From Lysobacter sp. yr284 (GTDB lineage Bacteria > Pseudomonadota > Gammaproteobacteria > Xanthomonadales > Xanthomonadaceae): a stretch of 64,000 nucleotides of DNA. Positions 1 through 64,000 of this stretch are shown here, in pieces (within the stretch, counting starts at the first letter, position 1; each line of letters begins with the position of its first letter). The notes beneath the pieces are model-generated. The model saw only the letters and a program-made list of their open reading frames with translations. It had not been told where the DNA came from and did no database searches. The stretch is from contig NZ_FNPT01000006.1 in the NCBI RefSeq assembly GCF_900107375.1, forward strand, positions 124,001-188,000, given 5' to 3'. The position numbers were made by a program, and so were the translations under genes.

Positions 1-109
1 CGTCTGCCGATACGTCGGTCGATGCGTTTGCCGTTGCGTGCGCGCGCTGTGCGAGCGCCACAGCGCGGCGAATCCGCAAGCGCCCGCATCGCCGCACGCC
101 GCAGCGACG

Positions 110-919
110 TCAATCCGGCACGATCTGGTGGATCTCGAACCAGTTGTCGAAGCCGTTGTCCTGCGCGGCCGGGAAATCCGCGGGCAGGTCGGCCAGCACT
201 TCGCCGCCGGTGGCGTTGTCCGCCGGCAACACGTGGCGGCCGTACATCGGCGTGGGCAGCGCGGGCAGGCGCAGGTCCGAGGGAAACGTCGCCACCGACT
301 GCAGCGGGTAGCTGTCCATGTTCTCCAGCGCCTGCAGCGGCGTCTGGTCGTCGGGCTTGACGATGCGCACCGCGCACCAGTCGATGCGGATGAATTCCGG
401 CGCGTAAGCGTACAGGTGCACGTCGTCGGTCTCGGACGGATCGGACAGCGGGCTCTTCGAGGCGCGCACGCAGTAGTACACGCCGTACCAGTGATCGCGC
501 TGGATCTTTTCCTCGTAGCGGCGGCAGGCGTCGAGGTAGTTGTCGATGTACTGCTCGACTGTGGCGTGGTTGGGATTGGCGATGGTGGTCAGCGGCACCA
601 GATTGCGCCAGGTATCGCCGCGCCCGTGCCAGCGGCCGTTGACCAGATGGCCGCGGATCCAGCCGGGCGGGCGGTCGTCGACGAAGGTGTCGGGCGGGCC
701 GCCGGCCAGCGTGCGGTCCCAGGGCGCGCCGCCGACCGAGGGATAGTTGGTCTGCTGCGCGTCGGGCATCTTGAGGTCCGGTCCCAGCACCGCCGCCGCC
801 CAGCTCGCGCCGAAGTCGGCGATCCGGCGCTGCGCGAGCGGGCCGGCGCCGCTGCGGATGTTGAGGAAGATCGGCGTGTTCGGGCTCCAGCGCTTGCGGT
901 CGTAGACGATGCGGCTCAT
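110..919 (-). CDS. Nuclease-fold (beta-beta-alpha metal type) hypothetical protein
   Basis: A 269-residue protein with no signal peptide or membrane segment. The start chosen is the ATG that opens MSRIVYDRKRW; the open frame continues far upstream but that part is Arg/Pro-rich and not protein-like. The middle (about residues 85-125) carries RGHLVNGRWHGRGDTWRNL, then PLT, an Asn and a His, which matches the layout of DNA/RNA non-specific endonuclease-like (His-Me finger) domains, where the His after Arg-Gly is the general base and the later Asn helps bind metal. The family also includes secreted and toxin-type nucleases, but nothing here shows a secretion route or an immunity gene. Function as an active nuclease is inferred. 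The gene stands alone and diverges from the permease gene that follows. Confidence 0.6.
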   Translation of the reverse strand: MSRIVYDRKRWSPNTPIFLNIRSGAGPLAQRRIADFGASWAAAVLGPDLKMPDAQQTNYPSVGGAPWDRTLAGGPPDTFVDDRPPGWIRGHLVNGRWHGRGDTWRNLVPLTTIANPNHATVEQYIDNYLDACRRYEEKIQRDHWYGVYYCVRASKSPLSDPSETDDVHLYAYAPEFIRIDWCAVRIVKPDDQTPLQALENMDSYPLQSVATFPSDLRLPALPTPMYGRHVLPADNATGGEVLADLPADFPAAQDNGFDNWFEIHQIVPD

Positions 920-1224
920 GGCGTCACCTGGGGTCGTGGGCGATCGGCCCGGCGGGCGATCGGCGCGGTTGGCCGTGCGCGGGAAACAGCGCGCCGCCGG
1001 CGGCGCGCGGCGCATCGCCGCGGACCCCGGGCCAGCCCGCGGGTCCGGCGGGCCGGCACAGGGAAAACGCGTGGGACGCCGCGGCGTGAAAACGGCCGTG
1101 CCCGGCGCCGCGTGCGGTCGCGGTTCGGGTCGCCGGCGGGGTCCGGCGCGGGCGCCGGTCGCGGCGGGGATGACAGCGCGAAGCCCGCCACTACAATGCC
1201 GCATCGCCTCCCTGGAACGCCGCA
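920..1224. other. Divergent intergenic region
   Basis: About 300 bases between two divergent genes. Apart from the promoter listed at its right end I see no gene or RNA. The sequence is strongly GC-rich and all frames through it look like shadows. Confidence 0.5.
1170..1197 (+). promoter_or_regulatory. Sigma-70-like promoter of the permease gene
   Basis: ATGACA at 1170-1175 and TACAAT at 1192-1197 with a 16-base spacer, 28 bases before the ATG at 1225. The -10 element stands out in this GC-rich setting. Confidence 0.5.
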
Positions 1225-2295
1225 ATGGAACCCCATGTCGACCCTGCCGCGGCGCCCGGCCCCGGCGCCGCTTCCACGCTGGCGGCGGTGTCGCTGAAGG
1301 CGCCGCCGGGGCGCATCGCGGCCTGGCTGTTCACCGCGGCGGCGCTGTTCCTGGTGCTGAAGTTCGGCCTGCTCAGCGCGCTGCTGTCGGGATTGCTGGT
1401 GTTCCAGCTGGTGCACACGCTCGCGCGCCTGGCCGACCGGCGGATCAAGGGGCAGTGGGCGCGGCTGTTCGCGGTGATGCTGATCGCGGCGCTGGTGGTC
1501 GGCGGCCTGACCCTGGCGACGCTGGGCCTGATCGCGTTCTTCCGCGCCGACACCGGCGGCGAACAGGCGCTGCTGGCGCGGCTGATGGACGTCATCGACG
1601 CCTCGCGCGCGCAGGTGCCGGCCTGGGCCCAGCCCTACCTGCCGGAAGACCTCAGCGACTTGCAGCGCGCGCTAAGCGCGTGGCTGGACGAGCACCGCGG
1701 CGAGCTGAGCCTGGTCGGCGCCGAAGCGGTGCAACTGGGCGCGCGGCTGGTGATCGGCATGGTGCTGGGCGCGATGATCGCGCTGCAGGACGAGCTGCAG
1801 CCGCTCAAGCTGGGGCCGCTGGGCTCGGAAATGCTGGCCCGCGCTGCGCGCCTGTCCGACGCGTTCCGCCGGGTGGTGTTCGCGCAGATCAAGATCTCCG
1901 CGCTGAACACCGCGTTCACCGCGATCTTCCTGCTGATCGTGCTGCCGCTGTTCGGCGTGCACCTGCCGATGGCCAAGACCCTGGTGGTGCTGACCTTCGT
2001 GGTCGGGCTGCTGCCGGTGGTCGGCAACCTGATCTCGAACACCCTGATCACCGTGGCCGGCCTGTCGGTATCGGTCTACGTCGCCGCGGCGGCGCTGCTG
2101 TACCTGGTGCTGATCCACAAGCTCGAATACTTCCTCAACGCGCGCATCGTCGGCGGCGAGATCCAGGCGCGCGCGTGGGAATTGCTGTTGGCGATGCTGA
2201 TGATGGAGGCGTTGTTCGGCATGCCGGGGCTGGTGGCGGCGCCGATCTACTACGCCTACGTCAAGCGCGAGCTGGTCGAGCAGGGCTGGATCTGA
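1225..2295 (+). CDS. AI-2E family transporter (YdiK/PerM-type permease)
   Basis: A 356-residue multi-pass inner-membrane protein. Paired hydrophobic helices lie at about residues 30-65 and 80-105, then a hydrophilic loop (about 110-165), then a dense helical half from about 170 to 345 that includes LPLFGVHLPMAKT and the GLLPVVGNLISN stretch typical of the AI-2E/PerM family near its C-terminal helices. Length agrees with the usual 340-370 residues. Members are implicated in export of small molecules or ions; the AI-2 link belongs to one characterised member and should not be assumed here. The gene is monocistronic, with a good promoter just upstream. Confidence 0.85.
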   Translation: MEPHVDPAAAPGPGAASTLAAVSLKAPPGRIAAWLFTAAALFLVLKFGLLSALLSGLLVFQLVHTLARLADRRIKGQWARLFAVMLIAALVVGGLTLATLGLIAFFRADTGGEQALLARLMDVIDASRAQVPAWAQPYLPEDLSDLQRALSAWLDEHRGELSLVGAEAVQLGARLVIGMVLGAMIALQDELQPLKLGPLGSEMLARAARLSDAFRRVVFAQIKISALNTAFTAIFLLIVLPLFGVHLPMAKTLVVLTFVVGLLPVVGNLISNTLITVAGLSVSVYVAAAALLYLVLIHKLEYFLNARIVGGEIQARAWELLLAMLMMEALFGMPGLVAAPIYYAYVKRELVEQGWI

Positions 2296-2659
2296 GGCTG
2301 GCGCGGCGCGGGTCGCGCCTGCGCGGCGATACGGCGCCGAGCGGCCCGCCGATGAGGCGCGCGCCTGCGCCGGCAGGCGGTTTCATGCGAAACGAACCGC
2401 GGCGCGCGGGCGTGCGCGCTTGAGCGAATCGCGCTGCGCGCTGCGCGCACAGGAACGCTTCGAATCGCCACGGCGTTCAGTTTCTGTTTCGCAAAAGCCC
2501 CCTCATTCGAGTGGGGTATCGCGCAGAAAAAACGTTCTGGATATAAGACGGATCGCAATTTGTGATCTTCGTCGCTGGTACGCGCGGCCGATCGGCGGCG
2601 CAAGTTCATCGCGTTGCGCCGGCCGCACGATCCGTGCGGCGCGGCCGTAAGGAGATGCA
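2296..2659. other. Intergenic region before transposase-domain gene
   Basis: About 360 bases. The first half is GC-rich with nothing recognisable; the second half (about 2500-2570) is unusually AT-rich and holds the palindrome listed separately. No coding frame supported. Confidence 0.4.
2551..2567. promoter_or_regulatory. Imperfect palindrome upstream of transposase-domain gene
   Basis: GATCGCAA-T-TTGTGATC, an 8-1-8 palindrome with one mismatch pair, in an AT-rich patch about 90 bases before the GTG at 2660. The half-site order is opposite to that of a CRP/Clp site, so it is not called as one. Confidence 0.3.
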
Positions 2660-3190
2660 GTGAATCCGAAAGCGCTCATCGCAGCGAGGGCGGTGCGGAC
2701 CGGTGCGGCCGCGACGCGCGCATTCGCGGCCGAATCGGCCGCGGTCCGGACGATGGCGGCGGCGCGTTCGCGCGAGAGCGGCGGCGAACGCGCGCAGCCG
2801 CGCGCGGCGCAGGCGCGGCTCGACGACGCGCAATGGCGGGCGATCGCCGCGCGCCTGCCGCCGACGCTGATCCGGCGCGCGCAGCGCAACGCCGAGCGCT
2901 ACCGGCGCTTCGTCGAGGACGTGTTGCAGGTCGCCGCCGGCGACCTGCGCTGGCGCGAGCTGGAGCCGAACGCCGGCAGTTGGCGGACCGTGTACATGCG
3001 CTTCCTGCGCTGGTGCGAGGACGGGGTCTGGGACGGCGTGATCGATGCCTTGCAGGCCGAGCCGGAGCTGGCGCGCGCGCTGCGCCGGCGCGTGGACGAG
3101 CATCGGCGCGCGAGCGGACGGCGGCGGCAGGATGCGGCGCCGAAGCCCGGCGAGGCGTCGCGCGCGCGTCGCGGCGACTGCGCGCGCTGA
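2660..3190 (+). CDS. Stand-alone IS5-type transposase N-terminal domain protein
   Basis: A 176-residue protein starting at a GTG with AAGGAG six bases upstream. Residues about 50-135 read like the N-terminal helix-turn-helix region (DUF4096-type) of IS5-family transposases: LDDAQW near the start, RRFVEDVL, GDLRWREL, GSWRTVY and RFLRWCEDGVWD. Transposases of that family continue into a DDE catalytic domain; here the chain ends in an Arg-rich tail, so catalysis is impossible. A second protein of the same type is encoded at 6592-7038. No inverted terminal repeats flank either. They look like domesticated DNA-binding domains rather than fresh transposon debris, because the reading frame is intact and has a strong ribosome-binding site. 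Function unknown; a regulatory role is only a guess. Confidence 0.7.
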   Translation: MNPKALIAARAVRTGAAATRAFAAESAAVRTMAAARSRESGGERAQPRAAQARLDDAQWRAIAARLPPTLIRRAQRNAERYRRFVEDVLQVAAGDLRWRELEPNAGSWRTVYMRFLRWCEDGVWDGVIDALQAEPELARALRRRVDEHRRASGRRRQDAAPKPGEASRARRGDCAR

Positions 3191-3236
3191 CGCGCGGCTC
3201 GGCGGCGACGACGCGCATGCGCCGCGTATCGCGCAA

Positions 3237-3262
3237 GCAAATGTTACCCGGAATACATTTGC
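3237..3262. promoter_or_regulatory. Perfect inverted repeat, likely operator
   Basis: GCAAATGT-N10-ACATTTGC, a perfect 8-base inverted repeat about 165 bases before the fimbrial-subunit ATG and 47 bases after the preceding stop. The arms are AT-rich against the background, which suggests a protein-binding site rather than a terminator. Confidence 0.45.
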
Positions 3263-3428
3263 GCGCCGATGGTGGGGAGCGCACGGAGCCGGCGCGTTTC
3301 TAATCAGGACAACGCGCGCTTCGCCGGCGCGAGTGGTCCGGTCCGCGCTGGCGGCACCGTCCCGACAAGCGCCGACGCGCGCTGCGATGCGCAGCCGCGG
3401 CGCGGATACCATCCTCTGGAGATTACGA

Positions 3429-3965
3429 ATGAAGCGTGCTTCCGCAATCGCGTTCGCCCTCGCGCTGGCCGTGCCCGGCTCGTGTTTCGCCGCCGACGGT
3501 ACGATCCACTTCGAAGGCTCGGTGATCGCGCCGACCTGCGTGCTCACCAACGGGCCGTCGCCGGCCGACATCCGGGTCAAGCTGCCCGCGGTCGCGGTGT
3601 CGGCGCTGTCGGCCGCCGGCGAAGTCGCCGGCCGCACGCCGTTCATCATCCGCGTCGCCGATTGCGATGCCACCACCACCCAGGTCCAGACCTTCTTCGA
3701 GCCGGGCCCGACCATCAACACCAGCAACAACAACCTGACCCTGCAAGGCGGCGCCGGCAACGCCGGCAACGTCGAACTGCAGCTGCTCAACGCCGATTAC
3801 TCGCAGGTGCTGCTCGGCAATCCGCTCGCGCTGCAGAACAGCCAGCAGGTTGCGGTCGATACCGGCGGCGCCGCGCTGCGCTACTACGCGCAGTACTTCG
3901 CCACCGGCGCCGCGACCGCCGGGGCGGCGAACAGCAGCGTCACCTTCACCATGATCTACCAGTAA
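3429..3965 (+). CDS. Type 1 fimbrial major-subunit-like protein (FimA family)
   Basis: A 178-residue secreted protein: signal peptide MKRASAIAFALALAVPGSCFA, then DGTIHFEGSVIAPTC, the N-terminal strand and first Cys of chaperone-usher fimbrial subunits, a second Cys in the RVADCD region, and a C-terminal strand ending VTFTMIYQ with the penultimate Tyr seen in these subunits. Length is typical. Subunits of this kind are stabilised by a periplasmic chaperone and exported by an outer-membrane usher. Neither is encoded nearby, so this is an orphan subunit that would have to borrow a chaperone-usher system from elsewhere or serve another role. Confidence 0.8.
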   Translation: MKRASAIAFALALAVPGSCFAADGTIHFEGSVIAPTCVLTNGPSPADIRVKLPAVAVSALSAAGEVAGRTPFIIRVADCDATTTQVQTFFEPGPTINTSNNNLTLQGGAGNAGNVELQLLNADYSQVLLGNPLALQNSQQVAVDTGGAALRYYAQYFATGAATAGAANSSVTFTMIYQ

Positions 3966-4062
3966 GTCCCCCATCCCATCTGCGTGCCGCCCACGCCGGC
4001 CGGAGCGACGCTCCGGCCGCGACGGGCGCGGCATGTCCGGAACAACCCGAGGAGTTGGCGGT

Positions 4063-5853
4063 ATGCGACAACATTGGAACAGGAAGACGGCGTTGTGCGT
4101 GGCGACCCTGGCCGCACTGTCGGCCGGAACGGCGCAGGCGCAGCGGGGCGATCCGCTGTATCGGTATCAGTGGCACCTGATGAACTACGGCCAGCAAGTG
4201 ATCGGCGATACCCGGCCGGTCTCGGGCATCGACATCGGCATCGACGACCTGCACGACTACAACATCCGCGGCAAGGGCGTGATCGTCGGCGTGCTGGACC
4301 GCGGCATCGAGATCGCCCACCCCGACATCGCCGCGAACATGGTCCCCGACGGATCGTGGAACTTCATCAACCAGACCCACGATACGACCCCGGCCAACGG
4401 CGAAGCCCACGGCATGGCCGTCGGCGGCATCATCGGCGCGGTCGGCTGGAACGGCATCGGCGTGCGCGGCGTGGCGCCGAGCGCGCGGCTGAAGAGCTTC
4501 AACTTCCTCGATGCCGGCGGCTCCACCGACCAGGTCCGCTATGCATGGTGGGACGGCGCGCTGGCGAAGGACCTGGACGTCTCCAACAACAGCTGGGGGC
4601 CGACCTATCCGATCTTCCTGCCGTCGATCTCCGAGAACGAGCTGGCGGCCTGGGAAAACCCGATGTCGGCCACGCGCGGCGGACGCGGCGTGGTGTACGT
4701 CAAGGCGGCGGGCAACAGCTTCGCCTACGTGGGCGGGTCGTCCTTCCGCAACGGCGAGAACCTCTGCGCCGCGAACCGCCCGGCGGTGGGCTGCAGCCAG
4801 TCGATCTTCGCCAGGGAGTCCAACTTCTTCAACGTCATCACCGTGGCCGCGGTCAATGCCGCCGGCCGGCGCTCGAGCTATTCCACGCCGGGCGCATCGA
4901 TGTGGGTCTCGGGCCTGGGCGGCGAGAGTGGATGGGAGCGCGCGACGCTGGCGACCCAGGCCACGCCGGCCCAGCTGGCGGGGCTGGGGGCGGACAGCTT
5001 CGATCCGGCGATCATGACCACCGACCTGTCCGGTTGCGCCAGGGGCTACAACACCAATCCGGTCCAGCCGGTCAGACTGTGGTCGCATTTCAATCTCAAC
5101 CGACTGGAGTCGGATCAGTCGGCGATCGACAACACCTGCAACTACGCCGCCACCATGAACGGCACCTCGGCCGCCGCGCCGACGGTGTCGGGCGTGGTCG
5201 CGCTGATGCTGCAGGCCAATCCCAAGCTGAGCTTCCGCGACGTCAAGTACATCCTCGCCACGACCGCGCGGCAGATCGATCCGCAACAGGCGCCGGTGGT
5301 CGACGCCGACGGCAACGTGCTCGCGGCGGGCTGGACGCTCAACGCCGCCGGACGCCCCTTCAGCGCCTGGTACGGCTTCGGCCTGGCCGACGCGACGATG
5401 GCGGTGACCCGCGCCACCGGCTTCAAATCGCTGGGGCCGTTGGTCGACAGCGGCTGGCAGCGCGCGGCGCTGGCCCAGGCGCAACCGATCGGCAATGCCG
5501 CGGCGCCGGCGCGGGCGACCATCCGCATCGCCGGCGGCGCCGCCCGCATCGAAGGCGTGCAGATCGGTTTCGACAGCAGCGTGCCGGCCCGCGACGCGTA
5601 TCCGTATGTCGCCACGACCGTGCGGATCACCTTGATCTCGCCGAGCGGAACGCGCGCGATCGTGCTGCCGCCGGGATCGCTGCCGGTCGGCAGCGGCGGC
5701 ACCTTGAGCACGTCGCTGGCCTCGGTCAACGCCTTCCTCGACGAGCCCGGCAACGGCGACTGGACGCTCGAAGTGGCCGACACCGCGTTGGCGGCCAATG
5801 CCGCCGCCAACGCCAACCTGTCTTCGTTCAAGATCCGAGTCCTGGGGCGCTGA
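4063..5853 (+). CDS. Secreted kexin-like S8 serine protease with P-domain
   Basis: A 596-residue protein. The start is the second ATG of the frame, placed by GAGGAG nine bases upstream. A signal peptide ends about AQA (residues 24-26), and the chain passes at once into DPLYRYQWHLMN, which is how the mature part of kexin/furin proteases begins; there is no room for the usual N-terminal propeptide. Catalytic residues: Asp79 (GVLDRG), His116 (EAHGM), oxyanion Asn218 and Ser369 (NGTSAAAP). Residues about 485-596 form a P-domain (homoB), with ISPSGT and GDWTLEVAD strands. The next gene follows after two bases and encodes a small secreted protein that may replace the missing propeptide. Likely exported for extracellular proteolysis. 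Confidence 0.9.
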   Translation: MRQHWNRKTALCVATLAALSAGTAQAQRGDPLYRYQWHLMNYGQQVIGDTRPVSGIDIGIDDLHDYNIRGKGVIVGVLDRGIEIAHPDIAANMVPDGSWNFINQTHDTTPANGEAHGMAVGGIIGAVGWNGIGVRGVAPSARLKSFNFLDAGGSTDQVRYAWWDGALAKDLDVSNNSWGPTYPIFLPSISENELAAWENPMSATRGGRGVVYVKAAGNSFAYVGGSSFRNGENLCAANRPAVGCSQSIFARESNFFNVITVAAVNAAGRRSSYSTPGASMWVSGLGGESGWERATLATQATPAQLAGLGADSFDPAIMTTDLSGCARGYNTNPVQPVRLWSHFNLNRLESDQSAIDNTCNYAATMNGTSAAAPTVSGVVALMLQANPKLSFRDVKYILATTARQIDPQQAPVVDADGNVLAAGWTLNAAGRPFSAWYGFGLADATMAVTRATGFKSLGPLVDSGWQRAALAQAQPIGNAAAPARATIRIAGGAARIEGVQIGFDSSVPARDAYPYVATTVRITLISPSGTRAIVLPPGSLPVGSGGTLSTSLASVNAFLDEPGNGDWTLEVADTALAANAAANANLSSFKIRVLGR

Positions 5854-5855
5854 AC

Positions 5856-6446
5856 ATGAAAATCCAAACTCAAACCTTGTGCGGCGCGTTGCTGGCCGTC
5901 GCGTTCGCACCGGCCCTGGCCCAGAACGCCGCGTCGCCGGCCGAACTGACCCAGGCGGCGACCGGCCGGGCGTTCACGGTCGGCTCGACCGAGTTCCGTC
6001 TGGCGCCCTCGGCGGTGGTGCGCGCGGCCGACGCCAGCGCCGCCGGCGCGGGCATCGGCCTGCCCACCGCCGGCTACACCGTGGACCTGCCGGCGCCCGC
6101 GCCCGCCGCGCGCGCGCAGGCGCAGTCGGCCAAGAACCCGGCGGGGCTGGCGTCCGCGGCGCCCGCGGGCGGCGGCGAGAATCTCGCCGTCGCGGTGTCC
6201 GCTTCGGGCGGCACGGTGATCGTCAAGCCCGAGCTCGATGTCTACATCACCCACATCGGCGTGGTCGATGCCTTGGTCAAGGACAGCGGCGGCACGCTGC
6301 TGTACTCCTCGGACATCGGCGGCAAGGCGACCATCGGCTTCGGTTCGGTCGACCAGGCGATGGCGGCGCGCGAGCGGATCCTCGGCCGCGCGGGCGTCAA
6401 GGACGCGGCCCCGGTCTTGCTCGAGCAACGCCAGGTCGCCTGGTAA
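5856..6446 (+). CDS. Secreted partner of the kexin-like protease (possible external chaperone/inhibitor)
   Basis: A 196-residue protein with a signal peptide (MKIQTQTLCGALLAVAFAPALA). It starts two bases after the protease stop, so the two are co-translated. The mature protein has an Ala-rich middle (about residues 75-110) and a compact C-terminal part (about 115-196) with alternating strands and helices (VDVYITHIGVVDALVK-like and SVDQAMAARERILG), similar in size to subtilisin propeptide/inhibitor folds. The protease lacks its own propeptide. In Aeromonas sobria the kexin-like protease ASP also lacks one and needs the product of the gene just downstream, ORF2, to mature. By analogy this protein may be a trans-acting foldase. 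I cannot see sequence similarity to ORF2 directly; the role is inferred from context. Confidence 0.65.
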   Translation: MKIQTQTLCGALLAVAFAPALAQNAASPAELTQAATGRAFTVGSTEFRLAPSAVVRAADASAAGAGIGLPTAGYTVDLPAPAPAARAQAQSAKNPAGLASAAPAGGGENLAVAVSASGGTVIVKPELDVYITHIGVVDALVKDSGGTLLYSSDIGGKATIGFGSVDQAMAARERILGRAGVKDAAPVLLEQRQVAW

Positions 6447-6591
6447 GGCGCCGTCCGCGGCGCCGGCCGCAGGGTCGGCGCCGCGATAACGGCAAGGCGT
6501 TCGCGTTCCGCCGGCAACCGCCCGCGCCCCGGTCATGGCGCGCGGGCGTGCGATGGCGCGGCTCGTGTGCGCGGCGAAGAGATCGATCGAG

Positions 6592-7038
6592 ATGCATCGT
6601 CCAATCCAAATGCATGGCCCGCTCGAGAGGCAGGCCGAACCGCGCGCCGCGGCGCGAACGGGCGCCGACGATGAAGCCGGATTCGTCCGCCTGGGCGACC
6701 AGGAATGGGCGCAGTTCGTGGAGGTCGCCCGCACCGTGATCCACCTGCGCCCGGCCGAGGAGGACAACACCCGCCGCTTCGTCGAAGCGGTGCTGACGGT
6801 GATGTCGGGCCGGCGCTTCTGGGCGCAGCTGCCGAGCGAACGCTTCGGCAAGTGGTACCTGCACCATCATCGCAACCTGCGCTGGCTGGAGCGCGGGGTG
6901 TGGCTGGCGCTGGCGCAGCGCGAGGCGTTCGGCTCGGAGCGTTCGCGGCAGATGATCGGGTTCGTCGAGCGCCAGCGCGCCAGCCTGCAACGCCAGCGCG
7001 CGCGCAGGCGGGCGCGGCTGTTGTCGAAGGACGGTTGA
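6592..7038 (+). CDS. Second stand-alone IS5-type transposase N-terminal domain protein
   Basis: About 148 residues from the ATG at 6592; in-frame ATGs at 6535 and 6553 are possible and the start is uncertain. Residues about 35-110 match the protein at 2660-3190 in order and spacing: LGDQEW, RRFVEAVLTV, FWAQL, GKWY, NLRWLERGVW. As there, no DDE catalytic domain follows; the chain ends in a strongly basic tail. The two genes bracket the fimbrial subunit and protease pair on the same strand. They may have arisen by duplication of a captured transposase fragment. DNA binding is plausible from the helix-turn-helix ancestry and basic tail, but no target is evident. Confidence 0.6.
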   Translation: MHRPIQMHGPLERQAEPRAAARTGADDEAGFVRLGDQEWAQFVEVARTVIHLRPAEEDNTRRFVEAVLTVMSGRRFWAQLPSERFGKWYLHHHRNLRWLERGVWLALAQREAFGSERSRQMIGFVERQRASLQRQRARRRARLLSKDG

Positions 7039-7101
7039 TCGCCGGCGTCGCTGCGTTGCGGCGTCGTCCATGCGCGCACCGGATGGCCGGGCGCGCGGCG
7101 T

Positions 7102-8562
7102 TCAGCACCCCAGGTTGCACGAGGCCGCGCAGTACGCGGCCTTCTGTGTGCGCGTGTAGAACGTCGATGCGCAAAAGCCGTTCGCGTTCCAGGTGCCGCA
7201 GCGGCTGTCCTTGTCCTGGCAGGCCGGCATCGGGTTGGGCAATTGCAGCCACGGATAGCCGCCTTCGGCGGCGTCGGCGGACGCATGCGCCGGCTGGTTC
7301 ATGGCGGTCGCACGCGCGCCGGCTTGGGCCGGGCCGATGCGGTACGCCTGGCGCTGGCCGGATGCGGTGGTGGACACGCCGACGATCCAGGCGCCGTTCG
7401 GGCTCATCGCCGCGGGCAGGTTGGTGTGGCCGCCGAGCGTACCGAGATCGCGCATGTCGTCCGCCGGCATCCACCAGAACCCGATCTGCGCGCCCTGCGC
7501 GGTGTCGGTCATGCCCAGGATGCGGCCGTCGTCGGCGATCTGGCGCGCATAGGCCTGGCTGCCGCCGAGCAGGCCGAGGTCGAGGCCGTCCTCGAGCGCC
7601 GGCGCATCGGCCGGCGCCCACACGAAACTGCGCGCGCGGCCGTCGCTGGCGATGTAGTTGCCGGCGACCACGCCGGCGGCGTTGATGTCGGCGGCGAACA
7701 CCTGTTGGCCCAGGGCGGCGTCGCGCGGCAGACCGCGCAGCAGCGCCGGCGCGGCCAAGGTCGGACGCCAGCGCACCGCGGCCATGTCGCCGGCGGCATC
7801 CTCGCAGGTGCCGGCGATATAGCCGGACGCGGCCACCGCGGTGGCGATGCAGCCGCCGCCGCCGGCGATGCCGGGCAGCATCGCGACGCCGTAGCCGCCG
7901 AGCGCGTTCGGCGCCCAGCGCACCGCGATCGTGCCGCCCTGGCGCAGGTCGCAACTGCCGGCCGCGACCGGCGTGGGCGCGGGGTCCAGCGCCATGACCC
8001 GGCACTGGGTCACCGGCGACAACAACGGCGGCAGCGTCCCGGGCACGGGCAGCGCGGTGGCGGCGGTGCGGTCGCTTTTCCAGATCACCGGGACGTCGCG
8101 ACCGCCGGGGCTGGTGCTGACGCCGACGACGGCGCCGGCCGGGTTGATCGCGGTCGCCATCGCGCGGTCGTCGCCGATGCGGCCGTTCAACAGTTGCGGC
8201 AAGGCCGCCGGCAGCGACGGCGTGCGCCACACCACCGGCCGCCGTTCGCCGGCATCGCCGAACTCGCAATTGCCGGCGATCTGCCCGTCGCGGGCGATGC
8301 CCAGCGCTTCGCAGGGGCCGTCCAGTTCCAGCCCGCGCAGCGGCAACGCCACCGCGCTGCCGGCGGCCCAGTAAGTCGGCAGGAAATCGCCGGCGGCGTT
8401 GCGGCATTGGCCGGCGGCGGCGCCGCTGTCGTTGACGCCGGCGGCGGTGCAGGCGCCGCCGCCGAGGCCGCCCAGGCCCGCCGGTGCCGCCTGCGCGGCG
8501 GGTGCGGCGAGCGCGGCCAGCAGCGCGGCATGGACGAGAGGACGCGAGGCGAATCGGCGCAT
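7102..8562 (-). CDS. Secreted HAF-repeat beta-propeller protein with C-terminal ShK-like domain
   Basis: A 486-residue exported protein. The start has GGAG eight bases upstream and a signal peptide (about residues 1-25, ending AQAAPA). Residues about 30-430 hold repeated HAF-type blades: INPAGAVVGVS, INAAGVVAGNY, DLGLLGGSQAYARQIADDG and DLGTLGGHTN, each pairing an Asp-Leu-Gly-x-Leu-Gly-Gly strand with an Asn/Asp-x-x-Gly turn and Gly-rich strand. The last 39 residues (448-486) contain six Cys at 448, 455, 464, 478, 482 and 486, with CQDKDSRCGTW, GFC and CAASCNLGC, the pattern of ShK toxin (ShKT) domains best known from cnidarians and nematodes. Such domains bind channels or stabilise secreted enzymes in animals. 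Role here unknown. Confidence 0.75.
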   Translation of the reverse strand: MRRFASRPLVHAALLAALAAPAAQAAPAGLGGLGGGACTAAGVNDSGAAAGQCRNAAGDFLPTYWAAGSAVALPLRGLELDGPCEALGIARDGQIAGNCEFGDAGERRPVVWRTPSLPAALPQLLNGRIGDDRAMATAINPAGAVVGVSTSPGGRDVPVIWKSDRTAATALPVPGTLPPLLSPVTQCRVMALDPAPTPVAAGSCDLRQGGTIAVRWAPNALGGYGVAMLPGIAGGGGCIATAVAASGYIAGTCEDAAGDMAAVRWRPTLAAPALLRGLPRDAALGQQVFAADINAAGVVAGNYIASDGRARSFVWAPADAPALEDGLDLGLLGGSQAYARQIADDGRILGMTDTAQGAQIGFWWMPADDMRDLGTLGGHTNLPAAMSPNGAWIVGVSTTASGQRQAYRIGPAQAGARATAMNQPAHASADAAEGGYPWLQLPNPMPACQDKDSRCGTWNANGFCASTFYTRTQKAAYCAASCNLGC

Positions 8563-9051
8563 GGATGGTTCTCCAGCGAAGCCGGGTGCGGGCGTGGGGC
8601 CGGCGGTCGCAGCCGCACGTGCTGCGCACCGATGCTAGCCGGCGTCGGCGCGCGCGCTCGAAATCGCATCACAAGGTGAGGGTGGGTGAGTTGCGCACGC
8701 GCATCGGGCGGCCGTGCGGCGGCGCGGTCGCATCGCGGCGGATGCGCGCATCGGCGCGAACTCCGGCATGGCCCGGTTGCGCGGTTGCGCGAGCGAATGC
8801 GTGCGCTCGCACATGGCGGCGCACGCGCCGCGTCGCGGCATCGCGACCAACGCGCGGCGGCGCGCGTTTTGCTTGCGCTCAGCATGCGCCGCCGCGTCCG
8901 GCCGTCGCCGCGTCTGCGAACGATTCAGCCTCGCCGGCGCTTTTTCGCGCCGCGCTAACGCCGGCCGCTCCAGTTTGTAGCGGCAGACTTCGAACGCGCC
9001 CCAGGCGGGCGCCCATTACGGCTTCGACCGGTTCATTGAAGGAGAAATGGC
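8563..9051. other. Divergent intergenic region
   Basis: About 490 bases between the HAF-ShK gene and a secreted-protein gene. The frames through it are Arg/Ala-rich and lack ribosome-binding sites; I do not support a gene here. Promoters for both flanking genes must lie inside but I cannot place them. Confidence 0.4.
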
Positions 9052-9504
9052 ATGACCATGCGCATTGCGGGCATTGCGGTTCTGGCGTTCGCGCTGGCCG
9101 GCACCTTCGCCGCCCAGCCCGCCCGCGCCGCCGGCGCCGAGACCAAGTGCCACATGACGTTCGACACGTCCGGCTGGGCGGTCATCTACAAGCACATCAA
9201 CGGCAGCGGCCGCGTTACCTGCGACAACGGCCAGACCGCCAAGGTCAAGATCCACATCCGCGGCGCCGGCCTCACCGCGGGCAAGTACAGCATCGAGAAC
9301 GGCAAGGGCGAGTTCACCAAGCTCAACAACGTCAGCGAGATCTTCGGCACCTACGTCACCGCCGGCGCCAATGCCGGCGTGGTCAAGAGCGCCGAAGGCC
9401 TGGTCATGACCAAGGGCCAGGTGTCGCTGGCGGTCAGCGGCACCGGCCGCGGCTTCAATCTCGGCGTCGATGTGAGCGGCTTCGAGATCGTGCGCGCCAA
9501 GTAA
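9052..9504 (+). CDS. Secreted protein of unknown function
   Basis: A 150-residue protein with AAGGAG ten bases before the ATG and a clear signal peptide (about residues 1-26, ending ARA). The mature part is small, Gly- and Lys-rich, with two Cys (KCHM and VTCDNGQ) that could form a disulphide, and a repeating strand pattern (VKIHIRGAGL, KGEFTKLNN, GQVSLAVSGTGRGF) that predicts an all-beta fold. I do not recognise the family. It is monocistronic and followed by a strong terminator, which suggests it may be well expressed. Confidence 0.75.
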   Translation: MTMRIAGIAVLAFALAGTFAAQPARAAGAETKCHMTFDTSGWAVIYKHINGSGRVTCDNGQTAKVKIHIRGAGLTAGKYSIENGKGEFTKLNNVSEIFGTYVTAGANAGVVKSAEGLVMTKGQVSLAVSGTGRGFNLGVDVSGFEIVRAK

Positions 9505-9558
9505 GGTCGGCGCGCACGTCCGGCGACGCGGCCGCGTAGGCCGCGTCGCCGGACGCAG

Positions 9559-9593
9559 CGAACGAGGGCGCCGCGAGGCGCCCTCGTTCGTTT
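9559..9593 (+). terminator. Rho-independent terminator
   Basis: A 14-base perfect stem (9559-9572 with 9577-9590), GCGA loop, then a short T run. It closes the secreted-protein gene. Confidence 0.7.
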
Positions 9594-10060
9594 GCGCGCG
9601 CGCGAGCGCGGCCGCGCTCGGCGCGGGCCGCCGAGCGGCTTGCGCCGGATCGCCGCAGCGGGCGCGCCGCACTCGCCGCGCGCTCGACGAATACTGTATC
9701 CGCGCCCGACGTGCGCTCGCCCGCGTTTGTTTCAACGCCGCGCCGGGGTTGCGCGCGCACGGCGATATTGCCCAGCAACATCGCCCCGGCCCCAGCCCAA
9801 TCGCCTTCACGCCGCGAGCGTGCGCGCGTCACGCATCGGCGCGAAAACCGCCGAACTGCGGCGGGGTCGCGCGCGCCCGGCCGCGCGCTCGCCTAGGATC
9901 GGAACCCTCCAGCGCGCCGGGGACAGCGTCGCCGGAGGAAGGCGGGAACCGCCATCGCGAATCCTTCCGGTGCGTTCGTGCGCCGCACATCGTTGCGGCG
10001 ACGCGGCTGCGTCGTGTCCCGCCTGCGTGGGGTGTCCACCACCCCGCAAGGAGAAGAACC
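9594..10060. other. Intergenic region before glucanase gene
   Basis: About 470 GC-rich bases. No frame has credible coding character. The only clear element is AAGGAG at its right end, the ribosome-binding site of the glucanase. Confidence 0.4.
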
Positions 10061-11212
<1,152 letters not shown>

Positions 11213-11240
11213 GCGCGATGCGGCCTTGCGGCTAGCGCAG

Positions 11241-11264
11241 CGGGCGCCGCCTCGGCGGCGCCCG
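11241..11264. terminator. Bidirectional hairpin between convergent genes
   Basis: Ten-base perfect stem (11241-11250 with 11255-11264), CTCG loop, lying between the convergent glucanase and small secreted-protein genes. The T run on either side is weak. Confidence 0.5.
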
Positions 11265-11278
11265 TGGTTGCGCGCCGG

Positions 11279-11524
11279 TCAGTTCCAGGGTTCGCGGCGC
11301 AGGAAATACATCTGCCCGTAGGTCGGATCGTTGCGCACGAACGGGCAGCGGCGGCCGCCTTCTTCGAGGAAGCCGATCGGCTCCATCTCCGGGTACAGGT
11401 CGGAGGTGTAGAAGCAGATCCATTGGGTGGTGGCCGGCTGCGCGGTCTGCGCGCCGGCAGCGCCGGCGAGCGCGACGGTGGCGGCGGCGAGCAGCAGCGC
11501 GGCGGTACGGGTCAGCATCGTCAT
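11279..11524 (-). CDS. Small secreted protein
   Basis: An 81-residue protein with AAGGAG eleven bases before the first ATG; a second in-frame ATG lies two codons on. The signal peptide is long and Ala-rich and ends at about AGA (residue 25). The mature part, about 55 residues, is rich in aromatic residues and Pro, with two Cys (WICFY and RRCPF) that could pair. No family recognised. It converges on the glucanase and diverges from the methyltransferase. Confidence 0.7.
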   Translation of the reverse strand: MTMLTRTAALLLAAATVALAGAAGAQTAQPATTQWICFYTSDLYPEMEPIGFLEEGGRRCPFVRNDPTYGQMYFLRREPWN

Positions 11525-11704
11525 GACGGACGTCTCCTTGTGCGTCGATACGCCGGATGGCGCGTCCGGCGTTCGATGGTGGGAAGACGGCGGCGCTGGC
11601 GTCCGCGACTGCAGTCACGGGAATGGCGGGCAGGGCGCACAGCCGTCCGGGGGCAAGGACGTCGGGACTGCAATTCCCCCAGCTGGCGCCTTGCGTGCGT
11701 TATC

Positions 11705-11721
11705 GTAACTTCTATGGTTAC
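11705..11721. promoter_or_regulatory. Inverted repeat in methyltransferase promoter
   Basis: GTAAC-N7-GTTAC inside an AT-rich patch, 40 bases before the methyltransferase ATG at 11761. The position fits a repressor site overlapping the promoter. Confidence 0.4.
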
Positions 11722-11760
11722 ATGTTAATTCCGGTTCCCGCCGAAGCCCCCTGCCAGCGC

Positions 11761-12447
11761 ATGAACGCCTCCGACTCCACGTTTTCCGATGCCGCCGCCG
11801 TGTCCGGCTACGCCGACCGCACCGCGCGCCTGGTCCCCGGCCTGCGCGACCTGCAGCGGATGGCCGCGCTGCTGCTGGCCGAGCGCGCGCCGCAGCGGGC
11901 GCGGGTCATGGTGCTCGGCGCCGGCGGCGGCCTGGAATTGCAGGTGTTCGCGCAAGCGCAGCCGCAGTGGCGTTTCGACGGCATCGACCCGTCGGCGGAG
12001 ATGCTGCGCTTGGCGCGCGCGGCGCTGGGGCCGCTGGCCACGCGGGTGGCGTGGCACGAGGGCTATGTCGACACCGCGCCGGACGGGCCGTTCGACGCGG
12101 CCGCCTGCCTGCTGACCCTGCATTTCCTGCCCGAGGACGAGCGCCGCCGCACCGTCGCCGAAGTCCATCGCCGGCTCGCGCCGGGCGCGCCGTTCGTCGT
12201 GGCTCACCACAGCTTCCCCAACCACGGCCCGGCCATGGACCGCTGGCTGGCGCGCAACGCCGCGTTCGCGATCGCCAACGGGGTCGCGCCGGCGCAGGCG
12301 CTGGCCGGCGTCGAGGCGTTCAAGCAGCGCTTGCCGGTGCTGCCGCCGCAGACCGACGAGGCGATCCTGCGCGAAGCGGGATTCGCGGACGTCGAGCTGT
12401 TCTATGCAGGGCTGACGTTCAAGGGCTGGGTCGGCTACAAGGCCTGA
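11761..12447 (+). CDS. Class I SAM-dependent methyltransferase
   Basis: A 228-residue cytoplasmic protein. Motif I is VMVLGAGGGLELQ (about residues 49-61), the acidic residue ending strand 2 is in GIDPSAEM, and the strand 4 region is AACLLTLHFLPEDER. The C-terminal half (FVVAHHSFPNH and WLARNAAFAIANGV) is typical of small class I enzymes that act on small molecules. An upstream in-frame start at about 11725 is possible, but it would place the operator-like repeat partly in the message. Substrate not deducible. It is preceded by an AT-rich promoter carrying an inverted repeat, so expression may be regulated. Confidence 0.82.
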   Translation: MNASDSTFSDAAAVSGYADRTARLVPGLRDLQRMAALLLAERAPQRARVMVLGAGGGLELQVFAQAQPQWRFDGIDPSAEMLRLARAALGPLATRVAWHEGYVDTAPDGPFDAAACLLTLHFLPEDERRRTVAEVHRRLAPGAPFVVAHHSFPNHGPAMDRWLARNAAFAIANGVAPAQALAGVEAFKQRLPVLPPQTDEAILREAGFADVELFYAGLTFKGWVGYKA

Positions 12448-12599
12448 GCGCGGCTCGGTGCAGCGGCCGCGCGTCATCGGCGGTCGGCCGCGGTGCGGTC
12501 GCCACGATCCGGTCGCGCCGTCGACGTGCGGCGGCGGCGCAGCGCGGCCGCAGCCCTCGGCTATCCTGCAACGCCACACCCACCCGGCGGGAACCCAGG

Positions 12600-13331
12600 A
12601 TGGACAAGCCAGCGCCGCCTGCCACCGATGCGGGCGAAGACAGCGCCCGCGCGCGCAGCGGCGCGAACGCGGAACCCGGGGCGACGCGGCCGGCGGCCTG
12701 GATCGCGCCGTTGGCGTATGGCTTCTTCGGCCTGCTCGCGGCCGGCGCGTTGGCGTTCGCGGCGGCGCTGGCGCCGTTCCAGGCGCAGCACCTGCTGGCG
12801 AACCTGTCGATGTCGCCGACCATCGAGCCCAGCGACAGTTTCCTGGTCTCGCGCCTGGCTTATCTGCGTTCGCCGCCGCAGCGCGGCGACGTGATCGTCT
12901 TCGCCGTCGCGCCGCGCGACAACGGCAAGCGCTACTACGCCGGGCGTATCGTCGGCGTGCCCGGCGACCGGGTGCAGCTGGTCGCCAGCCGCCTGCAGCT
13001 CAACGGCCGCGCCGTCGCGCGCGAGCCGGTGCGGCCGCCGGGCGCGCCCGGGGCCGATTCGCCGAGCTATCGCAACAGCTTCCGCGAGACCTTGCCCGGC
13101 GGCGCGTCCTACGAGATCTACGACGCGTTCGACGATGCCGCCGGCGACGACACCGCCGCCTATCCGGTCCCGCACGGCTGCTATTTCGTGCTCGGCGACA
13201 ATCGCGACAACGCGGTCGACAGCCGCGATGCGCACACCATCGGCTGCGTGCCGCGCGCGGCCATCGTCGGCCAGGCGAGCTACATCTACGACGCGATCTG
13301 GCGGCCGCGGGTGGGTCGGAAGATTCGTTGA
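12600..13331 (+). CDS. Signal peptidase I paralogue lacking the catalytic lysine
   Basis: A 243-residue S26-family protein with an N-terminal cytoplasmic tail, one membrane segment (about 37-58) and a periplasmic domain. Box B has the nucleophile, Ser70, in LSMSPTIEPSD. Box E is intact (LGDNRDNAVDSR, about 198-209). In box D the canonical Tyr-Ile-Lys-Arg-x-Val-Gly reads YYAGRIVGVPGD: the position of the general-base Lys is Gly115. The nearest lysine is Lys110. Either another base substitutes or the protein is not an ordinary leader peptidase. A normal lepB probably exists elsewhere in the genome; this is not next to rnc or era, the usual lepB partners. It stands alone after the methyltransferase. 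Confidence 0.8.
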   Translation: MDKPAPPATDAGEDSARARSGANAEPGATRPAAWIAPLAYGFFGLLAAGALAFAAALAPFQAQHLLANLSMSPTIEPSDSFLVSRLAYLRSPPQRGDVIVFAVAPRDNGKRYYAGRIVGVPGDRVQLVASRLQLNGRAVAREPVRPPGAPGADSPSYRNSFRETLPGGASYEIYDAFDDAAGDDTAAYPVPHGCYFVLGDNRDNAVDSRDAHTIGCVPRAAIVGQASYIYDAIWRPRVGRKIR

Positions 13332-13401
13332 GCGCGCGCCCGCGCCGCGACGCGACGGCCGGACGGCGGCCGCGCATGGCGCGGCGCCGTCGTCGCGCCG
13401 C

Positions 13402-13974
13402 TCAGAGCGTCAGCCGCCAGTACTTGAGCGGATTGGGCACTTCGGTGAAGTCGCACGCGTATTGCTTGAGCCCGCTGCCGTTGTGGCCGGGCACGATGTC
13501 GACATAGCGCGAGACCACGCACAGGTTGCTGTAGTGGTTCTTGACTGTGCGCCGGTCGTACGGCGCGCCGGTGTTGAACAACACCCACTGCTGGGTGGCG
13601 GCGCCGTTGCACGCGGCCTGTTGCAGGCCGATGCCGACCGCGGTCGACGCCGATTGCAGGTCCAGGCACAGGCCGCTCTTGACGTTGACCAGGCGCACCA
13701 CCGCCGCCGAGTTGTCGCCGGTGCGCGTGGACACGCCGATCATTTGCGTCTCCCATTGCTGGCTGGAATCGCCCGCGCAGGGCCACAGGTACACCGTCGC
13801 GCCGGGCGCGGTCGAGCCGCCGGCGGCGCTGAAGCAGATGCCGTTGCCGCTGGGCGTGGCCGCGACGATCGCGGTGGAAGGCGCGGCGGCCGCATCGCCG
13901 CCGGATGCGGCGAAGGCGAGTACCGCCGCGGCCAGGGTGAGCGCGGTGCGTCGCAGGCAAAGTCCGTCTGTCAT
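13402..13974 (-). CDS. Secreted ricin-type beta-trefoil lectin (RICIN/CBM13)
   Basis: A 190-residue protein; ATG with GGAG seven bases upstream, then a signal peptide ending about DAAAA. The mature chain is a beta-trefoil: repeated Gln-x-Trp motifs (SSQQWE, TQQWVLF) and LVNVKSGLCLDLQSAS, a typical ricin-B subdomain that binds galactose-like sugars. The third subdomain (SNLCVVSR to LKYWRLTL) ends with Trp but is less regular. It has no catalytic domain, so it is a free-standing lectin or a partner for other secreted enzymes. No obvious operon mate. Confidence 0.8.
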   Translation of the reverse strand: MTDGLCLRRTALTLAAAVLAFAASGGDAAAAPSTAIVAATPSGNGICFSAAGGSTAPGATVYLWPCAGDSSQQWETQMIGVSTRTGDNSAAVVRLVNVKSGLCLDLQSASTAVGIGLQQAACNGAATQQWVLFNTGAPYDRRTVKNHYSNLCVVSRYVDIVPGHNGSGLKQYACDFTEVPNPLKYWRLTL

Positions 13975-14086
13975 GTCCGTCTCCGAAACGTGAGTGGAAG
14001 GGCGGCCGCGCGGCGGCCGCCTTGGCATGACTCGCAAAACCGCGGCGGATCGGCTCACGCGGCGCGCGCGCGTCGGCGCGCCGCGC

Positions 14087-14494
14087 TCATCCGGCGAGGT
14101 CGGGCTCGGGAATGCGCGCGACGACCTTGATCTCGAAATCGAACCCGGCCAGCCAGTTCACCCCGATCGCGGTCCAGTTCGGGTACGGCGGCTCGCCCAG
14201 TACCTGCATGCGCACGTCCTGGACGAGTTCGAGCTGGCGCTGCGGATCGGTGTGGAAGGTGGTGACGTCGACGAGGTCGTCGAAGCCGCAGCCGGCGGCG
14301 GCGAGCACCGCGGCGAGGTTGTCGAAGGCCAGCCGCACCTGCGCGGCGAAGTCGGGCTCCGGGGTGCCGTCCAGGCGGCTGCCGACCTGGCCGGAGACGA
14401 ACAGGAAGCCGCCGCTGCGGATCGCCGGCGAATAACGGTGCTGGCGATAGAGGTCGTGGCGGGTGGCGGGGAAGACGGCGTCGCGTCGGGACAT
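14087..14494 (-). CDS. RidA/YjgF/YER057c/UK114 family protein
   Basis: A 135-residue cytoplasmic protein matching RidA length. Recognisable parts are the N-terminal YSPAIRSGGFLFVSGQVG strand and helix, FAAQVRLAFDNLAAVLAAAG, DLVDVTTFHTD and the C-terminal EIKVVARI strand. Canonical RidA deaminases have an Arg in the final strand region that binds the imine acid; here the matching segment is VVARIPEP, which is compatible. The divergent LysR gene 112 bases away is likely its regulator. RidA proteins hydrolyse reactive enamine/imine intermediates; subfamily substrate not known. Confidence 0.85.
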   Translation of the reverse strand: MSRRDAVFPATRHDLYRQHRYSPAIRSGGFLFVSGQVGSRLDGTPEPDFAAQVRLAFDNLAAVLAAAGCGFDDLVDVTTFHTDPQRQLELVQDVRMQVLGEPPYPNWTAIGVNWLAGFDFEIKVVARIPEPDLAG

Positions 14495-14575
14495 GCTGCG
14501 GTTCCAGTGGGGGAGGGCGCTGCGCGGGGCTTGCCCGCAGGCTGCAGCGCGGTCACTGTAATTCGTGCGATCCAT

Positions 14576-14588
14576 GGCGATAATCGCC
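14576..14588. promoter_or_regulatory. Palindrome between ridA-like and lysR-like genes
   Basis: GGCGATAATCGCC, a perfect 6-1-6 palindrome in the divergent intergenic region, 18 bases from the regulator start. A likely site for the LysR-type protein. Confidence 0.45.
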
Positions 14589-14606
14589 GTCAGCGCCAAT
14601 TGACTG

Positions 14607-15566
14607 ATGCATCCCATGCACGAACGCAACGGCAGCGAACTGCAGCAGATCGAAGCCTTCGCCGCGGTCGCCGAGCACGGCGGCTTCGCCGCGGCGGCGC
14701 GCGCGCTCGGCCGCGACGCCTCGGTGGTGTCGCGGCGCATCGACGCGCTGGAGGCGCGGCTGGGCGTGCGCCTGCTCGCGCGCACCACCCGGCGCGTGGC
14801 CCTGACCGAAGTCGGCGCGACCTACCTGCACCGGGTCCGGGCGATCCTGGGCGAGTTGTCGGCGGCCGACCTCGAGGCGCGCGAGGCCGCGGCCGCGCCG
14901 CAGGGCCTGCTGCGGCTGGCCTTGCCGGCGGCGTTCGCGCAGCGCTGGATCGCGCCGTGGCTGCCGCGCTTGCTCGCCGCCTATCCGAAGCTGCGGCTGG
15001 AGCTGTCGCACAGCGATCGCTTCGTCGACCTGGTCGCCGACGGCTTCGATGCGGCGGTGCGCATCGGCGAGCTCGCCGACAGCCGGCTGGTCGCGCGGCG
15101 CCTGGCCGGGTTCGAGACGATGCTGTGCGCGGCGCCGGCGTACCTGGCCCGCGCCGGCGAGCTGCAGCGGCCGGAGCAGCTCGCGCGCCACGCCTGCCTG
15201 GGCATGCCCAAGGCGCGGTTCTGGCCGGAGTGGAAGCTGGTCAAGGGCCGCCAGCGCCATGTCCACCGCATCGACGCGGCGATCGTCTCCGACGACGGCG
15301 AAGGCCTGCTGGCGGCGTGCATCGAAGGCGCCGGCATCCTGCCTGCGCCGCAATGGCTGGTCGGGCCGCAACTCGCGCAAGGACGGCTGGTACGGGTGTT
15401 GCCGCAGTGGCGCATGGACTACGACGGCGCGATCCACGTGGTGCTGCCGCCGGGGCGGCTGGTGCCGGCGAAGACGCGCGCGTTCGTGGACTGGCTGGCG
15501 AGCGAATTCGAACCGCAGCCGCCGTGGTTGCGCGCGCAGCCGGGGCGCGGGCGCGCCGGCGATTGA
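14607..15566 (+). CDS. LysR-family transcriptional regulator
   Basis: A 319-residue regulator; ATGs at 14607 and 14616 are both possible. The N-terminal winged helix-turn-helix is clear (about residues 12-70): LQQIEAFAAVAEHGGFAAAARALGRDASVVSRRIDALEARLG. The substrate-binding domain follows from about residue 95 (GLLRLALPAAF to QWRMDYDGAIHVVLPPG), of the CrgA/AaeR-like type with the FVDLVADGFDAAVRIGEL segment. It is divergent from the RidA-like gene, the classic arrangement for a LysR regulator and its target. Inducer unknown. Confidence 0.9.
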   Translation: MHPMHERNGSELQQIEAFAAVAEHGGFAAAARALGRDASVVSRRIDALEARLGVRLLARTTRRVALTEVGATYLHRVRAILGELSAADLEAREAAAAPQGLLRLALPAAFAQRWIAPWLPRLLAAYPKLRLELSHSDRFVDLVADGFDAAVRIGELADSRLVARRLAGFETMLCAAPAYLARAGELQRPEQLARHACLGMPKARFWPEWKLVKGRQRHVHRIDAAIVSDDGEGLLAACIEGAGILPAPQWLVGPQLAQGRLVRVLPQWRMDYDGAIHVVLPPGRLVPAKTRAFVDWLASEFEPQPPWLRAQPGRGRAGD

Positions 15567-15828
15567 ATGCCGGCTCGGCGCCGCGCGTTCTGCGCGGCAC
15601 GGCTGAACGGCGCTTTCGTTCAGGCGAATGAATGCGATCGGATCGCGGAATCCGGGCGCAATTTGCGCTGTGCAGCGCGCCCAATGGTTTTCCCTAGGAT
15701 GGACCTGGCGTGGCCGCGTGACTACGCTCGGATGCGGACGCTCGCGTCCTGTGTGCATGAGCGAACGCGGCGCGCGCAACGGCGTCCCGCTTCAGCCGGC
15801 TGCGGCATTTCCGATGGAGCAATCAATC

Positions 15829-17424
15829 ATGGCCGATCCCCGCCAACCCTCGTTTCCCCCTGGATTCCTGCCGCCCGGTTACGACAACCGGCGCCAGCTG
15901 CTGTACGACCTGGCGCGCAACGACATCGCCTCGGCGATCACCAACGACAGTTTCGACCCACAAGAGCGCGTGCAACTGGTCAAGGACCTGGCGCGCCGCG
16001 AGCCGGGCTTCCTGTTTCCGCCGGGCAAGTTCTTCGGCGATTTCAGGAGCGACGAGCAGGTCGGGCGTGACCGCCACAACGTCGGCAAGGCGCTGGACCA
16101 GGCGATCCGCGATCCGTCGATCGATGCCGCCGATCTGAAGGCGATCGCCGGCGGCGGCGGCCCGAACGGGCAGCAGCGCTTGCTGTCGCTGCTGCAGGAA
16201 GGCGGCGGCGGCCCGGGCAGCGGCGTGGAGAAGTACGCCGACACCTTGTGGCAGAAGCGCAACGAACCCGGCAACGGCAACGCCGCCGCGGTCGCGGCGA
16301 TCGCGTACATGTCCGATCCGAAGCTGCGCGACGGCAAGCTCGGCAGCGCCGCCGAGCGGCGCGAGGCGTTCGAGGCCCTGGTCGCGTTCAACGAGCAGGC
16401 GCCCTACGCGAAGATGAGCGAGCCCGAGGCCAGCCAGATGAAGCGCCAGTCGCTCGCGGCGGCGGCCACCTTGTTCGCCCAGCACGGCCCCGAACTGATC
16501 GACGCCTACACCACGACGCCCGGCGCGACCACGCCGTTGTCGAAGTTCTTCAGCCAGACGATGTACAACCCCGACGCCAAGGACGTGACGGTCCAGGCCA
16601 AGGCGGCCGACGGCTCGACGGTCGCCAAGGACATGCAGAGCGCGATCGGCGACGTGCTCAAGCAGGCCGCCACCGACCGGATCAAGGGCGCCGACGTGTC
16701 CGACCGGCAGGGCCAGGACGGGCCCTCGCGCACGCAGGAGCTGGAGCTGACCAAGCTGGCGCGACTGGGCGCGGCGGTCACCGGCGGCGCGGTGATGGCC
16801 TGGGACACCTACAAGGACAAGATCCAGGCCAACGAGGAATCGCGCAAAGGCTTCATGGACGCGGTCGGCAAGGGCATCGGCCTGATGCCCGGCGGCGGCT
16901 TGGCCAAGGAAGTCGGCGAGGGCGCGGCCAAGCTCGCGCTCGACAAGCTCAGCCGCGTGTACGTCACCGATCCCAAGACGCCCGAGGTGGCGATGTCGGA
17001 TACGTTGAACCAGTACTACGCGGGCCTGGTCGAGGGCTTGGCCAACAAGCGCCAGCAAAGCGGGCTCACCACCGACACGTTCGGCCAGGCATACCAGCAG
17101 GAAATGGACCGGATCAACCAGAAGCGCGCGCTGACCCACGGCAAGAGCGCCGAGGCCGACGTGCGCGGGGTGGACGCACCGGTGCAGCTGGCCGGATTGG
17201 ACGCGGTGGATCGGCTCAGCGCGGCCATGCGCAACGGCGACCGCAGCGCCTACCGCCAGGACCTCGCCGCGCTGGCGGCGGGCGACGGCGGGCAATTGCG
17301 CGACAACGCCGCGGCCACCGTCGCCGAGCAGGACAAGCGCGCCAAAGACGCGCCGGCGCCGAACGCGGACCAGAACGTGCAGGTCGCGCAGGCCGAAACG
17401 GCGCCGGCGATCCGGCGCGGCTGA
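15829..17424 (+). CDS. Large effector-like protein, no signal peptide
   Basis: A 531-residue protein beginning MADPRQPSFPPG, placed by GGAG about twelve bases upstream; an in-frame ATG at 15814 is an alternative. No signal peptide. The chain is largely helical, with a Pro/Gly-rich N-terminus, a Gly-rich loop at about residues 106-130, and a hydrophobic segment near residue 349 (GIGLMPGGGLAKEVGEGAAKLALDKL, about 349-375, split here for length). A similar helix-Pro-Gly-Gly-helix element is found near Pro426 of the protein at 23524. The C-terminus is Ala/Gln/Asp-rich and disordered. Size, lack of leader and composition resemble type III or VI effectors or polymorphic-toxin carriers, but no enzymatic motif is visible. 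Family not recognised. Confidence 0.75.
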   Translation: MADPRQPSFPPGFLPPGYDNRRQLLYDLARNDIASAITNDSFDPQERVQLVKDLARREPGFLFPPGKFFGDFRSDEQVGRDRHNVGKALDQAIRDPSIDAADLKAIAGGGGPNGQQRLLSLLQEGGGGPGSGVEKYADTLWQKRNEPGNGNAAAVAAIAYMSDPKLRDGKLGSAAERREAFEALVAFNEQAPYAKMSEPEASQMKRQSLAAAATLFAQHGPELIDAYTTTPGATTPLSKFFSQTMYNPDAKDVTVQAKAADGSTVAKDMQSAIGDVLKQAATDRIKGADVSDRQGQDGPSRTQELELTKLARLGAAVTGGAVMAWDTYKDKIQANEESRKGFMDAVGKGIGLMPGGGLAKEVGEGAAKLALDKLSRVYVTDPKTPEVAMSDTLNQYYAGLVEGLANKRQQSGLTTDTFGQAYQQEMDRINQKRALTHGKSAEADVRGVDAPVQLAGLDAVDRLSAAMRNGDRSAYRQDLAALAAGDGGQLRDNAAATVAEQDKRAKDAPAPNADQNVQVAQAETAPAIRRG

Positions 17425-17608
17425 GGCGCGGGCCGCGCGGGCCCGCCGCGTATCCGCCCACGGCGGCGCGGCGGGTCGGATGGTTTTTATGTCGGAGTCG
17501 GCTTGCGCCGCGGCCGGGTTCGGGCCGCGGCGCAAGCGGTCGTCGCTGCGTGGCGCGCTGACGGCGCCGCGACCGGCTTCGCCGCGCGTGCGGCGAAGCC
17601 GCGGCGGC

Positions 17609-17995
17609 TCAGCGCTTGGACACGCTGCTGCCGATGCCGGTCACCGACGAGGCCGGGCGGCCGTTCTTGGTCGGCGCCGACTTGTAGTAGACCTTGGTGT
17701 TCGCGCCGGTGATCTCGACCCGCTTGACCGCGTCCACCTGCACGATGTTGCCGGCGCCTTCCACGCTGACCGAGGTCAGCGGGCCGGTCACGGTGATGCG
17801 GTTGTTGGAGCCGACGATCTGCAGCTGGCCGCCGGTGCCGACGAAGCTGCGCTCGACGTTGGTGCCTTCGATGGAGATGTTGCCGTCGGATTCGACGACC
17901 TCGCCGGTGTCGCCCGCGCCCGCCGGAGCGGCGTGCAGCAGGCCGGACGCGCCGAGGGACAACAGCAGGGCCAGCGAAGCGATCTGGTTCTTCAT
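17609..17995 (-). CDS. Secreted DUF3060 domain protein
   Basis: A 128-residue protein with AAGGA upstream of the ATG and a signal peptide (MKNQIASLALLLSLGASGLLHA). The mature chain has short repeated strands around Asn-rich turns: GNISIEGTNVERSF, LQIVGSNNRITVTG, SVEGAGNIVQVD, EITGANTKVYY. This ladder is typical of DUF3060, predicted to form a small beta-solenoid. DUF3060 proteins are periplasmic or surface proteins of unknown role. The gene lies downstream of the RND operon on the same strand but 330 bases and a repeat array separate them. Confidence 0.8.
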   Translation of the reverse strand: MKNQIASLALLLSLGASGLLHAAPAGAGDTGEVVESDGNISIEGTNVERSFVGTGGQLQIVGSNNRITVTGPLTSVSVEGAGNIVQVDAVKRVEITGANTKVYYKSAPTKNGRPASSVTGIGSSVSKR

Positions 17996-18165
17996 GAATT
18001 CCTTCCTTGAGTGGGTGCGCTGCATCGCGCGGCCGTGCGGCGCACGGCCTGGGGGAGCGCGGAGGCCCGGCGATTCTAGCCAGCCCGCGGCGACGGATTT
18101 GCGACCGGCGTTGCGCGCCCGCCGCAACCGTTAAGCCGGCAGCGCGGCGACGCGCCGTGCGGTGG

Positions 18166-18300
18166 ACGGCCCTCAGGCCCGACGGCCGTTGTGGAAGGCT
18201 CCACGGCCGTTGTGGAGGGCCCTCAGACCCGACCGCTGTTGCGCAACGGCCTCAAGGCCCGGCGGCTGTCGTGGCGGGGCCTTCAGGCCCGATGCTTTCG
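18166..18300. repeat. Array of about five degenerate hairpin repeats
   Basis: Five imperfect units of 26-31 bases with a core like GGCCCTCAGGCCCGACGGC followed by a GTTGTGG-like tail. Each core can fold into a short stem (GGGCC/GGCCC type). The array sits just past the 3' end of the RND permease gene and may act as a terminator or as a REP/BIME-like element. Confidence 0.6.
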
Positions 18301-18326
18301 CATCCGCTCGCCGCGCCCCAGCCGCC

Positions 18327-21300
18327 TCAATGCGCCTGTTCGCCGCCGCGGTGCCGCAGCCCCGCCAGCTTCTGCGCCACGCGCCGCACCAGCAGGTAGA
18401 ACAGCGGGATGTAGAACACCGCCAGCACCGTCGCGGTGAGGGTGCCGCCGACCACCGCGGTGCCGATCTCGATGCGGCTGTTGGCGCCGCCGCCGGTCGA
18501 CAGCGCCAGCGGCAGCGCGCCGAAGATGAAGGCGAAGCTGGTCATCAGGATCGGCCGCAGGCGCAGGCGCGCGGCTTCCAGCGCGGCCTCGACCGTGCCG
18601 GTGCCGCGACGCTCGGCCTGCTCGGCGAACTCGACGATCAGGATCGCGTTCTTCGCCGCCAGGCCCATCGTGGTGATCAGGCCGATCTGGAAATAGACGT
18701 CGTTCTCCAGCCCGCGCAAGGTCACCGCCAGCACCGCGCCGACCAGGCCCAGCGGGACCACCAGCAACACCGCGATCGGGATCGACCAGCTCTCGTACAG
18801 CGCGGCCAGGCACAGGAACACCAACAGCAGCGCCAGCGCATACAACAGCGGGGCCTGGCCGGTGGACAGGCGCTCCTGGTAGGACAGGCCGGCCCAGGCC
18901 ACGCTCACGCCGGGAATCGCGCGCGCCAGTTCTTCCATGCGCGCCATCGCCGTGCCGCTGCTGACGCCGGGCGCGGGCGTGCCCTGCAATTCGGTCGCCG
19001 GCACGCCGTTGAAGCGCAGCAGCGCGGTCGGCGCCTGCGCCCAGGCGGTGGTGGCGAAGGCCGAGAACGGGGTCATCTGCCCGTCGGCGCCGCGCACGTG
19101 CCACTGGTACAGGGTGTCGGGGCTGTTGCGGAACTGCGCGTCGCCCTGCACGTACACGCGTTTGACCCGGCCGCGGTCGACGAAGTCGTTGACGTAGGTG
19201 CCGCCCCAGGCGGTGGACAGGGTCGAGTTCACCGCGTCCTGGGTCAGGCCCAGGCTGGAGAGCATCTGCGCATCGCTGTTGACCCGCAGCGTCGGCGTGT
19301 CCGGCAGCAGGCTCGGACGCACCGAACCCAGCAGCGGGTCGCGCTGGGCCGCGGCGATCAGCTGATCGCCGGCCGCGGCGAAGTCGGCGCGCGACATGCC
19401 GCTGGTGTTCTGCAGCTCCAGGGTGAAGCCGGTGGTCTGGCCGAAGCCGCGGATCGGCGGCGGCGCCAGCACGAACACGGTCGCGTCGCGCAGGCCCGAC
19501 AGCGCCTTGGTCACGCGCCCGATCAGCGCGTCGGCGCTGCCGGCGTCGGTCTCGCGCTGCGACCAGTCGACCAGGCTGACGAACCCCTGGCCGGAGTTCT
19601 GCGACGCGGTCGGGCCGCCGCCGCCGGCGACGATGAAGGCGGCGCTGATGAGTTCGGATTCGTTCTTGCTCAGGTAGGCGTTGACCTGGTCGCGCACCTC
19701 GCTGGTGCGGCCCAGGGTGGCGCCGCCGGGCAGGCGGAATTGGATGTTGACCCGGCCCTGGTCTTCCGACGGCAGGAAGCCGGTCGGCAGGCGCAGGAAC
19801 AGCAGCGCCAGCGCGGCGGCGATGACGGCGTAGACCAGCAGCGCGATCCAGCGGTGGCGGAACATCGCCTGCACGCTGCCCAGGTAATGGCCGGTGGTCG
19901 CGTCCAGGGTGCGGTTGAAGCCGCGGCCGATGCGGCCGGGCAGGGCGGCCAGCGCGGGCGCGCGCCGGGCGATCCAGCCCGGGCCTTGCGCCGCCTGCGC
20001 GTGCGGCGACTTCAGCAAGGTCGCGGTCAGCGCCGGGCTCAGCACCAGCGCCACCAGCACCGACAGCGCCATCGAGGAGACGATGGTCAGCGAGAACTGG
20101 CGGTAGATCACGCCGGTGGAGCCGCCGAACATCACCATCGGCAGGAACACCGCCGACAGCACCAGGGCGATGGCGATCAGGGCGACGTTGATCTCGCGCA
20201 TCGAGGCGATGGTGGCCTGGCGCGGGGTCATGTTCGGGTTCTCGTGCATCAGCCGCTCGACGTTCTCGACCACGACGATGGCGTCGTCGACGAGCAGGCC
20301 GATCGCCAGCACCAGCCCGAACAGGGTCAGCGTGTTGATCGAGAATCCGGCGGCGTAGATGATCCCGAACGTGCCCAGCAGCACCACCGGCACCGCGATC
20401 GCCGGGATCAGCGTGGCGCGCCAGCTCTGCAGGAACACGAACATCACGATCACCACCAGGACGATCGCTTCGATCAGGGTCTTGACCACCTCGCCGATCG
20501 ACAGCTTGATGAAGTCGGTGGCGTCGTTGAGGTAGGCGACCTTCCAGCCCGGCGGCAGGTTCGCCGACAGCCGGGTCACCTCGGCGCGGACCAGTTCGGC
20601 CGACTCCAGCGCGTTCGCGCCCGGCGCCAGCTGCAGCGCCATGCCGGCGGCGGGATGGCCGTTGAGCAGGCTGGAGGAGTTGTAGTTCTCCGAGCCGATC
20701 TCCACCCGCGCCACGTCCTGCAGCCGCACCGAGGCGCCGTTGGCCTGGGTCTTGAGCACGATCTGGCGGAACTGGTCGGCGCTCTGCAGGCGGGTCTGCG
20801 CGGTGACCAGCGCGTTGAGCATCTGCGTGGCCGGCTGCGGCTGGTCGCCGACCTGGCCGGCGGCGACCTCGGCGTTCTGGCTGCGGATCGCCGCGACCAC
20901 GTCGCTGGGCATCAGCTGGAACGAGGCGAGCTTGTCCGGGTCCAGCCACACCCGCATCGCGTACGGGCTGCCGTAGACGTTGGCGTCGCCGATGCCGGCG
21001 ATGCGCGAGATCGGGTCCTGGAAGTTGGTGGTGAGGTAATCGGCGATGTCGCGGTTGGTGACGGTGTTGTTCTCGTCGAAGATCGCCACCAGCATCAGGT
21101 CGTCGGGATTGGCCTTGCGCACCACGATGCCCTGCTGCTGCACCTGCTGCGGCAGCCGCGGGATCGCCTGCTGGACCTGGTTCTGCACCTGCACCTGGGC
21201 GATGTCGGGATCGACGCTGGTGTCGAAGGTGACCGAGATGGTGACCTGTCCGCGCGAGGTCGAGGTCGAGCTGAAGTACAGCATGCCGTCGATGCCGGTG

Positions 21301-21509
21301 AGCGTCTGCTCGATCACCTGGGTGACGCTGTTCTCGATGGTCTCGGCCGAGGCGCCGGGGTAGTTGGCGCGGATGCTGACGTTGGGCGGGGCGACGTTGG
21401 GATACTGCGAGATCGGCAGCGAGCGCATCGCGAACAAGCCGCCGAGCATGACTACGATCGCCAGCACCCAGGCGAAGATCGGGCGCTCGATGAAGACGCG
21501 GGAGATCAT
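18327..21509 (-). CDS. RND multidrug efflux permease (AcrB/MexB type, HAE1)
   Basis: A 1060-residue inner-membrane proton antiporter, the expected length. It begins MISRVFIERPIFAWVLAIV, the first helix of HAE1 permeases. The porter domain contains ISQYPNVAPPNVSI and GIDGMLYFSSTSTSRGQ. The first helix bundle has GLVLAIGLLVDDAIVVVENVER, with the paired aspartates of the proton relay in TM4 (LVDDAIV); a second bundle follows from about 880. The pump exports hydrophobic drugs and host compounds through a tripartite complex. The adaptor gene precedes it by nine bases; no outer-membrane channel gene is attached, so a shared TolC-type channel is likely used. Confidence 0.95.
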   Translation of the reverse strand: MISRVFIERPIFAWVLAIVVMLGGLFAMRSLPISQYPNVAPPNVSIRANYPGASAETIENSVTQVIEQTLTGIDGMLYFSSTSTSRGQVTISVTFDTSVDPDIAQVQVQNQVQQAIPRLPQQVQQQGIVVRKANPDDLMLVAIFDENNTVTNRDIADYLTTNFQDPISRIAGIGDANVYGSPYAMRVWLDPDKLASFQLMPSDVVAAIRSQNAEVAAGQVGDQPQPATQMLNALVTAQTRLQSADQFRQIVLKTQANGASVRLQDVARVEIGSENYNSSSLLNGHPAAGMALQLAPGANALESAELVRAEVTRLSANLPPGWKVAYLNDATDFIKLSIGEVVKTLIEAIVLVVIVMFVFLQSWRATLIPAIAVPVVLLGTFGIIYAAGFSINTLTLFGLVLAIGLLVDDAIVVVENVERLMHENPNMTPRQATIASMREINVALIAIALVLSAVFLPMVMFGGSTGVIYRQFSLTIVSSMALSVLVALVLSPALTATLLKSPHAQAAQGPGWIARRAPALAALPGRIGRGFNRTLDATTGHYLGSVQAMFRHRWIALLVYAVIAAALALLFLRLPTGFLPSEDQGRVNIQFRLPGGATLGRTSEVRDQVNAYLSKNESELISAAFIVAGGGGPTASQNSGQGFVSLVDWSQRETDAGSADALIGRVTKALSGLRDATVFVLAPPPIRGFGQTTGFTLELQNTSGMSRADFAAAGDQLIAAAQRDPLLGSVRPSLLPDTPTLRVNSDAQMLSSLGLTQDAVNSTLSTAWGGTYVNDFVDRGRVKRVYVQGDAQFRNSPDTLYQWHVRGADGQMTPFSAFATTAWAQAPTALLRFNGVPATELQGTPAPGVSSGTAMARMEELARAIPGVSVAWAGLSYQERLSTGQAPLLYALALLLVFLCLAALYESWSIPIAVLLVVPLGLVGAVLAVTLRGLENDVYFQIGLITTMGLAAKNAILIVEFAEQAERRGTGTVEAALEAARLRLRPILMTSFAFIFGALPLALSTGGGANSRIEIGTAVVGGTLTATVLAVFYIPLFYLLVRRVAQKLAGLRHRGGEQAH

Positions 21510-21518
21510 GCGCGGCCC

Positions 21519-22754
21519 TCAGCCTTGCTTGGTTTGCTTGGCGGACGCGGCGCCGGGAGGTTGCAGCTTCTGCGGAGTCGAGGCCGGCACCGCGCGCACC
21601 TGCGCGTCGCGGCGCAGCGAGCCGATGCCCTGGGTGACGACCTTGTCGCCGGGATTGAGGCCGGTGGTGACGATCCAGTCGCTGCCGTCGACGCGGTCGG
21701 CGCCGATCGGGCGCTGCACCGCCTTGTTGTCGGCGCCGACCACCCAGACGAAGGCGTCGCCGGTCGGTCCGCGCACCAGCGCCTGCTGCGGCAGGCGATA
21801 GGCCGAGGCCTGGGTGGCCTGGGCCAGGCGCGCGCGCAGGAACATGCCCGGCAGCAGGGTGCCGTCGGGGTTGGGCACGCGCACGCGCAGGGTCACGGTG
21901 CCGGTGGTTTCGTCGACCAGCACCTCGGAGAACTGCAGCGTGCCCGGCTGCGGATAGGGCTTGCCGTTGGGCAGGAAGATGCGCGCGTCGGCCTGGCTGG
22001 CCTGGACGTTGCCCAACGACAGCTGCTCGCGCAGCGCCAGCAATTGCTGCGCGGACTGCTGCACGTCGACGTAGATCGGGTCCAGGCGCTGGATCGTCGC
22101 CAGCGGCGCGGCCTGGTCGGGAGTGACCAGCGCGCCGACGGTCACCAGCGAGCGGCCGATGCGGCCGTCGATCGGCGCCGGCACGGTGGCGAAGCGCAGG
22201 TTGATGCGCGCGGTCGACAGCGCGGCCTCGCGCTGGGCGACGTTGGCGCGCGCCTGGTCGGCGGCGGCGACGGCGTTGTCGTAGTCCTGGCGGCTGATCA
22301 TCTGCGCGCCGACCAGCGACTTGTTGCGCTGGGCCAGCAGATCGGCGGCGTTGAGCGCGGCGCGCGCGTTCTTCAGGTCGGCTTGCGCCTGCTCGACCGA
22401 GGCGCGGTAAAGGCTAGGATCGATCTGGTAGAGCGGCTGCCCGGCGCGCACCTGGCTGCCTTCCTGGAACAGCTGGCGCTGCACCAGCCCGCCGATCTGC
22501 GGGCGCACTTCGGAGCTTTGGAACGCGACCGCGCGGCCGTTGAATTCGCTGGTGATCGCCACCGTGGTCGGCTGCATCACCACATAGCCGACCTCGACCG
22601 TGCGGTCCTGGCCGTTGCCGGGCTTGTCCTTGGCGCCGCCGCCGCAGGCCGCCAGGGCCAGGCAGGCGGCGGCGATCAGGGGCAGGCGATGGGGCGATCC
22701 GGCGCGGTTGGCGGCACGATGGGCAAGGGGTGCGTCGAACAAGCGGGTGTCCAT
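21519..22754 (-). CDS. RND efflux periplasmic adaptor lipoprotein (AcrA/MexA type)
   Basis: About 411 residues from the ATG at 22754; an in-frame ATG at 22826 would add 24 residues not needed for export. A lipobox, LALAAC, places the lipidated Cys at residue 37, so the mature protein is anchored to the inner membrane. Then come the membrane-proximal strand (VEVGYVVMQPTTVAIT), a lipoyl half-motif (RPQIGGLVQRQLFQEGSQVRAGQPLYQID, in pieces), an alpha-helical hairpin (about 115-180) and the second lipoyl half (APIDGRIGRSLVTVGALV). It couples the permease to an outer-membrane channel. First gene of a two-gene operon. Confidence 0.92.
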   Translation of the reverse strand: MDTRLFDAPLAHRAANRAGSPHRLPLIAAACLALAACGGGAKDKPGNGQDRTVEVGYVVMQPTTVAITSEFNGRAVAFQSSEVRPQIGGLVQRQLFQEGSQVRAGQPLYQIDPSLYRASVEQAQADLKNARAALNAADLLAQRNKSLVGAQMISRQDYDNAVAAADQARANVAQREAALSTARINLRFATVPAPIDGRIGRSLVTVGALVTPDQAAPLATIQRLDPIYVDVQQSAQQLLALREQLSLGNVQASQADARIFLPNGKPYPQPGTLQFSEVLVDETTGTVTLRVRVPNPDGTLLPGMFLRARLAQATQASAYRLPQQALVRGPTGDAFVWVVGADNKAVQRPIGADRVDGSDWIVTTGLNPGDKVVTQGIGSLRRDAQVRAVPASTPQKLQPPGAASAKQTKQG

Positions 22755-23082
22755 GGGTCCGAGGGGCGCCGTGTCGGCTAAATCGTCGCCGACCTTAGCA
22801 TTCTCACCCGGTCGCGACGCTGACATGAAAATGACAACGCGCGGTCGGCGGATCGGTGTACACGGCGCGGGCGCGCAGACCTTGCCGGATCGGGCCGAAT
22901 GCGGGCGAACCGGGTCGAGCGGGGCGCAACGGCGACAGCGCCGAACGCAGCGAGCGGGCCGGGCGGCCCGGCCGCCAGGCCACGCAAGCCGGCTCCAATG
23001 CTGGCCGCGGCGCCGGCGTATCGGCCGGCGCCGTCGCGGCTGCGGTCGTATCCAATCTGGTTCTGTCTATGCAGAGATGGAC
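22755..23082. other. Intergenic region upstream of efflux operon
   Basis: About 330 bases holding the efflux promoter and the promoter of the small peptide gene. No local repressor gene is present beside the pump, which is unusual. No clear operator seen. Confidence 0.35.
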
Positions 23083-23300
23083 ATGAAGCGAAACTTCGTC
23101 GGCTGGACGGCATTGGCCGTGTCGATGTTCGGCATGGCTTCGGCGCATCGGCCACCGTGGCGGACCCGCAGGACTTCCTGGATTCGTGCCATTACTGGTT
23201 CCAGCCGTGCAGGCTGGAGGGCCGACCGCTCAGGACCTGCTTCCAGGAGCAGCGGCGCTGCATACGCACGTGCCCGCGGGTGTGCGGCCAGGGCGGCTGA
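23083..23300 (+). pseudogene. Frameshifted gene for a small secreted cysteine-rich peptide
   Basis: One frame gives a good signal peptide from the ATG at 23083 (an ATG two codons earlier is possible): MKRNFVGWTALAVSMFGMASA. It then loses coding character. The frame one base back continues at about 23146 with ATVADPQDFLDSCHYW and ends at a TGA (23298-23300) after a run containing six Cys (DSC, QPC, RTC, RRC, RTC, RVC). Restoring one base, such as a G in the GCGCA at about 23148-23152, would join the two into a preprotein of about 72 residues, with a mature peptide near 50 residues that resembles small disulphide-rich peptides. A strong terminator follows. It is either a recent pseudogene or a sequencing error. 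Confidence 0.6.
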
Positions 23301-23333
23301 GGCGGCGCGCGCCGCCATCGGCCATCGCGCACC

Positions 23334-23364
23334 AAAACGGCCGCAGCGATCCCGCGGCCGTTTT
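23334..23364 (+). terminator. Rho-independent terminator
   Basis: Eleven-base stem (AAAACGGCCGC with GCGGCCGTTTT) around a nine-base loop, ending in a T run. It follows the cysteine-rich peptide gene. Confidence 0.7.
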
Positions 23365-23523
23365 CGTTGCGCGCCGGGCCTGTCGCGGCGCGGTTGTGCT
23401 CGTCGCGCCGGCTTCGTTTCGAGTCCGCTCAACTACATGAACGCGGGCACTTAGGGGCGGCCCTAGTTATCGCCGCGGCGCTGCGCGGCTACCGTGCGCT
23501 CAAACTGATCGCAGGGCGCCGCC

Positions 23524-25131
23524 ATGACCGACATCCAGCAGAAAGCCAACGAAATCCTCGACAAGGGCTATCGCTGGCTCATCGCCGACAACTACGAGCA
23601 GCGCATGGATTTCTTCGCGCAGGAACTCGACAAGCTCGATCCGTCGACGCGCGAGTCGTTGTTCCAGGAGATCCTCAAGCAAGATTCCGGCGCGACCCAT
23701 TCCTGGCTCACCGTCGACCGGCTCAACTCGCTGGTCGGCGAGGGCACCATCACCGACCGCGAGCGCCAGTCGATCTTCGACTCGTTCGGCCAGGCTTATG
23801 TCGACGGCAAGGTGTCGTTCGAGGATGCGTTGTCGTTCACCAACATCTACGGTTCCGGCGCGGTCGCCGGTGCCGGCATGCTCACGCCCGGTCCCGAGCA
23901 GCTCAACGACCTGATCGGCACCCTGACCTCGAACAATTCGCCGTCTTCGACCGCCTTCATCGAGAAGTTCGCCGGCGACATGTTGACGCAGCGCCTGTAC
24001 GTGGACGGCCGGCCGCAGATGCCGGAGACGCAGGCCTACGCCGGCATCCTGCTCAACGCGCTGGACCAGTCCGGCGGCTCGGACGCGGTCAACGCCGCGC
24101 TGGGGCGGCTCAGCCCGGAGCAACGCAACCAGCTGCGCGACGACGTCTCCCAGTACGGCATGGGCATGCAGGCCAAGCACGACGCCGACGGCAGCAACGT
24201 GCGCGACCCGATGGCGATCCTGATCGAGAACACCTCGCGCCACGGCACGCCCGAGCAGGTGCGCGAGCTGGTCGACTATGTCGGCGAGCACTCCAAGGGC
24301 GACGGCCTGGAGAACCAGTACTACAGCTACGACAACAAGCCGCTGGACGCGCGCGCCGAAGCCCTCGGCGAGCTGATGCAGACCCACGGCGACACCATTC
24401 TCAAGGACGCGCTGGTGCCCAATCCGCAGCAGACCGCCGGCTCCAGCAACGAGAAGAGCACGGTGATCGGCGAAAACCTCGCCGCGTTGTCCAACCTGGT
24501 GCGCCTGACCGGCCTGAACCCGGACAACAGCCACGGCGCCGCGATCATGGACAAGCTCGGCCAGTTCACCGCCAACGACGTGCGCGTGAGCAACCGGGCC
24601 GAGGGCACCGACGTCACCGGCGACGGCAAGATCGACGAGGCCGACATCGAGGCGGTCGATCTGAGCACCACCCGCCTGGCGATGATCGGCGCGGTGATGC
24701 AGGACGCGGTGTCCTCCGGTTATGTCGACCTGCGTCAGGACCAGGCCGCGCGCGATGCCTTCGTCGGCTATCTGATCGACCTGGGCGTGTCGGCGATCCC
24801 GGTCGGCGGCGACTTCGCCGCCAAGGCGATCACCAACAAGCTCGACGGCGTGCTCGGCGGCCTCAGCGAACAGGCCAAGAGCGCGGTCGAGGACGCGCTG
24901 ACCGCGATTCCCAAGCAACTGCTGACCGACGGCCAGGGCCAGCTCACCGACCAGGCCAAGCAGGCGATCATCGATGCCCTGCCCGAGGACTACCAGTACC
25001 TGGAAGGGCTGAAGAACGAATCCAACAGCTTCATCCAGGACGCGATCCTGAGCTCGTCGGCGCGCGACGGCGAGATCACCACGCAGATGGACAGCTACAA
25101 GAACTACATCGCCGGCGCCAAGGGCGAGTAA
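23524..25131 (+). CDS. Large effector-like protein with EF-hand-like loop
   Basis: A 535-residue protein with no signal peptide. Residues 34-106 share a module with residues 61-134 of the protein at 28067-30835: Leu-x-Pro, Gly-Ala then SWL, DRL and LV at matching spacing. Asp363-Asp374 reads DVTGDGKIDEAD, a full EF-hand or dockerin-type calcium loop. A hydrophobic helix with IPVGG lies near residue 426, similar to an element in the protein at 15829. The rest is helical and Ala/Gln/Asp-rich. Composition and absence of a leader suggest a substrate of a specialised secretion system. I recall HrpK/HrpF-like type III translocators having a similar look, but cannot confirm membership. No adjacent chaperone or immunity gene. 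Confidence 0.75.
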   Translation: MTDIQQKANEILDKGYRWLIADNYEQRMDFFAQELDKLDPSTRESLFQEILKQDSGATHSWLTVDRLNSLVGEGTITDRERQSIFDSFGQAYVDGKVSFEDALSFTNIYGSGAVAGAGMLTPGPEQLNDLIGTLTSNNSPSSTAFIEKFAGDMLTQRLYVDGRPQMPETQAYAGILLNALDQSGGSDAVNAALGRLSPEQRNQLRDDVSQYGMGMQAKHDADGSNVRDPMAILIENTSRHGTPEQVRELVDYVGEHSKGDGLENQYYSYDNKPLDARAEALGELMQTHGDTILKDALVPNPQQTAGSSNEKSTVIGENLAALSNLVRLTGLNPDNSHGAAIMDKLGQFTANDVRVSNRAEGTDVTGDGKIDEADIEAVDLSTTRLAMIGAVMQDAVSSGYVDLRQDQAARDAFVGYLIDLGVSAIPVGGDFAAKAITNKLDGVLGGLSEQAKSAVEDALTAIPKQLLTDGQGQLTDQAKQAIIDALPEDYQYLEGLKNESNSFIQDAILSSSARDGEITTQMDSYKNYIAGAKGE

Positions 25132-25226
25132 ACGCGCTTGGCGGCGCTGCGCGATAGCGCGCCGCCGCGTTCGCAGGCGGGCCGCGGCGGCGACGGCGAA
25201 AGCGGCGCCGCCCGACGCGGCGCCGG

Positions 25227-26123
25227 TTAAAGCCGCAGCGCCTCGGCCGCGGCCTCGCGCAGCGCCGCGCCGATGCGCTGCAACACCGACGACCGCACCG
25301 CCGCGTGCTGCCAGTACAGCGGCACGTCGAGCGAGCGGCCGGGATCGACCAGCACGATGCGTCCGCCGCGCAAGGCCGCGCCGGTCAGCGACTCCGGCGC
25401 CAGGCACCAGCCCAGGCCGAGCGCGGAGGCCTCGACGAAGCCGGTCGAGGTCGGCACGTAGTGCACCGGCGGCGCCAGCCGCGCGCGGGTGATCCGGCGC
25501 ACGTAGCGCCATTGCAGTTCGTCCTTGCGGTTGAACACGATCATCGGCGCGCGCGCCAGCGCGGCGGCGTTCATGCCGTCGGCGAAGTGGCGCGCGGCGA
25601 ACGACGGCGAGGCGATCGCGCGGTAGCGCATGACCCCGAGCGGATGCACGTTGCAGCCCTGCAGCGCGTTGGCCTCGGCGGTGATCGCGCCGAGCGCGGT
25701 GCCGTTGCGCAGCAGGTCCAGGGTGTGGTCCTGGTCGTCGACGCGCAGGTCGAACAGATAACCGTGCTCCCGGTGCAGGCGCGCCATCGCCGCCAGGAAC
25801 CAGGTGTCGAGCGAATCGTCGTTGACCGCGACCACGATCGGCCGGGTCGGTGCGGCCTCGCGGTCCTCGGGCAGGAAGTCGGCCAGCGCCTCGGCCTCCA
25901 GCGCCTGCATCGGCCGCACCCGGCGCAGCAGCCGTTCGCCGGCGCGGGTCGGCCGGCACGGCGCCTGGCGCACCACCAGGACTTGGCCGAGCCGGTCTTC
26001 CAGCGCCTTGATCCGCTGCGACACCGCCGAGGCGGTGACCGACAGCCGCCGCGCCGCGGCTTCGAAACTGCCTTCTTCGAGCACGGCAGCGAACGCGGCG
26101 AGTTGCGGATGGAGCAGGTCCAT
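25227..26123 (-). CDS. argP: LysR-family regulator ArgP (LysG/IciA)
   Basis: A 298-residue regulator. It begins MDLLHPQLAAFAAVLEEGSFEAAARRLSV with the winged helix-turn-helix over about residues 1-65 (TASAVSQRIKALEDRLGQVLVVR). The effector domain includes VAVNDDSLDTWFLAAM and PTSTGFVEASALGLGWCLAPE, both characteristic of ArgP/LysG, which sense lysine and arginine. In Escherichia coli and Corynebacterium this protein activates the divergent basic amino acid exporter. Here too an argO/lysE gene is divergent, 110 bases away. Assignment is strong on both sequence and context. Confidence 0.92.
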   Translation of the reverse strand: MDLLHPQLAAFAAVLEEGSFEAAARRLSVTASAVSQRIKALEDRLGQVLVVRQAPCRPTRAGERLLRRVRPMQALEAEALADFLPEDREAAPTRPIVVAVNDDSLDTWFLAAMARLHREHGYLFDLRVDDQDHTLDLLRNGTALGAITAEANALQGCNVHPLGVMRYRAIASPSFAARHFADGMNAAALARAPMIVFNRKDELQWRYVRRITRARLAPPVHYVPTSTGFVEASALGLGWCLAPESLTGAALRGGRIVLVDPGRSLDVPLYWQHAAVRSSVLQRIGAALREAAAEALRL

Positions 26124-26133
26124 GGCCGGCCCT

Positions 26134-26170
26134 ACATTAGAAATTCTTCATAGAGTAAAGGAAAATTAGC
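26134..26170. promoter_or_regulatory. AT-rich argP/argO control region
   Basis: An AT-rich island within the 110-base divergent region, with T-N11-A-like spacings as bound by LysR-type proteins. It is the natural place for ArgP binding and the argO promoter. Confidence 0.45.
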
Positions 26171-26233
26171 TGGCCTTAAGCGGGGCGCGGCGGCAGGATG
26201 CCGCGTCCCCCAACGTTTTCCCGGAGTCCCGTC

Positions 26234-26851
26234 ATGCTGTCCGCCGCCGCCCTCGCCGGTTTCCTCGCCAGCGCCGGCCTGATCATCGCCATCGGCGCGC
26301 AGAACGCCTTCGTCCTGCGCCAGGGCCTGGCCCGTCGCCATGTCGGCCCGGTGGTGGCGATCTGCGCCTTCAGCGACATCGCCCTGATCCTGGCCGGCGT
26401 GGCCGGCATCGGCGCGCTGGTGCAGGCCTGGCCGACCCTGTTGCAAGTGCTGCGTTTCGGCGGTGCTGCCTTCCTCGGCATCTACGGCTTCCTGGCCGCG
26501 CGCCGCGCCTGGCAGGGCAGCGGTGGGCTGGCCGCGTCCAACGCCCAGCGGCAGACCCTGCGCACCGCGGTGCTGACCTGCCTGGCCTTCACCTTCCTCA
26601 ACCCGCACGTATACCTGGACACCATGGTCCTGCTCGGCAGCCTGTCCACCCGCTACGACGGCGAGCTGCGCTGGGCCTTCGCCATCGGCGCCTGCGCGGC
26701 CAGCATCGTCTGGTTCGCTTCGCTGGGCTTCGGCGCGCGCCTGCTGCAGCCGGTGTTCCGCAACCCGCGCGCGTGGCGGGTGCTCGACGGCGGCATCGCT
26801 TTGTTCATGTGGGCGCTGTGCGCGATGTTGCTGTGGCAGCCGCTGGGCTGA
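26234..26851 (+). CDS. argO: Arginine/lysine exporter ArgO (LysE family)
   Basis: A 205-residue inner-membrane protein, the standard ArgO length when started at the ATG of [10 protein letters not shown]; an upstream ATG at 26198 adds a Pro-rich stretch that is not expected. It shows six hydrophobic segments and the LysE signature near the N-terminus ([18 protein letters not shown]), then [15 protein letters not shown] and [13 protein letters not shown] with the Asn-Pro of the family. It exports excess arginine or lysine. It is controlled by the divergent ArgP and followed by a strong terminator. Confidence 0.93.
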
Positions 26852-26886
26852 GCGTCGCGGCTGCGCAACGGAACCCGCGACGAAAG

Positions 26887-26916
26887 CGGCGCGCCCCGGG
26901 GCGCGCCGTTTTCGTT
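26887..26916 (+). terminator. Rho-independent terminator after argO
   Basis: Nine-base GC stem (CGGCGCGCC with GGCGCGCCG), CCGG loop, then TTTTCGTTT. Confidence 0.75.
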
Positions 26917-27052
26917 TGCGCGGCGCTCAGGCTTGTGGCTACGGCCGAGCGCAACTGAGGAAACACCTGAGGCGCCGGCACGACGATGCTGCCGCCAACG
27001 CCGCGCCGGAGGCGGGCCGCGCAGCCAGCGACCGCGGCCGAGCCGGTAGCGC

Positions 27053-27460
27053 TTACAGCACCTGGTAATCGACGCTGACCACGCCCTGGTCGGGATGGGC
27101 GATCTGCAGGAACGCGCCATATGTCAGGTCGATGCACACCGGCCAGCCGAAGCCGCCGCGGTCGTTGATCCGCACCGTCACCGAGCGGCCCTGGTAAGTC
27201 ACGCGCACGTTGGTGCCGAACGGCAGCGAGTTGTGCGCGGCGGCCAGGGCGAAGCGGTGGAACGGCTCGCCGCTGGCGGTCGGCCAGCCTTCGGGGATCT
27301 CGCCCTCGGCGCCGTACCAGGTGGCGCTGCATACCGCCATCGTGCCGCTCTGGGCGGCGGCCTGCGGTTGCAGCAGTTGCGCCGGCGCGGACGCGGAGGC
27401 GGCCAGCGCGGCGAGGACGAATGCGAGACGGACGGCGGGACGCAGTGCGGTAGCGGGCAT
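27053..27460 (-). CDS. Secreted RlpA-like double-psi beta-barrel protein
   Basis: A 135-residue protein; GAGGAAG lies seven bases before the chosen ATG. A signal peptide (about 1-30, ending APAQ) precedes a compact domain: CSATWYGAEGEIPEGWPTASGEPF, ALAAAHNSLPFGTNVRVTY, RSVTVRINDRGGFGWPVCIDL and TYGAFLQIA. These are the conserved pieces of the RlpA-like barrel, including the Asp of the Asn-Asp-Arg-Gly motif and the Asp before Leu near the end. RlpA enzymes cleave denuded peptidoglycan; single-domain secreted forms without SPOR can also be expansin-like. No SPOR domain is present here. Monocistronic. Confidence 0.8.
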   Translation of the reverse strand: MPATALRPAVRLAFVLAALAASASAPAQLLQPQAAAQSGTMAVCSATWYGAEGEIPEGWPTASGEPFHRFALAAAHNSLPFGTNVRVTYQGRSVTVRINDRGGFGWPVCIDLTYGAFLQIAHPDQGVVSVDYQVL

Positions 27461-28066
27461 CGCGACTTCCTCGAAAGCGGGAGGGCGAACGGCGCGCGCG
27501 CGGTGCCGCACGATCGCGACACCGCGCGCGGCCGCGCGGACGCGCGTCCACGCCGCATGGGGGAGGTCATGCATGAGGCCGGCGCGCGGGGCCATTGGAC
27601 GTTCGGTTTGTTCAAGGGCGCGCGAAGCCGCGCTGGCATTCGCTCGCAGTTTTCCTTCGCCGTGGATCACGCGCGGTGAGCGTCGGTGGCGCGGGCGTGG
27701 CCTTGTGTGGCGGGGCTCGCACCGCTGCAGGTGCGCGCGTCACAGACCGCGTTCACGATCATGACGCGATTGCGCCCGCGGCGCCCCGCGCAGGGGCGCC
27801 GCGGGCAGGAGCGAAGTGGGCGTTGCGGCGTGGTTTGCGCGGATGGCGCACGAGGCGCCGTGGTTTGCGCACGGCTGCCGACGCCGGCAAGGGCGGCGTC
27901 GGCTTGCCGTTGGGTTGCGGACGCGCGCGGTGGCGGCGATGCGTGGCGGTCGGCTTCGGACGATGGCGTCGTTGCCAGCCGCGTGCGGGCCGGCGTCGCA
28001 CGCTGGCGATGGCCTGCCGGCCGGCTTCGGATGCCCGCGCCGGCGTTCGAGGTTCTGCGCCGGGGC
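27461..28066. other. Long intergenic region
   Basis: About 600 bases upstream of the RlpA-like gene and downstream of the effector-like gene. The frames through it are Arg/Ala-rich, without ribosome-binding sites or recognisable motifs. There are several near-repeats of GCGTGGTTTGCGC at about 27830-27870, probably chance. No gene supported. Confidence 0.35.
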
Positions 28067-30835
28067 TCAGAGGTCGAGCACCCAGTCGTTGTAACCGGGG
28101 AAGTAGGTCGGGTGCTTGTCCATGTACTCCTTGACCTCGTCCATGTGCTCCTTCTCGCGCTTGAAGTCGGCCTTGCGCTTGTCGGGATCGAGGAACTCGA
28201 CATAGGTGTCGGCGCCGCGGTCCTTCTCCCACTTGCCCTTGAAGTCGGCGAATTCCTCGCGGTGGAAGTCGAAGATGCTGCGGTCGCCCGGCGCCTGGCG
28301 GCCGCCCCAGTCGGCGCCGCGCAGCTCGCGCAGGTTGTTGATGTAATCGCGCGCGTTGCCGAAGCTGTTGAGCGTGGTCACCGCGTAGTCGTACTTGAGG
28401 TTCCAGTCGCCGTGGGTGACGCCGTCGTCGCCGAGTTGCTTGAACCAGTCGTACTGCTCGCCGGCTTCCTTCTTATCCTTGGCGTTGTTGACGAACACCG
28501 AAACCAGTTCGGAGGCCACGCTGAGCAACATGCCGACCGGGCCCAGGCCGCGGGTGATCGCGCCGACCACGCGCTCGGCCACCGCGCCGGCGGCCTGGCC
28601 GCCGACCGCGGAGACGAAGCGGCTGCCGGCCTTGAGCACGTCCGGCGCGAGGTCGAGCGTGCCCGAGACCACGTTGAGCACCGCCTCGGCCTTCTCCGCG
28701 CCGGAGCTGTCGCCCTTGAACGCTTCGGCCGCGCCCATGCCGCCGGTGACCACGCCGAGCACGCCGCCGGCCTTGCCGGAATAGTCGGACAGCACCTTCA
28801 GCGTCGACTGCGAGATGCGCGAGAGATTGCTCTTGGCCGGGTCGCCCGCGCTCTGCTCGATGCCCTCGACGATCTGGTCGCGGTTGCCGATGTCGGTCGG
28901 CGGAATGTCGGCGGCGCCGACGTTGTCGCCGATCGCCGACACCGCCTGGTTGCCGTAGCGCGTCTCCACGCCGATGTTGTCCTTGACCGCCTTGTCCACG
29001 TCGAGCAGGTCCAGGGCCGAGCCGTCGATGCCCTTGCCGAGGTTGGACAGCAGCTTCTTCGCGTCGGGCAGCGAGCCGACCATGCCGATGATGCCGCCGG
29101 CGACGGCGAGCTTTTCCTCCGGCGTTTCGCCGAACCCGTCCTTGACCAGGCCGCGCACGGTCGAGGCGATGCCGATGGCGCCGCTCACCGACGGCAGCAG
29201 GCCGCTGGAATCCAGGTTGCTGATCAGGCCGCGGATCGTGTCCTTCTTGTCGCTCTTGAAGTCGACGTTGGCGAAGGCCTTGTCGATGTCCTCCGGCGCG
29301 TAGCCGTTCTCGCGCAGTTCCTTGGCGACCTGGGCGAAATCGCGCTTGGCCTCGTCGCCGCCCTTGTCCAGGAACTCGTGGACGCCTTCGGTCAGGTCGA
29401 CCGGCAGCTTGGCCTTCTCCATCGCGTTGGTGACCGCGCCGAGGCCGGCCTCGACGCCGTCGACCTCGGCCTCGGGGGTGAATTCGCCGTCGGCGAGGCC
29501 GGCGTCGATGTCGCGCGCCAGCGCGTTCATCGCGAACGCCTGCCCGGCGGACTTGGCCCGCTCGGGATCGAGCAGGCCCAACTGCGAGACCGCGTCTTCG
29601 ACGTCGGCCTGCGCGCGCGGCTGGTCCCACTTGGGCAGCTTGCCGATCTCCTGCACGTAGTCCGGGCTCTCCACCACCTTGGCCAGCCGGTCGGCCATCG
29701 ACTTGCGCTCGTCCTCCGGGACCTTGCCGATCGCTTCCTTGAGGCTCTTCTCGTACAGCGACGACACCTGTTCGTCGCGCATCAACGCGTCCAGGCGCTG
29801 GTTGATCTTGCCCTCGTCGAGCATCTCCTTCATGTCGGCCGGCTCGAGCTTGAGCAGGTTCTCGGTCTCGGTCTTGGTGCGGCCGCCGACGTTGATGTGG
29901 CGGTTCTCGTAGACCGGATGGACGAACTTGCCGTTGGTGACCGCGCTGCGCGCCTCGACCATGCGCAGGAATTCGGCCTGCGGGCTGCCGTCGTAGAGGT
30001 CCTTCTTGCCCTTGATCTCGTCGATCATCAGCTTCATCGCCGCGTCGCCGACCTTGAGCTTGTGGCCGTCGACTTCCTCGCTGGTCTCCAGCGAGAACAC
30101 GTCGGTCTTGGCGGTCGGGTCGAGCTTGGCGCGGTCGCGCGCGTTGTCGATGGTCTGCTGGCCGGCGTCGAGGTAGTTGCGCTCGGCCAGCGCGTACACG
30201 TCGGGCGCGCTGGCCTTGTCGACCGCGAACTTGCCGCCGTCCTTGGTTTCGAAACGCAGCCAGCCGTCCTTGTATTCGCCCGGATAGGACACGTTGCGGA
30301 TGTCGTCGTAGACGACGCGGTCGTCCTTGCCGAACTCGCGGAAACCGTCGTTGAGGATGTCCTTCGGCGGTTCGGTCGGCTTGTCGTCCTTGGGCGCCTC
30401 GGGCTCGGGCGCAGGCTCGGGCTTGCGCGCGGTGTCGATGAATTCGGCGGCCTTGTCCTTGGGGATGTGGTCGTCGCCGAAGCCGCGGCCGACGCCGTCG
30501 AGCAGGCGCTTGCGGTCGCTGTCGTCGAGCCGGCCGTTGTCGACGAGCTTGTCGAGCCGGTCCTTCTGCAGCCACGAATCCAGCGCGCCCTTGTCCTTTT
30601 CCATCACCGTGCCGATGAAGCGGCCGCGGTCTTCCGGGCTCAGGGTGGGCAGGAACTCGCTGGCCAGCGATTCCAGGCGGCGGTCGTAGTCGTCCTTCTT
30701 GGCCTTCTTCTCGCCGACGTCGTGCAGCTTGTCGGCGAGCTCCTCCAGTTCGGCCTTGGTCGGCGATTTGTAGTCGCCGCTGCCGGGCACGTAGGTGGCG
30801 GCCTTGTTTTGCAGATTGAGGGCGGGAACGGACAT
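28067..30835 (-). CDS. Very large effector-like protein
   Basis: A 922-residue protein without a signal peptide. The start chosen gives MSVPALNLQNKAATYVPGSG; the open frame beyond is Arg-rich. Residues 61-134 share a module with the protein at 23524 (LSPEDR, GALDSWL, KDRLDKLVDNG). An acidic Pro-rich linker follows at about 137-158 (PEPAPEPEAPKDDKPTEPP). The long helical middle has many charged residues. Glycine-rich hydrophobic stretches lie at about 575-600 and 725-810 (GGVLGVVTGGMGAA and ITRGLGPVGMLLSVASELVSVFV), which could insert into membranes. The C-terminus (about 850-922) is Lys/Asp-rich. The layout suits a type III translocator or effector of HrpK/HrpF kind or a large toxin carrier; assignment is tentative. 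Monocistronic, no chaperone or immunity gene beside it. Confidence 0.78.
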   Translation of the reverse strand: MSVPALNLQNKAATYVPGSGDYKSPTKAELEELADKLHDVGEKKAKKDDYDRRLESLASEFLPTLSPEDRGRFIGTVMEKDKGALDSWLQKDRLDKLVDNGRLDDSDRKRLLDGVGRGFGDDHIPKDKAAEFIDTARKPEPAPEPEAPKDDKPTEPPKDILNDGFREFGKDDRVVYDDIRNVSYPGEYKDGWLRFETKDGGKFAVDKASAPDVYALAERNYLDAGQQTIDNARDRAKLDPTAKTDVFSLETSEEVDGHKLKVGDAAMKLMIDEIKGKKDLYDGSPQAEFLRMVEARSAVTNGKFVHPVYENRHINVGGRTKTETENLLKLEPADMKEMLDEGKINQRLDALMRDEQVSSLYEKSLKEAIGKVPEDERKSMADRLAKVVESPDYVQEIGKLPKWDQPRAQADVEDAVSQLGLLDPERAKSAGQAFAMNALARDIDAGLADGEFTPEAEVDGVEAGLGAVTNAMEKAKLPVDLTEGVHEFLDKGGDEAKRDFAQVAKELRENGYAPEDIDKAFANVDFKSDKKDTIRGLISNLDSSGLLPSVSGAIGIASTVRGLVKDGFGETPEEKLAVAGGIIGMVGSLPDAKKLLSNLGKGIDGSALDLLDVDKAVKDNIGVETRYGNQAVSAIGDNVGAADIPPTDIGNRDQIVEGIEQSAGDPAKSNLSRISQSTLKVLSDYSGKAGGVLGVVTGGMGAAEAFKGDSSGAEKAEAVLNVVSGTLDLAPDVLKAGSRFVSAVGGQAAGAVAERVVGAITRGLGPVGMLLSVASELVSVFVNNAKDKKEAGEQYDWFKQLGDDGVTHGDWNLKYDYAVTTLNSFGNARDYINNLRELRGADWGGRQAPGDRSIFDFHREEFADFKGKWEKDRGADTYVEFLDPDKRKADFKREKEHMDEVKEYMDKHPTYFPGYNDWVLDL

Positions 30836-31145
30836 GGGCGGGCTCGCGGGTCGATTCGAGTGGGGTTCGGATCGCGGGCGCCGTGCGGTCGCAGGGACCG
30901 ATGCGCGGCGGCGATGCGCGTGCGTGGGATGCGCCTCCAACATGGAACCGGCGTGCGCTGCTTTGAACTGGGGCAAACCCGAGGTCGGCCGCAGCGAACT
31001 GCAAACCCGACGCGCAGATTCGCGATCATGCAGGCGTATACGCTTGCGCGTGGCGGCGGCGAGGCGATCAATCTTTCAACGCCCGCGTCGCAGCGGTCGC
31101 AGGCGCGGCGCCGCGCGAGGGCGACGCCGCAAGCTCGATGCGCGC
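30836..31145. other. Intergenic region
   Basis: About 310 bases upstream of the large effector-like gene, which must hold its promoter. An AT-richer patch lies near 31050-31080. No gene or clear regulatory element seen. Confidence 0.35.
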
Positions 31146-32342
31146 TCAGCGCGCGGGTTCCCAGAACGCCATCGAACCGTACTCCCAGCGATACGGCGCG
31201 CCGGTGTCGCCGAGCGCGAACGCGACCAGGTGCGCGAACGCGGGCTCGGCGCGCACGTCGTTGGACAGCAGCACCACGCAGCGGCGGCGGCGTTCGATGC
31301 AGACCAGGGTGTTGCCGGTGTTGTCGTCGTGGCCGCCCTTCATGAAGCCCGCGCCCTGCGGCCCGCGGAAGCTCACCACGCCCAGGCCGGCGGCGAGGTC
31401 GGGCCGGCGCTGCGCGGCGGGCAGGTCGGGCTGCAGCACCGGGAACTGCGAGGCGCTGGCGATCGGCAACTGCGCGCGCGCCATGTCCTTGCGCGCGCGC
31501 GCCGACAGGCCGTCGCCGCGCACCAGCGCCGCGGCGAAGCGGGCCATGTCGGCGATGCTGGTGTCCATCGAACCGGCGGCGCGCACCCGGCTGCGCTCGT
31601 CGTGCGCGACCGCGGCGCCGTCGCGGGTCCAGCCGTCGGCGAGGTTGGCGGCGAAGCGCGGCTGCCACAGCATCGCGGTGTCGCGCATGCCCAGCGGCGC
31701 GAACACGCGTTCGTCCATTTCCCGGCCCAGGTCCAGGCCGAGCCCGCGTTCGAGCGCGAACTGCAGCAGGATCAAACCTTCGCCGGAATAGGAATAGCGC
31801 GTGCCCGGTTCGAAATGGATGCGCAGGCGGCGGTCGGGTTCGAGGAAGGCGAAGTTGGCGAAGCCGCCGGAGTGGGTGAGCAGGTGGCGCGCGGTGAGCC
31901 GGCGCCAGCGCTCGTCGCCGGCGAGGTCGGCGTAGGGGCCGTACTTGCGGTCGGCGGGGTAGTCGGGCAGCGGCCGGTCGAAGTAGCCGGCGAGCGGCCG
32001 GTCGAGTTCGATCGTGCCGGCATCGACCAACTGCAGCACGGTGTAGGCGAACACCGTCTTGGTCAGCGAGGCGGCGTACATCACCGTGTCGGTGCGCAAC
32101 GGTTCGCCGCGCGCGTTGCGCTCGCCGTAGGCGCGGACCTGGACGACGCGGCCGTCGTCGACGATCGCGACCGCCAGCCCGCGCGCGCCGGTCGCGGCCA
32201 TGGCGCGGGCGACTTCGGCGTCGAGCGCGGCCGGCCCCGGCAGCGCATGGGGACGGGCGGTGGCCATGGGCAGCGCGGCGGCGAGCAGCAGGGCGGCCGC
32301 GGCGGCGCGCGGGCGGCGGAGCATGAAAGCGAGCGAGGGCAT
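31146..32342 (-). CDS. Secreted serine hydrolase of the class C beta-lactamase/DD-peptidase fold
   Basis: A 398-residue exported protein; AGGAG nine bases before the ATG, signal peptide about residues 1-30. The catalytic Ser-x-x-Lys is SLTK in MYAASLTKTVFAY; the Tyr motif is YSYSGEG in GTRYSYSGEGLILLQ; the third motif is GGHDDN, where class C enzymes have Lys-Thr-Gly or His-x-Gly. RHLLTHSGGF is a family hallmark. Such proteins act as esterases, D-aminopeptidases or DD-peptidases; true beta-lactamase activity is not implied. It diverges from an ECF sigma operon over a long inverted repeat, so it may be that sigma factor's target. Confidence 0.88.
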   Translation of the reverse strand: MPSLAFMLRRPRAAAAALLLAAALPMATARPHALPGPAALDAEVARAMAATGARGLAVAIVDDGRVVQVRAYGERNARGEPLRTDTVMYAASLTKTVFAYTVLQLVDAGTIELDRPLAGYFDRPLPDYPADRKYGPYADLAGDERWRRLTARHLLTHSGGFANFAFLEPDRRLRIHFEPGTRYSYSGEGLILLQFALERGLGLDLGREMDERVFAPLGMRDTAMLWQPRFAANLADGWTRDGAAVAHDERSRVRAAGSMDTSIADMARFAAALVRGDGLSARARKDMARAQLPIASASQFPVLQPDLPAAQRRPDLAAGLGVVSFRGPQGAGFMKGGHDDNTGNTLVCIERRRRCVVLLSNDVRAEPAFAHLVAFALGDTGAPYRWEYGSMAFWEPAR

Positions 32343-32383
32343 GGCGCGTTCTCCTGGGATTCACCACACTCGACGCCCGGGGC

Positions 32384-32453
32384 CGGCGGAACTTACATCG
32401 CCGCGATGCGATGCAACGGGCGGGGGACCGGCGCGGCGATGTAAGTTCCGCCG
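32384..32453. promoter_or_regulatory. 22-bp perfect inverted repeat between hydrolase and ECF sigma genes
   Basis: Bases 32384-32405 and 32432-32453 are perfect reverse complements, 26 bases apart. Each arm, read outward from the centre of its own transcription direction, contains GGAACTTACATC. GGAACTT is the -35 consensus of RpoE-like ECF sigma factors. The arms point toward the ECF gene on the plus strand and the hydrolase gene on the minus strand, so both may be promoters of the same sigma factor, or the repeat may be an operator. Confidence 0.6.
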
Positions 32454-32538
32454 CGCCGGCGCGTCTGCTGTGTCGAGACCCACGAACGGATCCCGATCCA
32501 TGACCTTCCTGAGCGCCCGCATCCAGAGGAGCGAGCCG

Positions 32539-33069
32539 ATGAGCGCAAGCGAGCAGTCCCGGTTGGCCGAGTCGCTGGCGCGGCAGTACGGGCGGCTGGT
32601 GTTCCAGGCCGCCTACCGCGTGCTCGGCGACGCCGCCCAGGCCGAGGACGTGCAGCAGGAGGTGTTCCTGCGCCTGCTGCAGTCCGGCGGCCAGGACGCG
32701 GTGGAGTCCTGGCCGGCCTACCTGTCGGCGGCGGCCTCGCGCGCGGCCATCGACGTGCTGCGCCGGCAGCGACGCTGGTGGCGGGCGCTGCCGCTGTGGC
32801 GCGCGCAGCAGCCCGGCGCGGCGGAGTCGGCCGAACAGGCCAGCCTGCACGACGAACGCGCGCGCCGCCTGCGCCAGGCGCTGGCCGGGCTGCCGCGGCG
32901 CGAGGCGCAGTGCTTCGGCCTGCGCTACCTGGAAGGGATGGAGATCGCCCAGATCGCCGAATGCCTGCGACTGAGCGCCAACAACGTCAACGTCGTCCTG
33001 CACCGCGCCCGCCGCCGGCTCGAAGCCGAACTGGGCGAGCGCGGCGACACCACGGAGATCGCGCCATGA
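32539..33069 (+). CDS. ECF-type sigma factor
   Basis: A 176-residue sigma-70 family protein; AGAGGAG eight bases before the ATG picks this start over one at 32500. Region 2 is at about residues 12-75 (YGRLVFQAAYRVLGDAAQAEDVQQEVFLRLL), with region 2.4 around ASRAAIDVLRRQRRWW. Region 4 is at about 110-165 (ALAGLPRREAQCFGLRYLEGMEIAQIAECLRLSANNVNVVLHRARRRLEAEL, in pieces). It has no extra domain. The stop overlaps the start of the next gene (ATGA), the usual sign of a sigma/anti-sigma pair. Long inverted repeats with GGAACTT sit 150 bases upstream, suggesting autoregulation. Confidence 0.9.
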   Translation: MSASEQSRLAESLARQYGRLVFQAAYRVLGDAAQAEDVQQEVFLRLLQSGGQDAVESWPAYLSAAASRAAIDVLRRQRRWWRALPLWRAQQPGAAESAEQASLHDERARRLRQALAGLPRREAQCFGLRYLEGMEIAQIAECLRLSANNVNVVLHRARRRLEAELGERGDTTEIAP

Positions 33070-33845
33070 GCCGCCACGAACACGAACTCTCCAAGCCGCT
33101 GGCCGACGCGGTGCGCGCCGTGCAGGCCGCGCCCGCCGATGCGGCCGACGCCGTCCAGGCGCGCTTGCTCGAACGCCTGCGCGCGCAGCCGCGCCCGGCC
33201 GCCGGCGCGCGTCGCCCGGCGCTGCCGCGCTGGCTCGCCGCCGGCGCGGTCGCGGCGCTGGCGATCGTCGCGGTCCTGGCGCTGCCGCTGCTGCCCGGCG
33301 GCGGCGACGCCTTCGCCGCCGTGCAGCAGCGCCTGCGCGAGGCCGCCGTGCTCGACCTGCAGGTGGTCCAGCGCATCGACGGGCGGGTGCTGCAGACCTC
33401 GCGCACCGTGGTCGACCGGCGCGGCGTGCTGCGCACCGATGTCGGCGCGCAGCTGAGCGTGATCGTCGATCCGCCGCGCCGGCGGGTGCTGACCCTGCTG
33501 CACGATTCGCGCGAAGCCCTGGTCGTGCCGCTGAGCGCGCAGGCCGCGGCGGCCGCCGGCGACCTGGGCTGGTTGCGCGAACTGCGCGAATTCAAGGGCC
33601 GCGCCGAGCGCCTGCCCGACCAGCGCGATCGCGACGGCCGCGCCGTGCAGCGCTGGTCGCTGCGCCTGGGCGGCACGCCGGCGCAAGTGTGGGCCGACGC
33701 CGCCGGCCTGCCGCTGCGGGTGCGCCGGGCCGGGCCGGGCGGGCTGCAGATCGATTACCGCTTCACGCTCGACCCGCCGCTGGCGCCGGGCTGGCTCAGC
33801 AGCGAGCCGCCGGCGGGTTATGCGCCGGTGCGCGCGCAGCGCTGA
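33066..33845 (+). CDS. Putative anti-sigma or sigma-regulating membrane protein with LolA/RseB-like periplasmic domain
   Basis: A 259-residue protein overlapping the sigma gene by four bases. An N-terminal cytoplasmic stretch of about 55 residues is followed by one membrane helix (WLAAGAVAALAIVAVLALPLL, about 57-77) and a periplasmic domain. That domain (FAAVQQRLREAAVLDLQVVQRIDGRVLQTSRTVVDRRGVLRTD, in pieces) looks like the LolA/RseB fold that binds lipids or lipoproteins. A zinc-binding His-x3-Cys-x2-Cys motif typical of ZAS anti-sigma factors is absent; the N-terminus has only HEHEL. So it may combine sensor and anchor roles. The function is inferred from operon structure. Confidence 0.7.
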   Translation: MSRHEHELSKPLADAVRAVQAAPADAADAVQARLLERLRAQPRPAAGARRPALPRWLAAGAVAALAIVAVLALPLLPGGGDAFAAVQQRLREAAVLDLQVVQRIDGRVLQTSRTVVDRRGVLRTDVGAQLSVIVDPPRRRVLTLLHDSREALVVPLSAQAAAAAGDLGWLRELREFKGRAERLPDQRDRDGRAVQRWSLRLGGTPAQVWADAAGLPLRVRRAGPGGLQIDYRFTLDPPLAPGWLSSEPPAGYAPVRAQR

Positions 33846-33857
33846 ACTACGCGGCGC

Positions 33858-34082
33858 CTACGGCCTTGGGTTTTCTTGCGCGCCGGCCCGCTTGGGCAGG
33901 TACGGCAGCGCGAACAGATACAGGCCGGTCAGCGCCAGCAGCGCGAGCGGCGCCAGCGGCACGTAGGACATCCACAGCAGCGGCCGCTCCTGCGCCAGGG
34001 CGATGGTGGTGGCGATCACGCTGAGGAAGAAGGCGACGGACGTCCAGCGGTGGAACTGGCGGACCCACGGGGTCGGGCGCAT
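33858..34082 (-). CDS. Small two-helix membrane protein
   Basis: A 74-residue protein. Residues about 14-33 (TSVAFFLSVIATTIALAQE) and 39-63 (MSYVPLAPLALLALTGLYLFALPYL) are membrane helices, with a basic N-terminus (MRPTPWVRQFHRW) and a basic C-terminus (KRAGAQENPRP). It converges on the sigma/anti-sigma operon. The pattern resembles small conserved membrane proteins often annotated as hypothetical or transmembrane. Function unknown. Confidence 0.7.
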   Translation of the reverse strand: MRPTPWVRQFHRWTSVAFFLSVIATTIALAQERPLLWMSYVPLAPLALLALTGLYLFALPYLPKRAGAQENPRP

Positions 34083-34232
34083 GGCGTTCTCCAGGAAGGA
34101 TGGCCGGGCGCGGGCAAGCCGCGCCCGTGCGGCCGCCGGACGCGGCCGCTTGCGGAAGTTCGGGAGGTTCCGGGACGCGGCCCGGGAAGATTGCGCGGCG
34201 CCGACGCGATGCGCCGCCGCGCGGGCGCGGGC

Positions 34233-34652
34233 TCAGCCGCGCGACGCAGTCTGCTGGATGCGGATCAGGTTGCCGGCGGGGTCGCGCACCGCGCAATCGC
34301 GCAGGCCGTAGGGCTGGTCGACCGGTTCCTGCACGATCTCGGTATCGCCGGCCTGCAGCTTGGCGAAGGTGCCGTCCAGGTCGGGCGTGGCCAGGTTGAG
34401 CATGGCGAAGCTGCCCTTGGCCATCATCTCGGCGATCGCGCGCTGTTCGGCGTCGGTGAGGCCGGGCGTGGCCTGCGGCGGGTACAGCACGATCGCGGTG
34501 TCGGGCTGGCCGGCCGGGCCGACGGTGATCCAGCGCAGGCCCTGGTAGCCGACGTCCTTGCGCACTTCGAAGCCGAGCGCGTCGCGGTAGAAGGCCAGCG
34601 AGGCCTCCGGGTCGGTGTGCGGAAGGAAGCTGGAATGGATGCTGAGGTTCAT
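34233..34652 (-). CDS. VOC family (glyoxalase/bleomycin resistance-like) protein
   Basis: A 139-residue protein of the vicinal-oxygen-chelate fold. It starts MNLSIHSSFLPHTDPEASLAFYRDALGFEV, the classic first beta-alpha-beta unit. The second half ends QPYGLRDCAVRDPAGNLIRIQQT, with Arg-Asp-Pro-x-Gly-Asn, the hallmark near the C-terminus. Metal ligands in this family are a His/Gln early and a Glu late; His6 or His12 could serve here but the late Glu is not obvious (Gln134 is). Substrate unknown. The AraC gene upstream on the same strand ends 54 bases before it, so the two are probably co-transcribed. Confidence 0.85.
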   Translation of the reverse strand: MNLSIHSSFLPHTDPEASLAFYRDALGFEVRKDVGYQGLRWITVGPAGQPDTAIVLYPPQATPGLTDAEQRAIAEMMAKGSFAMLNLATPDLDGTFAKLQAGDTEIVQEPVDQPYGLRDCAVRDPAGNLIRIQQTASRG

Positions 34653-34706
34653 GGCGGTGTCCTGCGGTGGGTGGCGGGTGAGGCCATGCTAGGCGGGCGT
34701 GCGCCG

Positions 34707-35132
34707 CTACGCTTCTCGATTCCTGATCGGTCGCGTCACCTGCTTGGCGACGCAGGCCGGCATGCCGTCGGTGGCGTCGGCCTGCTGGCGCTGGTAGACG
34801 CTCGGCGGCATCCCGACCAACTCGGCGAAGCGGGTGCTGAAGGTGCCCAGCGACGAGCAGCCGACCGCGAAGCAGACCTCGGTGACGCTGAGCCCGCCGG
34901 CGCGCAGCAGCGCCATCGCCCGTTCGATCCGCCGGGTCATCAGGTAGGAATACGGCGATTCGCCGTAGGCGGCGCGGAACTGCCGGCTCAGGTGCCCGGC
35001 CGACATGTGCGCGCCGCGCGCCAGCGCTTCCACGTCCAGCGGCTGGGCGTACTCGCGGTCGATGCGGTCGCGGACCTTGCGCAGGCGCGCCAGGTCGCGC
35101 AGGTGGACCGGGTCGAGGGGGCTGTCGTTCAC
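34707..35132 (-). CDS. AraC-family DNA-binding protein (short)
   Basis: About 141 residues from a GTG at 35132; no clear ribosome-binding site, and the open frame runs further upstream with no better start. Two helix-turn-helix units cover about residues 15-115: VEALARGAHMSAGHLSRQFRAAYGESPYSYLMTRRIERAMALL (in pieces), then LSVTEVCFAVGCSSLGTFSTRFAELVGMPPSVYQR. There is no effector domain, so this is the short DNA-binding-only type. A C-terminal tail holds one Cys (MPACVAK). It sits upstream of the VOC gene; such AraC/VOC pairs are common, with the AraC protein regulating the pair. Confidence 0.85.
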   Translation of the reverse strand: MNDSPLDPVHLRDLARLRKVRDRIDREYAQPLDVEALARGAHMSAGHLSRQFRAAYGESPYSYLMTRRIERAMALLRAGGLSVTEVCFAVGCSSLGTFSTRFAELVGMPPSVYQRQQADATDGMPACVAKQVTRPIRNREA

Positions 35133-35342
35133 CGCGGCGATGCTGCCACTGTCGCCGGATGCGCTCAAGCCGGCGCCGGCGCGAAGGCCGCGCACGCCGC
35201 GGGCATGACAGCGCAGGTGACAGCGGACGCGACCGATGGCACGGGCCGGGCCCGACGCGGCTTGGCAGCATCGGCGCCATCGCCCGCCGATGGCCGTCGG
35301 CCTCGCGCGCGGCCGGCCCCGCGTCGTCCAAGGAATCCGCAC

Positions 35343-35831
35343 ATGCCAGGTCTTCGTTCCGCGCTCGTCGCCGCCGCGCTGCTCGCGACGGCGTTGCCGG
35401 CCGTCGCCGCCGACACCGCGTCCCTGGTCGGTACGTGGCGGGTCGAACGCATCGTCGATACCGACGCCGACGGCAAGCAGCACTATCCCTACGGCGAGCG
35501 ACCCAAGGGCTACATCGTCTACGACCCCAGCGGCCACCTGCACGTGCAGATCATGCGCACCCCGGCGCCGCCGCCGTTCGCGGCCGGCGACGACGCCAAG
35601 GGCAGCGATGCGGAAACGCGCGCGGCGTTCCTGGGCTATGCCGCCTACTTCGGCACCTGGCGCGTCGATGCGGCCAAGGGCGTGGTGACGCACTGGGTCG
35701 AGGGCAGCCTGATGCCCAGCTACACCGGCACCGACCAGCCGCGGCCGTTCCGGATCGACGGCGACGTGCTGACCATCGAGGGCGACAGCGACGGCGTGCA
35801 CTTCCTGCGGCGATTGCGCCGGGTGCGCTGA
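35343..35831 (+). CDS. Secreted lipocalin-like protein
   Basis: A 162-residue protein with a signal peptide (MPGLRSALVAAALLATALPAVAA). The mature part starts DTASLVGTWRVERIVDTDADG, the Gly-x-Trp motif that opens lipocalin-like (Lipocalin_5) domains, followed by YGERPKGYIVYDPSGHLHVQIMR, FGTWRVDAAKGVVTHWVEG and a final strand set. The fold is an eight-strand barrel that binds small hydrophobic molecules. It diverges from the AraC gene and converges on the gene at 35838, six bases away. Ligand unknown. Confidence 0.85.
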   Translation: MPGLRSALVAAALLATALPAVAADTASLVGTWRVERIVDTDADGKQHYPYGERPKGYIVYDPSGHLHVQIMRTPAPPPFAAGDDAKGSDAETRAAFLGYAAYFGTWRVDAAKGVVTHWVEGSLMPSYTGTDQPRPFRIDGDVLTIEGDSDGVHFLRRLRRVR

Positions 35832-35837
35832 GCGCGC

Positions 35838-36230
35838 TCAGTCGGGCGACGGGCTGGGCGACAGTTCGCCGTTCCAGTCGTTGAACAGGAAGCCGCCGGT
35901 GCCCTCTTGCAGGGTCGATTGCACTTCGATCAGGGTGTTCATCTCTTCCAGGGCTTCGTCGAGGTCGTCGATGGCGATCTCGAAACGCGCGTCGCAGCCG
36001 CGCAACGCGTCTGCGTAGGCGCCGCCGGCGGCGATCGCGGCCGCCTCCTGCGCGACCTGCGCGCCGTGGACGAAACCGATCCGCAGCACCGGGCCGTCTT
36101 CGTCCCAGCTCGCGTTCAAGCCATGCGGCGCCGGCTCGACGTTCAAGCCCTGCGCCGACAGCGCCTGCCGCGCCCAGTCCAGGTCGAAGGCGGCGCGGGC
36201 GAAGAGCACCAGCGAAACGGCGTCGGTCAC
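35838..36230 (-). CDS. Conserved cytoplasmic protein of unknown function
   Basis: A 130-residue acidic protein starting at a GTG with AAGGAG eight bases upstream; the much longer upstream frame is Arg-rich and not supported. It has no signal peptide or membrane helix. The sequence (VSLVLFARAAFDLDWARQALSAQGL, then DALRGCDARFEIAIDDLDEALEEMNTLIEVQSTLQEGTGGFLFNDWNGEL, in pieces) suggests alternating strands and helices. I believe similar proteins occur in Xanthomonadaceae but cannot name the family. It converges on the lipocalin gene. Confidence 0.7.
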   Translation of the reverse strand: MTDAVSLVLFARAAFDLDWARQALSAQGLNVEPAPHGLNASWDEDGPVLRIGFVHGAQVAQEAAAIAAGGAYADALRGCDARFEIAIDDLDEALEEMNTLIEVQSTLQEGTGGFLFNDWNGELSPSPSPD

Positions 36231-36434
36231 GTGCGGCTCCTTGCGCGGGCAGGCCCCGATCCGGGGCGACGACCACGATAGCGCGTTCGTGCGCGCGCGG
36301 CGCGGGCGAAGGCGCGGCGCCGCGGCGGGATCGGACGCGGCTCCGACAAGGCGCCGCGCACACTGCCGGCGTACGGGCCCAGCGCCCGGCGTTCGTCCGC
36401 CGCCGCCCACGCCAACGAGTTCCGCCTCCGCGCC

Positions 36435-37235
36435 ATGAACGCCCCGACCGTCGCGCCGTCCGCCTCCGCCTCCGCCTCCGTCGCCGCCTCCGCCGCAACG
36501 CTGAGCAAGGTGCCGCAGGTCACCGCCGCGTTCTGGGCGGTCAAGATCCTCGCCACCACGCTGGGCGAGACCGGCGGCGATGCGGTGTCGATGTCGATGG
36601 GCCTGGGCTACCTGCTCGGCAGCGTGGTGTTCGCGGCGCTGTTCGCGCTGGCGGTGTGGATGCAGATCCGCGCGCGCGCGTTCCACCCGTTGCTGTACTG
36701 GGCCGCGATCCTCGCCAGCACCATGGTCGGCACCACCCTGGCCGATTTCGCCGACCGCTCGCTCGGAATCGGCTACAGCGGCGGCGCCGCGCTGCTGCTG
36801 GCCCTGCTGCTGGCCGCGCTGTGGGCCTGGCACCGCAGCCTGGGCTCGATCGCGGTGGAAAGCGTCGCCGGGCCGCGCGCGGAAGGTTTCTACTGGCTGA
36901 CCCTCATGTGCTCGCAGACGCTGGGCACCGCGCTGGGCGACTGGGTCGCCGACACCGCGGGGCTGGGCTACCTGGGCGGGATCGGCGTGTTCGCGCTGGC
37001 GCTGGCCGTGGTGGCGGCGCTGCACCGCTGGAACGCGGTTTCGCGCACCGCGTCGTTCTGGGCCGCGTTCGTGCTGACCCGGCCGCTGGGCGCGGTGTTC
37101 GGCGACTTCCTCGACAAGCCGCTGGCCAGCGGCGGGCTGGCACTGAGCCGCTACAGCGCCTCGCTGGTGTTGGCGGGGCTGATCGTGGCGCTGCTGTGGC
37201 TGCTGCCGCAGCGCGCGGCGCAGCGGACGCTCTGA
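36435..37235 (+). CDS. COG4705/DUF347 repeat membrane protein
   Basis: A 266-residue inner-membrane protein. After a Ser/Ala-rich N-terminus there are four repeats of a two-helix unit, each beginning with a polar motif in the membrane: AFWAVKILATTLGETGGD, AAILASTMVGTTLADFAD, WLTLMCSQTLGTALGDWVAD and AAFVLTRPLGAVFGDFLDKP. The Gly-[Glu/Asp]-x-x-[Gly/Ala]-Asp pattern is the DUF347 signature. The repeated acidic residues in the membrane suggest cation handling. An old label ties the family to amylopullulanase regulation without support here. Monocistronic. Confidence 0.85.
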   Translation: MNAPTVAPSASASASVAASAATLSKVPQVTAAFWAVKILATTLGETGGDAVSMSMGLGYLLGSVVFAALFALAVWMQIRARAFHPLLYWAAILASTMVGTTLADFADRSLGIGYSGGAALLLALLLAALWAWHRSLGSIAVESVAGPRAEGFYWLTLMCSQTLGTALGDWVADTAGLGYLGGIGVFALALAVVAALHRWNAVSRTASFWAAFVLTRPLGAVFGDFLDKPLASGGLALSRYSASLVLAGLIVALLWLLPQRAAQRTL

Positions 37236-37394
37236 ACGCGCCGGCGGCTGCGGCGGGGCCGGCTTCGTCGCTGCGCAGCCGGTTTCGTCGCCCCGCCCGC
37301 GGTTTCGTCGCAGCGCGCTTGCCGCGCCGGCGCGCGCCGCCGCAGTCTGGCCCTGCGCCGGCTCCGCGGCGTCGTCCTGGAAGGAAGCCGCCCC

Positions 37395-37619
37395 GTGAAG
37401 ACGCTGTTCGTCCTGCTTGCCTGGTGCCTGCTGTTCGTGCTGTGTTGGCCGCTGGCGCTGCTCGCGCTGGCGCTGTGGCCGCTGGTGTGGCTGCTGTCGC
37501 TGCCGCTGCGCCTGGTCGGTATCACCCTGGGCGCGGTGTTCGCATTCCTGCAGTCGCTGCTGTACCTGCCCGCGCGCCTGCTCGGCTGGCGCCCGGCGGC
37601 GCCGCAGTACGCGCCGTAA
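37395..37619 (+). CDS. Small hydrophobic membrane protein
   Basis: A 74-residue protein from a GTG with a GGAAGG-type ribosome-binding site. Nearly the whole chain is hydrophobic: two or three helices over residues 3-60 with repeated Leu/Trp/Pro (LLAWCLLFVLCWPLALLALAL, in part), and a short polar tail, RPAAPQYAP. This kind of Trp/Pro/Leu-rich small protein is common in the family as a hypothetical. Function unknown. It follows the DUF347 gene by 160 bases. Confidence 0.65.
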   Translation: MKTLFVLLAWCLLFVLCWPLALLALALWPLVWLLSLPLRLVGITLGAVFAFLQSLLYLPARLLGWRPAAPQYAP

Positions 37620-37658
37620 GCCGCGCGCCGCGGCGTCGTTCTCGAGCGGGCTTCGCGC

Positions 37659-38552
37659 TCAGAACGCGTAGAGCCACTGCGAGAGCGCCTGCAGGAAATA
37701 ATCCGGTGGCTGGTGGTCGCGCAGCCCGCCGCCGCCGGAATACTGGCCGCCGGCGTACAGGGTGAAGCGCACGCCGGTCTTGCAGCCGCGGTAGACGCGG
37801 GTTTCGCCGCTGCGGTCGTAGTCGCGCGAACACTGCTGGCGCGCGGTCCAGAACGCGTCGTGTTCCTCGCCGAACAGCCCGTCCGGGCTGGCGTCGCCGA
37901 AGTGGTCGTCGTCGCGGCCGAAGAAGGTCCACACCGCCGGCATGCCGGTGCAGTCGCCATCGCTGGTCGGCGAACCGAACCAGTACGGCCGGTTCGCCGC
38001 CACCGGCGCGATCGCGCGGAAGTGCGCGCCCAGGTAGCAACCGACCACCGCGGCCATGTCGCCGCCCCAGGAATGGCCGGTGGCGAAGACGCGCTCGGTG
38101 TCGATCGAATAGTCGCGCTCGGCCTGGGCCAGCAGTTCCTCGGCGAAGCGGATGTCGTGCCAGCCGTCGTAAGGCCGGGCCTTGGGGCCCAGCGCCCAGC
38201 CGGCGACATCGCCCCAGGCGTAGGCCTGGTCGGGATAGACGAATACGGTGTCGTGCATTCGCGGCTCCAGGCCGACGACCTGCGGCGGCCGCCAGCCCGC
38301 GCCGAACCATTCGTGCATCTCGCGGCCGCGGGTGTCGGTGCCGGCGAACACCATGACCAGCCGGTAGCGCTTGCTGCGGTCGTAGTTCGCCGGCAGCGCG
38401 ACGTAGTAGCTGCGTTCGCCGCCGGCGGCATCGGAAAACACGTGCGAACGCTGGCCGCTGGGCGGCGCCGGGTCCGCGGCGGGCGCCGGGCCCGGCAGGC
38501 CGGCGACGGCGAGCAGCGCGAGGATCGCGGGGGCATGCAGGGGCGAGCGCAT
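37659..38552 (-). CDS. Secreted alpha/beta-hydrolase esterase (PHB depolymerase/feruloyl esterase type)
   Basis: A 297-residue exported protein with signal peptide (about residues 1-25). Domain: RSYYVALPANYDRSKRYRLVMVFAG (oxyanion-side strand), the nucleophile elbow GHSWGGDMA with the catalytic Ser, and a late VWTFFGRDDDHF segment supplying the acid. His is probably the one near GGLRDHQPPDYF. Eight or more Cys (GCYLG, DGDCTG, QQCSRD, RGCKTG) suggest disulphides, as in fungal-like feruloyl esterases and LpqC. Six perfect hexanucleotide repeats lie 29-64 bases before the start and could modulate expression. The longer upstream frame is the translated repeat and is not part of the protein. Confidence 0.82.
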   Translation of the reverse strand: MRSPLHAPAILALLAVAGLPGPAPAADPAPPSGQRSHVFSDAAGGERSYYVALPANYDRSKRYRLVMVFAGTDTRGREMHEWFGAGWRPPQVVGLEPRMHDTVFVYPDQAYAWGDVAGWALGPKARPYDGWHDIRFAEELLAQAERDYSIDTERVFATGHSWGGDMAAVVGCYLGAHFRAIAPVAANRPYWFGSPTSDGDCTGMPAVWTFFGRDDDHFGDASPDGLFGEEHDAFWTARQQCSRDYDRSGETRVYRGCKTGVRFTLYAGGQYSGGGGLRDHQPPDYFLQALSQWLYAF

Positions 38553-38580
38553 GGTTCGGCTTGTGGTGAGGAAAAATGCG

Positions 38581-38616
38581 GTGGCGGTGGCGGTGGCGGT
38601 GGCGGTGGCGGTGGCG
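38581..38616. repeat. Hexanucleotide microsatellite (GTGGCG)6
   Basis: Six perfect copies of GTGGCG, just upstream (29-64 bases) of the esterase start codon on the minus strand. Slippage here would change the promoter or leader length by multiples of six. Confidence 0.9.
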
Positions 38617-39024
38617 GGCGCGGGCGCGGCGCCGGGCGCGATCCGGCCGGCAGGCGGGAATCGGCGCGCGGCCGGGGGAATCGGCGTTCGCCCCCGTAGG
38701 CAGCCCCAGGCGGGGCGTACCCACCTTGGCGCAGCGCGCGCGGCGCGTCTTGAGCGGTTTGCGCGGCGGCGATGCGGATATGGGCCGAGTGCGGGTCCAG
38801 GCAGCGAATCCGCCGCGAGCGCGGCCGCAATCGCCGCAATCGCGCGCCCTCGGCGGTCTTGGCGCGGCCTGCGGCCAGCACATCGGCGCGGCCGCGTCAA
38901 TGCGCCGCGGCGGTTTACCCGGTTCAGCCGCGATGACCGCCGGCCCAACCGCGATGCCGCGCGAACCGCGGGCGGTCGCACCGCGCGTGTAAAATGACGA
39001 ACTTTTAGCCAGACCAGTTTGATA
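38617..39024. other. Divergent intergenic region before motor operon
   Basis: About 400 bases between the esterase and the motor operon. TAAAAT at 38990-38995 is a plausible -10 for the operon; no good -35 is visible. No gene supported. Confidence 0.4.
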
Positions 39025-39753
39025 GTGGAAGCTTCTCGACGGGCGGCGGTCCGTGGTCCGACCTTCATCCGCCTGCTCGCCCGCCTCGCCGATGCCGACG
39101 CCGCGCCCGATGCGCAACCGCTGTCGGACCGGCTCAGCCAATGGATCGAATGGACCCAGACCCTGGCGCTGTCGGCAGCGCTGGACGGTGCCCCCGCGGT
39201 TGCGGGTTTCGGCGCGGCCGGTACGGTCCAGGCCGAGGCGGACGAGTGCGCGCGGGTACGGCGGATGCTGGCCGCGGCCATCGACGGCGATCGCGCGTTC
39301 GCGCCGCCGCGCGCGGGCGCGGGCGCCGCTGCGGCGCGCTCCGCGGCCACGGTCGAGGACACCGGCGACTACCCGTTCTTCCGCCAGCGCTACCTGGCGC
39401 TGCAGCAGACCCTGGAAGCCGGCGCCGGCCGCCTGCGCGAGCGCTTGCGCGAGCGACTGACCGTGGCCTCGCCCGGACTGGCCCGGCTGGCCGCGCTGGA
39501 CGCGGTGATGGAACGCGCCCTGGGCCGGCGCGAACGCAGCCTGCTCGGCGCCGCGCCGGCGCTGCTGGGCCGACGCTTCGAACGCCTGCGCCAACGCGCG
39601 CAGGACGCCGCCGACGGCGGCGAACCCGACCGAGAGACCTGGCTGGCCCGCTTCCGCACCGACATGCGCGAGGCCTTGCACGCCGAACTGGATCTTCGAC
39701 TTCAACCTTCGCAGGGCCTGCTCGACGCCCTGCGCGCACGCGCAAACGACTGA
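39025..39753 (+). CDS. DUF3348 protein, first gene of envelope-motor operon
   Basis: About 242 residues from a GTG at 39025; a TTG at 39019 is an alternative and neither has a clear ribosome-binding site. It is soluble, with no signal peptide. The N-terminus (RGPTFIRLLARLADAD, then LSDRLSQWIEWTQTLALSAAL) and the middle (DYPFFRQRYLALQQTLEAGAGRLRERLRERL) are the parts I associate with DUF3348, a family found in beta- and gammaproteobacteria beside DUF802, OmpA and DUF2894 genes. Mostly helical and rich in Arg/Leu; it could be a cytoplasmic component binding the motor. It ends one base before the next start. No enzymatic motif. Confidence 0.82.
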   Translation: MEASRRAAVRGPTFIRLLARLADADAAPDAQPLSDRLSQWIEWTQTLALSAALDGAPAVAGFGAAGTVQAEADECARVRRMLAAAIDGDRAFAPPRAGAGAAAARSAATVEDTGDYPFFRQRYLALQQTLEAGAGRLRERLRERLTVASPGLARLAALDAVMERALGRRERSLLGAAPALLGRRFERLRQRAQDAADGGEPDRETWLARFRTDMREALHAELDLRLQPSQGLLDALRARAND

Positions 39754-39754
39754 C

Positions 39755-42223
39755 ATGCTCAACAAATCGCTTCACGCCGCCGTCTTCGTCGCCGGCCTCG
39801 TCCTCGTGGCCTGGGTCGGCGCCGGCACCCTGGGTTCGCATCCGCTGGCGCTGGCGGTACTGGCGCTGATCGCCGCTGGCTACCTCGCCGGCGGGCTGGA
39901 ACTGCGCCGTTATCGCCAGGCCACCGCGACGCTGCAGCGCGCGCTGGACGAGTTGCCCGCGCCGGCGGACCCAGCCGACGGCGACGACGGCCGGCTCGAT
40001 GGCTGGCTCGGCCGCCTGCATTGTTCGCTGCGCAGCGCGGTGCGCCTGCGCATCGAAGGCGAGCGCGCGCCGCTGCCGGCGCCGACGCTGACGCCGTACC
40101 TGGTCGGCCTGCTGGTGCTGCTGGGCATGCTCGGCACCCTGCTGGGCATGACCGTGACCCTGCGCGGCACCGGCCTGGCGCTGGAAAGCGCCAGCGACCT
40201 GCAGGCGATCCGCGCCGCGATCGCCGCGCCGGTCGCCGGCCTGGGCTTCGCCTTCGGCACCTCGATCGCCGGCATCGCCGCGTCGGCCATGCTCGGCCTG
40301 CTCGCGGCGCTGTGCCGGCGCGAGCGCGCCGCCGCCGTACAGCGCCTCGACGCCGCCGCGGCCGGCGCGCTGCGCACGCATTCGCGCGCCTACCGACACG
40401 AACGGCGCCGCGCGCAGGCCTTCGAACTGCTGCAGCGCCAGACCGAGACCATGCCCGCGCTGGTCGCGCAGTTGCAGTCGGCGATGGCCGCGCTGGAACG
40501 CCACAGCGACAGCGCGCACGAGCGCCAGCTCGAACGCCAGGACGCGTTCCACCAGCGCAGCGAAGCCGCGTACGCGCGCCTGGCCGAATCGTTCGAGCGC
40601 TCGCTCAAGGACAGCGTCGGCGAAGGCGCGCGCGCCGCGGGCGCGGCGCTGCAGCCGGTGGCGGACGCGACCATGGCCGCGCTCGCGCGCGAGGGCGCGG
40701 CGCTGCACGAACGCGTCGGCAGCGCGGTGCAGCAGCAGCTCGACGGCCTCGCGGCCGGATTCGCCGGCGCCGCGGGCGCGGCCGCCGAAGGCTGGAGCCG
40801 CGTCCTGGCCGACCACCGCGGCGGCAACGAAGCGCTGCTGCGCGAGCTGCGCGGCGCGCTGGAAGGATTCGCCGGCACCTTCGAGCGCGGCGCCGCCGGC
40901 TTGCTCAAGGACGTCTCCACGCAGTTGGAAGCCAGCCACGGCCGCAGCGCGCAGACCTGGGACGAGGCCCAGGCGCGCCAGGGCGATGCCAACCAGGCGC
41001 TGGCCGATCGCCACCAGCAAGCGCTGGGCGGCGCCGCGGCCGCGTTCGAACAACACGCCGCGGCGTTGGTGGCGGTGGTCGAGCGTTCCCACGCCGACCT
41101 GCAGGATGCGCTGCAATCGCGCGACCGCGAACGCCTATCGGCCTGGACCGAATCCTTCGGCGCGATGAGCGCTGCGCTGGGCGAGCGCTGGGAGCAGTCG
41201 CAGACGCTGACCGCGCAGCGCCAGCAGGACATTTGCGCGACCTTGGCGCGCACCGCCGACGAGATGTCGGCGCAGGCGCAGGCGCACGCGCGCGACACCG
41301 TGGCCGAGATCGAGCGCCTGGTCGACGCCGCCGCGCAAGCGCCCAAGGCCGCGGCCGGCGTGGTCGCCGGGTTCCAGACGCACGCGGCCGAACTGGTGGG
41401 CATCGTCCGCGACTCGCACGCGCAGCTGCACGCCGCGCTGGAATCGCGCGACCGCGAGCGCCTGGCGATGTGGACCGAGGCGTTCGGGGCGATGACCGCC
41501 GAACTCGGCCAGCGCTGGCAGCAGGCCGGCGAAGCGGTCGCCGGCCGCCAGCTGGAGGTCTGCGACACCCTCGCGCGCACCGCCCAGGAGGTCTCGGCGC
41601 AGAGCCAGGCCCAGTCCCGCGACACCATCGCCGAGATCTCGCGCCTGGTCGATGCCGCTGCGCAAGCGCCCAAGGCCGCCGCCGAAGTCGTCGCCGAACT
41701 GCGCCAGAAGCTGTCCGACAGCATGGTCCGCGACACCGCCATGCTGGAAGAACGCAACCGCCTGCTGGCGACGCTGGAAACCCTGCTCGACGCGGTCAAT
41801 CACGCCTCCGGCGAGCAGCGCGCCGCGGTCGATGCGCTGGTCGCGTCCTCGGCCGAACTGCTCGAACGCGCCGGCGCGCGCCTCAACGAACGCGTCGAAG
41901 CCGACGCCGGCAAGCTCGACGCCGCCGCCGCGCAACTCGGCGCCGGCGCGGTCGAGGTCGCCAGCCTCGGCGACGCCTTCGCCGCGCTGGTGCAGCAGTT
42001 CGGCGACACCCACGAGCGCCTGGCCGACCGCCTGCAGGGCGTGGAAGTCGCGCTGGACAAGTCGCTGGCGCGCAGCGACGAGCAACTGGCCTACTACGTC
42101 GCGCAGGCGCGCGAAGTGGTCGACCTCAGCGTGCTGAGCCAGAAGCAGATCATCGACGAACTGCAGCGCGTGGCCGACGGCCAGGCCGCGGCGCACGGCG
42201 GCCCCGGAGCGCAGGCGGCGTGA
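39755..42223 (+). CDS. DUF802 protein: MotA/TolQ/ExbB-like membrane core with long coiled-coil tail
   Basis: An 822-residue protein. Predicted membrane helices: about 8-26, 30-48, 113-134 and 160-187. The third contains LVLLGMLGTLLGM and the fourth AFGTSIAGIAASAMLGLL, matching the two conserved helices of MotA/TolQ/ExbB proton-channel subunits. From about 190 the chain is one long cytoplasmic helical tail with almost no Pro, like ZorA of the Zorya defence motor. The tail includes a 109-residue tandem duplication (residues 438-546 and 547-655) and ends with VVDLSVLSQKQIIDELQRV. The next gene supplies a MotB/OmpA-like partner whose start overlaps this stop (GTGA). Likely forms a 5:2 stator-type ion-driven motor. 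Confidence 0.85.
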   Translation: MLNKSLHAAVFVAGLVLVAWVGAGTLGSHPLALAVLALIAAGYLAGGLELRRYRQATATLQRALDELPAPADPADGDDGRLDGWLGRLHCSLRSAVRLRIEGERAPLPAPTLTPYLVGLLVLLGMLGTLLGMTVTLRGTGLALESASDLQAIRAAIAAPVAGLGFAFGTSIAGIAASAMLGLLAALCRRERAAAVQRLDAAAAGALRTHSRAYRHERRRAQAFELLQRQTETMPALVAQLQSAMAALERHSDSAHERQLERQDAFHQRSEAAYARLAESFERSLKDSVGEGARAAGAALQPVADATMAALAREGAALHERVGSAVQQQLDGLAAGFAGAAGAAAEGWSRVLADHRGGNEALLRELRGALEGFAGTFERGAAGLLKDVSTQLEASHGRSAQTWDEAQARQGDANQALADRHQQALGGAAAAFEQHAAALVAVVERSHADLQDALQSRDRERLSAWTESFGAMSAALGERWEQSQTLTAQRQQDICATLARTADEMSAQAQAHARDTVAEIERLVDAAAQAPKAAAGVVAGFQTHAAELVGIVRDSHAQLHAALESRDRERLAMWTEAFGAMTAELGQRWQQAGEAVAGRQLEVCDTLARTAQEVSAQSQAQSRDTIAEISRLVDAAAQAPKAAAEVVAELRQKLSDSMVRDTAMLEERNRLLATLETLLDAVNHASGEQRAAVDALVASSAELLERAGARLNERVEADAGKLDAAAAQLGAGAVEVASLGDAFAALVQQFGDTHERLADRLQGVEVALDKSLARSDEQLAYYVAQAREVVDLSVLSQKQIIDELQRVADGQAAAHGGPGAQAA
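41066..41719 (+). repeat. Tandem 327-base internal duplication in DUF802 tail
   Basis: Two copies of a 109-codon unit starting at 41066 and 41393. They share SHADLQDALQSRDRERL versus SHAQLHAALESRDRERL, WTE-FGAM, TLARTA and RLVDAAAQAPKAAA, with the last few codons diverging. Confidence 0.8.
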
Positions 42224-42879
42224 GCGCGGAGATCGAAGACGACGCCGGCATCGACTCCGGCGCGCCGGTATGGGCCGCCTTCGGCGACCTGATGTCGGTG
42301 CTGCTGGGCGTGTTCGTGCTGATCCTGGTCGGGGTGATCGGCGCGCAGATGCAGCTGTCCAGCCGCCTCGACGAGGAAGTGAAGCAGCGCAAGATCGAAG
42401 CCCAGCGCCGCCAGACCCTGGAGCGCGCGCTGGCCGCGCCGCTGGCGAGCGGGCGGGTGACCCTGGTCGACGGCCGCATCGGCATCAGCGGCAACGTGCT
42501 GTTCGCGCTGAACTCCGATCAGTTGCAGCCGCAGGGGCGCGAACTGCTCAAGACCCTGGCCGGCCCGCTGACCGAGTACCTGCGCTCGCGCGACGAGATC
42601 CTGATGGTCAGCGGCTTCACCGACGACCGCCTGGTGCGCGAGAGCAACCGCCAGTTCGCCGACAACTGGGAGCTGTCGGCGCAGCGTTCGCTGACCGTGA
42701 CCCGCGCGCTGATCGCCGCGGGCGTGCCGCAGACGGCGGTGTTCGCCGCCGCGTTCGGCGCCCAGCAGCCGGTGGATTCCAACGCCGAGGAAGCCGGGCG
42801 TGCGCGCAACCGGCGGGTGGAGATCGCGCCGATGCCGCGTCCGACCCAGGCCGCCGCGCCGCCGCGCGGGTCGCGATGA
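42220..42879 (+). CDS. MotB/ZorB-like OmpA-family motor subunit
   Basis: A 219-residue protein started by GTG overlapping the previous stop. A short cytoplasmic N-terminus leads to one membrane helix (about 17-41): WAAFGDLMSVLLGVFVLILVG. Asp23 in GDLMS sits where MotB, ExbD and ZorB keep their ion-binding aspartate. A coiled region follows, then a peptidoglycan-binding OmpA domain (about 95-205): NVLFALNSDQL, VSGFTDDR, and GRARNRRVEI, the last being the diagnostic C-terminal motif. It should anchor the stator to the wall while the helix conducts ions with the DUF802 protein. The stop overlaps the next start (ATGA). Confidence 0.88.
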   Translation: MSAEIEDDAGIDSGAPVWAAFGDLMSVLLGVFVLILVGVIGAQMQLSSRLDEEVKQRKIEAQRRQTLERALAAPLASGRVTLVDGRIGISGNVLFALNSDQLQPQGRELLKTLAGPLTEYLRSRDEILMVSGFTDDRLVRESNRQFADNWELSAQRSLTVTRALIAAGVPQTAVFAAAFGAQQPVDSNAEEAGRARNRRVEIAPMPRPTQAAAPPRGSR

Positions 42880-43604
42880 CTCAGGCCCGTGCGAACGCGG
42901 GCGGGCCCGATCCGCGGGCCACGCTGGAAGCCTGGCGCGCGCAGGGCGAAGACCGCCGCGATCGCGCCGGTTTCGCCCGCATCGACGCGCTGGAGCGCCG
43001 CGCCGCGGCGCAGGACGGCGAACTGCGGCGGGTGCTGGATGCGCGGGTGCGCGAGATGATGATCGCGTACGCCGGCGAACTGGAGCGCAGCGCGGTGCGG
43101 GCGCGCGAGGCGGCCGTTGGCAAGGCGGACGCTGCCACCGCGGCCTCGCCCGCCGAGGCCGTCGCGCGCAAGGGCGGCAAGCGCAAGCCGCGGGCGGGCG
43201 CGGAAACCGCGCCGGCGCCGGCGCCGACCTTGGCCGAACTGACCCAGCGCCTGGAGGCGTTGGTGGCGACGCGCGAGGCGGCTTCCGCCGATGCGCCGCG
43301 GGCCGCGTTCCCGCAACTGGCCGCGCTCGACGAATTCCGCATGCGCTTCTCGCGCCTGCGCATGGACCGGCAGCTGCGCGAGTCGCTGGAACCGTCGTCC
43401 ACCGACGCCGGCCCGCTCAATTCCGGCCGGCTCGTGCACCGCGCGCTGAGCACCATGCAGGCGCTGGCGCCGGAGTACCTGCAGCAGTTCATGGCTTATG
43501 TCGATGCGCTGGCGTGGATGGAACGGCTCGGCGGCGTGGCCGAGGCCGATGAACCGGCCGTGGCCGCGGGCGGCGGCAAGCGCGGGCGCAAGCGCCGCGA
43601 ATAG
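42876..43604 (+). CDS. DUF2894 protein, last gene of motor operon
   Basis: A 242-residue soluble protein. Two helical parts: about residues 10-75 (ATLEAWRAQGEDRRDRAGFARIDALERRAAAQ, in pieces) and about 150-225 (LDEFRMRFSRLRMDRQLRESLEPSSTDAGPLNSGRLVHRALSTMQALAPEYLQQFMAYVDAL, in pieces), joined by a basic Ala/Pro-rich linker (KGGKRKPRAGAE). The tail is Lys/Arg-rich. The C-terminal block matches what I recall of DUF2894. No catalytic motif. The position at the end of a fully overlapping operon suggests a regulatory or structural partner of the motor. It may contact nucleic acid through its basic segments, but that is a guess. Confidence 0.82.
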   Translation: MTQARANAGGPDPRATLEAWRAQGEDRRDRAGFARIDALERRAAAQDGELRRVLDARVREMMIAYAGELERSAVRAREAAVGKADAATAASPAEAVARKGGKRKPRAGAETAPAPAPTLAELTQRLEALVATREAASADAPRAAFPQLAALDEFRMRFSRLRMDRQLRESLEPSSTDAGPLNSGRLVHRALSTMQALAPEYLQQFMAYVDALAWMERLGGVAEADEPAVAAGGGKRGRKRRE

Positions 43605-43623
43605 CGCGGACGTTGCGTCCGCG
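43605..43623. terminator. Short hairpin between convergent genes
   Basis: Eight-base stem CGCGGACG/CGTCCGCG with a TTG loop immediately after the motor operon. No T run, so termination strength is uncertain. Confidence 0.4.
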
Positions 43624-43631
43624 ACGACCCT

Positions 43632-44264
43632 TCAGCGCCGCCTGACCGAACGCAGGTAGGCGCAGAACATGTCGGCCATGGCTTCGGCGTAGGTTTCGAT
43701 CTCCTGCGCGCTGCGCGGGGTTTCCGAAAATTCCTTGCCGACCTGCGACAAGGTGGTGATGACCAGGTCGCCGGCGACGGTGCGCGCCGCCTCGTCGGCC
43801 TGCGGCAGCGCTTCGCGCATGAACGCCTCGAACGCGCGCTCGCTGGCGGCATGGGCCTGGCGCGCCTCGGGCGCGTCGCGGTACAGCGGCGCGGCGTCGG
43901 CCAGGGCCACCCGCATCGCCGCTTCCTCGCATTCCGAACGCACGAAGGCATGCACCAGCTCGCGCAGCCGGCGCAGCGGCGGCCTGCGCGCGTCTTCCAG
44001 GATCGCGCACAGCAGCGCGGTGGTCTGGCCCCATTCCTGCGTCTGCAGGCGGAACAGGATCGCCGCCTTGTTGGGGAAATATTGGTACAGCGAGCCGACG
44101 CTGACCCCGGCGCGCTCGGCCACGCGCGCGGTGGTGAAGCGCTGCGCGCCTTCCTTCGCCAAAACCTGAGCGGCGGCCTCCAGGATCACCGCGACCGAGT
44201 CGCTCGAGCGCGCCTGCCGGGGCTGTTTTCGCTGGGAAATCTGCGGTTTTTTCGGGTCGGTCAT
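43632..44264 (-). CDS. TetR-family repressor
   Basis: A 210-residue regulator. After a basic N-terminus (QISQRKQPRQARS) comes a textbook TetR helix-turn-helix (about 25-72): ILEAAAQVLAKEGAQRFTTARVAERAGVSVGSLYQYFPNKAAIL (in pieces). The C-terminal ligand domain (about 80-205) is helical and of the AcrR-like type. The divergent gene encodes an O-methyltransferase, and a perfect inverted repeat lies between them, so the likely function is repression of that gene and of itself. Confidence 0.92.
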   Translation of the reverse strand: MTDPKKPQISQRKQPRQARSSDSVAVILEAAAQVLAKEGAQRFTTARVAERAGVSVGSLYQYFPNKAAILFRLQTQEWGQTTALLCAILEDARRPPLRRLRELVHAFVRSECEEAAMRVALADAAPLYRDAPEARQAHAASERAFEAFMREALPQADEAARTVAGDLVITTLSQVGKEFSETPRSAQEIETYAEAMADMFCAYLRSVRRR

Positions 44265-44297
44265 GGGGGCTGCGCCAATGCGAATAGCGAACCTGAC

Positions 44298-44318
44298 GAA
44301 TCAGTCGCATTCTGATTC
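44298..44318. promoter_or_regulatory. TetR operator
   Basis: GAATCAG-N7-CTGATTC, a perfect 7-base inverted repeat with a 7-base spacer, 34 bases upstream of the repressor start and 40 bases from the methyltransferase start. Size and position are typical of TetR operators. Confidence 0.7.
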
Positions 44319-44358
44319 TACCCCCAACGACGCCCGCATACGGGCCGGAGACACCGCA

Positions 44359-45054
44359 ATGAATACCTCCGTTGCCAGCCATGGCGCGACCAATACGCTT
44401 ACTGCCGCGCCGCTGTCGGCGCTGATCCAGCGCCTGTTCGACGAGGCCGACGCGACCTCGCCGATGGACGTGCCCGCGCTGGCCGCGATGCCGCGCGAAG
44501 AACACGAACGGCTGATGCGCAGCACCACCGAATACCTGGGCTTCTACGGCCAGCTCAAGGACATGCCGCTGGCGGTCTCGCGCGAGACCGGCGTGCTGCT
44601 GTACCAATTGGCGCGCAGCGCCGGCGCGCGCAACATCGTCGAGTTCGGCACCTCGTTCGGCATCTCGACCCTGCACCTGGCGGCGGCGTTGCGCGACAAC
44701 GGCGGCGGCCGCCTGGTCAGCAGCGAGTTCGAGCCGTCCAAGGTCGCGCGCGCCCGCGCCAACCTCGCCGCCGGCGGCCTCGCCGACCTGGTCGAGATCC
44801 GCGAGGGCGATGCGCTGCGCACGCTCGCCGCCGACCTGCCCGAGTCGATCGACCTGGTCTTGCTCGACGGCGCCAAGGCGCTGTATCCGCAGGTGCTGGA
44901 CCTGCTGGAACCGAAGCTGCGCGCCGGTGCGCTGATCGTGGCCGACAACGCCGACTACAGCCCCGACTACCTGCAGCGGGTGCGCTCGCCGCAGCGCGGT
45001 TATCTGTCGGTGCCGTTCGGCGGCGACGTGGAACTGTCGATGCGCCTGGGCTGA
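44359..45054 (+). CDS. SAM-dependent O-methyltransferase (catechol-like/CCoA type)
   Basis: A 231-residue cytoplasmic enzyme; GGAG nine bases before the ATG. It contains VEFGTSFGISTLHLAAAL (motif I, Asn/Glu-Phe-Gly-x-x-x-Gly, about 92-109), SSEFEPSKVARARANLAAGG (motif II acidic residue) and SIDLVLLDGAKALYPQVLDLLEPKLRAGALIVADNADY with the metal-binding Asp and Asn of class I metal-dependent O-methyltransferases. It probably methylates a hydroxyl of a small aromatic. It is under a divergent TetR repressor with an obvious operator, so it is inducible, perhaps by its own substrate. Confidence 0.88.
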   Translation: MNTSVASHGATNTLTAAPLSALIQRLFDEADATSPMDVPALAAMPREEHERLMRSTTEYLGFYGQLKDMPLAVSRETGVLLYQLARSAGARNIVEFGTSFGISTLHLAAALRDNGGGRLVSSEFEPSKVARARANLAAGGLADLVEIREGDALRTLAADLPESIDLVLLDGAKALYPQVLDLLEPKLRAGALIVADNADYSPDYLQRVRSPQRGYLSVPFGGDVELSMRLG

Positions 45055-45081
45055 GCGGCGCCGCGTCCGGCCGGCGCGGCG

Positions 45082-46452
45082 TCAGCGCCGGCCGATGCGC
45101 ACGTCGTGGAACACGCCGTCGGGATCGCAGCGGCGGCGCAGTTCGCGCAGCCGCGCCCAGTTCGCCGGGGCGAAGCAGCGTTCGACCTGGGCCGAGCGTT
45201 CTTCCAGGTCGAACTCGTTGATGTAGGCGCCGCTGGCGACGCCGGCCAGTTCGTCGTACAGCGCCTTGAGCCAGCGCCGGTTGGCCTCGTCGTCGCGCTC
45301 GGCGTCCCATTGCGCGTAGGTCGAGACGAACCAACGCCCGCGCGCGGAGAACGCCGCGTCGGGCAGTCGCGGTTCGCCGCGCCAGATCAGCAGCGGCACG
45401 CTCGCCGGCGACGGCCGCAGGGGCAGGTGCGCGGCGAGGATGCGCGCGGCCTCGGCGCCGCGGTCGGTGAGGACGTTGTCGCAGCGGTAGCGGCGCGACA
45501 CCAGCATCGCCTCGCTCTGGCGGTAGATCGCCTCGAAGCTGCTGGGCTGGTCGCGCGCGAGCGGTTCGACCAGTCCGGCGGGCAAGCGCGAGAACAGCGC
45601 GGCGTGCAGCGCCTGTGCCTGTTGCGCGGTGTCGGCGAAGGCGAGCGTGCTCAGCGCGGCCTGCAGGCCGTCGCCGTGGGGCACGACCGCGATCATGACC
45701 TGGAGCGCCGGCGGCGGGTCGGCGCGCTCGACCGCCTGCAGCAACGCGCCGAGCCGGTCCAGGCCGGTGTGCGCGCTGCTGCCGGTGATGCAGGCCGGCA
45801 GCGGCTGGCAGTCGAGGTAGAACTTCACCGCCACGAAGCCGAGCCCGGGGCCGCCGCCGCGCGCGGCCCAGAACAGTTGCGGATGATGTTCGGCGTCGGC
45901 GTGCAGCAGCTCGCCGTCGGCGCCGATCAGGTCCAGCGCGCGGAGGTTGAACGCGCTCATGCCGCCCCAGGCGCGGAAGTTGATGCCGAGCCCGCCGCCG
46001 AGCAGGAAGCCGCTGAGCCCGACGTCGCCGCCGTGGCCGGTCGGGAACGCGAGCCCGTGCGGCGCCAGCGCCTGGGCCAGTTGCCGGGCGCTGACGCCGG
46101 GCTGGACCGCGGCCATGCGTGCGGCCGGATCGACGTCGATCCGGTCCAGCGCGGACAGGTCCAGCAACAGGCCGTTGTCGCGCAGGAAACAGCCGGCGTA
46201 GCTGTGGCCGCGGCCGCGCACGCTGACCGACAGGCCGTGGCGGCGGGCGAAGTCGATGCTGTGGCCGACGTCGGCGATCGATTGCGCGCGCACGATGTAC
46301 TCGGGGAAGCGCTCGAAGCGACGCCCGTTCCAACAGGCGTCGCGATGCCAGCCGGCGTATTCGGCGTGGTGGCGCGAGCGCGCCTTGCCGTCGAGGTGGC
46401 GCGGAAAGACGCGGAAATCGTCGGCGTCGATGGGATCGGGGCGCAGGTCCAT
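45082..46452 (-). CDS. FAD-binding PCMH-type oxidase (berberine bridge enzyme-like)
   Basis: A 456-residue flavoprotein. The FAD-binding half holds GLSVSVRGRGHSYAG, with the His of the Gly-x-Gly-His-Ser motif that usually carries the 8-alpha-N-histidyl FAD bond, and TGHGGDVGLSGFLLGGGLG. The Cys that makes the second covalent bond in bicovalent members is absent (Gly-His-Gly-Gly there). The C-terminus (YINEFDLEERSAQVERCFAPANWARLRELRRRCDPDGVF, in pieces) matches the BBE segment: Asn near its start and the Asp-Pro-Asp/Asn-x-Val/Phe end. Such enzymes oxidise natural products or sugars. It is the last gene of a three-gene minus-strand set, 13 bases after the previous stop. Confidence 0.87.
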   Translation of the reverse strand: MDLRPDPIDADDFRVFPRHLDGKARSRHHAEYAGWHRDACWNGRRFERFPEYIVRAQSIADVGHSIDFARRHGLSVSVRGRGHSYAGCFLRDNGLLLDLSALDRIDVDPAARMAAVQPGVSARQLAQALAPHGLAFPTGHGGDVGLSGFLLGGGLGINFRAWGGMSAFNLRALDLIGADGELLHADAEHHPQLFWAARGGGPGLGFVAVKFYLDCQPLPACITGSSAHTGLDRLGALLQAVERADPPPALQVMIAVVPHGDGLQAALSTLAFADTAQQAQALHAALFSRLPAGLVEPLARDQPSSFEAIYRQSEAMLVSRRYRCDNVLTDRGAEAARILAAHLPLRPSPASVPLLIWRGEPRLPDAAFSARGRWFVSTYAQWDAERDDEANRRWLKALYDELAGVASGAYINEFDLEERSAQVERCFAPANWARLRELRRRCDPDGVFHDVRIGRR

Positions 46453-46465
46453 GGCGGGCGTCCTG

Positions 46466-47545
46466 TCAGTCGGTGACGGCGGAAGCGAGCGCATCGGCGG
46501 CGCGCCGGTGCGGCGGCGCGGCCGGCTGCGGCGGCGCGATGCGGGCGACCGCGCAATGCAGCGGCACGGGCGACAGCCCCAGGCGCCGCTTGATCCGGTC
46601 GTTGAGCCGGCCGCCTTCGAAACGGCGCAGCCCTTCGGCGAAGGCGTGGCGGCAGGCGGCGGCGAAGCAGATCGTGTACGGGCTGAAGTCGCTGCGGTCG
46701 TAGGCCATGCCGGCCGACCACATGCAGAACGTGTCGCGTTGCTGGAAGAAGACCATGCCGCTGACCAGGCGGCCCTGCGCCTGGATCACCACCAGCCGCG
46801 CCAGATCGCCGCACAGGCGCACGAAGCGCGCCAGCGGCGCGGCCGGGAAATAGTGCGGCGTGCCGCGGCGGGCGGTGGTGCGGAAGCACAGCTCGCAGAC
46901 CTGCTCCAGCATTTCGTCGAACGGCGGCGCCAGCACCCGCGCGCTGGCGCCGCTGGCGGCGAACTTGCGCAGTTGGCGGCGCATCTCCGCGCGTCCGTCG
47001 CTCGGCAGCGCGCGCACGAAATGGTCGAAGTCGTCGAACCCGCCCAGTTGCGCGTCGTAGCGTTCGACCAGCGCATGCGTCTGCAAGCGGCCGGCGCGCG
47101 GCCGCGCCGCCTCGCCGAGGTTGAGCAGGCCGGCGTAGGCCGCGCCTTCGCGCGCGGCGGTGCGCAGCAGTGCGTCGATCAACGCTTCGCGCACGCCGCC
47201 GGCGGCTTCCAGGCACGGCACGGTGCTGTCCCAGCAATGCATCATGTGGCTGAACAAGCCCAACTCGCCGCCGCGGTCGCGGACCCCCGCCGCGCGCGCC
47301 AGCAGGCCCAGCGGGTCCACTGCGGCCAGGCGCTGCAAGTAGGCCGGCAGGCATCCGGCCAGCTCGTCGCCGGCGTATGCGCACAGGTACAGGGTCTTGT
47401 GCGTCGGCAGCAGCGGCGAGCGTTCGGCCGCGAGCAGGAAACGCCAGTCGTAGAACAGCGGCGCGCGGCTGGCGGCGTGCAGGGCTTCGTAGCTGCGTCG
47501 GTCGATCCGTTCCAGCGCATCGAACACTTCGATCCTCGGCTTCAC
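46466..47545 (-). CDS. FemAB/GNAT-like acyl or aminoacyl transferase
   Basis: A 359-residue cytoplasmic protein from a GTG with GAGGAG eight bases upstream. The first part (EVFDALERIDRRSYEALHAASRAPLFYDWRFLLAAERSPLL, in pieces) and the second half (DFDHFVRALPSDGRAEMRRQL, RLVVIQAQGRLVSGMVFFQQRDTFCMWSAGMAYDRSDFSPYTICFAAACRHAFAEGL, in pieces) resemble the FemAB-like PF04339/GNAT superfamily, in which a tandem GNAT fold transfers acyl or aminoacyl groups. The GMVFF and YDRS strand motifs and the final RFEGG are the best supports. Some relatives use aminoacyl-tRNA to build peptide bonds in natural products. Here the donor is unknown. It sits between a methyltransferase and an oxidase, probably one pathway. 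Confidence 0.75.
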   Translation of the reverse strand: MKPRIEVFDALERIDRRSYEALHAASRAPLFYDWRFLLAAERSPLLPTHKTLYLCAYAGDELAGCLPAYLQRLAAVDPLGLLARAAGVRDRGGELGLFSHMMHCWDSTVPCLEAAGGVREALIDALLRTAAREGAAYAGLLNLGEAARPRAGRLQTHALVERYDAQLGGFDDFDHFVRALPSDGRAEMRRQLRKFAASGASARVLAPPFDEMLEQVCELCFRTTARRGTPHYFPAAPLARFVRLCGDLARLVVIQAQGRLVSGMVFFQQRDTFCMWSAGMAYDRSDFSPYTICFAAACRHAFAEGLRRFEGGRLNDRIKRRLGLSPVPLHCAVARIAPPQPAAPPHRRAADALASAVTD

Positions 47546-47607
47546 GGCGGTCTCCTCGGATGCGTGCGGGCTTGCGCCGCCGGCGGCGCCTGGCGGCGAT
47601 GCCGCGC

Positions 47608-48354
47608 TCAGCGGCGGCGGCACTCGACGATGGCGGCGTGCGGCCGGCGCACGTAGGCCTCCAGCTCCGGCGGCGCGTCCGCCGCCGCCTGCAGTTGCGG
47701 CGCATGCCAGCGCACCGAGTCGGCGCCGGCGCGGCGCAGCGCCGACTCGATCGCGCTGCGGCTCCAGTACCACGCGTGCACGCTGGCGTCGTAGCGTTGT
47801 TGGTAGAACAGGTCCAGGCGCAGGCGCGCGCCGTCGCGGTGCGGCTCGCGCGCATCGTCGGGGGTCATGCGGAAGCCGAAGGGCTCGTAATACGACGGCG
47901 CCGGGTCGTAGTCGGGATGGATCGGCAACGCGATCAGCCGCCCGCCCGGGCGCAGCGGCGCGAGCATCTGGAAACACATGCGCTCCAGGTCCGGCAGCGC
48001 CTGCGCATACGGCAGCACGTACACCGCCAGCACCAGGTCGAAGCCGCCGGCCTGTTCCGGCCCCAGCGCCGATACGAACTCCACCTCCAGGCGCTCGGCC
48101 GCGGCGCGGCGGCGGGCGCTGGCGAGCATGCCTTCGGCGAGGTCGTAGCCGACCACCCGGCGCGCCCCGGCGCGCTTGAGCATCCGCGCATAGGTGCCGG
48201 CGCCGCAGCCGAAGTCGAGCACGTCGGCGCCGGCGATGTCGCCGATGCGCGCGAGCACGCTCGGCGTCTCGATGTACTTGCGGAACGGCCAATCGCCGAT
48301 GTCTTCGTACAGATCGGCCAGGGCTTCGAACTGGGCGGCGTTGTGCTGGGTCAT
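47608..48354 (-). CDS. Class I SAM-dependent methyltransferase
   Basis: A 248-residue cytoplasmic enzyme. It begins MTQHNAAQFEALADLYEDIGDWPFRKYIE, with motif I ADVLDFGCGAGTYARMLKRAG (about 43-63), the strand-2 acidic residue in VVGYDLAEGM, and FDLVLAVYVLPYAQALPDLERM. The C-terminal lid includes YYEPFGFRMTPDDAREP and WYWSRSAIESALRRAG. The N-terminal pattern is one I associate with natural-product methyltransferases rather than tRNA or protein enzymes. First gene of the three-gene set; the following gene starts 62 bases on. Confidence 0.85.
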   Translation of the reverse strand: MTQHNAAQFEALADLYEDIGDWPFRKYIETPSVLARIGDIAGADVLDFGCGAGTYARMLKRAGARRVVGYDLAEGMLASARRRAAAERLEVEFVSALGPEQAGGFDLVLAVYVLPYAQALPDLERMCFQMLAPLRPGGRLIALPIHPDYDPAPSYYEPFGFRMTPDDAREPHRDGARLRLDLFYQQRYDASVHAWYWSRSAIESALRRAGADSVRWHAPQLQAAADAPPELEAYVRRPHAAIVECRRR

Positions 48355-48812
48355 CGGGCGGGTCCTCGGCGAAGGCGGGCGATGCGCGGGCGCGGCGGCG
48401 CCGAGCGCGGCGCGGCGATGCGCGCAGACGCGTTCGCCCCGGAAGTCGGTTGCGCGCGTGTCCCCTGCGCGCGGCGGTACTAGTACGTCCGAAGCCGCCC
48501 GCGCGAACGTGATGTCGAATGCACAAATGCGGCCGTTAACGCACGCTCACGCGTTCGCGCCGATCGCGTCACATCGGCGCGATGAGCCGCGGTGATGGGC
48601 GGTGAGGCGGGCGCGCGGATCGCCTGCACCGCGCGCAAAGCCAAGCGGCCGATGGGTAGGGCGAACGCATGAGCCGTTTGCGCCGCGGCTTGCGAGTCCC
48701 GGTACGAGCCGCTGCGCGCGCAGCGGCCGACCGGCCCGTGCGCGCACCGCGCGCCGTCCGCGGCCTCGGTGCCCGCGCCGGGAACCATCTACGTTTCGAA
48801 GGGATATCGATC
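48355..48812. other. Divergent intergenic region
   Basis: About 460 bases between the three-gene set and a secreted-protein gene. It holds a 10-base palindrome GTACTAGTAC at 48477-48486, about 125 bases upstream of the methyltransferase start, and AT-richer sequence around 48520-48550. No gene supported. Confidence 0.4.
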
Positions 48813-49409
48813 ATGAAGCTGAAACCATCCGCGACTCCCCTGCTGGCGACGCTGGCGTTGCTGGCCGCCTGGCTCCCCGCCGCGGCCGGCACGGTGACGG
48901 TGTCGCCGTCCGGCCCGACCTCGCTGTCGGGCGAAGCCACCGTGACCGTGCTGGGCCTGGACGGGCGGCTGGAACGGCAGGTGCGCTGCGCCCTGGACCT
49001 GCGCATCGCGCTCGCCGCGAGCGGCACATTCACGGTCGCCGCGATGCTGTTCTCGCCGCAGTGCTACGACCAGACCGGCACGCCGTTCGCGGTGGCCGCC
49101 GAGAACCTGTCGCAGTGGCGCGGCACCACTTCGGCCTACGACGCCCGTTCGGCGCAGTCGGGCGTAACCAATCCGCAGATCACCCTGATCGAGGACAGCG
49201 GCCTGGGGCCGCCGTACTACGCCGACTGCCGCGGCCCTTCGCTCAAGGGCCTGTACTGGGTCGGCGTGGCCGACGGCCCGCCGACGCCGGCCACGCGCCT
49301 GTACACGCCGGGGAACCAATCGATCGGCGCGACCTCGAACGGGCGCAAGTGCCACATCAGCCTGGACCTGCGTCCGTCGCCGTTCCGCAATTTCCGCTAC
49401 GCCCCCTGA
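48813..49409 (+). CDS. Secreted protein of unknown function
   Basis: A 198-residue exported protein; signal peptide MKLKPSATPLLATLALLAAWLPAAA. The mature chain starts GTVTVSPSGPTSLSGEATVTVLG, an Ig-like or all-beta strand pattern, and has four Cys (VRCAL, PQCYD, ADCRG, RKCHI) that could pair. The middle (FTVAAMLFSPQCYDQTGTPFAVAAENLSQWRGTTSAYDARS, in pieces) has no match I recognise. It is convergent with the next gene, also a secreted unknown. Function not assigned. Confidence 0.75.
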   Translation: MKLKPSATPLLATLALLAAWLPAAAGTVTVSPSGPTSLSGEATVTVLGLDGRLERQVRCALDLRIALAASGTFTVAAMLFSPQCYDQTGTPFAVAAENLSQWRGTTSAYDARSAQSGVTNPQITLIEDSGLGPPYYADCRGPSLKGLYWVGVADGPPTPATRLYTPGNQSIGATSNGRKCHISLDLRPSPFRNFRYAP

Positions 49410-49471
49410 GCGCAGCGACGCGGATGGCGCCGCCGCCCGCCCGCAGCGCGCGGGCGGGCGGGCGGCGCGCG

Positions 49472-50212
49472 TCACGGCCCGAACAGTTCCAGCGGCCACA
49501 GCAGCCGCACGCCGTGGCCGGCCGGCAGCGCGCGGTCGCTGAGGATCGCGTTGCGCAGGCGCAGCGGCCGCCAGCCGCTGTCGGGCAGCGCGAACACGTG
49601 GCCGGCCTGCCCGTTCTGGACCGAGACCGCGACCTGGCGGCCGTCGAAGGCCAGGCGGAACTGCGTCAACCGGCGTCCGGGCGAGAGATCGACGACGGTC
49701 GCGGTCTGCGCCGGCGCGAGCGCGCTGAGCGGATCGGCCAGCGACCAGTCCGCCTGCGCGGGCGAATACCACTGCGCCAGGACCCGGGTCGGCGCGGGCG
49801 GGCCGGACTTCGGATCGGCTTCGCGCCACAGGCTCAGCGTCAGCACGCGGCGCTCGCCGGTCTTGTCGGAGCGGAACGACCACTCGATCAGGACTTCGCC
49901 GTCGGCGAACCCCAGCTCGCCGACCTGCACCGACAGGTCGACCGGCGCGGTCGCCGTCGCCACGGGGCGCTGCAGCTGCGCCCACGGCAGATCGTGCAGG
50001 CGCAGGCCGCCGGCGGGATCCAGCGGGCCGGGCCGGTCGCTGAACATGTCCACTTCGCAGCCGCCGCCGGCCGGTTCGTAGGGCTGCACGGTCAGCGGAT
50101 TGGCGTTGTCGCAGAAGTCGTTGCCGTCCGCGGCGGACGCGGCGTTGCCGCCGAGCGCTGCGATGCACAGCAGCGCGAGGCGGAGCGGGGCATGGGATAA
50201 CGGGTGACGCAT
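49472..50212 (-). CDS. Secreted protein of unknown function
   Basis: A 246-residue protein with a near-perfect AAGGAGG seven bases before the ATG and a signal peptide (about residues 1-28, ending ASA). The mature part contains [27 protein letters not shown], with a likely disulphide, and a strand-rich remainder ([39 protein letters not shown], in pieces; [18 protein letters not shown]; and a final LLWPLELFG). It looks like an all-beta, jelly-roll-type domain but I cannot name a family. The strong ribosome-binding site suggests high expression. Confidence 0.75.
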
Positions 50213-50577
50213 GCGAACCTCCTTGTAGCGCCGGCACGGCGCCGGCGGTGGATCGGGGACATGGCGGCTGGCGCGGGGCGGCGCGGGCCGCGGCATACGC
50301 GGCCGGGACCGCCGAAGGTGGACCCGAAACCGTCGCCGGACAAGCGCGCCGCGCGGACGGCCGCGGCGGCGGCGTGGACCGTCGCGGGATACTCGCGATC
50401 CGCGCGCGCAACGGCTCATCGCCGCCGCGCCGCGCCCGGCCGGCGCCCGCCCGCGCGGCGGCTGCGCTGAACGGGGGCCGCCGGCGGCCCCGGCTGTACG
50501 TGCCCGTACGGCGGCAGGATTTCGGCATCGGCGCGGCAGCGCCTAAAATGCGTGGCCCCAGCCGACGAGATTCGACA
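50213..50577. other. Intergenic region upstream of fabV
   Basis: About 365 bases between a minus-strand secreted-protein gene and fabV. The left part is extremely GC-rich with no credible gene. The fabV promoter lies at its right end. Confidence 0.4.
50521..50549 (+). promoter_or_regulatory. Promoter of fabV
   Basis: TAAAAT at 50544-50549 with a weak TTCGGC 17 bases upstream, about 29 bases before the TTG start. Confidence 0.45.
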
Positions 50578-51786
50578 TTGATCATCCATCCCAAGGTCCG
50601 CGGTTTCATCTGCATCACCACCCACCCCGTGGGTTGCGAGCTCAACGTGCGCGACCAGATCGCCGCCACCCGCGCGCACGGCGTGCGCAAGGACGGCCCG
50701 AAGAAGGTGTTGGTGATCGGCGCCTCCAGCGGCTACGGCCTGGCCGCGCGCATTTCCGCGGCGTTCGGCTTCGGCGCCGACACCCTGGGCGTGTTCTTCG
50801 AAAAGCCCGCCAGCGAGAAGAAGCCCGGCACCGCCGGCTGGTACAACGCCGCCGCGTTCGACAAGTTCGCCAAGGCCGAGGGCCTGTACGCGCGCTCGAT
50901 CAACGGCGACGCGTTCTCCGACGAGGTCCGCGCCCAGGCCATCGAGCTGATCAAGAACGAGATGGGCGGCCAGGTCGACCTGGTGATCTATTCGCTGGCC
51001 TCGCCGGTGCGCAAGCTGCCCTCGACCGGCGAAGTGAAGCGCTCCGCGCTCAAGCCGATCGGCGCGCCGTACACCTCCTCGGCGATCGACACCAACAAGG
51101 ACCAGATCGTGCAGGCCACGATCGAGCCGGCGACCGAGCAGGAGATCGAGGACACCGTCACGGTCATGGGCGGGCAGGACTGGGAGCTGTGGATCGACGC
51201 GCTGGAGCGCGCCGATGCGCTGGCCCCGGGCGCGCGCACCGTCGCCTTCAGCTACATCGGCACCGAAATCACCTGGCCGATCTACTGGCACGGCGCGCTG
51301 GGCCGGGCCAAGGCCGACCTCGACGCGACCGCGCTGCGCCTGGACGAGCGCCTGCGCGCGCACGGCGGCGGCACGGCCAATGTCGCCGTGCTCAAGTCGG
51401 TGGTGACCCAGGCCAGCTCGGCGATCCCGGTGCTGCCGCTGTACATCTCGCTGGTGTTCAAGGTGATGAAGGAAAAGGGCCTGCACGAAGGCCCGATCGA
51501 GCAGCTCGACCGCATGTACCGCGAGCGCATGTACCGCGAGGACGGCCAGCCCGCGCAGACCGACGAGCAAGGCCGCCTGCGCCTGGACGACTGGGAACTG
51601 CGCGAGGACGTGCAGGCGCAATGCAGCGCGCTGTGGCCGCAGGTCAGCACCGAGAACCTGTTCGCGCTGAGCGACTACGCCGGCTACAAGCACGAGTTCC
51701 TCAAGCTGTTCGGCTTCGACCGCGACGATGTCGACTACGACGCGGACGTCGACCCGGACGTGAAGTTCGACTGCATCGAAATGTAA
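50578..51786 (+). CDS. fabV: Trans-2-enoyl-ACP/CoA reductase FabV
   Basis: A 402-residue NADH-dependent enoyl reductase of type II fatty-acid synthesis. The start is a TTG that gives the conserved beginning, [10 protein letters not shown]; upstream sequence is not conserved. NADH-binding Rossmann loop: [16 protein letters not shown]. Catalytic Tyr and Lys in the family's Tyr-x8-Lys arrangement: [10 protein letters not shown] after [11 protein letters not shown]. The C-terminus ([27 protein letters not shown], in pieces) is fully typical. FabV is insensitive or weakly sensitive to triclosan and is the usual ENR in Xanthomonadaceae. It has its own promoter and a strong terminator. Confidence 0.97.
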
Positions 51787-51790
51787 GACG

Positions 51791-51820
51791 AAGGGCCGGC
51801 GCAAGCCGGCCCTTTCGTTT
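51791..51820 (+). terminator. Rho-independent terminator after fabV
   Basis: Ten-base perfect stem (AAGGGCCGGC with GCCGGCCCTT), GCAA loop, then TTCGTTT. Confidence 0.8.
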
Positions 51821-51849
51821 GCGCCCCCGCGAAAGCCGCACCACTCCCC

Positions 51850-51880
51850 TTGTAGGAGCGACGCAAGTCGCGACCGCGCC
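51850..51880 (+). repeat. REP element of the Xanthomonadaceae/Pseudomonas type
   Basis: TTGTAGGAGCGACGCAAGTC then GCGACC: the GTAGGAGC head and a GCGAC-GCAA-GTCGC hairpin are the usual signature of this dispersed repeat family. A single copy is seen here, 30 bases after the fabV terminator. Confidence 0.8.
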
Positions 51881-52053
51881 ACTGCGCTTGCATCGAAAGC
51901 CGGAAGCCGCGCAGCCGCGGCGCTCGCAGGCTCGCGGGCCGACCGACGGAAACATCGGTCGGGAACGTCTTCGGCTTGCCGGGGCGTTGCGGCGCGCGCG
52001 GTATCGCGGTCGCGGCTTGCGCCATGCCTGCAATCGGGGGATGCGGTCGCGCG

Positions 52054-53337
52054 TCAATCCCCGGTGGCCACCGCCGGCCCCGCCAGCGGCGCCGCGCGCC
52101 GCGCGCGCAGGCGTTCGCTCAGGCGCTTGCCGGCGCGGATGCCCGGCTCCTCGATGCAGCGATAGCTCAGCAGCGAGCCCGCGCACAGCGCCAGCGCGCA
52201 GGCGATGTTGACGATCCAGAACGGCAGCGTGCCGCTGAGCGCGTAGGCCTTGACCCCGGGGATCGCGAACACCGCCAGCAGCGCCAGCCCCTGCGCCAGG
52301 TAGATGCTGTAGCTCATCGCGCTGAGCCGGCGCGAGGCCGGCCACGACAACGCGCCGAACAGGTCGTTGCCCGAGCACAGCACGAACAGGAACGTTCCCA
52401 GCAGCGGGCAGAACGCCAGCAACGCCAGCATGCCGATCTCGCGCGTGCTCAGCATCGCCCAGAACGCCAGCGCGATCGCCAGCAGCGCCAGCGCGCCCCA
52501 GCGCCGCTCGTGCAGGCGCAGGCGTTCGCCGATGCGCTCGTGCAGCAGCGAGGCGACCAGCATGCCGGTGGCGAGCATCGCGATCAGTTCGGCCAGCACC
52601 GCCAGCAACAGCGCCGGCCGCGGTTTGACCCCAGGCGCGAAGCCGCCGTCCCAGGTGCCGGCGAGGATCGTCAGCAGGCAGGCCGCGACCACGCCGGCGC
52701 TGAACGCCAGGTGGCGTCCGCGGCGCACGAACACCGCCCACAGCGGCAGGGTGAAATAGAACAGCCACTCGAACAGCAGCGTCCAGGTGACCCCGGCCAG
52801 GATGGTGCCGGTGTCGGCGTAGCCGTTGATCGCCGGCGGCGGCGGCAGGATGCCCAGCGCCAGCCACGCGAGCGCCTGGCCGATCACCTGCAGCGGCGGC
52901 TGCCGCCACTGGAAACCGGTGCGGTAGGCGACGACGACGATCATCGTCGCCACCGCCGCCACGTACATCGGCCCGAGCCGGAACACGCGGCCGATATACA
53001 GCTCCTTCCAGCCCGGCCGGCCGCCGGCCTTGAGCAGCTTGTTCCAGAACAGGAAGCCGGTGAGCATGAAGAACAGCGCCACCGAGATCACCGCGGCGAC
53101 GTTGTAGAAGCGCGCCGACGAAGGCTTCCACACACCGGTCAGCAGATAGTCGTAGTGCACGATGGCATGCACCGCGAACACGCCCAGGGCCAGGAAGCCG
53201 CGCAGGCCGTCGAGGGTATCGGTGCGCCGTCCGCTGCGGCCGGCGCCGTCGGCGCCGCGGAACGCAGGCAAGGACGCCAGCGCGAGGCAGGCCAGCATGA
53301 TCGCGAAATACGGCCATACCGTGTGGATATCGACCAT
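52054..53337 (-). CDS. Acyltransferase 3 family membrane protein (OafA/YrhL type)
   Basis: A 427-residue inner-membrane protein with about ten helices. The N-terminal signature is RRTDTLDGLRGFLALGVFAVHAIVHYDYL, where the Arg and the His in the second helix are the catalytic pair of the family. VALFFMLTGFLFWNKLL follows. These enzymes move acyl groups across the membrane onto surface polysaccharides, peptidoglycan or antibiotics. It has no SGNH domain fusion. Neighbours give no pathway, although a glycan locus starts 550 bases further on; it may decorate that product. Confidence 0.88.
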   Translation of the reverse strand: MVDIHTVWPYFAIMLACLALASLPAFRGADGAGRSGRRTDTLDGLRGFLALGVFAVHAIVHYDYLLTGVWKPSSARFYNVAAVISVALFFMLTGFLFWNKLLKAGGRPGWKELYIGRVFRLGPMYVAAVATMIVVVAYRTGFQWRQPPLQVIGQALAWLALGILPPPPAINGYADTGTILAGVTWTLLFEWLFYFTLPLWAVFVRRGRHLAFSAGVVAACLLTILAGTWDGGFAPGVKPRPALLLAVLAELIAMLATGMLVASLLHERIGERLRLHERRWGALALLAIALAFWAMLSTREIGMLALLAFCPLLGTFLFVLCSGNDLFGALSWPASRRLSAMSYSIYLAQGLALLAVFAIPGVKAYALSGTLPFWIVNIACALALCAGSLLSYRCIEEPGIRAGKRLSERLRARRAAPLAGPAVATGD

Positions 53338-53548
53338 ACGCTGAGCGCCGCGGGAGTGGGGTGGCAGCAGGCTAGCGGCGCGGCCGCGCGGCTTCTGCCG
53401 TGCGGATCACGCTTCCCGGGGGACGCCGGCGAGCAAACGTGGACTGGGTTGGTATTCCGATTTTTTGCGTGCCATCGCCACCGCATACAGCGCGCGGGCG
53501 CCGATCGCGGCATCCGCCGCCACCTTTCCGGGAACCGTGCCGCCCGTC

Positions 53549-53818
53549 ATGACTCGCATCGACCGCCGCGATGGCGCCGCACCGATCCGCGAATTCGACA
53601 CCGTGCGGCTGATCGCGCCGATCCTGCCTGCGCGCATCGACCGTAGCGTGGGACTGCGCGCGCCGCGGATCGGCGACCTCGGCGCGGTTGTGCACGTCTA
53701 TGCGGCCGCACCGTCGCACGAACCGCTGTTCGCGGTGGAATGCGTGGACGCGCAGGGCCGCACGCTGTGGCTGGCCGACGCGCTGGCCTGCGAACTGGAG
53801 CGGATCGACCCGGCCTGA
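53549..53818 (+). CDS. Small DUF4926-like protein
   Basis: An 89-residue protein starting at MTRIDRRDG. The core (about 20-80) reads FDTVRLIAPILPARIDRSVGLRAPRIGDLGAVVHVYAAAPSHEPLFAVECVDAQGRTLWLADALACEL (in pieces). The order Asp-x-Val-Arg-Leu, Leu-Pro, Gly-Asp-x-Gly-x-Val-Val-His-Val-Tyr, then Val-Glu-x-Val-Asp-x-x-Gly is what I recall of DUF4926, a small beta-barrel-like family. Function unknown. It is convergent with the DUF5916 gene, with a perfect hairpin terminator between. Confidence 0.7.
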   Translation: MTRIDRRDGAAPIREFDTVRLIAPILPARIDRSVGLRAPRIGDLGAVVHVYAAAPSHEPLFAVECVDAQGRTLWLADALACELERIDPA

Positions 53819-53832
53819 GCGGCACCGATACG

Positions 53833-53860
53833 ACGAAGGCCGGCTTGCGCCGGCCTTCGT
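53833..53860. terminator. Bidirectional terminator
   Basis: Twelve-base perfect stem (ACGAAGGCCGGC with GCCGGCCTTCGT) and a TTGC loop, between two convergent genes. Confidence 0.75.
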
Positions 53861-53884
53861 GGACGTTGCCTGGCCGCGCCGCGG

Positions 53885-56107
53885 TCAGAAGTTGAACAGA
53901 TAGCTGAACTTCATGAAAAGCTGCTTGCCCGTGTGCATGTCCAGCCCGCGCGTGGGCACGACGATGTTCGGGTTCTCGTTGATGCGCAGGTTCTCCTGCT
54001 GGTCGGTGTAGCCCAGGTAGAACGCGGTGCCGGGGTTGGGCGAATAGCTCACCAGCAGGTCGGTGACCAGCTTCTTGCCGCGCGGGATCGCGAACAGGTT
54101 CTGGTTGGAGTCCAGCGCGCGGTAGTCGAAGATCACGTGCGCGGCCCAGAAGCGGCTGAACTGGTACTTGATCTTGGTGCGCGACTGGGTGGTGCTGAAC
54201 ACCCGCGAATCCGAATCCTGGCCGGCCAGCGAATGCTGGGTGCGCAGTTCGTCCCAGATGAAGGACTGGTCGATGCGCAGCTGCGCGAACGGGCTGATGG
54301 TGAGCTTGATGATCGCCAGGCGCTGGTCGCCGACGTACGGATCGAGCCCGGCGGCCGGCGAGTAATTGATCTTGTCGCGCACCGTGATCGTGGCTTCGGC
54401 GGTCAGCCACTTCCACCACTCGGTGCTGGCACCGAGGGAGAAGCCGCTCATGTAGAAGTCCTTGCCCGCGAAGGTCTCGTAGTTGCGGATCAGGTTGCCC
54501 TGGAACTTGGTCTGCAGCAGGCCGTTGACCACGAAGCCCGGCTCGACGCTCCAGTCCTGCACGTCGTTGCCCTGGTCCACGGTGTACTGGGCGGTCAGGG
54601 TCGGGCCCATGCTGATCAGCCACGGCGCTTCGGGGAACTGCTTGAGGTAGGACGACTTTTGGTAGAGCTGGCGGATGTCCACGCGCGGCAGGTAGGCCAG
54701 TTCGGCCTCGAAGTCCTTGCTGGCGTCGAAGTACTGGCCGTCGAAGTTGAAGTTGCGGCCGCCGCGGATCGCCTGCAGGAAGAACAGGCGGCCGTCGCGC
54801 TTGTAGCCGTCGACTTCCTCGGAGTTGCTGTGCGCGGCCTGGGCGTTGAGGCTCCAGCTGTCGTTGATCTTCATGCGCGAGTCGACGCTGAAGACGCGGT
54901 TGTACTGGTCGCCGACGCTGCGGTCGGACAGGAACACGCCCAGGTTGGACTGCTGGCCGATGTCGCGCTGGACGCGGGCGATGCCGATCTTGCCGGTCTT
55001 GCCGGCGTCGTCGCCGCCGACGGTGGCGCCGGCGTACTCGTCGTCCATCAGCAGGCCGCCGACGGCCCAGCGGCCGAGCCGGCCGGACACGCGCGCGCCG
55101 TACTGCGGATTGACGATGCGGCGCGAGTAGAACATCGATACCGGCGAGGTGAAGATGCCGCTGTTCTCCAGGAAGAACGGCCGCTTCTCCAGGATGTTCT
55201 GCTCGTAGCGCTCGTTGACGATGACCTGCGGCTCGTCGGTCTCGACCTCGCCGAAGTCGGGATTGACGGTCAGGTCGACCGCGATCGAATCCTTGATCAC
55301 GAACTTGGCGTCCACGCCCAGCTCGCTGCGGCGGTGGCCGCGCATGTCCGGGCGGCCGGCCGAGTCGACGCCCAGGGTCTGCGCGTCGCGGTAGGTCATG
55401 TGCGGGATGACCTGGATGTTGCGGCCCGGGCGCAGGTCGTCGTCGATGCGCGCGGTGGCGAACTGGGCGACGAAGCCTTCCTTGCGCTCGGTGATGTACG
55501 GCCAGTACACGAACTCGTTGGTGCGCGGGATGATGCGGTTGACCGCGATGCCCCAGTCCTGCTTGGAGCCGCGTTCGAAGCGCAGGCTCTTGAACGGGAT
55601 CTGCATCATGGTGACGTAGCCGTCGGCGGTGATCTTGCCGTCGGAGACCCACTGGGTGTCGAAGTTGAAGTCGTAGCCCGGGCCTTCGGTGTAGCGGCTG
55701 TCCATCTGCGCGCCGTAGGGGTTCACCGTGAACACGAACGCGCGCTGCTTGTCGTGGTAGGTGTCGAGCATCAGCTGCACGCCGTCATCGCCGAACACCG
55801 CGTCGCGGCGGGCGATGCGCGCGCGCACCTGCTTGGGATCGTCCTTGCACACGAACACCACGTACAGGTTGTGGTCGTCGTACGACAGGTAGGCGCGGGT
55901 CTCCAGAGTGGAGGGCACGCCGTCGCCGGGCTTGTTCTGGCGGAAGTCCTTGACCTCCGCGCCCGCATTGGCGGGGATCTTGCCGATGTAGTCCTCGAGC
56001 CGCGGCGCATGCTCGGTGCGCGGAATGTCGAGAACGTCTTGAGCGTGGGAGCAGAACGAAGCGCTCAACAGCCCCAGCATCGCCAACCACAGAGATTTAC
56101 GCCGCAT
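53885..56107 (-). CDS. DUF5916 outer-membrane protein with CBM9-like domain
   Basis: A 740-residue exported protein; signal peptide MRRKSLWLAMLGLLSASFCSHA. The first 200 residues of the mature part (RAYLSYDDHNLYVVFVCKDDP, VFGDDGVQLMLDTYHDKQRAFVFTVNPYGAQMD, in pieces) are a carbohydrate-binding family 9-like (DOMON-like) domain. From about 215 (QDWGIAVNRIIPRTNEFVYWPY, VDLTVNPDFGEVETDEPQVIVNERYEQNILEKRPFFLENSGIF, in pieces) it is DUF5916. The remainder is long paired beta-strands and ends in Phe-Leu-Phe-Asn-Phe, an outer-membrane-barrel C-terminus. The start overlaps the end of the GT87 gene by eleven bases, so the two are coupled. Function unknown, possibly transport or display of the glycan. 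Confidence 0.85.
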   Translation of the reverse strand: MRRKSLWLAMLGLLSASFCSHAQDVLDIPRTEHAPRLEDYIGKIPANAGAEVKDFRQNKPGDGVPSTLETRAYLSYDDHNLYVVFVCKDDPKQVRARIARRDAVFGDDGVQLMLDTYHDKQRAFVFTVNPYGAQMDSRYTEGPGYDFNFDTQWVSDGKITADGYVTMMQIPFKSLRFERGSKQDWGIAVNRIIPRTNEFVYWPYITERKEGFVAQFATARIDDDLRPGRNIQVIPHMTYRDAQTLGVDSAGRPDMRGHRRSELGVDAKFVIKDSIAVDLTVNPDFGEVETDEPQVIVNERYEQNILEKRPFFLENSGIFTSPVSMFYSRRIVNPQYGARVSGRLGRWAVGGLLMDDEYAGATVGGDDAGKTGKIGIARVQRDIGQQSNLGVFLSDRSVGDQYNRVFSVDSRMKINDSWSLNAQAAHSNSEEVDGYKRDGRLFFLQAIRGGRNFNFDGQYFDASKDFEAELAYLPRVDIRQLYQKSSYLKQFPEAPWLISMGPTLTAQYTVDQGNDVQDWSVEPGFVVNGLLQTKFQGNLIRNYETFAGKDFYMSGFSLGASTEWWKWLTAEATITVRDKINYSPAAGLDPYVGDQRLAIIKLTISPFAQLRIDQSFIWDELRTQHSLAGQDSDSRVFSTTQSRTKIKYQFSRFWAAHVIFDYRALDSNQNLFAIPRGKKLVTDLLVSYSPNPGTAFYLGYTDQQENLRINENPNIVVPTRGLDMHTGKQLFMKFSYLFNF

Positions 56108-57710
56108 CGCTAACCACCTTCGTATTGAGAAAAAAGGATTCCTTTCCGGCGGCCGCGGCGGCTGCCGAATCGTCGTTGCTCCAGGAGCCCGCACCCGCGC
56201 CGGCCCCCGTGCGCAGCGCGCGCGGCTTGCGCAGCACCGCCCACACGCACAGCCCCAGCGCCACCGCCTGGATCGCGCTGGCCAGCAGGATCCGCGCGTG
56301 CAGCTGCGGCAGTTCCACGCCGCCGACCGGCATCACCGCCGTACACACCAACCAGCCCAGCGCCAGCAGGACCAGGTTGCGCGCCGACGGCAGCGCGGCC
56401 GCGGCGATCAGGCTCCACAGCCACATCGGCGCGATCAGGCCGCTGTGGTCGGGCAGGAACGGGCTGCGCATGGTCGCCAGGCCCAGCACCGCCACCCACA
56501 CCGCGGCGCGTTCCAGCCGCGTCATCGAGGCGTTGCGCGCGGCCGCGACCAGGGTCAGCGCGATCGCCAACGCGGTCCACACCCACGACACCGCGCCCAT
56601 CACCGCGCGCGACATGCCGTCCGCGCCCAGCGCCTTGGCCTTGAGCACTGCGCCGGGCACCGACTGGTTGAGCGCGCTGACCCACTCCAGCCCCGGGATT
56701 TCCAGGAACGCCCAGGCGTCGCCGCTGGCGATGCGCGGGGCCTGGTAATGCAGGAACGCCTCGAACGGCGCCTTGCCGAACCAGGCCAGCGCGATCGCGC
56801 TGTACAGCACCGAGAACGCGAAGGTCCAGATCGCCGCGCGCCAGCGCCTGGTCGCCAGCAGGTAGATGCCGAGCAGGCCCGGGAACAGCTTGAAGATCGC
56901 GAAGCCGAGCATGGCCCCGCCGGCGGCGTTGCGGCCGCGCTCGAACTGGATCATCGCCAGCACCGACAGCGAGATCGCGGCGAGCTGGAAGTTGCCGACC
57001 TGCAAGGTCACCACGATCGGGCTGGACACCATCACCAGCGGCATCAGCAGCCAGGCGCGGCGGCCCGCGCCCTGGCCGATGTAGGCCGCCAGCGCCCACA
57101 GCCCGGCCAGCACGATCGCCGCCTCCACGCCGAACCAGACTGCGCGCAGGCTGTAGAAATCGCCGCCGAGCAGCAGGCCGAGTTCGGGCAGCAGCACGAA
57201 CTGCGGCAGGTACATGAACTCGTCCAGCTTGAAGTGATCGACCGAGCCGGTGTACAGCGCCACGTCGTAGAGGTTGGCCGCGCCCTCGCGCGCCAGCTCC
57301 GCCGCCTGCCAGTAGGCCGAGTAGCAGCTGTGGCCGATGTAGAACGGGTCGAACCAGAACGCGGAGAACTGCGATTGGCCGGCGTCGGCCATGTACAGGG
57401 CGACGCCGAGCAGGCGCGCGATGGCCAGCAGCGCGGCGAGCGCCAGCAGCGCGAACGCCAGGCCGTGGCCGCGCCGGCGGCCGTCCCACTGCGCCGGCAG
57501 GCGCCGCGCCAGCGGGTGCCACAACAGCGCCAGCGGCGCCGCCGCCAGTGCCAGCGACAGCGCGAACGGCAGCCCGCCGGCCAGCGCGCCGCGGCCGACG
57601 CCGGCGACGACGGTGGCCAGCATCGGCCAGATCAGGCCCAGCGCCAGCGCCGCGGCGAGCGCGCGCTCGGCCGAGAGTTTCGTGGACGGTGTTGCAGTAT
57701 TCGCGTTCAT
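56097..57710 (-). CDS. GT87 family (DUF2029) polyprenyl-phosphate-dependent glycosyltransferase
   Basis: A 537-residue inner-membrane protein with about ten helices. After helix 2 there is a periplasmic loop containing QSQFSAFWFDPFYIGHSCYSAYWQAAELAREG, with the Asp typical of GT-C active sites (the family's Asp lies in the first large loop). LQVGNFQLAAISLSVLAMIQFERGRNAAGGAMLGFAIFKLFPGLLGIYLL (in pieces) is the GT87/DUF2029 core, including the Gly-Asn and Lys-x-x-Pro motifs. Such enzymes use polyprenyl-phosphate mannose or arabinose. Its 3' end overlaps the DUF5916 gene. The gap upstream is 85 bases, so it may share a promoter with the operon. Confidence 0.85.
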   Translation of the reverse strand: MNANTATPSTKLSAERALAAALALGLIWPMLATVVAGVGRGALAGGLPFALSLALAAAPLALLWHPLARRLPAQWDGRRRGHGLAFALLALAALLAIARLLGVALYMADAGQSQFSAFWFDPFYIGHSCYSAYWQAAELAREGAANLYDVALYTGSVDHFKLDEFMYLPQFVLLPELGLLLGGDFYSLRAVWFGVEAAIVLAGLWALAAYIGQGAGRRAWLLMPLVMVSSPIVVTLQVGNFQLAAISLSVLAMIQFERGRNAAGGAMLGFAIFKLFPGLLGIYLLATRRWRAAIWTFAFSVLYSAIALAWFGKAPFEAFLHYQAPRIASGDAWAFLEIPGLEWVSALNQSVPGAVLKAKALGADGMSRAVMGAVSWVWTALAIALTLVAAARNASMTRLERAAVWVAVLGLATMRSPFLPDHSGLIAPMWLWSLIAAAALPSARNLVLLALGWLVCTAVMPVGGVELPQLHARILLASAIQAVALGLCVWAVLRKPRALRTGAGAGAGSWSNDDSAAAAAAGKESFFLNTKVVSDAA

Positions 57711-57795
57711 CGCGGTGCGCGCTCCTTGCGCGGCACGATGCGCGCGGCGGTGTCCTGGTTCATTGCGTTCTCCCCCTGCCTTGTGGGCGCGCCGC

Positions 57796-58572
57796 TCAGC
57801 GCGCGTGCGCTCCGGCGAACTGGCTCACCCCGTCGACCTTCCCCGAGAAGAAGAACTGGTGCAGTTCGGTGAAGTCGTCGAATTCCACGTCGCAGCCCGC
57901 GTCGCGGCCTTCGTGGTTGCGGTCCACCCGCAGCAGCGTGCTGATCCCGAACGGACGCGCGCCGGCGATGTCGTTGACCGGGTGGTCGCCGATCATCCAG
58001 ATCCGCGCCGGATCGATGCCGAGCTTGTCGATCGCCAGCCGGAACGGCGCTTCCTGCGGCTTGTCGGCGCCGGCCTCCTCGGACGTGACGACGTAGTCGA
58101 AGCAGTCGTCCAGGCCGAAGTAGATGATCTTGCGGAACTGTATCTGCGAGGTCAGGTCGGTGATGATCGCCGTGCCGATGCCGCTGCTGCGCAGCGCCTG
58201 CAGGAACTCGCGCACGCCCGGAAACAGCTCGCAGTGCGACAGGAACGTGCGCCAGTAGGTCTGCTCCAGGTCGAGCGTGATCACCAGCTGGGTCTTGCGC
58301 CCGAGGATCTCGATGCCGCGCTGGAAGTACAGCAGCCGGCTGTGCGAGCTGGCGGTCTTGCCGAGCTGGCGCTTGACGTCCTCGCGCGCGCGAGAGAACG
58401 CGCTGCTGACCTCGTCCGGGGCGACGCCGAGCAGCTTGGCGGCCTTGCGTTCGGCCGCCGCCAGCGCCTGGCTGTGCGGCCGGTCGTAGGCGTACAAGGT
58501 GTTGTCGGTGTCGAAAATGATCGCCTGCGGCGCGCGCAGGACCTTGTCGTTGTTGTGGATTCTCAGCGTCAT
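57796..58572 (-). CDS. HAD-superfamily hydrolase
   Basis: A 258-residue cytoplasmic phosphatase-like protein. Motif I: AIIFDTDNTLYAY, with the nucleophile and acid/base Asp pair. Motif II: AIITDLTSQ (Thr rather than Ser-Asn). Motif III/IV: KPQEAPFRLAIDKLGIDPARIWMIGDHPVNDIAGARPFGI, with the Lys and the Gly-Asp-His-x3-Asp metal site (shown in part). The cap domain lies between about 40 and 105. It probably dephosphorylates a sugar or polyol phosphate. The start overlaps the stop of the kinase-fusion gene by four bases (ATGA), which suggests a paired role with that kinase. Confidence 0.88.
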   Translation of the reverse strand: MTLRIHNNDKVLRAPQAIIFDTDNTLYAYDRPHSQALAAAERKAAKLLGVAPDEVSSAFSRAREDVKRQLGKTASSHSRLLYFQRGIEILGRKTQLVITLDLEQTYWRTFLSHCELFPGVREFLQALRSSGIGTAIITDLTSQIQFRKIIYFGLDDCFDYVVTSEEAGADKPQEAPFRLAIDKLGIDPARIWMIGDHPVNDIAGARPFGISTLLRVDRNHEGRDAGCDVEFDDFTELHQFFFSGKVDGVSQFAGAHAR

Positions 58573-60647
58573 CGGATGCGGCTCTTCAACGATTCTTCGA
58601 TCTGGATCAGCACGAGCAACTGCATGATTCCGCTCATGCCCCCTTCCCACTGCGGGCGGATGTCGAGCATCTCCTCCAGCCCCGGCACCAGCGTGTGCGC
58701 GGCCATGGCGATGTCGTCGGCGTCGACCTCGCCCTCGATGCTCATTTCCACCTCGCTGCCGTCCTCGCTGGACTGCACGTCCAGGTGCAGGCCGCAAATG
58801 CCGATCAGGATCCGCGCCAGGCGTTCGTGCGAGGTGCCGTTGCGGATCAGCGCGACCAGCTTCAGCCGCACGTGTTCGAGCGCGTCGCCGGTTTCCAACT
58901 GGCGCGCGTTGACCGGCTCCAGCCGCAGCACCAGCCGCGCCAGGCTGCGCTGCGGATGGATGTGCAGGCGCGAGTCGGCCATGCGCTTCTCGATCGAGGC
59001 CAGCACGGTCGCCATCGGGTGGCCGCGCTGGTGCACGTCGCGCTCGATCTTCCAGGCCCGGCGCAGGCGTTCGTCGAGGTCGAGGAACACCGACACGTCG
59101 AAGCGCTCGCGCAGCCCGCGCATGTGCAGCGCGTGCAGGCCCGAGGCGATCACCACGTCGTTCTTGTCGATCCGGGTCGGCGCGGTGAAGCGGCCGGCGC
59201 CGTGGTCGTAGTGGCGGCACAGGATCGGCTTGCCGTCCATCAGCGCCAGCACGTCGTTGTTGAAGCGCTGCAGGTCGTTGGCGCGCGGATTGAGGTGGGT
59301 CAGGCCCTTCCACATCGGCGCGTAGCGGTCCCAGACGTGGTAGTCGTCGCCGGACACGTGCACCACCGAGTGCTCGCCGAAGATCCCGGCGAGCGCGCGG
59401 CTGAGGGTGTCCTTGCCCGAGCCCGAATCGCCGGCGATGCCCAGCGTCACCGGCTTCTGCGCGATGCGGTAGTAGTCGTTGCGCGCGACACGCTCGCGCA
59501 GCATCTGCACCAGCAGCACCAGCCCGGCGGCGACGATCAGGGTGTAGGCCAGCGAATGCAGGTGCGGGCTCAGCGCGCCGCCGACCGCGGCCAGGCGCGC
59601 GGCCGGGTCGAGCCCGGTCCACGGCAGCGCGGCGCCGCTGGAATAGACCAGGTGCATGGCGATCAGCAGGACCGAGAACACCGCGGTCAGCACCCGCGCG
59701 CCGCGATCGCTGTGCAGCTGGTGGGCGACCAGGAACGGCACCAGCCACAGGTACCAGCCCGGCGGCGCGGGCGTGGCCAGCACCACCAGGAAGAACGCCA
59801 GCCCGGTTGCGGCGACCAGCAGCTCGAAGCTGATCCGGCGCAGCCGCCACAGGCCGTAGATCGCCAGCAGGTACAGCAGCGGGGTCAGGTAGACGCGCAG
59901 GTCGTGGCCCAGCGGCAGGGCCAGGTCGAACAATCGCAGCGATTCGGGCGTGCCGAACACCATGCGCACGAACCCCGGCGAGGCCAGCCACGGCGCCAGC
60001 GACAGCAGCGCGGTGACGGCGAAGCCCTGCGCGAACGGCCGCAACAGCCCGCGCAGGCGCTTGTTGCGCCACAGGTAGATCGCCAGCACCGGCGCGGCCA
60101 GCAGCATGCTGAACTTGGCCGCGAACGCCAGCCCCAGGGCGACGCCGCCGCGCAGCACCCGGTACTCGCGCAGCGACAGCAGCGCCCACAGCAGCAGCGC
60201 CACCGGCACGATGTCGGTCTGGCCGTTCCAGTAGGTCACGTACAGCGCGATCGGCGACCACCAGTACAGCCACAGCAGCATGCGCGGGCGCTGCGGCCAC
60301 AGCCGCAGCAGCAGGTACAAGGTGGCCAGATCGAAACCGAGCAGGCCCAGGCGGAAGCCGATGCCGGTCAGTTCCGGAATCCCCGCCAGGGTCGCCGCGA
60401 GCAGGCCCAGCGCGGTGCCGGGCAGGTGCGCCAGCAGCATCGCCGGGCCGTAGGGATAGGCCATCGGGTCGCCGCCGGCGGCGAGGAAGGCCGACCACGG
60501 GTCCAGCGCCGGATGGGCGATGGCGCTGGCGACGAACGGCACGAACCACTGCTGCTGGATTTGCGGTGCCAGCAGCACCGCCAGCGCCAGCTTCAACAGC
60601 AGGCCGAACCGGAACACCGGGTCGCGCCAGATCCGGTCCGCGTTCAT
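58569..60647 (-). CDS. Membrane glycosyltransferase fused to a uridine-kinase-like P-loop kinase
   Basis: A 692-residue protein made of two parts. Residues about 1-395 are an integral-membrane GT-C-like region of ten or more helices (for example MLLWLYWWSPIALYVTYWNGQTDIVPVALLLWAL), resembling GT87/mannosyltransferases. From about 400 comes a soluble kinase: PVTLGIAGDSGSGKDTLSRAL (Walker A, about 399-416), then VVHVSGDDYHVWDRYAPMWKGLTHLNPRANDL, characteristic of the uridine kinase/phosphoribulokinase group, with VIASGLHALHMRGLRERFDVSVFLDLDERLRRAWKIERD, and a further 100-residue tail (in pieces). This fusion is unusual. The kinase could phosphorylate a nucleoside, polyol or lipid-linked sugar. 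Stop and start overlap neighbours on both sides. Confidence 0.82.
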   Translation of the reverse strand: MNADRIWRDPVFRFGLLLKLALAVLLAPQIQQQWFVPFVASAIAHPALDPWSAFLAAGGDPMAYPYGPAMLLAHLPGTALGLLAATLAGIPELTGIGFRLGLLGFDLATLYLLLRLWPQRPRMLLWLYWWSPIALYVTYWNGQTDIVPVALLLWALLSLREYRVLRGGVALGLAFAAKFSMLLAAPVLAIYLWRNKRLRGLLRPFAQGFAVTALLSLAPWLASPGFVRMVFGTPESLRLFDLALPLGHDLRVYLTPLLYLLAIYGLWRLRRISFELLVAATGLAFFLVVLATPAPPGWYLWLVPFLVAHQLHSDRGARVLTAVFSVLLIAMHLVYSSGAALPWTGLDPAARLAAVGGALSPHLHSLAYTLIVAAGLVLLVQMLRERVARNDYYRIAQKPVTLGIAGDSGSGKDTLSRALAGIFGEHSVVHVSGDDYHVWDRYAPMWKGLTHLNPRANDLQRFNNDVLALMDGKPILCRHYDHGAGRFTAPTRIDKNDVVIASGLHALHMRGLRERFDVSVFLDLDERLRRAWKIERDVHQRGHPMATVLASIEKRMADSRLHIHPQRSLARLVLRLEPVNARQLETGDALEHVRLKLVALIRNGTSHERLARILIGICGLHLDVQSSEDGSEVEMSIEGEVDADDIAMAAHTLVPGLEEMLDIRPQWEGGMSGIMQLLVLIQIEESLKSRIR

Positions 60648-61231
60648 CGCCACAGCTCCGGTTCCTTGGTGCATACCGCTTCGGCGGCGATGCCTTCGCG
60701 CGCCAGCAGCGCGCGCAGGGCCGGGATCTCGCTGCGGGCGTCGCGCCCTTGCAGTTCGGGCGAGACCAGGCACAGCTTGAACCCGGCGTCCTGCAGCCGC
60801 CGCGCCTGCGCGCCGTCGAGCGGGAAACGGGTGAAGCAGTCCACCCACACCCACTGGATGCGCCCGGCCAGGCTCAGCGCGGTATCGATGGATTCGAACT
60901 CCGACACCCGCACCGCGCAGCGCGATTCGCCGCGGTGGGCGGTGCGCACCAGGAACGGGAAGGACTGGTCGAGGAAGAAATAGTCCTCGATGCCGCGCTC
61001 GCGCATCAGCGCGATCAGGCGCTCCTCCAGGCCTTCTTCCTTGACGTTGAGGATCAAGGTGCGGTGGCGGAAACCGGCCAGCCAGTCCTCGAAGCGTTCG
61101 CCGTCGGCGAAGGCGTCGTGGTGGATGATCAGTTCCTCGCCGCGGCTGCGCAGGTCGAGCTCGATGCCCAGGTCCGCGGGCGTGGCCTGCAGTTCGGCCA
61201 GGGTGTTGCGGCGGTGGCGGATCACGATCAT
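60644..61231 (-). CDS. Glycerophosphodiester phosphodiesterase-like protein (short)
   Basis: A 195-residue protein. It begins MIVIRHRRNTLAELQATPADLGIELDLRSRGEELIIHHD, which gives the first His, the Glu-x-Asp-x-Arg metal site and the His-His-Asp of GDPD TIM barrels. TLILNVKEEGLEE is the next strand with its Lys; ERGIEDYFFLDQSFPFL follows. It is shorter than full GDPD enzymes (about 240-260) and lacks the usual Pro-Asp after His-Asp, so it may be a divergent hydrolase or act on another phosphodiester. Overlap of four bases with both flanking genes shows it belongs to the operon. Confidence 0.78.
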   Translation of the reverse strand: MIVIRHRRNTLAELQATPADLGIELDLRSRGEELIIHHDAFADGERFEDWLAGFRHRTLILNVKEEGLEERLIALMRERGIEDYFFLDQSFPFLVRTAHRGESRCAVRVSEFESIDTALSLAGRIQWVWVDCFTRFPLDGAQARRLQDAGFKLCLVSPELQGRDARSEIPALRALLAREGIAAEAVCTKEPELWR

Positions 61232-62418
61232 GCCCGGCGCTCCCGCAGTTCGCGGCGCAGGCGCAGGCTGAAATCGACGGTGCGCTTGATGAAGCGCAGC
61301 TTGGCCCGCCAGTTGACGTTCCAGTGCGAGTGGCCGTGCGCGCGTTCGCCGAAGCGTACCGGGAAGCGGCGCACGCGCAGGCCCTGGCGCAGCGCCTGGT
61401 GGTAGGCGTACAGGTCCAGGGCGAAATCCTGCGGCGGATCGCGCCAGGTGTCGAAGAAGGCGCGCGGGAACAGGGTCGGCTGGGCGTTGATGTCCCACAT
61501 GCGCCGGCCCAGCAGCACGGTCTCGAACGCCGACATGCCGACGGTGAAGGCGACGTCGGCCAGCGGCCGGCCGTAGCGGCGGCCCTTGACGAACAACCGC
61601 TGCGGATCGGCGTCGGCGTCGAACCATTGCAGGCCGCGCAGCGCATCGAACGGGTCGGTCTGCATGTCGGCGTGGGTCCAGCCGATCACCTCGCCGCGCG
61701 CCGCGCGCAGGCCGGCGAGGATGCCGTGGCCGTAGCCCTGGTTGACCTCGACCCGCACGCTGCGGATGCGCGACTGGCCGGCGAGCAGCTGCGCCAGCAC
61801 CGCCGGGCTGTCGTCGCTGGAACCGTTGTCGACCAGCACCGCCTCGACCCGCTCGTCGCGGAAGGTCTCGCGCAGGCGCGCCACCAGCAGCGGCAGGTTG
61901 GCGGCTTCGTTGTAGCAGGGGATCACCAGCGACAAAGTGGTGCGCGCGCCCGCGGCCTCGTGGCCGCCGGGCAGGGGCTTCGGCGCATCGGCGCGTGCGG
62001 GATCGGCGCCGAACACGAACAGCTTGAGGCCGACGAAGTTCATCGCCGCGGAGACTCCGGTGGCGGCGACGAACGCCAGCGCCAGCGCGATCTCGCCGCG
62101 GCCGAGCACGGCCAGCGCCAGCGCGTTGACCGCCACGTTGGCCGCCAGCGCGACCGCGTAGACGGCGAGGAAGCCGAGCAGCTCGCGCGGATGCCAGCGT
62201 GCGCCGACCCGGAAGGTGAAGGCGCGGTTGGCGAAATAGCCGAAGGCGGCGCCGGCGACGTAGCCGGCGGTCTTGGCCGGATGCACCTCCAGCGCCAGCC
62301 ACAGCAGGCCGCGATAGACCGCGAAGTCGATCGCCACCGCGGTGAAGCCGACGAGCAGGAAACGCGCCAGTTCGCCGCGCAGGCGCGAGGTCGCGGCGGG
62401 CGCGGGCAGGGCGTTCAC
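61228..62418 (-). CDS. GtrA-GT2 fusion glycosyltransferase
   Basis: A 396-residue protein started by GTG overlapping the previous stop. Residues about 10-135 are a GtrA-like four-helix domain (ELARFLLVGFTAVAIDFAVYRGLLWL, YFANRAFTFRVG, AATGVSAAMNFVGLKLFVF, in pieces), involved in flipping polyprenyl-phosphate sugars. Residues about 160-395 are a GT-A family 2 enzyme: LSLVIPCYNEAANLPLLV, AVLVDNGSSDDSP, ARGEVIGWTHADMQTDP with the metal-binding Asp-x-Asp-like site, then a C-terminal region with RRMWDINAQPTLFPR. Similar to dolichyl-phosphate mannose synthase types. The fusion couples synthesis of a lipid-linked sugar to its transfer across the membrane. Confidence 0.87.
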   Translation of the reverse strand: MNALPAPAATSRLRGELARFLLVGFTAVAIDFAVYRGLLWLALEVHPAKTAGYVAGAAFGYFANRAFTFRVGARWHPRELLGFLAVYAVALAANVAVNALALAVLGRGEIALALAFVAATGVSAAMNFVGLKLFVFGADPARADAPKPLPGGHEAAGARTTLSLVIPCYNEAANLPLLVARLRETFRDERVEAVLVDNGSSDDSPAVLAQLLAGQSRIRSVRVEVNQGYGHGILAGLRAARGEVIGWTHADMQTDPFDALRGLQWFDADADPQRLFVKGRRYGRPLADVAFTVGMSAFETVLLGRRMWDINAQPTLFPRAFFDTWRDPPQDFALDLYAYHQALRQGLRVRRFPVRFGERAHGHSHWNVNWRAKLRFIKRTVDFSLRLRRELRERRA

Positions 62419-64000
62419 CACGTCGCCCGCTCCGGCTGGCGCATGCGGTAGCGCTGTTCCAGCGCCGCGCGCGCCGGCTCGGCCACGCGCGGATCGCGTT
62501 CGAGCCGGTACGGGTGCGCCGGCCACTTGTGGAAGCACGATTGCCAGTACTCGTAGGTGCGCAGGTCGTCCGGCGTGCCCCAGCACAGGTAGTGCGAAAC
62601 CTCGAACACCTTGCAGCGCAGGCCCTGCGCCAGCGCATCGTTGATGCAGGTATCGACGTAGAACTCGCCGTTGACCCGGCCGTCGCGCGCGATCATCGCC
62701 TGCGCGGCGGCGACGAAGTCGGCGGCGCGGCGGAAGGTGAAGGTGCCGAGCACGATCGGGTCGTTGGCCGGATCGGCCAGCGGCTGCTTGACCGAGACCG
62801 CGCGCACCGCGCCGTCGGCCTCGTCGACCCAGCCGTAGTGCTGCGGGCGCCGCGCCGCGCCGGGATAGCCGCGCGCCGTCCACACCAGCACGTCGGCCGA
62901 CTCGTCGGCCAGCGCCTGCGCCAGCGCGTCGGCGTCGAACACCGCGCCGTTGTCGCAGGCGCCGATGGTCAATGGCTGTTCCAGGTCGATCCCGTCCAGG
63001 CCGAGCAGGCAGGTGCGGGCCTGGCCGTCGGTGACTTGCTCCAGGTCGATCTGCGCGCTGCCGGGAAAGCGCGCGCGCAGGGCCTCGCCGATGCGCTCGC
63101 GCCCGGGAATGTCGCGGCGCTGCACGAACACGCGCTGCGCCGGCTGCGGCAGGTCGCGCGCGGCCTGCACCACCATCGCCTCGCCGGAGACCTCGATCAG
63201 CGGCTTGGGATCGGCGTAGCCTTCGGCGGCGAAGCGCGAGCCCAGCCCGGCCATCGGCACCATCACCGCGCCGCGCTGGCGCGGCGGCGGCTGCGCGCGC
63301 GCAGGATCGGCGATGCGGCGGAACGCGTCGGACCAGTAACGGTATTCTTCCAGGTCCTGCGGCGTGCCCCACTGCATGAAGTGATTGAGCTCGTACACCG
63401 CGATGCGGCGGCCGTCCTCCAGCAAGGGCTTGTAGGCCAGGCTGACGTAGCGCTCGCCGCCCAGTTCCAGGTCCGGCCGCGCCATGGTCCGCTCGAACGC
63501 GTCGCGCATCAGCGCGGCGGAGGCGAAGTAATAGCTGCCGCTGGAGGCGTATTCGCTGCGCGGCTGGTCGGTGTAGGGCTTCTTTTCCTGGATGTCGAGC
63601 ACGCGGCCGCGCTCGCTGCGCACGTAGGCGTAGTTGGTCGAGCCCATCATGTGCGGGTGGAAGCCGGTGTAGCAGGGGATCGCGCCGTCGCAGCCGCTTT
63701 CGCTCATCGCGCGCTTGAAGTCGGCGTAGTCCCAGCTGCAGGTGAAGTCGCAGTAGTTCACCAGCGTCGGCGCGTGCGGGTCCAGGTAGTCGATCGCCTG
63801 CAGCACCGCGTTGACCGGGCCGAGCTTGTGCGGCGCGATCGCGACCACGCGCCCGCTCGGGCAGTACTGCGCGAGCAGGTCGGCCATGCGGTAGGACGGT
63901 TCTTCCAGGTGGTCGCGGTTGCACACGAACACGAACTCGGTTTCGCCCGGGAACATGTCGACCACGTGGGCGACGATGGGCTTGCCCTCGACTTCGATCA
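62415..64000 (-). CDS. Tandem nucleotidyltransferase-domain protein (5' end outside window)
   Basis: At least 528 residues visible; the N-terminus lies past the right edge. Two sugar-phosphate nucleotidyltransferase domains follow each other. The first, missing its start, shows IEVEGKPIVAHVVDMF, VFVCNRDHLEEPSY, LVNYCDFTCSWD and KKPYTDQPRSEYASSGSYYF. The second begins about residue 246 of the visible C-terminal 516 with MVPMAGLGSRFAAEGYADPKPLIEV, the canonical Gly-x-Gly-x-Arg-Phe nucleotide loop, then GACDNGAVFD, GWVDE and GTFTFRRAADF. Each ends with a WGTP motif (QWGTPQDL, CWGTPDDL). Both may be active, giving an activated sugar or alditol. First visible gene of the operon. Confidence 0.85.
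   Translation of the reverse strand, partial: IEVEGKPIVAHVVDMFPGETEFVFVCNRDHLEEPSYRMADLLAQYCPSGRVVAIAPHKLGPVNAVLQAIDYLDPHAPTLVNYCDFTCSWDYADFKRAMSESGCDGAIPCYTGFHPHMMGSTNYAYVRSERGRVLDIQEKKPYTDQPRSEYASSGSYYFASAALMRDAFERTMARPDLELGGERYVSLAYKPLLEDGRRIAVYELNHFMQWGTPQDLEEYRYWSDAFRRIADPARAQPPPRQRGAVMVPMAGLGSRFAAEGYADPKPLIEVSGEAMVVQAARDLPQPAQRVFVQRRDIPGRERIGEALRARFPGSAQIDLEQVTDGQARTCLLGLDGIDLEQPLTIGACDNGAVFDADALAQALADESADVLVWTARGYPGAARRPQHYGWVDEADGAVRAVSVKQPLADPANDPIVLGTFTFRRAADFVAAAQAMIARDGRVNGEFYVDTCINDALAQGLRCKVFEVSHYLCWGTPDDLRTYEYWQSCFHKWPAHPYRLERDPRVAEPARAALEQRYRMRQPERATW

Follow-up and report, generated by a model that had tools for sequence, protein, structure and literature searches.

A complete Zorya type III operon

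The window analysed here—64,000 nucleotides of the 6.25 Mb genome of the soil bacterium Lysobacter sp. yr284—contains what is almost certainly a complete Zorya type III operon (DUF3348, ZorA3, ZorB3, and DUF2894), an already named anti-phage system, and the long cytoplasmic rod of its ZorA belongs to a family in which tandemly duplicated blocks lie close to whole turns of one helix. The four open frames are full length, run in the same direction (+) from 39025 to 43604, and are tightly packed, with one base between the DUF3348 and ZorA genes followed by a GTGA and then an ATGA overlap (Table 1). PADLOC type III profiles recognise all four proteins, and the zorAB pair lies between the DUF3348 and DUF2894 genes (PADLOC, Pfam), the two partners by which type III was defined when it was named in 2021 (the PADLOC paper, PMC8565338) and again, in restated form, in a 2025 structure paper (PMC11890865). 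The motor pair itself consists of a ZorA of the MotA/TolQ/ExbB class with a long cytoplasmic extension and a ZorB with a conserved transmembrane Asp and an OmpA-like peptidoglycan-binding domain. By ZorB, the nearest named locus is that of Lysobacter enzymogenes, at 89% identity. Shortly before the operon, at 38551–38640, lies a simple repeat that one frame reads as VAVAVA..., beside a putative esterase gene on the opposite strand.

A sequence-only reading of this DNA had described the same four genes, and the frames, families, and junctions were all recovered by Pfam and a check of the sequence. It had also likened the pair to ZorAB and read it as a stator-type motor, which agrees with the strength of the ZorA3 and ZorB3 profile matches (Table 1) and with the detection by sequence of type I ZorA and ZorB (PDB 8vvn; see below). 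Its statement that ZorC, ZorD, and ZorE are lacking holds for the operon and the flanking proteins (six by PADLOC, ten by Pfam), such that neither ZorC with ZorD nor ZorE, the partners that would indicate type I or II, stands beside ZorAB at this locus. The step from that absence to a distinct system was wrong, because DUF3348 and DUF2894 are the defining type III partners according to PMC8565338 and PMC11890865. Naming the operon as a known system thus settles the main question of the earlier reading: the claim of novelty fails and the claim of a motor stands.

A separate envelope motor unrelated to Zorya, which that reading had proposed, could still appeal to the missing ZorC, ZorD, and ZorE and to the weakness with which ZorA3 matches type I/II ZorA profiles (best 1.8e-11, PADLOC), but it is a highly improbable account of four proteins that all match named type III profiles, in a type defined by exactly these two partners (PMC8565338), and we rejected it at the level of naming on the PADLOC matches. 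Labels for the partners are swapped between sources—DUF3348 is ZorF in the 2021 paper, whereas PADLOC-DB 2.0 (PDLC00652–PDLC00658) has DUF3348 as ZorG3 and DUF2894 as ZorF3—and we follow the 2021 paper, with DUF3348 as ZorF and DUF2894 as ZorG.

Table 1. Operon genes and sequence features, in positions of the window
Feature	Position	Strand	Evidence
DUF3348 protein (ZorF of the 2021 paper)	39025..39753	+	242 aa, GTG start; PF11828 2.1e-72; PADLOC PDLC00658 3.8e-79
ZorA3	39755..42223	+	822 aa; PADLOC PDLC00650 E=0, 1145.8 bits; PF05650 DUF802 2.4e-21
ZorA conserved motor part (~residues 110-190; T128, T135, T139, T169, S170, S177)	40082..40324	+	alignment
DUF802 repeat 1, ZorA residues 332-384	40748..40906	+	PF05650 match
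DUF802 repeat 2, ZorA residues 387-439, 55 residues after the first	40913..41071	+	PF05650 match
ZorA tail module copy 1, 109 residues (422-530)	41018..41344	+	68/109 residues identical to copy 2
ZorA tail module copy 2, 109 residues (531-639)	41345..41671	+	230/327 bases identical to copy 1
ZorA conserved tail tip, residues 771-803	42065..42163	+	21/33 columns identical in at least 71/76 sequences
ZorB3	42220..42879	+	219 aa; PADLOC PDLC00651 8.9e-113; PF00691 3.1e-17
Asp23 codon of ZorB, expected ion-carrying residue	42286..42288	+	kept in 81/81
OmpA-like domain of ZorB, residues 94-198	42499..42813	+	PF00691 3.1e-17
DUF2894 protein (ZorG of the 2021 paper)	42876..43604	+	242 aa; PF11445 2.7e-48; PADLOC PDLC00652 1e-59

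A conserved motor core and wall anchor

Residues expected along the ion path and at the cell wall are almost completely fixed across the family. T128, T135, T169, S170, and S177 of ZorA are identical in all 76 sequences and T139 in 75; in ZorB, D148, N149, L152, S153, and R156 of the OmpA-like domain are identical in 81/81. ZorB3 has one transmembrane helix in addition to this domain, and its only strongly hydrophobic segment spans residues 15–48; Asp23, which the earlier reading placed at the start of the sole helix, lies near the start of this segment and is identical in every one of the 81 sequences. Pfam gave no match between PF01618 and ZorA3. In searches against the sequences of solved structures, type I ZorA (8vvn_C) matches ZorA3 over residues 116–198 (6.5e-4) and type I ZorB (8vvn) matches ZorB3 at 1.8e-5, while the best-scoring solved relative of ZorB3 is a putative MotB (3khn, 1.3e-16). 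A ZorA5:ZorB2 complex is likely for type III by analogy. The ZorAB motors of types I and II have this 5:2 stoichiometry and cannot defend without the ZorB Asp, peptidoglycan binding, or the ZorA tail (according to PMC11890865); in type III, the Asp, the five OmpA-like residues, and five of the six ZorA core residues are invariant, and the relatives in 8vvn are found by sequence.

The MotA/MotB-like core and the 3khn match might equally suggest a flagellar or gliding stator, motility being one of the roles floated by the sequence-only reading. This is hardly tenable: DUF3348 and DUF2894 mark the operon as Zorya III, five other MotA/ExbB-family genes in the genome are available for other motors, and a profile search for the FliG C-domain, positive in 4 of 14 control genomes, returned no match in this genome, on which ground a flagellar role is unlikely and the flagellar stator was rejected.

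Tandem blocks in the ZorA rod nearly keep helix phase

The same reading had noted a long tail on the MotA/TolQ/ExbB-like protein, and we find one of ~617 residues if it starts near residue 205 (an estimate); as one continuous helix, it would measure about 93 nm. The window's tail contains two DUF802 repeats and a 109-residue tandem duplication (Table 1; self-match score 375 at offset 109), and each copy of the latter has one proline, Pro530 and Pro639, which may kink the helix. Across 76 sequences, counted from the start that aligns with the window's, ZorA is between 663 and 1155 residues long; 698, 785, 872, and 959 recur and 1046 was seen once, each 87 residues above the last. The self-matches described next trace this variation to tail segments duplicated in tandem, and the length of the block differs with lineage.

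Taking the strongest self-match offset of each tail with a BLOSUM62 score of at least 200 as a duplication, we found one in 54/76 proteins, at 12 distinct offsets (22, 29, 40, 51, 55, 58, 62, 80, 87, 98, 109, and 149), weaker self-matches being left out of these counts. Eighteen same-genus proteins, taken afterwards, added one more offset, 73, for a total of 64 of 92 distinct sequences (two exact repeats left out) with a strong tandem duplication and 13 block lengths, although not every block represents a separate event and several of the offsets were seen in a single protein. Copies of the duplicated stretches are 33–91% identical. The best common helix period for the 13 offsets is 3.628 residues per turn (R=0.950), a fit reached by none of 20000 random sets of 13 integers from the same range and, at score thresholds of 150, 200, 300, and 400, by 0/5000. 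At this period, each offset lies within -0.02 to +0.16 turn of a whole number of turns, with 55 (0.16) and 73 (0.12) farthest off. Without 58 and 87, which are multiples of 29, the other ten offsets give R=0.963 (0/20000 random sets), whereas the heptad value of 3.5 gives R=0.19 for the 12 offsets. Detection of offsets depends on sequence similarity, and the hydrophobic phase itself favours such matches somewhat; the offsets most open to this bias are 22 in the Paraburkholderia ginsengiterrae protein (L071; 34% identity) and 55 in L075 (40%). The former tail also shows overlapping offsets of 22, 33, 44, and 55, all multiples of 11. ZorA length differences as such show no phase-locking.

Hydrophobicity independently gives a similar period. 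Over the 76 proteins, tail hydrophobic power peaks at 3.650 residues (10th–90th percentile 3.636–3.656; 3.656 on the Kyte-Doolittle scale), with a value of 11.4 at the peak versus 1.6 at 3.5, and shuffled tails reach a peak power of 1.9 versus 10.6 in 14 unduplicated proteins of 698 residues. In these 14 proteins, the period declines along the rod, from 3.70 near the membrane to 3.66 over the DUF802 region, 3.64 at mid-tail, and 3.57–3.58 towards the tip. The blocks follow the same trend: the farther a block lies from the membrane, the fewer residues per turn its length implies (Spearman -0.87 for 13 offsets at thresholds of 150 and 200, -0.67 for 12 at 300, and -0.75 for 9 at 400). For comparison, five type I ZorA proteins have tail periods of 3.55–3.64, depending on protein and hydrophobicity scale. 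One type I ZorA (L115) has a 138-residue tail duplication (score 379), so type III is not alone in duplicating tail blocks.

Together, we would say that these patterns describe a largely continuous, non-heptad helix whose phase is under selection and whose length is free. Duplications that keep phase are expected in principle for continuous coiled-coil helices, and we therefore read the whole-turn blocks as a rule of rod structure, which does not prove rotation. Models in which the tail is a fixed-reach or floppy tether must nonetheless explain why 13 block lengths all nearly keep helix phase. In the accessible text of the literature searched, we did not see whole-turn tail blocks described for Zorya III.

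Candidate docking sites and the partner proteins

The tip of the tail (Table 1) is kept although ZorA length varies so widely. Regional identity, expressed as means over the 14 proteins of 698 residues in their own frame, is highest in the motor core (residues 91–180; 0.93–0.98) and in a mid-rod block (511–570; 0.93–0.96), lower towards the tip (601–690; 0.81–0.88), and lowest in the shaft between (331–480; 0.64–0.77). ZorF and ZorG may dock at the tip or at the mid-rod block, both of which this conservation marks as candidate sites; docking could be mid-rod, since that block is more conserved than the tip.

The partners themselves offer few clues. The predicted model of ZorF is all-helical and of good confidence (pLDDT 85.1, pTM 0.80), and that of ZorG is helical and less well modelled (pLDDT 76.4, pTM 0.42). 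Pfam assigns each only to its own DUF family, NCBIfam gives no match, and neither source returns a nuclease family; searches by sequence and by structure found neither a relative of solved structure nor a clear fold match. In Zorya III, we recognised no counterpart of the nuclease-type partner known from types I and II. The 2021 authors proposed ZorF and ZorG as regulators of ZorAB (PMC8565338), while the nuclease recruitment described for types I and II (PMC11890865) expects an effector. If the nuclease model holds for type III, that effector would be either hidden in ZorF/ZorG or supplied by the host, because the two proteins lack a nuclease family or clear structural match.

Distribution, inheritance, and genomic context

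Gene order is common to 80 named loci, all of which have a ZorA frame (complete or partial) and DUF2894, with ZorB present in every one by construction. DUF3348 occurs in 75/80, and the five loci without it lie at a contig edge, the contig ending no more than 466 bases ahead of the ZorA frame. In one locus (L096; LRMT01000087.1, Cupriavidus sp. UYMMa02A), DUF3348 is a fragment: the best frames for it and ZorA are short (167 and 332 aa) beside full-length ZorB and DUF2894, and the operon looks fragmentary. All four genes were found in 19/19 same-genus stretches, two of which repeat named loci (L133 = L033, L126 = L037). Another of the named loci, on a contig titled Bacillus subtilis SK7B5 (L061; JAHREJ010000010.1), has a Zorya III operon placed among Stenotrophomonas in the ZorA-ZorB tree, which probably reflects contamination or mislabelling.

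Within some genera, the operon approaches core status, a spread that we consider worth following alongside the whole-turn blocks. It could indicate a core envelope motor that does housekeeping work, either under stress to the wall or envelope or by positioning something in the cytoplasm, with protection against phages as a by-product or as one of several outputs. DUF3348 was found in 20/20 genomes of the window's genus (this genome included), 35/35 of a second genus in the same family, and 13/17 of a third, the latter two genera having been picked for their DUF2894 matches, and always as one match per genome where present. By comparison, an abortive-infection family occurs in only 6 genomes of the 35-genome genus, and of 369 genomes in the class, 4 match one ZorA1 profile (1e-30). 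No relative of ZorB3 was found in phage records at 1e-10. Among 72,556 plasmid records, 27 contain one (1e-20), from Burkholderiales and a few other beta-proteobacteria; 20 are predicted to be non-mobilizable and 7 mobilizable. The sizes of the 20 listed replicons range from 0.59 to 3.2 Mb, all above 580 kb. The ZorA-ZorB tree (76 sequences, midpoint root) likewise keeps Xanthomonadales on one side (support 1.0) and Burkholderiales on the other (0.56), and in Burkholderia cenocepacia, which has a predicted Zorya III, no predicted defence gene altered fitness in a CRISPRi phage screen (one phage, one host).

Against this, a cloned type III operon from Stenotrophomonas nitritireducens lowers plaquing in E. 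coli BL21-AI (PMC8565338), from which phage defence by the present copy may be supposed by analogy. Core presence is also compatible with defence, because persistent defence systems are described, among them the highly conserved type III Zorya of Ralstonia solanacearum (according to PMC13064858); moreover, HSDR_N, a broad restriction family, is in 32/35 genomes of the 35-genome genus. At the level of the family, the operon is dispensable, since DUF2894 occurs in only 44/149 genomes (17/54 genera). The DUF2894 profile also exceeded its cut-off in a Corynebacterium glutamicum control genome, outside the orders seen for the operon. Nor is position fixed, because flanks differ between most same-genus loci: several genes recur in 4/19 stretches and two more stretches share only an upstream pair. 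Elsewhere, 10 Xanthomonas loci have one upstream cluster of neighbour genes in common, and 17 loci of Paraburkholderia and Burkholderia have another; of the 45 largest neighbour clusters, those spanning both orders are mixed in side or strand, and none holds the window. We read these patterns as suggesting mostly vertical inheritance without a fixed position, and regard the housekeeping explanation as unlikely, although it deserves more weight than any other alternative to defence.

The sequence-only reading had called for a neighbourhood survey for defence islands. Over ~34.2–49.4 kb, flanking proteins (six by PADLOC, ten by Pfam) are metabolic or regulatory, and a defence-island setting was rejected on this basis. 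The sole PADLOC match among the six, a methyltransferase against mad2 (2.3e-13), looks like a general methyltransferase match.

A model for Zorya III and comparison with known motors

We consider it probable that the operon encodes a ZorAB motor tied to the wall, triggered by damage, and signalling through its rod to ZorF and ZorG. The published model for types I and II starts from wall damage by a phage, followed by ZorB engagement, ion flow, turning of ZorA and its tail, and recruitment of a nuclease (PMC11890865). Carried over to type III, five ZorA and two ZorB would form an ion-driven motor in the inner membrane, with the OmpA-like domain of ZorB as its anchor in the peptidoglycan. When an incoming phage damages the envelope, ion flow would open and ZorA would turn, and the helical ZorA rod (~90 nm if one continuous helix) would relay the signal to the cytoplasm. 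There its conserved tip or mid-rod block would engage ZorF and ZorG, which would stand in for ZorC/ZorD or ZorE as regulators or effectors. The PADLOC type III matches, the invariant Asp23, OmpA-like, and ZorA hydroxyl residues, the conserved tip, the whole-turn blocks, and the 3.65 period all favour this model, as do the E. coli defence by a relative (PMC8565338) and the 5:2 motors of types I and II (PMC11890865). Counting against it are the lack of any family beyond DUFs for ZorF and ZorG, flanks that are not a defence island, and the null CRISPRi screen; tip docking in particular must contend with the better conserved block at 511–570.

The rod data also give a handle on how Zorya III works. 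More tentatively, and as a possibility short of probable, the ZorA rod may act as a phase-locked drive shaft: a pentameric, non-heptad helix with a twist running from ~3.70 at the membrane to 3.57 at the tip, to which blocks are added in whole turns such that the azimuthal face, and hence torque or rotation angle, would be delivered unchanged to a conserved end read by ZorF/ZorG. Such a shaft would span ~70–140 nm if one continuous helix and would belong to a core motor in at least two genera.

Flagellar MotA/MotB shares with this system the proposed 5:2 stator core, a MotB-like single helix, and a peptidoglycan-binding domain, but works with a FliG rotor, whose C-domain is absent from this genome, whereas the present system has a long cytoplasmic tail and two extra partners. 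Zorya types I (ZorABCD) and II (ZorABE) are closer, with the same ZorA/ZorB core, ion-path Asp, OmpA-like wall-binding domain, and long ZorA tail; they differ in having ZorC and ZorD or ZorE, none of which lies beside the present ZorAB, and in component sizes that PMC11890865 describes as well conserved within each family, in contrast to the 663–1155 residues of type III ZorA here. From published Zorya type III (as presented in PMC8565338), the operon differs not at all in gene content—the same four families in a compact operon—and the present copy is set apart by an 822-residue ZorA with a 109-residue tail duplication.
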